In this document: positions 1 to 26,085 of the stretch, one piece after another
Position numbering within the stretch: the stretch's first letter is position 1
How the letters are laid out: the number at the start of each line of letters is the position of its first letter
From: a virus
IMG/VR virus record: IMGVR_UViG_3300021440_000106
Location: 1 to 26,085 of that record
Direction: 5' to 3' (one strand)
Length of the DNA: 26,085 bases
The notes under the pieces: model-generated
Told to the model about the DNA's origin: nothing
Database searches by the model: none
The model's input: the letters and a program-made list of their open reading frames with translations, nothing else
Position numbers and translations under genes: made by a program

Positions 1-2
1 AA

Positions 3-746
3 GCCGCAATTGTCGGCGAAGGCGCACAGAAGCCCGCCGGTGATGCGGCACTCACTTCCGTGACAATCAAGCCGATTAAATTTGTGTATCAGCACCGCGT
101 CACGGATGAATTTATCCGTCTTTCCGAGGAGAAGCAGATTCCGTATCTCCGCACCTATGCGGACGGTTTTGCAAAGAAAATTGCACGCGGTATGGATATT
201 GCGGCAATGCACGGTGTCAATCCGGCGACCGGCAGCGCATCCGCGATCGTCGGCACAAACAGTTTTCAGGGTACTGTGACCGATGCGAGCCACATCATCA
301 CGTACAATTCCAGCACACCGGATGACAATATTGACGCAGCAGTCGGTGCAATTCAGACCAGCGACGGCATTGTAACCGGCATTGCAATGGCTCCGGCAAT
401 GGGCGCGGCAATCGGTGCAATGAAGATGACCGATTCCGGCGCGGCAATGTATCCGGAATTCCGTTTCGGCGGCAATCCGGCGGCATTCGGCGCACTTGCA
501 TCCGACATCAACAGCACGGTTGCATTCGGTACAAATCAGAAGCTCCGTGCGATTGTCGGTGACTTTGCAAATGCGTTCAAATGGGGCTATGCGGAGAATA
601 TCACGCTGGAAATTATCCAGTACGGCGATCCGGACGGTCAGGGCGATCTGAAGCGCACAAATGAAATTGTTCTGCGTTCCGAAGCATACATCGGCTGGGG
701 CATCCTTGATGCGAACAGCTTCGCGCTCATCAAGGTAAACCCTTGA
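3..746 (+). CDS. Major capsid protein (HK97 fold), 5' partial
   Basis: This is the C-terminal part of the shell protein that forms the icosahedral head. The open frame enters from the left edge with no start in the window, so the N-terminus (and any scaffold delta domain) is missing. Visible features fit the Phage_capsid (HK97-type) family: an EGAQKP segment near the edge, the following strand VTIKPIKFVYQHRVTDEF, a long Ala/Gly-rich region with many short hydrophobic strands, and an ending of the type GWGILDANSFALIKVNP. The downstream order (connector, minor capsid proteins, tail tube) is what normally follows a capsid gene. The stop codon overlaps the TTG start of the next gene. The family call is from pattern recognition, not a search. 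Confidence 0.85.
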   Translation, partial: AAIVGEGAQKPAGDAALTSVTIKPIKFVYQHRVTDEFIRLSEEKQIPYLRTYADGFAKKIARGMDIAAMHGVNPATGSASAIVGTNSFQGTVTDASHIITYNSSTPDDNIDAAVGAIQTSDGIVTGIAMAPAMGAAIGAMKMTDSGAAMYPEFRFGGNPAAFGALASDINSTVAFGTNQKLRAIVGDFANAFKWGYAENITLEIIQYGDPDGQGDLKRTNEIVLRSEAYIGWGILDANSFALIKVNP

Positions 747-1129
747 CGGCTCCCGCTGCACAGCCTGAAACAGCAGGGAGCAAAGTATTCGGGCATACGG
801 TCAGTACCTTGCAGACCGGCATTACCGTGACCGGAAACGCAATCACCGGCACGCTGAAATACTGCGATTCCGGCGCACTTGCAACCGACTGGGGCGCGGG
901 CAATTTCCTTGTGCTGAAATTCCCTGACGCGGACATTGAAAACAGCACGGTCAAGGTCGGTCTGGAGCCCTCCCAGGGCAGCGGGCTGGTCGAGCTGGAT
1001 GCAGACAAGAACGGCGTCTTCAAGATCACAGACAAACTCCGTCAGAAGTTCTGCGTGCAGGTCACAAAGGACGGCGAGACAGTCACCCAGCGTTATGATC
1101 TGTCCGGTTTGACCTGTGAAACGGAGTGA
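743..1129 (+). CDS. Small phage structural protein after the capsid gene, function unknown
   Basis: A 128-residue protein read from a TTG that overlaps the capsid stop (TTGA), with a weak AAGG-type site just upstream. It begins with a Pro/Ala-rich segment, then mostly alternating hydrophobic/polar strands with many Gly, Thr and Val, ending in GETVTQRYDLSGLTCETE. There are no Cys-rich or catalytic motifs and no membrane segment. The predicted all-beta character and position between capsid and connector suggest a head decoration or Ig-like accessory protein, but I do not recognise a family and this is inference. The TTG start is chosen because no better start lies near the beginning of the frame. 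Confidence 0.7.
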   Translation: MTAPAAQPETAGSKVFGHTVSTLQTGITVTGNAITGTLKYCDSGALATDWGAGNFLVLKFPDADIENSTVKVGLEPSQGSGLVELDADKNGVFKITDKLRQKFCVQVTKDGETVTQRYDLSGLTCETE

Positions 1130-1134
1130 TCGGA

Positions 1135-1530
1135 ATGGGTACAGTTTATGCGTCCGTCGCTGACATTCTCGCAATCGGGCGCACCCTGACCGCGCAGCAG
1201 CAGGAGGCGGCGGAGGTACTGCTTGCGCAGGCATCCGCAAAGCTCCGTGTCACAGCGCGGAATTATCACAAGGACATTGACGCAATGATTGCTGATGAAA
1301 CAACCGGAGAAGATTTTGCACTTGCAGTCAAAGCAGTGATCGTGAATGCGGTCTGCCGTGCGATTGACAGTGCAAATGCTGCGCCGGTTTCATCGGAAAC
1401 ACAGTCGGGACTTGGATATTCCGCATCCGTGACGTATGTCAATGCCGGTCAGGATTTATATTTTCTGCGCAATGAACTGCGTGATTTGGGGTTAAAACAA
1501 CAGCGGTACGGCGCAATTGAGGTGTATTGA
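1135..1530 (+). CDS. Head-tail connector, Gp19/Gp15/Gp42 family
   Basis: About 131 residues. The N-terminal pattern (YASVADILAIGRTLTAQQ, then a helix with LLAQASAKLR) and the late segment with V..VCRAID and SGLGYSASVTYVNAG match the Gp19/Gp15/Gp42 family of Gram-positive siphophages, adaptor proteins joining portal and tail completion proteins. The frame opens at a GTG at 1126 inside the previous stop, but the ATG at 1135 has GGAG eight bases upstream and is the more likely start. The gene is followed at once by the minor capsid series, which supports the role. It probably forms a ring in the neck of the virion. Confidence 0.8.
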   Translation: MGTVYASVADILAIGRTLTAQQQEAAEVLLAQASAKLRVTARNYHKDIDAMIADETTGEDFALAVKAVIVNAVCRAIDSANAAPVSSETQSGLGYSASVTYVNAGQDLYFLRNELRDLGLKQQRYGAIEVY

Positions 1531-1531
1531 T

Positions 1532-2125
1532 ATGCAACTGATAAAAGGCACAAGCATTATTTTGTATACCGGAAATGAAACCGAAACCGTTGAAAATGTA
1601 CTGATTGGAGAACCGTCCGGCGGCGGATATACACTCGGCATTCCGAAAGGTGACGCGCATAAATGGGCTGACCGGAAAATCGGATTTTTCGGGGAACTCT
1701 GGCGCACGGTCGGCACACCGATACAGGGCATTGAAGCAAATATTCCGCTTTGCTGGCACAAGAAAATCCGCGCAGAACCGCTGAAAATCACAGGAGCCGT
1801 CACCATTTATTCCGCAAATACATACACGCGGCATTTCATCGGCGGCGTATTTTATACCGATCTTCGCGGCGAAACAGTGCAGAAAACCGGCGCACAGAAT
1901 GCCGGTGTTTTATTCGTGCATCTGTACTGCGTAAACAACGTATATACGCCGAAAACAGGAGATATTGTTGTGCTTGGTGACTGTCCGGTCGAAATTGCAA
2001 ATGCAGCTGAACAAACCGTTTCACAGGGTGTATCTGCATTGCGTGCATACAATCCAGCCGTTATCCGCACCGTCACTGCGGAAACAATCGGCATTGCACC
2101 GGATTACAACATTGAAGCGAGGTGA
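1532..2125 (+). CDS. Putative minor capsid / head completion protein (DUF6751-like)
   Basis: A 197-residue protein in the position normally held by the first of three small minor capsid proteins. The ATG at 1532 has GAGGTG seven bases upstream; a TTG at 1517 in the same frame is less likely. It contains two similar-looking halves of beta character (KGTSIILYTGNETETVENVL and later YSANTYTRHFIGGVFYTDL) and a conserved-looking KTGDIVVLGDCPVE stretch. No enzyme motif or membrane segment is seen. Assignment to the minor capsid 1 / DUF6751 type of neck protein rests on gene order and general sequence character, so the exact family is uncertain. Confidence 0.6.
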   Translation: MQLIKGTSIILYTGNETETVENVLIGEPSGGGYTLGIPKGDAHKWADRKIGFFGELWRTVGTPIQGIEANIPLCWHKKIRAEPLKITGAVTIYSANTYTRHFIGGVFYTDLRGETVQKTGAQNAGVLFVHLYCVNNVYTPKTGDIVVLGDCPVEIANAAEQTVSQGVSALRAYNPAVIRTVTAETIGIAPDYNIEAR

Positions 2126-2130
2126 GCGGC

Positions 2131-2490
2131 ATGACCGTCAATCTGATTCTGTATCCGTCAGCACTCGCAGCACGAAAAATCCGGCTTGCAAAAGCGCAGA
2201 AATACGTTGATTCCGAGTGCATTACCAGAATGACACCGTTTGTTCCGGTTGCAAAATACTTTTGGCATCATGCGGGAAAACTGCGCGATTCGGCAGAAAA
2301 TCCAATGCCCGGAGTCATCATTTATACAGCACGTTTTGCCCGCAGCGATTATTATGCGCACAAACGCCATCAACCGCCGTTCGGAGGAAATCCGCAGGGG
2401 CAGCGTATGTGGTTTGAGTACATGAAAATGAAGGAGAAACGTGCAATCCTGCGCGGGACGGCGGCAATTCTGGGGGCGAAATCCACATGA
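2131..2490 (+). CDS. Minor capsid protein 2 family (tail completion)
   Basis: 119 residues from the ATG at 2131, which has GAGGTG six bases upstream; a GTG at 2122 in the same frame overlaps the previous stop. The protein shows the pattern of the Minor_capsid_2 family: a helix with AQKYVDSE, a YFWHHAGKLRDSA segment, a GVIIYTARFARSDYY segment, and a C-terminal MWFEYMKMKEKRAILRGTA helix. Family members sit in the neck and act as HK97 gp10-like tail completion proteins. It lies between the two other small neck genes with four-base overlaps, the expected operon structure. Confidence 0.75.
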   Translation: MTVNLILYPSALAARKIRLAKAQKYVDSECITRMTPFVPVAKYFWHHAGKLRDSAENPMPGVIIYTARFARSDYYAHKRHQPPFGGNPQGQRMWFEYMKMKEKRAILRGTAAILGAKST

Positions 2491-2900
2491 ATATTATTGA
2501 AACCGTGCGGAAAATTCTGACGGATTATCCGCAGATTTCCGCTGTCTGCAACGCGGTTCACATCGACTTCACCGACAACGAACCGACCAGCTACGGGCTG
2601 TCATCTGTGGACGATAAACTGTTATTTGAAGATGTCATCGGCAGTCAGAAACGGCAGCATACGTTCCTGCTTTATGCGACATTTTCGTCTATAAACGATT
2701 ATGAACGCCTGCAAAATTCCAGCGCATTGCTTGACCTGAATTATTACCTGCACGGGATAACGGGAATTCCAATAGATACAGGAATTCTGCATAAAATTGA
2801 AGCCGGAAACGGAATGCTGATGGAGGTTCCGGAGGACGGAATTGTAACCGGTTATCAGTATCAGATGCAGATTACAACGGAATATGAATTGTTCGCGTGA
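2487..2900 (+). CDS. Minor capsid protein 3 / tail terminator-like protein
   Basis: A 137-residue protein whose ATG overlaps the previous stop (ATGA). It starts with an amphipathic helix (NIIETVRKILTDYP) and continues with alternating strands and the segment HTFLLYATFSSINDYERLQNS, then ends GYQYQMQITTEYELFA. This build (helix, then strands describing a ring-forming fold, ending in a strand of polar/aromatic residues) is that of Minor_capsid_3 and tail terminator proteins, which cap the tail tube and join it to the neck. Position immediately before the tail tube gene supports it. Assigned by context and pattern only. Confidence 0.65.
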   Translation: MNIIETVRKILTDYPQISAVCNAVHIDFTDNEPTSYGLSSVDDKLLFEDVIGSQKRQHTFLLYATFSSINDYERLQNSSALLDLNYYLHGITGIPIDTGILHKIEAGNGMLMEVPEDGIVTGYQYQMQITTEYELFA

Positions 2901-2913
2901 AAGGAGCATTTTT

Positions 2914-3480
2914 ATGATGGATGAATACCTGAATGATTACGGTATCGGCGACGGTACCGATACCGAAGAAGAAACAACCGAGGAGGAAACAACAATGGGA
3001 AAGCTGAAAAGAAGCGCGCTGCTGCACTACATTGATTCTTCGATGGGCGGCACAACATCCGCATGGTTCCTGATTGGCAAGGACGTTGAGGATATGTCTG
3101 TCGAACTGAATCCGCAGACTGAAACATACCGCAATATCCTCGATGAACAGGGTGCAACAGACAACGGTTACGAGCCGAGCATGAGCGTTGATACCTACTA
3201 CGCAGACCCGTCCGACGGCGATTTCTACACGGTTCTGAAGGACATTGCGATGAATCGCAAGACCGGCGACGACTGCAAAACCTACGTGCTGGAAGTGCTG
3301 GTTGACAAGACAACCGGGCCGTTTGACGCATGGAAGCAGGAATGCATCATCAAGCCGACCAGCTACGGCGGCGCACCCGGCGGTGTCCGCATTCCGTACA
3401 CCGTGACATTCATCGGCAGTCGTGTTGCTGGTACCGTGACGCTCGCTGACCGCGTACCGACTTTTACAGCAGCTACGTGA
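2914..3480 (+). CDS. Major tail (tube) protein, with a nested second start at 2995
   Basis: Forms the tail tube. The core, LKRSALLHYIDSSMGGTT, the strand EDMSVELNPQTETY and the late FDAWKQECIIKPTSYGGA, fits phage major tail proteins of Gram-positive siphophages, and the gene sits between tail terminator and tape-measure chaperone positions. The ATG at 2914 follows AAGGAG (2901-2906) by seven bases and gives 188 residues. A second in-frame ATG at 2995 follows a perfect AGGAGG (2981-2986) by eight bases and gives 161 residues starting MGKLKRSA, a more usual beginning for the family. The extra 27 residues are acidic and contain a TEEETT-type repeat. An 8-bp perfect hairpin (2941-2948 with 2957-2964) lies between the starts. 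Which start is used, or both, cannot be settled here. Confidence 0.85.
   Translation: MMDEYLNDYGIGDGTDTEEETTEEETTMGKLKRSALLHYIDSSMGGTTSAWFLIGKDVEDMSVELNPQTETYRNILDEQGATDNGYEPSMSVDTYYADPSDGDFYTVLKDIAMNRKTGDDCKTYVLEVLVDKTTGPFDAWKQECIIKPTSYGGAPGGVRIPYTVTFIGSRVAGTVTLADRVPTFTAAT
2941..2964 (+). repeat. Perfect inverted repeat between the two starts of the tail tube gene
   Basis: GGTATCGG at 2941-2948 pairs with CCGATACC at 2957-2964 around an 8-base loop. It lies inside the N-terminal extension, 17 bases before the internal AGGAGG. In mRNA it would form a hairpin between the first and second start sites. Function unknown; it may be chance within codons for G-I-G-D-G-T-D-T. Confidence 0.5.
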
Positions 3481-3488
3481 ATATTATA

Positions 3489-3519
3489 ACGGGCAGGGTG
3501 CAGAACTCTGCCCGTTTTT
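3489..3519 (+). terminator. Intrinsic terminator after the tail tube gene
   Basis: ACGGGCAG (3489-3496) pairs with CTGCCCGT (3508-3515) around an 11-base loop and is followed by five T (3515-3519). It starts nine bases after the tail tube stop codon, in the 49-base gap before the next gene. No promoter is visible between it and the downstream tail genes, so it should be partly read through. It would make head and tail tube mRNA more abundant than tape measure mRNA. Confidence 0.85.
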
Positions 3520-3529
3520 ATGAGGTGAA

Positions 3530-3934
3530 ATGATGAAAAATCTGAACTTTGATTCCGGCATCCGTGAATATGCGGTGAACGGTGATGAATCCCGCGTTAT
3601 CCGGATTTGTGTCACGGATATGAACCTTCCGAAACGGATTTCCGATGCAGAAAATGAAATCAATGCGCTGCATGAAAAATACGCTGCAATCGGTCATCCG
3701 GACGCGCAGCATCTTTACGAACTTGACCGGGATGTGCGTGGAATCATCGACCGCGCATTCGGAAAAGGCGTATCAGAAACTGCATTCGGCAATATCAACT
3801 GCTGCTCGCCGGTCAGTGAAAATGTCCTGCTGTTTGAGGGATTTGTAAACGCTCTGAGCGCACAAATCAAGACTGATATTGAAGCTGCATTTCCGGCACA
3901 AATCAGCAGGAAAGCAGCGGAATATCTGGAATGA
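3530..3934 (+). CDS. Tail assembly chaperone-position protein
   Basis: A 134-residue protein in the slot held by gpG-like tail assembly chaperones, between tail tube and tape measure. The frame has two adjacent ATGs (3530, 3533) behind GAGGTG at 3522-3527. It contains two predicted helical stretches (ISDAENEINALHEKYA and VNALSAQIKTDIEAAF) with a Cys-Cys pair in the middle (NINCCSPVSENVLLFEGF). I do not recognise a named family beyond uncharacterised phage proteins in this position. Its stop overlaps the next start (ATGA), indicating translational coupling with the Gp15 protein. No slippery heptamer was found near its end, so a lambda G/GT-type frameshift is not supported. Confidence 0.65.
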   Translation: MMKNLNFDSGIREYAVNGDESRVIRICVTDMNLPKRISDAENEINALHEKYAAIGHPDAQHLYELDRDVRGIIDRAFGKGVSETAFGNINCCSPVSENVLLFEGFVNALSAQIKTDIEAAFPAQISRKAAEYLE

Positions 3935-4485
3935 CCGGTCTGCCGGACACGCTGACAGTTGACGGCGTAAAATATCGTATCAACGCGGATTTCCGGAATA
4001 TTCTGCGGATAATTGATGCGCTGAATGATGTCAGATTATCCGATACCGAAAAGGCGTTTGTTGCGGTACAACGGATTTACAATGATGATACATCCGGCGC
4101 GAATTTCAAACTGCTGACAGAGCGTGCATACTGGTTTATCGGCGGGGGAGATATGCCGAAGTCGAAGCCGTCACCGGTTCCGCTGGTTGACTGGCATCAC
4201 GATGAGCAAATGATGATTCCGGCAGTCAGCAAGGCGGCAGGTGTTGTGGATATCCGGACGCTGGGTTTCCTGCATTGGTGGACATTTCTCGGACTGTTCG
4301 GGGAAATCGGCGAGGGTTTATTTTCGACTGTACTGCACATTCGCCAAAAGAAATCGCAGGGTAAAAAGCTCGAAAAATGGGAGGATGAATTCTTCCGGAA
4401 TCATAAGGAACTTATCGTGATACGTTCACCGGAGGAACAATCCGAAATCGACGCAACAAGACGGTTTCTCGATACCATTACATGA
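3931..4485 (+). CDS. Bacteriophage Gp15 family protein
   Basis: 184 residues. The N-terminal half has the DTLTVDGVKYRINADFRNIL start typical of Gp15 proteins. The C-terminal half has the diagnostic FLHWWTFLGLFGEIGE region, then a basic QKKSQGKKLEKWEDEFFRNH helix. Gp15 proteins always sit next to the tape measure gene in siphophages of Gram-positives and probably act with the preceding protein as chaperone for the tape measure; the biochemical role is not established. Starts with ATG overlapping the previous stop by four bases and is followed by a strong ribosome binding site for the tape measure gene. Confidence 0.85.
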   Translation: MTGLPDTLTVDGVKYRINADFRNILRIIDALNDVRLSDTEKAFVAVQRIYNDDTSGANFKLLTERAYWFIGGGDMPKSKPSPVPLVDWHHDEQMMIPAVSKAAGVVDIRTLGFLHWWTFLGLFGEIGEGLFSTVLHIRQKKSQGKKLEKWEDEFFRNHKELIVIRSPEEQSEIDATRRFLDTIT

Positions 4486-4503
4486 TGAAAGGAGGGAGAA
4501 TTC

Positions 4504-7500
4504 ATGGTTGACGGCTATCTCAATTTTGATACAAAGATCAACACAAAAGGCTTTTCGTCCGGTATCACCGGGCTCGGTAAAAAGCTGAAAGATTTGAAAT
4601 CAAAATTGCAGGGGATTGCATCACAGGTCAGCCAGATGGTCAGCCTGAAAAACATTGCCGCATTTGCCGAAGATGCGCGGAAGGCATGGCAGGTGCAGAT
4701 GGAAGCGGAAACGCGGCTTGCACAGGCGATGCGGAACACGATGAACGCGACCGATGACCAGATTCAGGCGGTCAAGGATTACGCATCCGAGCTGCAAAAA
4801 ATCGGTGTGATCGGCGATGAAGTGACGCTTTCCGGATTACAGGAAATGAGTACCTACTTGGAAAACGCCGATTCGCTGAAACAAATGTCGGTCGTTCTGG
4901 ATGATATGCTTGCGCAGCAGTACGGCTTGAACGCAACGGCTGAAAACGCGGTCACAATCTCCACGATGCTCGGAAAAGTGTTGGAGGGGCAGACTTCCGC
5001 GCTGTCACGGTACGGCTACAAATTCACCGAAGCGCAGGAACAAATCCTGAAATACGGCAATGAACAGGAGCGTGTCGCAACGCTTGCGGAGGTTGTCGAA
5101 GCGTCCGTCGGCGGCATGAATGAAGCCCTCGCAAAAACGCCCGCGGGCAGGCTGAAACAAATCAGCAACAGCATGGGTGATGTCAAGGAACAGTTCGGGC
5201 AGGCATTTACAAACCTTTCTGCGCTGTTCCTTCCTGCACTCGAACGCCTTGCGGATATGCTCGCGGAAATTGCAAATCTTGCGGTTCGCGTGTCGGAATC
5301 ATTGGCGGATATTTTTGATATTTCTCTGGATGATTCCGCATCCGTAACGGCGAATATTTCCGCATCCGTTTCGGAACAAAATGATCTGACCGATGCGACA
5401 AATGAAACTGCAAAAGCCCAAAAGAAACTCGTTTCCATTGATGAGCTGCACACCGTCGGCACGGATGACCAGAAGAACAATTCTGAATCCGAACACGCGG
5501 AAAACATCGCAGTTTCACCGGTTATCGACAAGAAGAAAACCGAAAAGGCAGCGGACAAATTAACCGAAAAACTGCAAAAACTGCTGGAACCGGTCAAGTT
5601 GGCATGGGAACTGGATGCGCCTGCGCTTATCGAACAGGCGAAAACAACGGCGTTACAAATCCGGAACATTTTCCGTTCAATCGGCAGGAGCATGGGAACG
5701 GTATGGACGAACGGCACGGGACTCCGTACCATGCGGAATCTGCTGCATTTGTCCACGGATTTTTTCGGTGTCATCGGAGATATTTCCGGCGCGTTTCAGC
5801 GTGCATGGGATGACGGCGGGCGCGGAACGGCGTATATTCAGTCGATTACGGACAAATGGAATGCCGCACTTGAAATCATTCACACGGTCACACAGTCTTT
5901 CCGTGACGCATGGAACAACGGAAACGGCGAAAAAATCATCGGTCATGTGCTTGAAATTCTGACGGGTATCAACCGGATTACAACGAATCTGCGTACAAAT
6001 TTTGCAAAGGCATGGGAAGAAAATGAAACCGGTGAACGCATTTTTGGCGGCATCCTGAAAACAGTTGATTCGGTTCTGACCACCTTTGACAACATCGTTT
6101 CGGATACTGTTACATGGTCGGAAACCGTCGATTTTACGTCGTTATTGACCGGTCTTGCGGACTTGTCCGAAGCACTTGCACCGCTTGCGGATACGGTCGG
6201 CGAGGGGCTGCGGGCGTTCTGGAATGAAGTTTGCCTGCCGCTTGGAAAATGGCTGATTGAAACCGGCATTCCGGGAATTATCACGCTGATTACACGCGGC
6301 ATTGAGGACTTGAATGCAGCGATTCAGGCGTTAAAACCGTACCTTTCTTGGCTTGTGGACGAGCTTGCAAAACCGGTCGGAAACTTCCTCGGCGACGCAT
6401 TTGCAGTGTTCACGGACAAGGATTTCCGCCCGTCCGAAATCTTTGAAGGACTCGGTGCAGAAATTGCAGACGGCACGTTCTGGGATACATGGGCAAGCGG
6501 TGCAAAATCCATCTTCAGCGGCACGGAAGTCACGAAGAATATGGAAAAATTCGGCGAAGGTGTCTATGATTTCTTCGGCGAAATCAAAAATACCGTGTCG
6601 GATTTTGAAGAGTGGTTTGACAGCGCATTCGTGTTCATCGACAATGTTTTCATCGGAATCGGGCAGTTTTTCTCCGATTTTGAAGGTGAGCTGGAAGCCG
6701 TCGGTGCATCGGTTTATGACACGGTTCACAGCATCGGCGAATGGTTTGCGGGACTCTGGGACGGTATCAAAAAGACGTTTTCCGGCATCGGGAAATGGTT
6801 CGGCGAGAAATTCACCGCAGCGAAAAACGCAGTCACAAAAGCGTTTGAACAAATCGGCGCATGGTTCGCTGCCAGATGGACAGACATCAAAGACGCATTT
6901 TCAGCGGTTGGCACATGGTTTTCTGAAATCTTTGAAAAAGCGTATGACGGCATTTGTACGGCTTTTGCACATATCGGTGACTGGTTTTCTGACCGCTGGA
7001 AAGACATCAAAAACGCTTTATCTTCTGTGAAAACGTGGTTCTCCGAAAAGTTCAAATCTGCGTATGATGCAGTTTGCAGCATCTTCAAAAATATCGGTGC
7101 ATGGTTCGCGGAACGATGGAACGATATCAAGAATGTGTTTGCAAAAATCAAGACATGGTTCGCGGAAAAATTCCAGTCTGCGTATGATGCTGTGACGGAT
7201 ATTTTCCGGAATATCGGTTCTTGGTTCGGCGAAAAATGGGCGGATATAAAAAATGTGTTTGACAAAATCAGCACATGGTTCGGCGATAAATTTCAGAAAG
7301 CGTATGACGCAATCACAGATGTTTTCAAAGGAATCGGGAACTGGTTCAAAGCACGCTGGGACGATATCACAAACGCTTTTTCGTCGGTCGGAGACTGGTT
7401 TAAGGAGAAATTCCAGAAAGCGTATGATTCCCTGACGAACATATTTTCCGGTGTCGGAGAATTCTTTGACGGTATCTGGGACGGCATCAAAAGCGGCGTA

Positions 7501-7932
7501 ACATCGGTTGTCAATTTTGTAATCGGCGGTCTGAACGGTATGATTGATAAAGTGGAATCTGGAATCAATTATATTGTTGACGGGCTGAATTCGCTCCTGT
7601 CGTTTTCTATCCCGGACTGGGTGCCGGTCATCGGCGGCTCTGACTTTTCGATAGACATTCCGCACGCAGAATTGCCGCGCATTCCGTATCTTGCACAGGG
7701 TACGGTTGTACCGGCAAATTACGGTAATTTCCTCGCAGTTCTGGGCGATAACAAGCGCGAACCGGAGATTGTTGCACCGGAATCTGCAATCAGAAAAGCA
7801 GTAGCTGCTGAAATTTCCGCATTGAAAACCGGCGGGGATATCACGGTCAAGCTGATTTGTGACGGCCGCGTTCTGGCGCAGACCGTGCAGAAATATGACC
7901 TGAAAAACCGCCGCGCATCGAACGGAGGATGA
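4504..7932 (+). CDS. Tail tape measure protein (1142 aa) with 40-residue repeats
   Basis: Sets tail length and occupies the tube lumen. The start ATG has AAAGGAGGG (4488-4495) eight bases upstream. The N-terminal third is helical and resembles other tape measures (LSGLQEMSTYLENADSLKQM, then TPAGRLKQISNSMGDVKEQF). A Lys/Glu-rich linker lies around residues 300-375. Residues 744-983 are six tandem 40-residue repeats of the form IGxWFxxRWxDIKxxFxxIxTWFxEKFxxAYDxVxxIFxx, with a degenerate seventh start. A hydrophobic segment follows (VVNFVIGGLNGMIDKVE). The C-terminal end (PEIVAPESAIRKAV, then VKLICDGRVLAQTV) is the usual closing segment of Firmicute tape measures. It is followed by distal tail and hub genes. 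Length fits a tail of ordinary siphophage size. Confidence 0.95.
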   Translation: MVDGYLNFDTKINTKGFSSGITGLGKKLKDLKSKLQGIASQVSQMVSLKNIAAFAEDARKAWQVQMEAETRLAQAMRNTMNATDDQIQAVKDYASELQKIGVIGDEVTLSGLQEMSTYLENADSLKQMSVVLDDMLAQQYGLNATAENAVTISTMLGKVLEGQTSALSRYGYKFTEAQEQILKYGNEQERVATLAEVVEASVGGMNEALAKTPAGRLKQISNSMGDVKEQFGQAFTNLSALFLPALERLADMLAEIANLAVRVSESLADIFDISLDDSASVTANISASVSEQNDLTDATNETAKAQKKLVSIDELHTVGTDDQKNNSESEHAENIAVSPVIDKKKTEKAADKLTEKLQKLLEPVKLAWELDAPALIEQAKTTALQIRNIFRSIGRSMGTVWTNGTGLRTMRNLLHLSTDFFGVIGDISGAFQRAWDDGGRGTAYIQSITDKWNAALEIIHTVTQSFRDAWNNGNGEKIIGHVLEILTGINRITTNLRTNFAKAWEENETGERIFGGILKTVDSVLTTFDNIVSDTVTWSETVDFTSLLTGLADLSEALAPLADTVGEGLRAFWNEVCLPLGKWLIETGIPGIITLITRGIEDLNAAIQALKPYLSWLVDELAKPVGNFLGDAFAVFTDKDFRPSEIFEGLGAEIADGTFWDTWASGAKSIFSGTEVTKNMEKFGEGVYDFFGEIKNTVSDFEEWFDSAFVFIDNVFIGIGQFFSDFEGELEAVGASVYDTVHSIGEWFAGLWDGIKKTFSGIGKWFGEKFTAAKNAVTKAFEQIGAWFAARWTDIKDAFSAVGTWFSEIFEKAYDGICTAFAHIGDWFSDRWKDIKNALSSVKTWFSEKFKSAYDAVCSIFKNIGAWFAERWNDIKNVFAKIKTWFAEKFQSAYDAVTDIFRNIGSWFGEKWADIKNVFDKISTWFGDKFQKAYDAITDVFKGIGNWFKARWDDITNAFSSVGDWFKEKFQKAYDSLTNIFSGVGEFFDGIWDGIKSGVTSVVNFVIGGLNGMIDKVESGINYIVDGLNSLLSFSIPDWVPVIGGSDFSIDIPHAELPRIPYLAQGTVVPANYGNFLAVLGDNKREPEIVAPESAIRKAVAAEISALKTGGDITVKLICDGRVLAQTVQKYDLKNRRASNGG
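6733..7490 (+). repeat. Six-fold 120-bp tandem repeat inside the tape measure gene
   Basis: Repeat units begin at 6733, 6853, 6973, 7093, 7213 and 7333, exactly 120 bp apart, with a degenerate seventh start at 7453. Each unit encodes 40 residues made of two related halves, an IGxWFxxRWxDIK half and a TWFxEKFxxAYDxV half, so the motif WF recurs every 18-22 residues. DNA copies have diverged but the period has no indels, implying selection for exact phase. Such units are natural steps for changing tail length by recombination. Confidence 0.9.
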
Positions 7933-7933
7933 T

Positions 7934-8284
7934 ATGTGGTACATCAAAATCAACGGTGCAGTGATGCCGGCACCGATTACAAATTCGGTCACGGAAATCG
8001 ACATTGACAGTGCGGAAACCGGGCGCGGCGAATCCGGCTTCCTGCATCGGGAACGTGTCCGGAACAATGTCGCGTCCTATGATCTGGAGTGGAAGGATTT
8101 GGACCAGAACGAAGCACGGTGTTTGCGTGACGCGCTTGCACCGCAGACATTGAATGTCGAAGCGCGGTTTCTCGGTACGCGGACGCTCCGGCAGATGTAT
8201 GCCGGTGACAGACAGTGGACAGAACAGATTCACAGTGACGGTTCATCCACAATTTCATTATCGGTAAAATTAACGGAGATTTGA
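7934..8284 (+). CDS. Distal tail-like small protein (DUF6711-like)
   Basis: A 116-residue protein between tape measure and tail hub, the place of distal tail proteins. Starts MWYIKINGAVMPAPITNSV, then EIDIDSAETGRGESGFLHRE; the first strand, the central Arg/Glu-rich segment about cleavage of units and the closing STISLSVKLTEI strand are typical of the short DUF6711-type tail proteins of Clostridia phages. GGAGG at 7924-7928 precedes the ATG. It probably forms the hexameric ring linking tail tube and hub. The family name is a recall from similar gene clusters, not a search result. Confidence 0.65.
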   Translation: MWYIKINGAVMPAPITNSVTEIDIDSAETGRGESGFLHRERVRNNVASYDLEWKDLDQNEARCLRDALAPQTLNVEARFLGTRTLRQMYAGDRQWTEQIHSDGSSTISLSVKLTEI

Positions 8285-8285
8285 T

Positions 8286-10085
8286 ATGGAATTCAAAATG
8301 GCAATCCGGAATTTATCCGCATCCATTTCCGGCATTTCTGCGCTTGTCAATGGGAATTCCGATTACAGGGTTGTCATTGACTATGATGCGGACTGGAACG
8401 ATGTTACGCGGTTTTTATATGTAGAAATCATCCGTGCGGACGGTTCTGAAACGCGATTCTTTCCTGTGCCGAACAATGCAGTGAATCTTCCGGCGTTTCA
8501 AAATGCAGAAAAATTGTCCTTTTGGTTATCTGGCGGATTTCTGCGTTCTGAACGGGCGGAAATTCCGTGTGAACCGTGCATCACAGACGGACAGACGCAT
8601 TCTCCGCCTATGTATTTTGACGTGTATAATGCGATGATGCAGTATATTTTCGATGCCCGTCACGGTGCATCTGCTGACCGGCTGGAGGCGGAAATGAACG
8701 CGATTCAGACGCATACTGCACAGCCGGTTCTGGAATCAGAATACCGTGCGGCGATTGCGTCCGGATGTGTCGAATCCCGTCTGCGCGGCACGTCCAGACT
8801 GGAAAACGGCGCGTCTTTTTCATTCACGGAACATGACATTCTTGCGGGTTCATTTTCAATCAATGTGAACGCAATGACCGGTGATTTTCTGCTTCCGGGC
8901 GGTGTTCCTTCGGCGGAATTATCGTGTACATTTGTCGGAACGCTTGCAGATTATGATTTGTCCGGCGCGGAAATCAATGTGACATATGAAGTTATGACAC
9001 ATTTACGCAGATGGTACGCCGTTCCGCTTGGGACTTTCACGGTATTTGAACCAAAGAAAACCGGAACAAATCAGTTACAAATTACAGCGTATGATGCAAT
9101 GATGAAACTGGACAGCATACCGGTTTCCAAACTGAATATCACAGTAGATACAGCATATTCACCGCTGGAAATTTTGCGGATGATTTCCGGTGCAAGCGGG
9201 ATTCCGTACACTGGAAATACGGATGATTGCGTGAACAAAAATTGTACATTTATTCTTTCTTCATTGGACAATACAATTGAAACGCTCCGTGATTTGCTGA
9301 TGTATACTGCGCAGATTCTGAATTGCTGTGCATACATCGGGCGGGACGGCAGTCTGATTCTGACGCGGATTGTGTACAAAGATTCAGTCGGCAATGTTGG
9401 GAAACGGCAGATTGTGCAGTCGCAGATTTCCGCAAAACGGTATCAGCTTTATTCGCTGCATACAATGATTCAGTACAAGGAAAACGGCGTAAATGTGTCG
9501 CAATCCACATCACAGAAAACGTACTGGGCGGACGGTGTATATGCGGAACTGCCGGAAAATCCGCTGCTGCGCGTACTAGTTTGTGAACATGACGCGGAAC
9601 AGGAACGCTGTTTTGTGATTAGATATATCAGGAATGATATTGATTTTGCAACGTATTATCCGGCGGAAATCGTGCAGATTTCTGACCCGACTGTTCATCT
9701 GATGGATTGGGTATCATTTGAAACACGCAGCGGAACCGTTGCCATACCGATAACCGCGTATCAATGGGCATTTCACGGCGGAATGAATGTCAATGCCTGC
9801 GGTACGGAAGCGATTGCGGGTATCCGTCAGACACAGGCGGAAAAAATAGCATCCGGAGAGCGTTCCAGCGGCAGTCTTGAGTATGACAATTTCCTTCGTG
9901 TCATTCGGCTGCTGCAAATCCAGAAATGGGGCAACAGTATCATGGAAGCATTAAAAAATGTCGATTTAGCGCACTTTACGTATGCAGAATTATCCGGCAG
10001 ACATCAGCCGATGACACACGCTGAAATGGCTGCATTGACGCATGAACAGCTCGGTGCAATGACGCACGGCGCAATCGGAGAATAG
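8286..10085 (+). CDS. Tail hub / tail-associated protein with BppU-like N-terminal domain
   Basis: 599 residues; GGAG at 8274-8277 precedes the ATG by eight bases. From about residue 148 onward it looks like the gp27-like hub of siphophage tail tips: ESRLRGTSRLENGASFSFTE, then PLGTFTVFEPKK, QITAYDAMMKLDSIP, SPLEILRMISGASGIP and ETLRDLLMYTAQILNCCAYI. Residues 1-120 form a different domain closely resembling the protein at 11059-11538: both have GNSDYxVxxDxDxxW, a Pro-rich turn, and IPCxPCITD. That domain resembles BppU-type baseplate domains. The C-terminus carries three 8-residue repeats (MTHAEMAA, LTHEQLGA, MTHGAIGE; 10011-10082). No peptidase motif was recognised. It likely forms the tip through which DNA leaves. 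Confidence 0.85.
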   Translation: MEFKMAIRNLSASISGISALVNGNSDYRVVIDYDADWNDVTRFLYVEIIRADGSETRFFPVPNNAVNLPAFQNAEKLSFWLSGGFLRSERAEIPCEPCITDGQTHSPPMYFDVYNAMMQYIFDARHGASADRLEAEMNAIQTHTAQPVLESEYRAAIASGCVESRLRGTSRLENGASFSFTEHDILAGSFSINVNAMTGDFLLPGGVPSAELSCTFVGTLADYDLSGAEINVTYEVMTHLRRWYAVPLGTFTVFEPKKTGTNQLQITAYDAMMKLDSIPVSKLNITVDTAYSPLEILRMISGASGIPYTGNTDDCVNKNCTFILSSLDNTIETLRDLLMYTAQILNCCAYIGRDGSLILTRIVYKDSVGNVGKRQIVQSQISAKRYQLYSLHTMIQYKENGVNVSQSTSQKTYWADGVYAELPENPLLRVLVCEHDAEQERCFVIRYIRNDIDFATYYPAEIVQISDPTVHLMDWVSFETRSGTVAIPITAYQWAFHGGMNVNACGTEAIAGIRQTQAEKIASGERSSGSLEYDNFLRVIRLLQIQKWGNSIMEALKNVDLAHFTYAELSGRHQPMTHAEMAALTHEQLGAMTHGAIGE

Positions 10086-10093
10086 GAGGAACT

Positions 10094-10270
10094 ATGGCAG
10101 TTACACCGAATCTTGGACTGGAACAGGAATCCCTAAATGAGAAGTACAGCATTGACAGAATCAACGGGAACAACACGAAAATCGACGATTTTGCGTTCGA
10201 AGTACGGACGGCAATTCAGGATTTACGCGACAGGATTGCGGCGTTGCAGGAGGTGATATCCGATGACTGA
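10094..10270 (+). CDS. 58-residue mini-paralogue of the downstream fibre protein
   Basis: Starts MAVTPNLGLEQESLNEKYSI after AGGAGGA at 10084-10090. The N-terminal segment (N-L-x-L, acidic residues, Y-S-x-x-R-x-N-x-N-x-x-K-I-D-x-F-A) matches the start of the next protein (TNLHLTKDAETDYYSVTRVN, then DKIDAFAG). The last residues (LRDRIAALQEV) match the end of the next protein (LCDRIAALEEV). It therefore has both ends of the fibre protein but none of its middle. It overlaps the next gene by eight bases, the same geometry the larger copy has with its own downstream gene. Probably a tail-tip attachment or trimer-registration peptide; function is inference. Confidence 0.75.
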   Translation: MAVTPNLGLEQESLNEKYSIDRINGNNTKIDDFAFEVRTAIQDLRDRIAALQEVISDD

Positions 10271-11066
10271 AACAACAAATCTGCACCTTACAAAAGATGC
10301 AGAAACCGATTATTACAGCGTTACCCGCGTCAATGCGAACAGCGATAAAATTGACGCATTTGCGGGGCAGGTCAATACCGCACTGTCCGGCAAGGCAACG
10401 CAAGCAGACATCACATCCGCAATCGGTGCGCTGAATGCCGCATCGGTTGGCGGAACCGGAAAATATCTCTCTGCAATTTCGGAAACAGGCGGTGTGATTT
10501 CTGCATCCGCATCACAGATTGATTCCGTGCCGACTGAAAACAGTACGAATCCGATTACATCCGGTGCTGTTTATGATGACAGAACAGTCCTCGCAGAACT
10601 GATTGACAGCGGTGCAAAAAATCTGCTGAAAATTTCAGGTACTTCACAAACTGTAAGCGGTGTAACATTTACGGTGAATTCTGACGGCAGTATTTCCGCA
10701 TCCGGCACGGCAACATCTGACGCGGTGTTTAACCTTATAACGAACTTGAATTTGCAGTCCGGCAGTTATGTTTTTTCACCCGGTTTTCCGAATGGCAGTT
10801 CCGGCACAACATTTTTCTGCGATATATTTGATTCCGGTTACAGCAACCGGTCAGTGTCGTATCAGGCAATGGCAATTCCGGATACCACAAAAATTATCCG
10901 TTTCATTGTTGCAAACGGTTATACTGCGAATAACATCACGCTTTTTCCAATGGTATGTACTGCTGCAAACCGTAAAATTTCAGCTGCATTTGTTCCGTAC
11001 CGTCCGTCATATCAGGAACTTTGCGACCGGATTGCCGCGCTTGAAGAGGTGAACGCGAATGCCTGA
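10263..11066 (+). CDS. Tail fibre / receptor-binding protein
   Basis: 267 residues. Residues 1-40 carry the attachment motif (LHLTKDAETDYYSVTRVN, NSDKIDAFAG) common at the N-terminus of Clostridia phage tail fibre proteins. A Ser/Thr/Ala-rich stalk follows. From about residue 115 comes a beta-sandwich module: GAKNLLKISGTSQTVSGV, TFTVNSDGSISASGTAT, and a closing YRPSYQELCDRIAALEEV. The GAKNLL and NSDGS hallmarks recur in putative carbohydrate-binding or receptor-binding modules of gut phage fibres. The start ATG lies inside the end of the 58-residue gene, with GGAGGTG upstream. It likely contacts the host surface; the actual receptor is unknown. Confidence 0.75.
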   Translation: MTETTNLHLTKDAETDYYSVTRVNANSDKIDAFAGQVNTALSGKATQADITSAIGALNAASVGGTGKYLSAISETGGVISASASQIDSVPTENSTNPITSGAVYDDRTVLAELIDSGAKNLLKISGTSQTVSGVTFTVNSDGSISASGTATSDAVFNLITNLNLQSGSYVFSPGFPNGSSGTTFFCDIFDSGYSNRSVSYQAMAIPDTTKIIRFIVANGYTANNITLFPMVCTAANRKISAAFVPYRPSYQELCDRIAALEEVNANA

Positions 11067-11538
11067 AATCACTGTGAATGTGCGTGAGAAAATCGCGCAG
11101 ACTGCGGGAAATCCGGAGATTGTGTGCGGAAATTCCGATTACACCGTCACATTCGATTTTGATACGGAATGGGACGAGTACGAATCAAAAACAGCGCGTT
11201 TTGTGTATCTGGAAAACGGTGTTCCGGTGTATGCCGATGTCATTTTTGACGGTAACACCGTTGATATTCCGCCGGTTTACAATACCTGTGAGCTGATGAT
11301 TGGCGTGTATGCCGGAAACATCCGCACGACTTCTCCCGCAAGTGTCCCATGCGCTCCGTGCATCACGGATTATCAGCCGTATCATCCGGAACCGGCAGCG
11401 GATGTATATGAACAGCTGATTGAACTGCTTGAAAATATGCCAAGCGGCGGGGAGACGGTCGTCAATGCAACGGCAATCGGGAATGCGTTTACAGACGGTA
11501 TCGTTACAAATACAGAACCGATTGAGGAGGGAACATAA
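11059..11538 (+). CDS. BppU-like baseplate/fibre protein
   Basis: 159 residues starting MPEITVNVREKIAQTAGNPE. The core is a beta-sandwich with GNSDYTVTFDFDTEWDEYES, NTVDIPPVYNTCELMIGVY and VPCAPCITD, the same set of landmarks as residues 1-120 of the tail hub protein. The C-terminal 35 residues (ETVVNATAIGNAFTDGIV) look like the start of a stalk. By similarity of layout to baseplate upper proteins of lactococcal-type phages it likely bridges hub and receptor-binding proteins. The start overlaps the previous stop by eight bases. The family link to BppU is my inference from pattern. Confidence 0.65.
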   Translation: MPEITVNVREKIAQTAGNPEIVCGNSDYTVTFDFDTEWDEYESKTARFVYLENGVPVYADVIFDGNTVDIPPVYNTCELMIGVYAGNIRTTSPASVPCAPCITDYQPYHPEPAADVYEQLIELLENMPSGGETVVNATAIGNAFTDGIVTNTEPIEEGT

Positions 11539-12185
11539 TGGCAATCACAAAATCAACTTTCACAACAATCCAGCAATTGGCTGACTGGCTTTCTGCAAAC
11601 GCTGTGCCGGAGTATTGTGCATCCGTATATCTCGATACGACGGATACAGGAACATTTGGAATTTACCTGCGTGATGAAAACGATGATAATTTATTCCGCA
11701 TTGGCTGGAACACAAACGGAAACGGATTCGGCGGATTTACGCTGTATAAAACGGCAGGTGGTTCGTCAGTTGGAAATTTCCCGTCTAGTGTATATGCAAT
11801 CACGCCGAACGGGATTGCTGCAAAATGCGGCGGCGGGATTTTGATTCAGATAACAAGCACGATACAGTGCATTATCACAAAAACAAACAATAACAAATTT
11901 GCGGCAATTACATCTGCCTGCAATCCCGCCTCCATCACAACTCTTTTTTCGGTTGCATTAGGTGATACATCTGACGATAATAAAACGATTCAGTTTCATA
12001 CTTCACCGCAGAATCAGACGCAGCTTATTTCGTTTACGACATATGCACAGGCGGAGACTGTCAGTTATACGCCAAATGCGTTCTATATGCCAGTTGGCGA
12101 ATATTACAATCTTGATTATGGAAAGTTTGAAGCAGGAGGAAGTACTTATATCACAAACGGATTCTGGGCAATCAAAGATGCTTGA
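11538..12185 (+). CDS. Putative tail tip / receptor-binding protein, unknown family
   Basis: 215 residues; the ATG shares one base with the previous TAA and has GAGGAGGGA upstream (11524-11532). It begins with a short helix (TIQQLADWLSANAVPEYC) followed by mostly beta structure rich in Thr, Asn, Gly and aromatic residues (FGIYLRDENDDNLFRIGWN, FGGFTLYKTAGG), ending GGSTYITNGFWAIKDA. The composition is that of lectin-like phage surface proteins. As the last structural gene before holin and endolysin it occupies the usual receptor-binding slot. No named family recognised. It is the least conserved-looking gene of the late block, as expected for a host-range determinant. Confidence 0.6.
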   Translation: MAITKSTFTTIQQLADWLSANAVPEYCASVYLDTTDTGTFGIYLRDENDDNLFRIGWNTNGNGFGGFTLYKTAGGSSVGNFPSSVYAITPNGIAAKCGGGILIQITSTIQCIITKTNNNKFAAITSACNPASITTLFSVALGDTSDDNKTIQFHTSPQNQTQLISFTTYAQAETVSYTPNAFYMPVGEYYNLDYGKFEAGGSTYITNGFWAIKDA

Positions 12186-12196
12186 GGAGGTACATC

Positions 12197-12409
12197 ATGA
12201 GCGAGGTCATTCAGGCAATTTCGACGGTTGGCTTCCCGATTGCGTGTTGCTGTTTTTTGCTTTGGCAAAACAGCCGGCAGGACGAATACCACCGGGAACA
12301 GATGGAAAAGCTGCGCGAGACAATTGCTGACAACACCAGAATCATCGACAAGCTGAGCAAGATTGTGCAGCGCTTGGCTGACAAGATGGGCGTAAAGGAG
12401 GAGGACTGA
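12197..12409 (+). CDS. Putative holin (BhlA/YvrJ-like)
   Basis: 70 residues. One N-terminal hydrophobic segment (IQAISTVGFPIACCCFLLW, about residues 5-23) is followed by a charged helix with a heptad-like pattern (REQMEKLRETIADNTRIIDK) and a basic-acidic end. This layout matches BhlA-type holins and YvrJ-like small membrane proteins found directly upstream of endolysins. GAGGAGG at 12184-12190 sits six bases before the ATG; the frame also opens at a TTG at 12182. Likely oligomerises in the cytoplasmic membrane to release or activate the lysin. Position two bases before the endolysin supports this. Confidence 0.75.
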   Translation: MSEVIQAISTVGFPIACCCFLLWQNSRQDEYHREQMEKLRETIADNTRIIDKLSKIVQRLADKMGVKEED

Positions 12410-12411
12410 CC

Positions 12412-13086
12412 ATGTTCACACCGAGACTGACCATTCCGGATAAAAGCAACAAGTTTTACATCGCAAAGGCAAACGGTGGACTGAACCCGTGCATTGCAAA
12501 GCCGACCGGTTCACCGTTGAGATTCGCAAACTGCGTGTTCTACGCTGCCGGACGGTTCGCGGAAATCACGGGAATCTGGCTGCCGTCCACCAATGCAGAA
12601 AACTTTGTGACCGAAGCAAAGAAGCTCGGTCTGACCGTCAGCGACAAGCCGCAGATCGGCAGCATTGCGGTATGGGCAAAAGGCAAGGTTGGCGATGGCA
12701 GCGACGGTGCGGGGCATGTCGCGATTGTCGAGATCATCAATGATTCCGGCTCAATCGTGACAAGCGAAAGCGGCTGGAACGCAAAGAAGGAATTCTGGAC
12801 GCAGACGCGGCGCAATGACGGCAATTGGGGACAGAGTACAGCGTATAAGTTCATCGGTTTCATCCTGCCGCCTGAGCCGACAGTGCGGGTGCTCAAGCGC
12901 GGCGACAAGGGCAACGATGTGCGCAAGCTTCAGACCGCGCTCATCGATGCCGGGTATGAGCTCGGCAAGATCGACGGTGATTTCGGCATCAGAACGCAGC
13001 GGGCGGTTGTGTGCTTCCAGTTTGAGCATGGGCTGACCGTTGACGGTGTTGCGGGTCCGCAGACACAATCCGCACTCAATTTGTAA
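12412..13086 (+). CDS. Endolysin: CHAP domain plus peptidoglycan-binding domain
   Basis: 224 residues with two domains. The N-terminal one (about 20-150) has CHAP amidase/endopeptidase features: the nucleophile Cys41 in RFANCVFYAAGRF, His102 in GAGHVAIVEI, and an SESGWN loop (119-123) that can supply the third polar residue. The C-terminal one (about 157-223) is a PG_binding_1 domain: VLKRGDKGNDVRKLQTALID, IDGDFGIRTQRAV, GLTVDGVAGPQTQSAL. It cuts host peptidoglycan at the end of infection and has no signal peptide, so it depends on the holin. AAAGGAGGAGG (12394-12404) precedes the ATG. Last gene of the late operon. Confidence 0.92.
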   Translation: MFTPRLTIPDKSNKFYIAKANGGLNPCIAKPTGSPLRFANCVFYAAGRFAEITGIWLPSTNAENFVTEAKKLGLTVSDKPQIGSIAVWAKGKVGDGSDGAGHVAIVEIINDSGSIVTSESGWNAKKEFWTQTRRNDGNWGQSTAYKFIGFILPPEPTVRVLKRGDKGNDVRKLQTALIDAGYELGKIDGDFGIRTQRAVVCFQFEHGLTVDGVAGPQTQSALNL

Positions 13087-13090
13087 ATAG

Positions 13091-13128
13091 AATCGCCCTG
13101 TCGGAGATCATCCGGCAGGGCGGTTTTT
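13091..13128 (+). terminator. Late-operon terminator
   Basis: CGCCCTGTCGG (13094-13104) pairs with CCGGCAGGGCG (13112-13122) with one G-T pair, 7-base loop, followed by five T (13124-13128). It lies between the endolysin stop and the convergent integrase stop and fills the whole 43-base gap. It ends rightward late transcription; on the opposite strand there is only a weak T-rich tail. Confidence 0.92.
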
Positions 13129-13129
13129 G

Positions 13130-14587
13130 TTATGCTGCAATCAGATACCAGCCATCTGAGATTTGATTGTTTAAGGTATTGTGGCCTTCCCCTTCATTTA
13201 CCGTAAACAAAATCTGCTCCATCGGCGGAACATTGCTTTCATTGGTGAGATTGATGCAGATAATCACATCATCCCCGTGCACGATAATCTGATTGACAAT
13301 CACACGGAGGATGCCGTCCGGGTCATGCTTGACAATGTGTGCAAAGACCGCTGCGAAATGCTCCCGCGTCAGCTTCGGCAGGGCGGGGAGTGCATCCAGA
13401 TTTGCACGGAGCTGCTCTCTGCGGACTTCCAGTACGTTCATCTTATCCTTTAGTGCATCACTAGCAAACCCGTCCAGAATCGCTTGCACGGCGTTCTGCA
13501 ATTGCTTTTCAATGCCGTCCAGTTCCGCCTTGATGACCGGTCGCTCATCCGCAGGCTGCTCCTTGAGATACTGCGCATATGCTGCGTCCGTCAGCTCGTT
13601 CACCTTCTCCGGGCGGAGATACTCCGACAGCGCATTCAAAATGCGAGTATGCAGCGTTTCCGCATCATAACAGGTGCGGTTCGCCTTCTCGCAATGCCGG
13701 CAATAATAATAATGCTTCGTTTTCGCAGTCGAACCGCTCACCATATGCCCGCAGTAACCGCAGACAAGCTTTCCGGTCAGCAGATATTCATAATCCGAAC
13801 GCTCACGCCGACGGTGCGCGGCTGCTTTCAATTTCTCCTGCACGCTCTCAAACAACTCCTTCTCAATCAGCGCGGGAACGGGCATCGGTTCTTCAAACTG
13901 CCCGTAATAGTATTCGCCCATGTAAATGCGATTCTTCAAATGCGTGCTGACGTTCATCGGCTTCCATTGGTTCCGCTTCTGATTCGTCACGCCGAGCCCG
14001 TTCAGCCAGTTCACGATATCCACAATGCGCTCACCGGCATTGTATCGGCGGAAGATATCGGCGGCAATCGGTGCAGTCAATGGATTCGGCACGAGCTTCC
14101 GCGCTTTGATCTGATAGCCGAACGGTGCAATCTTTTTGAGATAATAGCCCTTGTGGAAACTCTCGGCGAGTCCGCGGTTGACCTTCTGCGACAGCTCCGC
14201 ACTGTAAAATTCGTCGATGCCTTCCAGAACCGCTTCCAGCATGATGCCTTCCGGCGTGTCGGTCAGGTGTTCGGTTGCCGAGATCAGGCGCACACCGTTC
14301 TCACGGAGTTTGTGTTTGTAGATTGCGCTGTGATACCGATTCCGCGCAAACCGGTCGAGCTTGTACAGCAGAACGCCTTCAAATATGCCCTTGCTGCTGT
14401 CTGCAATCATCTGCTGAAACTGCGGACGGTTGTCCGATTTGCCGGAGATCGCACGGTCAACATACTGCGCGACGATCTGCAAGCCGTTTTTTGCGGCGTA
14501 GTCCTCGCAGACGTGCAATTGTCCTTCAATGGACTGCTCGCTCTGGTTCGTGGACGAATACCGCCCGTAGAATGCAACTTTTTTCAT
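13130..14587 (-). CDS. int: Large serine recombinase (phage integrase)
   Basis: 485 residues, the usual size. The resolvase-type catalytic domain (1-150) opens KKVAFYGRYSSTNQSEQSIE, with Arg9 and the nucleophile Ser11, and has the LLYKLDRFARNRY motif at 74-85. A recombinase domain follows (about 155-255, APFGYQ and TNQKRNQWKPMNVSTHLKNR). The zinc-ribbon region has Cys276, Cys279, Cys296 and Cys299 or Cys306, and a coiled-coil (about 360-415) precedes the C-terminal tail. It should join attP to a host attB without a supercoiling requirement. The start has AAGGAGGAAA upstream. It faces opposite to late and early genes and ends directly against the late terminator. Confidence 0.95.
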   Translation of the reverse strand: MKKVAFYGRYSSTNQSEQSIEGQLHVCEDYAAKNGLQIVAQYVDRAISGKSDNRPQFQQMIADSSKGIFEGVLLYKLDRFARNRYHSAIYKHKLRENGVRLISATEHLTDTPEGIMLEAVLEGIDEFYSAELSQKVNRGLAESFHKGYYLKKIAPFGYQIKARKLVPNPLTAPIAADIFRRYNAGERIVDIVNWLNGLGVTNQKRNQWKPMNVSTHLKNRIYMGEYYYGQFEEPMPVPALIEKELFESVQEKLKAAAHRRRERSDYEYLLTGKLVCGYCGHMVSGSTAKTKHYYYCRHCEKANRTCYDAETLHTRILNALSEYLRPEKVNELTDAAYAQYLKEQPADERPVIKAELDGIEKQLQNAVQAILDGFASDALKDKMNVLEVRREQLRANLDALPALPKLTREHFAAVFAHIVKHDPDGILRVIVNQIIVHGDDVIICINLTNESNVPPMEQILFTVNEGEGHNTLNNQISDGWYLIAA

Positions 14588-14606
14588 GAAAATTTCCTCC
14601 TTGAAA

Positions 14607-14635
14607 TTGACATTTCGCGGAGAATATGGTATACT
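14607..14635 (+). promoter_or_regulatory. Consensus sigma-A promoter firing rightward from the integrase 5' end
   Basis: TTGACA at 14607-14612, a 17-base spacer and TATACT at 14630-14635. It lies immediately upstream of the integrase start but points the other way. Downstream genes are all on the - strand until 16218, so it has no protein gene to serve; transcripts should stop at the hairpin 14674-14705. Confidence 0.8.
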
Positions 14636-14670
14636 GAAACTGTCGAGGTTTGAGTAGCAATACTCTCCGC
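14617..14670. other. Nested imperfect inverted repeats, candidate attP (or operator)
   Basis: Outer arms GCGGAGAATA (14617-14626) and TACTCTCCGC (14661-14670) match at 9 of 10 positions; inner arms TACTGAAAC (14632-14640) and GTTTGAGTA (14648-14656) match at 8 of 9. The centre is near 14643-14644. A roughly 50-bp imperfect palindrome next to the 5' end of a serine integrase gene is the known form of attP in several such phages. The repeats also overlap the -10 element of the + strand promoter, so a repressor operator is an alternative. Not proven either way. Confidence 0.45.
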
Positions 14671-14716
14671 TTCATCCCGTCCGGTGCGCCAACACCGGGC
14701 GGGATTTATTTATTTA
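14642..14716 (+). ncRNA. Predicted ~75-nt orphan RNA between integrase and HIRAN genes
   Basis: Predicted from the consensus promoter at 14607-14635 and the terminator at 14674-14715. The RNA would contain a small hairpin GAGTA-GCAA-TACTC (14652-14665) with a GNRA-type tetraloop, a short single-stranded linker, and the terminator stem. No ribosome binding site or open frame of useful length lies inside. It is antisense to the 5' leader of a lysogeny-operon mRNA that crosses into the integrase gene. Expression and function are inference. Confidence 0.55.
14674..14715 (+). terminator. Intrinsic terminator of the rightward orphan RNA
   Basis: ATCCCGTCCGGTG (14674-14686) pairs with CACCGGGCGGGAT (14693-14705) with a single G-T pair, 6-base loop, followed by a TTTATTTATTTA tract. 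On the - strand no T-tract follows, so it acts mainly rightward. The tail runs into the stop codon of the HIRAN gene. Confidence 0.75.
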
Positions 14717-15222
14717 CGATAATAAGCGACTTTCATAAACAGCATTCCATTTTCAATATCTATTCCTTGTAATCTTGCTAAAATCACCTGTCCTTTATCC
14801 ATAAAGTCATGCGTCATATCCTGACCTGTACCACGAAAAAGATATCCGAGCCGTTGCTTTCCGTCATAAACTGCAATTGCACGCGAATCATAGCGGTTTG
14901 TGGGTTCTTTCCTGAATTCCAGTTTATCCTTTGTATGCAGCAACGCAAAATTCGGTTCTTTTCCGGAAATGACACAAATTGAAACGTGGTCATAAACTTT
15001 GTATAAACGCTGCCCGTTTTTTAGCCGTTTCGGAAAAACAATGCCGTCATTCGCATTATACGGAGCGTTCATTTTTTTACGTGAAAAAGATTTCAGGCCA
15101 GTTGAGAACAGTTTGACAGCAATCATGATGAGCAGAATCCCAAATACAACACCAACGCCGCCGAGCATTATGAATAACAGTGCGAGTAATATAAAAATAA
15201 CAGCAAACGCTATTTTTTTCAT
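14710..15222 (-). CDS. Membrane-anchored HIRAN-domain protein
   Basis: 170 residues from the ATG at 15222, which has GGAGGTG upstream; a longer reading to 15279 lacks such a site. Two hydrophobic segments (about residues 4-20 and 22-39) form an N-terminal membrane hairpin. A basic linker follows (FSRKKMN). Residues about 80-155 resemble the HIRAN domain: HVSICVISGKEPNFALL, then the hallmark EFRKEPTNRYDSRAIAVYDG and RLGYLFRG. HIRAN domains bind DNA ends in helicase-like factors. A membrane anchor with a lysogeny-operon position between repressor and integrase suggests a lysogenic conversion or superinfection exclusion role, which is inference. Confidence 0.75.
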   Translation of the reverse strand: MKKIAFAVIFILLALLFIMLGGVGVVFGILLIMIAVKLFSTGLKSFSRKKMNAPYNANDGIVFPKRLKNGQRLYKVYDHVSICVISGKEPNFALLHTKDKLEFRKEPTNRYDSRAIAVYDGKQRLGYLFRGTGQDMTHDFMDKGQVILARLQGIDIENGMLFMKVAYYRK

Positions 15223-15952
15223 ACACTGAACACCTCCTATTCTGCCAATTCCGCAATGCCGATAACAAGCCCGACGCACCGCGCCTCTCCCTCGATGTCC
15301 GGGTACTCCGGATTGCGGAAATCAGACATTTCTTTCCGCGCTCCTTGATGTAGCCCTTGCCGTCGTGTACAAAAAGCCCGACTTTGCCGACCTGCACATC
15401 CGTGTCACACTTGACAAGCACGATGTCACCATCATGGAAATCCGGCTCCATGCTGTCTCCGTCCACTTCGACTGCGAAATCTGCCGCACGCGCTGCATCG
15501 GTTCCGACAACACTGATTTCCGTCCATTCGTCCTCGCTTGACAGATCATAGCCAAAGCCTGCCGCCGCTTTGTTCAGGTGCTTCCGCATCTGGATGGAGG
15601 GGCGGCTTTGCTGCATTGCGGCTCTGCGGGCTTTCATTGCCTTGATGAGTGCGAGCACGATTGCCTGTAAATCTTCCGGCAAGGAATTGAATTGCTCCTC
15701 AAGCTCCTGCGGGCTGAGAACCGTTTGCGACATCAGAAGCTGAATCGGGTCGGTCTGCGGAGCGCGGCCGAGCAGAAAGTCAGCAGTCACGTTATAGAAG
15801 TCGGCGATTTGGCATAAACCGTCCGTACTGACATCACGTTCATTTCGCTCGTATTTTGCATACGTATTTGCATTCATCTGCAATGCTTCCGCAGTCTGTG
15901 CAATTGTAAGATTCCGGTTCGTCCGTAATTCTTTCAGACGTTCACCTATCAT
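15077..15952 (-). CDS. CI/LexA-like repressor, C-terminus frameshifted near 15313
   Basis: The prophage repressor. Residues 5-62 are an HTH_3/Xre domain (GERLKELRTNRNLTIAQTAE). Residues about 140-213 are a peptidase S24 domain with Ser167 (VDGDSMEPDF) and Lys203 (GYIKERGKK), the autocleavage pair. After residue 213 the frame as written runs into a basic, Cys/Arg-rich tail to 15077, overlapping the HIRAN gene by 146 bp. In the neighbouring frame the sequence from 15311 continues exactly like the family, PEYPDIEGEARCVGLVIGIA, and stops at 15237, just in front of the HIRAN start. One missing base (AA instead of AAA around 15313-15314) explains this. The original product would be about 238 residues. 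Start ATG lies behind AAAGGGGG. Confidence 0.85.
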   Translation of the reverse strand: MIGERLKELRTNRNLTIAQTAEALQMNANTYAKYERNERDVSTDGLCQIADFYNVTADFLLGRAPQTDPIQLLMSQTVLSPQELEEQFNSLPEDLQAIVLALIKAMKARRAAMQQSRPSIQMRKHLNKAAAGFGYDLSSEDEWTEISVVGTDAARAADFAVEVDGDSMEPDFHDGDIVLVKCDTDVQVGKVGLFVHDGKGYIKERGKKCLISAIRSTRTSRERRGASGLLSALRNWQNRRCSVYEKNSVCCYFYITRTVIHNARRRWCCIWDSAHHDCCQTVLNWPEIFFT

Positions 15953-15978
15953 ATAAACACCCCCTTTTGGATATCTCT

Positions 15979-16008
15979 ATTATAACCCGTTTTGTACTAT
16001 TATGTCAA
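15979..16008 (-). promoter_or_regulatory. Leftward repressor/lysogeny promoter
   Basis: On the - strand, TTGACA (16008 to 16003), 18-base spacer, TATAAT (15984 to 15979). The start point would be near 15972, giving a leader of about 20 bases before the repressor ATG. Operator O1 lies inside the spacer next to the -10 box, so the promoter should be autoregulated. Confidence 0.9.
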
Positions 16009-16159
16009 GACATTATCATGTGAAATTTTGAAATCCTCCCCGATTTGTACCTTGTGTACAAAAAATGCAAGTACGATTTGTGCATAATTTTATTGAAAAA
16101 CCGCTTGACAAAAGTACAGAACGGGTGTATAATCATATCACGGCCGGTACAAAACGTAC
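15985..16159. promoter_or_regulatory. Five-copy operator array, consensus GTAC-N5-GTAC
   Basis: Five 13-bp sites share half-sites GTAC/GTAC with a 5-base spacer: O1 15985-15997 (GTACAAAACGGGT, - strand), O2 16047-16059 (GTACCTTGTGTAC), O3 16071-16083 (GTACGATTTGTGC), O4 16114-16126 (GTACAGAACGGGT), O5 16147-16159 (GTACAAAACGTAC). O2 and O5 are perfect. O1 and O4 share 13 of 14 bases with their flank and abut the -10 box of the leftward and rightward promoter respectively. They are the likely binding sites of the repressor, and perhaps of a Cro-like counterpart. The rest of the 265-bp divergent region holds the two promoters and the early leader only. Confidence 0.85.
16105..16133 (+). promoter_or_regulatory. 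Rightward early promoter
   Basis: TTGACA at 16105-16110, exact 17-base spacer, TATAAT at 16128-16133: a perfect sigma-A consensus. Transcription would begin near 16140, leaving a leader of about 78 bases to the first early gene. Operator O4 fills the spacer and O5 covers roughly +7 to +19, so repressor binding would block it. Confidence 0.95.
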
Positions 16160-16217
16160 TTGACTGATAAAGATTTCGTCTCCAGCTATATGGGAAAATG
16201 AAAGCGAGGTGAATCAC

Positions 16218-16382
16218 ATGAAGAATGAAAACACCGAGATCCGCCGCACAACGTCCGGACTGCTGCCCGAAGACCTGGCATTCATCAACGGCATTGTGCA
16301 GATGCTCGCGGCGATGTACTGCCGTCTGCATCCCATCGCTCCGGCACCGAACAACGAAACGAAAAAGGAGGAATCAGCGTGA
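16218..16382 (+). CDS. Small first early protein (54 aa), unknown
   Basis: Starts MKNENTEIRRTTSGLLPEDL after GAGGTG at 16206-16211, seven bases before the ATG. The middle is a short hydrophobic helix (AFINGIVQMLAAMYCRL) and the end is charged (NNETKKEESA). No helix-turn-helix was recognised, so it is not an obvious Cro. It is the first gene under the rightward promoter, where phages often have cro or small regulators. The stop overlaps the GTG start of the antirepressor (GTGA), and its last codons contain that gene's Shine-Dalgarno sequence, so translation is probably coupled. Confidence 0.7.
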   Translation: MKNENTEIRRTTSGLLPEDLAFINGIVQMLAAMYCRLHPIAPAPNNETKKEESA

Positions 16383-17128
16383 ATGAATTGAAAACATGGA
16401 CTTTCAGCGGCTCGGAAGTCCGCACCGTTGAGGTGAACGGTGAGCCGTGGTGGGTGCTGAAAGATGTCTGCACCGTGCTAGAAATTAAGAATCACAAGGA
16501 AGTGCCCGACAGACTGGAACCGGATGAGGTGGGTAGATTTGATGTACCCCACCCGCAGAATCCCGCAAAACCGCTTGAAATGGTATTCATCAACGAATCC
16601 GGTCTGTACAGCGTCATTCTCCGCAGCGACAAGCCGCAGGCAAGACCCTTTCGCCGCTGGGTGACGGGTGAAGTCCTGCCGTGCATCCGCAAAACGGGCG
16701 GCTATTCCGTGCGGAAACCAGTCTCGGACGTTCAGCTCCGGAAACTCGAAGTGCAGGAACGGAACGCCAAAACAAGAGCCGCACAGCTTCTGCTGAAAAT
16801 GACCAATGTTGAAACGCTTTCGCAGGAGTACAAAAATATTCTCGTTGCAAAAGCGGCTGAGGTGCTGACCGGCGTTCCCGTTCTCCCGCCGCAGGAATCG
16901 GCGCAGAAGATGTACAGTGCAAAGGAAATCGGCGAAATGTTCGGCGTTTCGGCACAGAGAATCGGCAAGCTCTCCAATGCTTACGGGCTGAAAAACGACG
17001 AATACGGGCAGTGGTACCGCGACAAATCGCCGTATTCCAGCAAGGAAGTCGATTCGTTCCGCTACAATGACGCGGCAGTCGAACGATTCCGTGAAATTCT
17101 GGAAGGGGAAACGGACAATGAAGAATGA
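16379..17128 (+). CDS. Phage antirepressor: BRO-N domain plus C-terminal DNA-binding domain
   Basis: 249 residues from a GTG start with GGAGG seven bases upstream (16367-16371). Residues 5-105 are a BRO-N domain: VRTVEVNGEPWWVLKDVC, then the FINESGLYSVILRSDKPQAR motif and FRRWVTGEVLPCIRKTGGY. A Lys/Arg/Gln helical linker (118-165) follows. Residues 178-245 contain a winged-helix-like segment (MYSAKEIGEMFGVSAQRIGK) similar to KilA-C/ANT-type domains of antirepressors. Such proteins bind or displace the repressor, or act as DNA-binding regulators, during the switch to lytic growth. Position directly under the early promoter fits. Confidence 0.88.
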   Translation: MNELKTWTFSGSEVRTVEVNGEPWWVLKDVCTVLEIKNHKEVPDRLEPDEVGRFDVPHPQNPAKPLEMVFINESGLYSVILRSDKPQARPFRRWVTGEVLPCIRKTGGYSVRKPVSDVQLRKLEVQERNAKTRAAQLLLKMTNVETLSQEYKNILVAKAAEVLTGVPVLPPQESAQKMYSAKEIGEMFGVSAQRIGKLSNAYGLKNDEYGQWYRDKSPYSSKEVDSFRYNDAAVERFREILEGETDNEE

Positions 17129-17264
17129 GATCAATGTCACCGTAACCGAACAGCCCGGCGAAATCGGGCAGGAAACTGCAAAAGCCCTGTGCAGCCTGAT
17201 TCTGCACTATTACGCGGAACACAAAGAGGAAATCGACAAGGACAAGGAGCAGAAACATGATTGA
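17118..17264 (+). CDS. Small early protein (48 aa), unknown
   Basis: Reads MKNEINVTVTEQPGEIGQET then a helix (AKALCSLILHYYAEHKEEID) and a Lys/Glu-rich end. GGAAGGGGAAA at 17101-17111 precedes the ATG, which overlaps the end of the antirepressor by eleven bases; a longer in-frame reading from 17067 has no site. Its own stop overlaps the next start by eight bases. The opening MKNE is shared with the first early gene, probably from the similar start context. No family recognised. Confidence 0.65.
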   Translation: MKNEINVTVTEQPGEIGQETAKALCSLILHYYAEHKEEIDKDKEQKHD

Positions 17265-17493
17265 AATTAAGGTAAAGGAAAACAGCGTCTATCAGCGCAT
17301 TTCCGGCAGCCCGGACACAGTGCTGACGGAAACGGCAATGATGGTATGCGCTATTGTACGGAATGCCGTGCGTACGCTGCGTGAAAACGGTATTCAGGAT
17401 GACGAAGTCCAGAAACTGCACACCGGCATCAATCTCATGATGCTTGACGCAATCGGCAAGGGTGTTGAGATGGGGGAGGAGGAATTTGCATGA
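17257..17493 (+). CDS. Small early protein (78 aa), unknown
   Basis: Begins MIEIKVKENSVYQRISGSPD, then two helical stretches (TETAMMVCAIVRNAVRTLRE, VQKLHTGINLMMLDAIGKGV) and an acidic end (EMGEEEFA). The predicted strand-then-helices layout is that of small phage accessory proteins seen in early regions, without a named family that I recognise. AAGGAG (17244-17249) precedes the ATG. Its stop overlaps the next start (ATGA), showing tight coupling in the early operon. Confidence 0.65.
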   Translation: MIEIKVKENSVYQRISGSPDTVLTETAMMVCAIVRNAVRTLRENGIQDDEVQKLHTGINLMMLDAIGKGVEMGEEEFA

Positions 17494-17732
17494 TTGACGT
17501 AAAGTACGGCATTGAACCGTGTGACATTTTGCAGATCCCGGTGTATGCTTCATTCTGCACAGAAGACGGCATTGCTGTGGACAAGCTGATGTTCCGTAAT
17601 TCCGGCATCATCATTCTGCGCTATGTCGGCGATGACGGCAAGTCACACGATATCCTTGTGACCGTGCCTGCTGTGTTTTGCGACGGGATGAATTACTATG
17701 ATGCTGACACGAAGGAGTGGGCGTATGCGTGA
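17490..17732 (+). CDS. Small early protein (80 aa), unknown
   Basis: Reads MIDVKYGIEPCDILQIPVYA, then SGIIILRYVGDDGKSHDILV and ends YYDADTKEWAYA. Mostly alternating beta pattern with no membrane helix. GGGGGAGGAGG upstream (around 17472-17481) and the four-base overlap with the preceding stop define the start. No recognised family and no catalytic signature. Confidence 0.6.
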   Translation: MIDVKYGIEPCDILQIPVYASFCTEDGIAVDKLMFRNSGIIILRYVGDDGKSHDILVTVPAVFCDGMNYYDADTKEWAYA

Positions 17733-18042
17733 TACACTGGAATTTATCTGCGGCGCGGTCACTCTTGGCGTTGTGATCGGCATAATCATTACCGCGTATC
17801 ACAGAGCTATGCACCGGATGTACCGGAAAATTGCGCGGGAATGGGCGGACGAGATGTTCCGCAAGTACGTGCGGAACTGCGAATACCGCGTGCATACGAC
17901 CGTCCGCACAACGATAACTGTGGAAGGAAGTGACGCATATGCTCGAAACGGATTGCATCATTTCGCATCATGTACCGATACCGCACCGCGAATTCTACGC
18001 ACTGCACGGGGACGCGCTGTCGGTCAAAACTTTGATGGATGA
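17725..18042 (+). CDS. Small membrane-anchored early protein, long overlap with next gene
   Basis: 105 residues from the ATG at 17725 behind AAGGAG (17712-17717). One transmembrane segment near the N-terminus (FICGAVTLGVVIGIIITAY, residues 7-25) is followed by a basic amphipathic region (HRAMHRMYRKIAREWADEMF). The last third, after TVEGSDA, looks like non-coding composition and overlaps the next gene by 104 bases. A TGA at 17931-17933, right at the next gene's ribosome binding site, is in another frame and would give a normal-sized ending if one base were restored upstream. A frameshift is therefore possible. Function unknown. Confidence 0.55.
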   Translation: MRDTLEFICGAVTLGVVIGIIITAYHRAMHRMYRKIAREWADEMFRKYVRNCEYRVHTTVRTTITVEGSDAYARNGLHHFASCTDTAPRILRTARGRAVGQNFDG

Positions 18043-18595
18043 CGGACTGAGCGAGTTTGCTATCAGACGCAAGCTGCATATCGGTGAAGAAGCATACCGT
18101 GATGCAGTCTACGAAATCAATAAGCAGAATGCCGTCACAGAACGGAATCAATATTTCAAAAAGGAGAATGAAACAATGCCAAGAGGAGAAAAACTGAACA
18201 CGGAAACCGTTGAACGTATCCGCGAACTGAAAGCCGACGGGAAAACCGCCAAGGAAATCGCCGAAGAAGTCGGATGCGGAAATTCAACTGTCAGGCGCAT
18301 CTGTCAGCGCGGAAAAACACAGATCAACAAGGAATTTGACGCGGCGGTCAATCAGATGATTGAGGAGAGCAAAAACGAGGACACAAAAAAGGACACTTTG
18401 GACACAAAATCGGACACTCCGAACGTGCCGGATGCGGTCATGACGGCAGTCGTTGAACGTATCAATGCACTGTCGAAAACGCTCTCTGATAATATGCTGA
18501 CAATCAAGAAAATGCAGCAGGATAATGAAAATCTGCGGTCGGAGCTGGCGGTGCTCTACGGATGGAGGGCAGAGCATGAAGGCACTGAAAATTGA
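17939..18595 (+). CDS. Helix-turn-helix early regulator with coiled coil, nested start at 18176
   Basis: 218 residues from the ATG at 17939 (GGAAGGAAG upstream). The first 78 residues hold a possible HTH (VKTLMDDGLSEFAIRRKLHI). The second part has a clear HTH of the resolvase/Trp-repressor type (VERIRELKADGKTAKEIAEE, then VGCGNSTVRRICQRGK, residues 91-126). A charged Lys/Asp/Thr linker (DTKKDTLDTKSDTPN) leads to a coiled coil (about 165-205). An in-frame ATG at 18176 follows AAGGAG (18161-18166) by nine bases and would yield a 139-residue protein starting MPRGEKLNTET with only the second HTH. Either two products are made or two genes are fused. Confidence 0.7.
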   Translation: MLETDCIISHHVPIPHREFYALHGDALSVKTLMDDGLSEFAIRRKLHIGEEAYRDAVYEINKQNAVTERNQYFKKENETMPRGEKLNTETVERIRELKADGKTAKEIAEEVGCGNSTVRRICQRGKTQINKEFDAAVNQMIEESKNEDTKKDTLDTKSDTPNVPDAVMTAVVERINALSKTLSDNMLTIKKMQQDNENLRSELAVLYGWRAEHEGTEN

Positions 18596-18899
18596 AAACC
18601 GCAAGGTCACGCTGACTGACATTGCGAACGGTACGCCGGACGAGGAACTGCACGCTTTGCAGACGGCAATCGGCGGATACATCGAAACGGTTACGCTGGC
18701 AGAAGATGCGGTCATGATCGTGGACGAGGAAGGGCTGCTGAAAGCCCTGAATCAGAACGCGCTTGCGTCATTGGTCGCCCGTCAGCAGATCGTCGGGACG
18801 GCAGTCATTGTGGGGCTGGATGTCAATGCGGACGGTGAGCGTGTATTCTGCGACTGCCCGGAGCGTTATGTGAAGAATCTGCTGATGCTTGGGAGATGA
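18576..18899 (+). CDS. DUF3846 domain protein
   Basis: 107 residues from the ATG at 18576, which follows GGAGG in the end of the preceding gene (20-base overlap). The protein matches the DUF3846 pattern over nearly its whole length: LHALQTAIGGYIETVTLAED, AVMIVDEEGLLKALNQNALA, and a closing IVGTAVIVGLD. DUF3846 is common in plasmids and phages of Firmicutes and has no established biochemical role. It is the last gene before the 86-base gap at 18900-18985, which contains the predicted antisense RNA. Confidence 0.8.
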   Translation: MKALKIENRKVTLTDIANGTPDEELHALQTAIGGYIETVTLAEDAVMIVDEEGLLKALNQNALASLVARQQIVGTAVIVGLDVNADGERVFCDCPERYVKNLLMLGR

Positions 18900-18935
18900 A
18901 AAATGCCGCATCCGAATGGCGGTTCGGACACGGCA
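18899..18935 (-). terminator. Intrinsic terminator on the - strand after the DUF3846 gene
   Basis: Read on the - strand, TGCCG-TG-TCCGAA (18935 to 18923) pairs with TTCGGA-TG-CGGCA (18916 to 18904), a stem of 6 plus 5 pairs with a symmetric 2x2 internal loop and a 6-base apical loop, followed by TTTTT (18903 to 18899). On the + strand no T-run follows, so it is directed leftward. Confidence 0.85.
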
Positions 18936-18951
18936 CAGAGGAATATTTGCT
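18899..18951 (-). ncRNA. Predicted ~50-nt orphan antisense RNA
   Basis: Predicted on the - strand from the perfect promoter at 18958-18986 and the terminator at 18899-18935. After a 16-base 5' segment (AGCAAATATTCCTCTG) the RNA is essentially its terminator hairpin. It is complementary to the early mRNA between the DUF3846 gene and the next gene, including a GAGGAA ribosome-binding-like site at 18938-18943. No open frame of use lies inside. Expression and role are inference. Confidence 0.6.
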
Positions 18952-18996
18952 ATGTGCATTATAGCACAGAAACGAGGTTTTGTCAATGGGGCATGA
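18952..18996 (+). CDS. Possible 14-codon leader peptide
   Basis: ATG at 18952 reads MCIIAQKRGFVNGA and stops at 18994-18996, overlapping the start of the next gene (18986). GAGGAA at 18938-18943 stands eight bases before it. The spacing and overlap would allow translational coupling. It is very short and overlaps the antisense promoter, so it may be accidental. Confidence 0.3.
   Translation: MCIIAQKRGFVNGA
18958..18986 (-). promoter_or_regulatory. Perfect consensus promoter facing left, against the early operon
   Basis: On the - strand, TTGACA (18986 to 18981), exactly 17 bases, TATAAT (18963 to 18958). Transcription would begin near 18951. The -35 hexamer overlaps the ATG (18986-18988) of the next + strand gene. 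No - strand gene follows; the only downstream signal is a terminator about 50 bases on. Confidence 0.9.
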
Positions 18997-20293
18997 ATAT
19001 ATCATCGGAGAGATCATCTGGGATGATGATGAGCCGGAATTGTTCGGCGAACGGCTGCATTTTGATGACATGAAAACCATCAGAGAAGGGGAACTGCTTT
19101 TGATGGATGAAGATGCAGTCAATGAACCGTATGGCGGAACGGTTGTTGCGTTTGAATCCGCGGATGATGTGTGCGCAACTTTTCGCGGCGGCATCTTCGG
19201 CATCAGCAGCAAACGGTATACCGTCAGCCGAAAAGACATGGAAGATGAGGAAAGTGCCAATTTTACAATGGTATGGCGTACAAATCAGAAGGAGGAAACA
19301 GAAATGATTGTCACGGAAAACAGAACCCCGCCCGCGGATGAAAGTCTCGCGGTGACGGAGCAGTACACGACCGCCTACAATCTCAATGTGAAGATTCACA
19401 CGAGTATGCAGGCAATTCAGCAGAACCTTTACGATATGTGCAGTGCGCTCAAACAGATGCGTGACGGCAAGCTGTACAAGGAACTCGGTTATCAGAATTT
19501 TGAGGAATACTGCGAGAATGGTGCTGGGATCGGTCGCCGTCACGCATACAGATTCATTACGATTCTCGAAACGCTCCCGCCGGATTTTGTGACATCAATG
19601 TCACAAATTGGAATGACCAAGCTGACACTTCTCACCGCCCTGACTGACGACCAGCGCGGAGAGCTCACCCAGACCGTTGACCTCGAAAGCACCACCGTCC
19701 GCGAACTGAAAGCGCAGATCGCCGCCTTGCAGTCCCAGAACGCGGACACCGAAAAGGCGCGGCAGGATGCCGAAGAACGGGCGCAGAAGTGGTATGATGA
19801 GGCGGAAAGCAAAGGGCGGCAGTTGACGGAAAACCATGCAAAACTGGTCAAATCCGAAGAACGAAACGGCAGATTGCAGGAACAGATTGAAGAACTTGAA
19901 AGCCGCCCTGTGGAAGTCGCCGTGCCGGAGCCGTCGCATGAATTGCAGAATATGCAGGATGCAATGCGTCGGATCAATCTGGAGCATGAGCAATGGTCAG
20001 CAAAAATTCAGGATGACCACATCAGACACGTTCAGGAGATCAACCGGCAGCACCGCGCCGAGACCGATGCCCTGCGCGCGGAGTATGAGGAAAAGCTTGC
20101 AGCGGCGCAGGCAGCACCCGCCGAAGCACCGGACAGCAAGGCGGTATTCAAGGTGTATCTTGCGGCGGTGATTGATGCGGCAAAGCGCATGATGGCATTC
20201 CTTTCCGCGCATCCGGATGATGCTTGCAGAGCGCAGGCAGAAAAGGCATTTCAGACCATGTTACAGGAGGTAAACAATGAGCAGGCTGTTTGA
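18986..20293 (+). CDS. DUF3102-like coiled-coil protein with N-terminal extension, nested start at 19304
   Basis: 435 residues from the ATG at 18986 (GAGG at 18974-18977). Residues 1-106 form a separate acidic domain (GHEYIIGEIIWDDDEPELFG, later FRGGIFGISSKRYTVSRKD) of no known family. From residue 107 (ATG 19304, with a perfect AAGGAGG eight bases upstream) the protein resembles DUF3102/ParB-associated phage proteins: VKIHTSMQAIQQNLYDMCSA, LGYQNFEEYCENGAGIGRRH, AYRFITILETL. Residues about 240-375 are a long coiled coil, then a short helical domain. Two separately translated polypeptides, or a fusion, are both possible. It opens the replication/recombination block; the role is unknown. Confidence 0.7.
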   Translation: MGHEYIIGEIIWDDDEPELFGERLHFDDMKTIREGELLLMDEDAVNEPYGGTVVAFESADDVCATFRGGIFGISSKRYTVSRKDMEDEESANFTMVWRTNQKEETEMIVTENRTPPADESLAVTEQYTTAYNLNVKIHTSMQAIQQNLYDMCSALKQMRDGKLYKELGYQNFEEYCENGAGIGRRHAYRFITILETLPPDFVTSMSQIGMTKLTLLTALTDDQRGELTQTVDLESTTVRELKAQIAALQSQNADTEKARQDAEERAQKWYDEAESKGRQLTENHAKLVKSEERNGRLQEQIEELESRPVEVAVPEPSHELQNMQDAMRRINLEHEQWSAKIQDDHIRHVQEINRQHRAETDALRAEYEEKLAAAQAAPAEAPDSKAVFKVYLAAVIDAAKRMMAFLSAHPDDACRAQAEKAFQTMLQEVNNEQAV

Positions 20294-20816
20294 GATTTCA
20301 AATGATTTCGCCGCGCTGTTCGATCAGCTCGAAGCGTTTGACGAGATCGAAGATGATACACAGCGCGAAATCGTGCAGGAAGCGTGGTTCGACACGCTGA
20401 CCGGCATCGAGGAGGAATTCGAGATCAAGGCGGAGAATGTCGCACAGTTTATCAAGTCGCTGAAAGCCGAAGCGGAGGACATCCGCGAGGAAGAAAAGGT
20501 GCTTGCGGCGAGAAGAAAGTCAAAGGAAAAACGTGCAGAATCGTTGATTCGCTATCTCATGGGATGCATGAAACAGATTCGCCGTGAGAAGATCGAGACT
20601 GCAAAATGCAAGCTGTCAATCCGGAAGAACGCAGAGAGTGTGCAGTGTCCCGATGAAGACCGGCTCGCCCGTGATCTGCTGGCGATGGGACGCACGGAAT
20701 TGATTCGCGTCAAGCCGCCGGAGCTGGACAAGACCGCGCTGAAAAAGGCACTTCAGTCCGGCGAGATCATCAACGGCGCAGCACTCGGTCGCACGGAATC
20801 TTTGATTATAAAGTGA
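20277..20816 (+). CDS. Siphovirus Gp157 family protein
   Basis: 179 residues; ATG after AGGAGGTAA and overlapping the previous stop by 17 bases. The pattern is that of Gp157: an N-terminal acidic helix (FDQLEAFDEIEDDTQREIVQ), FDTLTGIEEEFEIKAENVAQ, then a long charged helix (LKAEAEDIREEEKVLAARRK), and a C-terminal CKLSIRKNAESVQ strand with KPPELDKTALKKALQSGE and the final GAALGRTESLIIK. Gp157 proteins are common next to phage recombination and replication genes and have been linked to phage resistance in Streptococcus thermophilus. The mechanism is not established. Neighbours here are an ATPase and a helicase. Confidence 0.9.
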   Translation: MSRLFEISNDFAALFDQLEAFDEIEDDTQREIVQEAWFDTLTGIEEEFEIKAENVAQFIKSLKAEAEDIREEEKVLAARRKSKEKRAESLIRYLMGCMKQIRREKIETAKCKLSIRKNAESVQCPDEDRLARDLLAMGRTELIRVKPPELDKTALKKALQSGEIINGAALGRTESLIIK

Positions 20817-20825
20817 GGTGAAAAT

Positions 20826-21602
20826 ATGGGTTTACCGGTTTTGATTCTTGGTTATTCCGGCAGCGGAAAGTCAGCATCTATGCGGAATTTCGGTGCAAAT
20901 GAAATCGCATTGGTCAACGTATGCGGAAAAGCACTGCCGTTCCGCACACAGTTTCAGACGGTGCTTTGTTCCGACCAGTACGCCGACATTGACCGCTTTT
21001 TGCATACCGTCAAAGAAAAAATCATCGTCATTGATGACTGCCAATATCTGATGGCGAATGAATTTATGCGCCGTGCAAAGGAAAAAGGGTACGATAAATT
21101 CACGGATATCGGGCAGAATTTCTGGTCACTTGTTCACTCAGTTTTTGCATTGCAAAATGACGTAACTGTGTACTTTTTATCGCATATTGACACGGACGAG
21201 AACGGGCGGCAGAAAATCAAAACAATCGGCAAGCTGCTCGATGAAAAAATCACCGTTGAGGGGATGTTTACAACCGTTTTGAAAACTGTTGTGATGGACG
21301 GGCGGTATTTGTTCGCAACGCAGACAGACGGGCGTGACACCTGCAAATCGCCGATGGGAATGTTTCCGGAAATGTACATCGAAAATGACCTGAAAGCGGT
21401 TGATTCTGCCATCCGGAATTATTATTTTGTTCCGGCTGAAAACTGCGGACAATGCGGGAATATCATCACATCCGCAGCAAATAAAACGGCATCGGAAATC
21501 GCAGAAGGTACGCTGAAAACATACGGCAGAAAGCTGTGTTTTGCGTGCGCGTGCAAGGCGATGAAACAGCGGAAGGAGGCGGCAAATGCCGGAACTTCGT
21601 GA
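20826..21602 (+). CDS. P-loop ATPase (AAA_24 / Sak4-like) with C-terminal zinc site
   Basis: 258 residues. Walker A is GYSGSGKS (residues 9-16), Walker B is IIVIDDCQYL (66-75), and a VTVYFLSHID strand follows (113-122) as in RecA-like phage ATPases. Family members are predicted single-strand annealing or recombination motors (Sak4-like) in the same position between Gp157 and SSB-like genes. The extra C-terminal region has CGQC (207-210) and CFACACK (238-244), a likely zinc-binding site from two Cys pairs, not general to the family. GAGGTG precedes the ATG. It overlaps the helicase gene by 17 bases. Substrate specificity cannot be read from sequence. Confidence 0.8.
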   Translation: MGLPVLILGYSGSGKSASMRNFGANEIALVNVCGKALPFRTQFQTVLCSDQYADIDRFLHTVKEKIIVIDDCQYLMANEFMRRAKEKGYDKFTDIGQNFWSLVHSVFALQNDVTVYFLSHIDTDENGRQKIKTIGKLLDEKITVEGMFTTVLKTVVMDGRYLFATQTDGRDTCKSPMGMFPEMYIENDLKAVDSAIRNYYFVPAENCGQCGNIITSAANKTASEIAEGTLKTYGRKLCFACACKAMKQRKEAANAGTS

Positions 21603-22926
21603 CTATCAAATCCGGTTGATTGACGGTGTTGCACGGTCGTGGCGGACGGGGCATCATGCGCCCTGTATCGTCCTTCCGTGCGGCGGCGGAAAGTCGGTGA
21701 TTGTTGCGGAAATGGCAAAACGGACTGCCGGAAACGGGCGGTATGTGCTGTTCATTGTGCATCGGAAGGAACTGTGTGAACAGATCATCCGCACGTTTCT
21801 CTGGTGGGGCGTTGATATGCAGTTTGTACGGGTAATGATGGTTCAGACGGCGTGCAATCGGCTGCACAAAATCCCCGTACCTGCGTTAATTATCACCGAT
21901 GAAAACCACCACAGCAAAGCATCATCATACCGAAAAATTTACGATTATTTCTCCGGTGCATACCGTGTCGGCGTGACGGCAACACCGGTCAGACTGGACG
22001 GAACCGGCTTGAAAGATGTCAATGATGATCTTGTGATTGGCGTATCGGCAAAATGGCTGATTGAACATCACAATCTTGCGCCGTATGATTATTATGCGCC
22101 CGCCATTGCCGACCTTTCAACGGTCAAGGTTCACCGCGGAGAATTTGATGCAAAGAGTGCAGAAAAAATCATGCTCGAATCCAAGGTCTACGGCGATGTG
22201 ATCTCCTATTACCGCAAATTCGCGGACGGCTTGCAGGCGGTCTGTTACTGCACAACGGTGAAGCATTCGCAGACGATGGCAGCGCAGTTCAATGCAGCGG
22301 GAATTGATGCGGCACACATTGACGGACAAATGAAAAAGGCAGAACGTGCGGAAATTGTAGAGAAATTCCGGCGCGGCGCGATTGACGTTTTATGCAATGT
22401 AGACCTCATTTCCGAGGGGTTTGACGTGCCGGATTGTTCCTGTGTTATCATGCTGCGCCCGACGCAATCGCTGACATTATTTATCCAGCAATCCATGCGC
22501 TGTATGCGGTATCGGGCGGGAAAACGTGCGGTCATTCTTGACCATGTCGGGAACTATGCACGGCACGGAATGCCGGATGATGACCGCGAATGGACACTCG
22601 AAGGACGCAGAAAACGCGCCGGAAATACGGTACAGAATCCGGAGGAAGAACCGTATACGACTTGCACAAAATGTTATGCCGTGATTTCCGGAAAGGTGCA
22701 GATTTGCCCGTATTGCGGCGCGGAAATTGAACGGAAAAACCGGAATGAAATTGCGCAGGATGCAAATATCGGACTGCAAAAAATCACCGGCTTCACCGTC
22801 AACACCAAAACGCCGAATGAGTGCCGGACGTATGCGGAATTGCTCGAATATGCGAAAATGATGGGGTACAAACCGGGATGGGCGTATTTTCAGGCAAAAC
22901 AAAGGGGGCTGCTGCATGGAACATGA
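21586..22926 (+). CDS. SF2 DEAD/DEAH-type helicase with zinc ribbon
   Basis: 446 residues. Motif I is LPCGGGKS (30-37), motif II is DENH in place of DEAH (105-108), motif III is TATP (131-134). The second RecA lobe has VCYCTTVKHSQTM (219-231), motif V NVDLISEGFDVP (271-282) and motif VI QQSMRCMR (301-308). A zinc ribbon with Cys360, Cys363, Cys374 and Cys377 and a C-terminal helical tail follow. This is the usual size and build of the phage UvsW/ComF-like helicases in Firmicute replication modules. GGAGG at 21575-21579 precedes the ATG. It probably remodels forks or recombination intermediates with the neighbouring ATPase and nuclease. Confidence 0.92.
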   Translation: MPELRDYQIRLIDGVARSWRTGHHAPCIVLPCGGGKSVIVAEMAKRTAGNGRYVLFIVHRKELCEQIIRTFLWWGVDMQFVRVMMVQTACNRLHKIPVPALIITDENHHSKASSYRKIYDYFSGAYRVGVTATPVRLDGTGLKDVNDDLVIGVSAKWLIEHHNLAPYDYYAPAIADLSTVKVHRGEFDAKSAEKIMLESKVYGDVISYYRKFADGLQAVCYCTTVKHSQTMAAQFNAAGIDAAHIDGQMKKAERAEIVEKFRRGAIDVLCNVDLISEGFDVPDCSCVIMLRPTQSLTLFIQQSMRCMRYRAGKRAVILDHVGNYARHGMPDDDREWTLEGRRKRAGNTVQNPEEEPYTTCTKCYAVISGKVQICPYCGAEIERKNRNEIAQDANIGLQKITGFTVNTKTPNECRTYAELLEYAKMMGYKPGWAYFQAKQRGLLHGT

Positions 22927-23224
22927 CATCCAGAATGCAATCCGCGCCGCGCTCGCCCCCTATGCGGTCATATTCCGCGCCAATGTCGGGCGCATGAAAA
23001 CGCCGGACGGACGGTATTTTTCAACCGGTCTGCCAGTCGGGTTCTCTGACCTGTTCGGCGTGCGGAAATCGGACGGAAAAGCGGTATTCATCGAGGTCAA
23101 AACGGCATCCGGAAGGGTGTCACAATTTCAGTACAATTTTCTGGAGATGATGCGCAAAAACGGCGCAATTGCTGGAATTGCGCGTTCTCCGGAACAAGCA
23201 ATCAAACTGATAACGGAGGGTTAA
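22916..23224 (+). CDS. VRR-NUC domain nuclease
   Basis: 102 residues, the whole of which is a VRR-NUC (PD-(D/E)XK-type) domain. The active-site line is visible: GFSDLFG with Asp45, VFIEVK with Glu60 and Lys62, then Gln70 in RVSQFQYNFL; the N-terminal helix has the usual EHDIQNAIRAALAP. Stand-alone VRR-NUC proteins in phages are predicted Holliday-junction or structure-specific nucleases. It overlaps the helicase gene by 11 bases and is followed three bases later by the SSB-like gene, which supports a role in recombination-linked replication. Confidence 0.92.
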   Translation: MEHDIQNAIRAALAPYAVIFRANVGRMKTPDGRYFSTGLPVGFSDLFGVRKSDGKAVFIEVKTASGRVSQFQYNFLEMMRKNGAIAGIARSPEQAIKLITEG

Positions 23225-23227
23225 ATT

Positions 23228-23962
23228 ATGGGATTCGGTACAAATTACGATGACATTCCGCAGGGCGGAAACGAGCTGGTTCCGGAGGGAGATTACGAGT
23301 GCATCATCGTGAATGCGGAAATCCGCAAGACGCAGAACGGCAAATACAAGGTTGCGTTCTCGCTGGTCATTCGCAACGATGTCGAGCAGGCGTGCAAGAA
23401 CCGCTATTTGTTTGTGGATGTGTGGCGCAAGCGGGAACCGTCACCGTCAGACGAGCAGGTCGAGGGCTTCAACTTCGCACAGCTCATGGCGGTCAGCCGG
23501 GCGGCGCAGATCCCGAGCGGGCAGAGCTTTGATTCGCTGGAACAGTTTCTGAAATGCATGGTGGGCCGGCTTGTGATTGCACACGCAACACACGATGATT
23601 ACAACGACAAGTGGTTTGTGCGCTGTGATCCGCTCGACCTGATGCCGACGCAGTATCCGGAATGCCGTCACGTCATGAAGGAAAAGCGGCAGGCAGCGCA
23701 GAATCCGGCATACAGCGCGCCGCGTCAGAATCAGGCATTTGCACAGCCGCACGCACCGTCACCGTATGCGCGGACAACAGATGCGCTCGGCACACCGTAC
23801 CGTCCGCCGCGCAAGGCATCCGCACCGGCTCCGGTTCAGCCGCCTGCCGGCCCGCTCTGGACGCCGCAGCAGGCACCCGCTGCGAATGCACCTGCGCCGC
23901 CGAGCATCGGCAGTCTGAGCGAGTTTGAAGATATTTTGCAGGACGGCGAGCTCCCGTTCTGA
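23228..23962 (+). CDS. DUF669 protein with SSB-like tail (putative phage ssDNA-binding protein)
   Basis: 244 residues; GGAGG (23215-23219) eight bases before the ATG. Residues 1-145 show the DUF669 pattern (GFGTNYDDIPQGGNELVPEG, then DYECIIVNAEIRKTQNGKYK). A low-complexity Pro/Ala/Gln linker (about 155-225) follows. The end is acidic and hydrophobic, SEFEDILQDGELPF. OB-like core, disordered linker and acidic tip with terminal Pro-Phe is the architecture of bacterial SSB, whose tip recruits partner proteins. With ATPase, helicase, nuclease and primase around it, a single-strand-binding role is likely; that is inference. Confidence 0.8.
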   Translation: MGFGTNYDDIPQGGNELVPEGDYECIIVNAEIRKTQNGKYKVAFSLVIRNDVEQACKNRYLFVDVWRKREPSPSDEQVEGFNFAQLMAVSRAAQIPSGQSFDSLEQFLKCMVGRLVIAHATHDDYNDKWFVRCDPLDLMPTQYPECRHVMKEKRQAAQNPAYSAPRQNQAFAQPHAPSPYARTTDALGTPYRPPRKASAPAPVQPPAGPLWTPQQAPAANAPAPPSIGSLSEFEDILQDGELPF

Positions 23963-23972
23963 GCAGATTGGT

Positions 23973-23996
23973 GAGGGCGTGAGTGTTCGCGCCCTC
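23973..23996 (+). repeat. Hairpin between the SSB-like and primase genes
   Basis: GAGGGCG (23973-23979) pairs perfectly with CGCCCTC (23990-23996), 10-base loop. No T-tract follows, so it is not a typical terminator. It lies in the 53-base gap before the primase and may stabilise or attenuate the mRNA. Confidence 0.45.
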
Positions 23997-24021
23997 GCAT
24001 AAACAGAGAGGAGTGATGTGC

Positions 24022-26085
24022 GTGTATGAACTGATACCCGATGAACTGAAAGCCTTGCCGCGCTGGGTTTGCTGGCGGGCTGTTCCCGATCCGAAATCGC
24101 ACTCCGGCATATCAAAACAGCCGGTCAACCCGCGTACCGGCGGCATGGCAAAGTCCAACGATGCATCCACATGGACAGATTTTGATACCGCCGTTTCTGC
24201 ATCTGTCGATTATGCAGGCATCGGCTTCATGTTCAGGGATTCGGGCTATATCGCAATCGACATTGACGACAGGCCCGAAGAGCTTGCCGCGTACCGGAAC
24301 GGAGAACGGGACAACATTTTCGGGCAGATGCATGATGCGCTGCAAACCTACGCGGAGCTCAGCCAATCCGGGAACGGCGTGCATTTCATCGGGCGCGGCA
24401 CATTGCCTGACAAGGACTTCAACAACCGGGACATGGGCGTTGAAATGTACACCGGCGCAAGGTTTTTTGTAATGACCGGAAATCTTTGCTCCGAGTACAC
24501 TGACATTGAAAATATCACCGAAACCGTGAAGCCGTTTTATGAAACATACCGGACAAATACCAAAAATAAACCCAGAAATGCACCGGAACAGCTGCCGCTT
24601 TTATCCGGAAATTGTACCGCAAATGAAGTCATTGAACGTGCTTCAAAATCGCGTCAGGGCGCAAAGTTTTCTGCGTTATATTCCGGCGACATTTCCGGCT
24701 ATGAATCGCAGAGTGAAGCGGATATGGCGTTCTGCAATATGCTTGCATTCTGGTGTCAGGGCGACATTGTTCTGATGGATGAAATTTTCCGGAAAAGCGG
24801 ATTGATGCGCGAAAAATGGGACAGAAAACAGTCCGGCACGACTTACGGCGCGATCACACTGCAGAAGGCTGTTGACAGCGTGACAGCCGGTTATTCCGTC
24901 CGCCCTCCGAAATCAGAGGGCGGTGATTACAGCATCACCATCAAGAAAACAAACCAGCATATACCGGCAGGCGTACATGGGAAAATGTATTCCTTTGACG
25001 ATACCGGCAATGCACAGCGCATGATTGACCTGTTCGGCGAGACGCTGCGATTCTGCTATACAGACCGGACATGGATGTATTATGCGGACGGCAAATGGTT
25101 CTTTGACAAGACCGGATATATCCGGCAGCTGGCAGACAGCGCGACCGAAGCGCAGGCGGATGAACGCATCCTGTTTGCGCATGATGAGGATTTGCTGAAA
25201 GCATTTGACCGGCATCTGAAGAAGTCGCGGAGCTTTCAGGGAAAGAGCAATATGATACGCGAGGCGGAGCATTATGTTCCGATCATGCCGCAGTCGCTCG
25301 ACCGGAATCATGCCGTGATCGGCGTGAAAAACGGCATCATTGACCTGAAGACCGGTCAGCTTTACCCGCACGACAGAGAAGCGTTCATTACAAAGCAATG
25401 CCCAGTCGCGTATCATCCGGACGCGCCCTTCCCCCAATTGTGGGTGCAGTTTCTGAGCGACATTTTTGACGGTGACAAGTATATGATCGACTACATTCAG
25501 AAGTGCATCGGCTATTCGCTTTCCGGATCGACGGCGGAGCAGTGTGCATTCTTTCTGTACGGCACGGGCAGAAACGGCAAATCGACATTTCTGGAAATCG
25601 TGCGCTGGATTCTTGGCGACTATGCAACGAATATCCAGCCGCAGACGATCATGGTCAACCCGAAATCCGGCAATGCACCGTCCTCGGATATCGCACGGCT
25701 CAAAGGTGCACGGCTGGTGACCTCGGTTGAACCGAATGAAGGAATGCGGCTCGATGAGGGACTATTGAAGCAACTGACCGGCGACGATACCGTGACGGCG
25801 CGAAAAATGTACTCGGACGAGTTTGAATTCAAGCCCGAGTTCAAGCTGTGGATGGCGATGAACTATAAGCCGTTCATCCGCGGCACGGATACCGGCATCT
25901 GGAGACGCATCCATCTGATCCCGTTTGAGGTGCAGATTCCGCCGGAAAAGGTGGACAAGCACCTGAAGCACAAGCTTGCAAAGGAAGCGGAAAGCATTCT
26001 CTGCTGGGCGGTGCAGGGCTGTCTCCGATGGCAGCGGGAAGGGCTGACAATGCCGAAACGCGTACAAGATGCCGTGCGTGATTAT
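24022..26085 (+). CDS. Primase-polymerase / SF3 helicase (P4-type), 3' partial
   Basis: At least 688 residues; the frame runs off the right edge. The GTG at 24022 has AGGAG (24009-24013) eight bases upstream and gives YELIPDELKALPRWVCWR, a typical family start; an ATG at 24016 in frame is only two bases from that site. The N-terminal domain is prim-pol-like, with YIAIDIDDR (metal-binding acidic pair), SGNGVHFIG and GARFFVMTGN. A D5/P4-type helicase region follows: Walker A GTGRNGKST at 25561-25587, motif B around KGARLVTSVEPNEG (from 25702), and FKLWMAMNYKP (25840-25872). It should prime and unwind phage DNA as one polypeptide and is the main replication protein of the window. Confidence 0.92.
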   Translation, partial: MYELIPDELKALPRWVCWRAVPDPKSHSGISKQPVNPRTGGMAKSNDASTWTDFDTAVSASVDYAGIGFMFRDSGYIAIDIDDRPEELAAYRNGERDNIFGQMHDALQTYAELSQSGNGVHFIGRGTLPDKDFNNRDMGVEMYTGARFFVMTGNLCSEYTDIENITETVKPFYETYRTNTKNKPRNAPEQLPLLSGNCTANEVIERASKSRQGAKFSALYSGDISGYESQSEADMAFCNMLAFWCQGDIVLMDEIFRKSGLMREKWDRKQSGTTYGAITLQKAVDSVTAGYSVRPPKSEGGDYSITIKKTNQHIPAGVHGKMYSFDDTGNAQRMIDLFGETLRFCYTDRTWMYYADGKWFFDKTGYIRQLADSATEAQADERILFAHDEDLLKAFDRHLKKSRSFQGKSNMIREAEHYVPIMPQSLDRNHAVIGVKNGIIDLKTGQLYPHDREAFITKQCPVAYHPDAPFPQLWVQFLSDIFDGDKYMIDYIQKCIGYSLSGSTAEQCAFFLYGTGRNGKSTFLEIVRWILGDYATNIQPQTIMVNPKSGNAPSSDIARLKGARLVTSVEPNEGMRLDEGLLKQLTGDDTVTARKMYSDEFEFKPEFKLWMAMNYKPFIRGTDTGIWRRIHLIPFEVQIPPEKVDKHLKHKLAKEAESILCWAVQGCLRWQREGLTMPKRVQDAVRDY

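Follow-up and report, generated by a model that had tools for sequence, protein, structure and literature searches.

The locus examined here raises the question of what a short leftward transcription unit does between two rightward early genes of a gut-bacterium virus. The window, which is the whole 26,085-nucleotide stretch analyzed (IMG/VR record IMGVR_UViG_3300021440_000106, positions 1 to 26,085), carries on its minus strand, at 18986-18898, a sigma-70-type promoter, a leader, a 14-pair hairpin, and a T-run in series. The complement of the -35 hexamer TTGACA (18981-18986) overlaps the start codon of the downstream early gene, and the extended -10 element TGC-TATAAT lies at 18958-18966, with TATAAT itself at 18963-18958. 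This promoter matches the consensus at 12 of 12 positions, with a 17-base spacer and a TGn motif ahead of the -10 box, and is one of three 12/12 promoters within positions 14000 to 26085. The distance from the -10 box to the hairpin is 21 bases (a leader of ~20 nt), rather than the 23 counted in a sequence-only reading of this DNA. The terminator hairpin, P2 (18936-18903), reads GTGCCGTGTCCGAA-CCGCCA-TTCGGATGCGGCAT, has G-C at 7 of its 14 pairs, and is built on a conserved base, GCCGURUCC/GGAUGCGGC. It is followed by TTTT (18899-18902), or by five T residues if the last stem base is counted, which abuts the stop codon of the upstream gene. The other anatomical claims of that reading held: our sequence scan recovered the leftward TTGACA-17-TATAAT promoter and the hairpin with its T-tract, and the stop (18897-18899) and start (18986-18988) codons enclose a gap of 86 bases, which the unit fills exactly. 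An RNA of only ~50 nt had been expected, and the self-contained unit would yield a predicted RNA of ~54 nt (18898-18951, minus strand); we infer both of its ends, the 5' end from promoter spacing. The predicted RNA folds with a minimum free energy of -22.3 kcal/mol (z -5.3), and none of 200 shuffled sequences folded equally well.

The upstream gene (18576-18899, plus strand) encodes a DUF3846 protein (PF12957), and an HTH protein is encoded at 17930-18595. Downstream, the ATG at 18986 (MGHEYII...) opens one or more early genes extending to 20293 on the plus strand, in frame with a phrog_15609-like protein from 19304. A 12/12 rightward early promoter is located at 16105-16133, and its transcript would run over the unit. 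The predicted small RNA takes in the intercistronic leader and the upstream gene's stop codon but does not reach the ribosome-binding site of the next gene, GAGG (18974-18977, plus strand), which lies within the promoter spacer. The plus strand of the gap also contains a GAGGAA sequence (18938-18943); in the window RNA, the unpaired 5' part has the sequence UUCCUCU, a complement of Shine-Dalgarno sequences.

That consensus signals at both ends are unlikely to arise by chance, as had been argued from the sequence, was borne out by a joint scan requiring a promoter of at least 10/12, a hairpin, and a T-run, all within 95 nt. The scan of the whole window returned two units, 18898-18986 on the minus strand and 14607-14713 on the plus strand, and none was found in 30 dinucleotide shuffles. 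The second unit has a TTGACA-17-TATACT promoter and a 13-pair hairpin (TTTATTTATTT) and points away from a serine integrase gene (13130-14587, minus strand); units like it are found ahead of related integrases in L082, L083, and L038. Beside the integrase gene, the second unit is overlapped by an inverted repeat, GCGGAGAATAT...ATACTCTCCGC (14617-14670), which is a candidate attP, and a symmetric element resembling it is also present in L038, L082, and L083.

No Rfam family matched at its gathering score, none was credible at the unit (18700-19200) at an E value of up to 10, and none matched the corresponding units in relatives. The weak snoRNA matches in the window were rejected, as they are located away from the unit. 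An 801-base query of annotated phage records gave no relative, and no description of such a unit was found in open-licence papers. This phage small-RNA gene belongs to a family not found in Rfam.

Relatives were fetched with both neighboring proteins and, additionally, with a PcfK-like protein; since the first set was obtained via the neighboring proteins, it was not selected by the RNA. An antisense promoter and then a hairpin lie near the start of a gene in each of the 14 loci retrieved with the downstream protein. Scanned mechanically under strict criteria, these 94 kb gave 10 antisense units and no sense units, and five shuffled sets gave none; L010, L012, L017, and L019 fall outside the T-run or bulge limits of the scan and were recovered by the model or by eye. 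The unit is absent from three viral_contigs loci of the PcfK search (L029, L031, and L032). In L030 (position 1471, minus strand), an antisense promoter, TTGACT-TATAAT, followed by a hairpin and a T-run, lies upstream of a PcfK-like gene and has no sequence resemblance to the unit. TTGAC is kept in all 34 aligned members. Comparison of the gap across relatives, which the sequence-only reading had proposed, thus found the promoter, stem, and T-run kept, with compensatory change in the stem. We are highly confident that the unit is a conserved transcription unit with a predicted transcript.

The hosts could be placed as well. A DNA pattern scan of genome contigs produced matches in metagenome-assembled genomes (MAGs) of uncultured Ruminococcus and Oscillospiraceae, several of them from rumen or omasum samples; a match in a Paracoccaceae MAG (L046) was rejected as a chance occurrence of the pattern. 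Matches to a covariance model (R1) likewise came from Ruminococcus and Oscillospiraceae MAGs, in prophage-like settings, and one MAG (G002) carries three strong copies on three contigs. With this model, the unit was detected in 11 of 30 genomes of one genus under looser scoring and, under stricter filters, in 4 of 298 and 9 of 394 genomes in wider, overlapping family and order samples, so that these rates are not directly comparable.

Neighboring genes are replaced on either side, while the unit itself remains nearly constant. About nine unrelated families occur downstream: MGHEYII in the window, MDDIEKRK (L004 and L036), PcfK-like proteins (L008 and others), SbcC/RecF-like AAA ATPases (L045 and L071), an HTH/sigma-r4-like protein (L033), RNAP-alpha-CTD/DUF3102-like proteins (L070, L014, and L017), and unknowns (L052, L066, and L073). 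These are diverse proteins of replication/recombination type or of no assigned function, and the module that follows the unit encodes PcfJ, Gp157, AAA, helicase, and VRR-NUC proteins. The upstream gene encodes DUF3846, MLEIKANG, or other small proteins. The unit sits between a stop and a start codon, with the -35 box on or beside the start of the next gene.

The RNA structure is conserved on the transcribed strand. Among 33 distinct members, double compensatory changes were observed at 12 of 13 stem pairs, and 94.6% of stem cells are paired, compared to 35-46% when the partner is slid; the stem alignment was fitted to the covariance model, and these figures therefore lean towards the structure. 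A G·U pair is swapped to U·G in L064, and L071 has a different upper-stem sequence that still pairs. The conserved stem base contains a U·G beside a G·U. On the minus strand there are 57 G·U and only 2 A·C cells, and the wobbles become A·C mismatches on the plus strand, which identifies the minus strand as the folded one; it is also the better fold in 30 of the 33 members. An antisense or trans-acting RNA, which had been proposed from the sequence alone, is thus supported by a conserved, self-contained unit with stem covariation.

On balance, we put about even weight on the unit being an OOP-like regulator of the early operon, acting through antisense RNA and convergent transcription, by analogy with phage lambda. 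A leftward promoter that looks constitutive, overlapping the first codon of the gene that opens the replication/recombination module, would fire against the rightward early transcript and produce a short, tightly folded, self-terminated RNA. The early mRNA contains, in its intercistronic leader, the complement of this RNA; the two may pair, and pairing together with convergent transcription would lower expression of the downstream module. RNA dose would rise with phage copy number, and the unit could in this way brake early gene expression and replication. In the subgroup made up of the window, L003, L004, and L036, the RNA could in addition mask the Shine-Dalgarno site of a leader open reading frame, a plausible local repression. 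That site, GAGGAA, and the 14-amino-acid frame behind it (MCIIAQKRGFVNGA*, 18952-18996) together occupy 18938-18996 on the plus strand, and the frame overlaps the next start codon. Within this subgroup the frame is 13 to 14 amino acids long and is kept despite different Shine-Dalgarno sequences (AGAGGAA, AGGGAAA, and AAGGTGA); it is absent from L002 and most relatives. The claim that the RNA is complementary to a GAGGAA site accordingly stood for the subgroup and fell for most relatives, which lack GAGGAA, and pairing with GAGGAA was rejected as a general mechanism.

The sequence of the stem bears on whether the RNA acts where it is made. The nine-pair stem base is nearly invariant, which exceeds the needs of a purely cis-acting antisense RNA; it would also fit a trans-acting or protein-binding role or a recent exchange of the cassette. 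One possibility, which we rate clearly below the convergent brake, is that the folded RNA, with its conserved stem base, binds a partner elsewhere, either an mRNA or a protein of host or phage, and that the intergenic slot is merely convenient. Constancy of the stem while both neighbors change would be expected of such an RNA, and the unpaired UUCCUCU of the window could serve it. In two relatives (L011:1231-1320 and L013:1195-1281), moreover, the promoter-hairpin unit lies inside the N-terminal coding region of a gene, so that an antisense RNA gene overlaps a protein gene. In this overlap 25 of 28 third positions are identical, compared to 83 of 113 elsewhere, which is weak evidence taken alone, and no third-position difference falls in the hexamers or the hairpin. 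Conservation does not extend to the unpaired 5' seed, however: most close members fold a second 5' hairpin there, abutting P2 (ACAGACA/UGUUUGU, GUAAGUA/UGCUUGC, or GUAGACA/UGUUUGC), which is absent or weak in the subgroup of the window, and the loop varies as well. A trans-acting RNA also needs neither a promoter tied to the next start codon nor a terminator tied to, or near, the previous stop.

The RNA might instead be dispensable, with convergent collision alone mattering and the terminator only shielding the upstream gene from leftward polymerase. In distant members, where the RNA sequence differs, the promoter hexamers and their spacing are the most constant feature, and an active lambda pO lowers pR transcription (PMC3985674). 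Covariation of the stem and one-sided retention of G·U pairs exceed what a generic terminator needs, however, and the second 5' hairpin is likewise conserved in most close members; we regard interference without a functional RNA as doubtful.

A palindrome centered on the -10 box, TGTGC-TATAAT-GCACA (18953-18968), raises a further alternative. Its arms differ between phages (TGTGC/GCACA in the window; GTGCTA/TAGCAC, TATGCT/AGCATA, or GCTGT/ACAGC in relatives), and they form at least 5 Watson-Crick pairs in 11 of 14 distinct sequences, whereas 2,000 shuffles of the 3' flank gave 0.5 such sequences on average and never more than 4. Because the small RNA starts inside the 3' arm, the palindrome is a candidate either for an operator or for a hairpin of the plus-strand mRNA. 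We favor an operator, since the sequence differs between phages while its place stays the same; the palindrome would then point to switching of the promoter by a DNA-binding protein. The window contains only one perfect copy, and with no second one an operator of the phage's own CI was rejected; matches with one or two mismatches are not above chance and do not lie at the cI or cro promoters. Near the divergent cI and early promoters, TTGTAC-N5-GTACAA (16045-16061) and GTACAAAACGTAC (~16147-16159) resemble repressor operators and differ from the palindrome. The CI-like repressor itself (HTH plus S24) seems to leave its frame near its end (15230-15350, minus strand), the expected end (...PEYPDIEGEARCVGLVIGIAELAE) being read by eye in another frame; a frameshift or a sequencing error is possible.

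Were the conserved element a leader structure of the rightward early mRNA and the minus-strand promoter incidental, the palindrome would fold into a hairpin immediately ahead of the ribosome-binding site, in keeping with its Watson-Crick covariation, and the leader frame kept with its Shine-Dalgarno site in the window's subgroup would find a role. Yet it is on the minus strand that the main stem is stable; in the plus strand, A·C mismatches interrupt it. The persistence of TTGACA-17-TATAAT and of the T-run would be left unexplained. TTGACA is also kept where the ATG does not overlap the -35 box (L066, L067, L068, and L012) and is therefore not just start-codon context. This explanation is very improbable. 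Least probable of all, by a little, is that a short RNA made by host RNA polymerase primes phage DNA synthesis at a single-strand initiation site: the position at the entrance of the replication module and the combination of promoter and hairpins would suit it, but the same idea has been dropped for lambda OOP (PMC3985674, PMC12197685), no clear iteron-like cluster adjoins the unit, and a terminator with a T-run favors release.

Dozens of related viruses carry the RNA unit at this one position, so that it probably has a regulatory role where their DNA-replication genes begin. It is conceivable, if rather improbable as a whole, that it represents an RNA cassette, widespread among Oscillospirales phages and hitherto undescribed, that marks where the replication module begins, outlasts replacement of the flanking genes, carries its own operator over the -10 box, and acts as a copy-number-sensed brake. 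Variation of its loop and operator would then give each phage its own specificity, amounting to a second, RNA-based immunity between coresident prophages. Why the unit persists when neighboring genes are swapped becomes a testable question.

Among known systems, hok/mok/sok is an antisense control system with a toxin. It resembles the window's subgroup in that an RNA is complementary to the Shine-Dalgarno sequence of a short leader frame overlapping the next start, and differs in that no toxin lies downstream of the unit and the leader frame is missing from most relatives; a sok-like type I toxin-antitoxin system was rejected, as no small hydrophobic toxin is encoded on the sense strand. Copy-number RNAs of the CopA/RNAI type have a strong promoter and a short, folded antisense RNA whose dose is proportional to copy number. 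The unit would match them in these respects and has, as they do, variable loops on conserved stems; unlike them, it covers no rep leader known to be regulated and shows no sign of loop-loop pairing. In the temperate phage P22, the small antisense RNA sar lies between two codirectional early genes, as the unit does. P22 sar regulates the antirepressor gene ant (PMC12197685), whereas no ant-like gene adjoins the unit.

The closest likeness is to lambda pO-oop-tO, which makes a short leftward RNA (OOP, 77 nt) from its own promoter to its own terminator. Like the unit, it is convergent to the rightward early operon, sits between regulatory and replication genes, and has a promoter that extends over the beginning of the first replication gene. 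In lambda this gene is O, and replication suffers when pO is lost (PMC3985674). OOP is present at a low level in a repressed prophage and increases ~40-fold after induction, linked to replication; together with its template it inhibits replication in trans, and this phenotype is lost when the RNA between the -10 box and the terminator is scrambled with transcription continuing (PMC3349717). By analogy, this precedent would point to replication-linked expression, against the lysogeny-stage activity proposed earlier for the unit. OOP overlaps 52 nt of the cII coding end, while the window RNA ends at the stop codon of a DUF3846 gene; the unit further differs in having no cII, no sequence or Rfam match, and a variable palindrome over its -10 box. 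The conclusion stands that the unit most likely works like OOP and, with neither an Rfam match nor a cII overlap, is not an OOP homologue. Antisense RNAs in early operons have already been worked out for lambda and P22; the unit described here is a counterpart from rumen phages of Ruminococcus/Oscillospiraceae, for which covariation, hosts, and dozens of natural variants are now available. This suggests a recurrent design in which a convergent small RNA is placed where the replication module begins.
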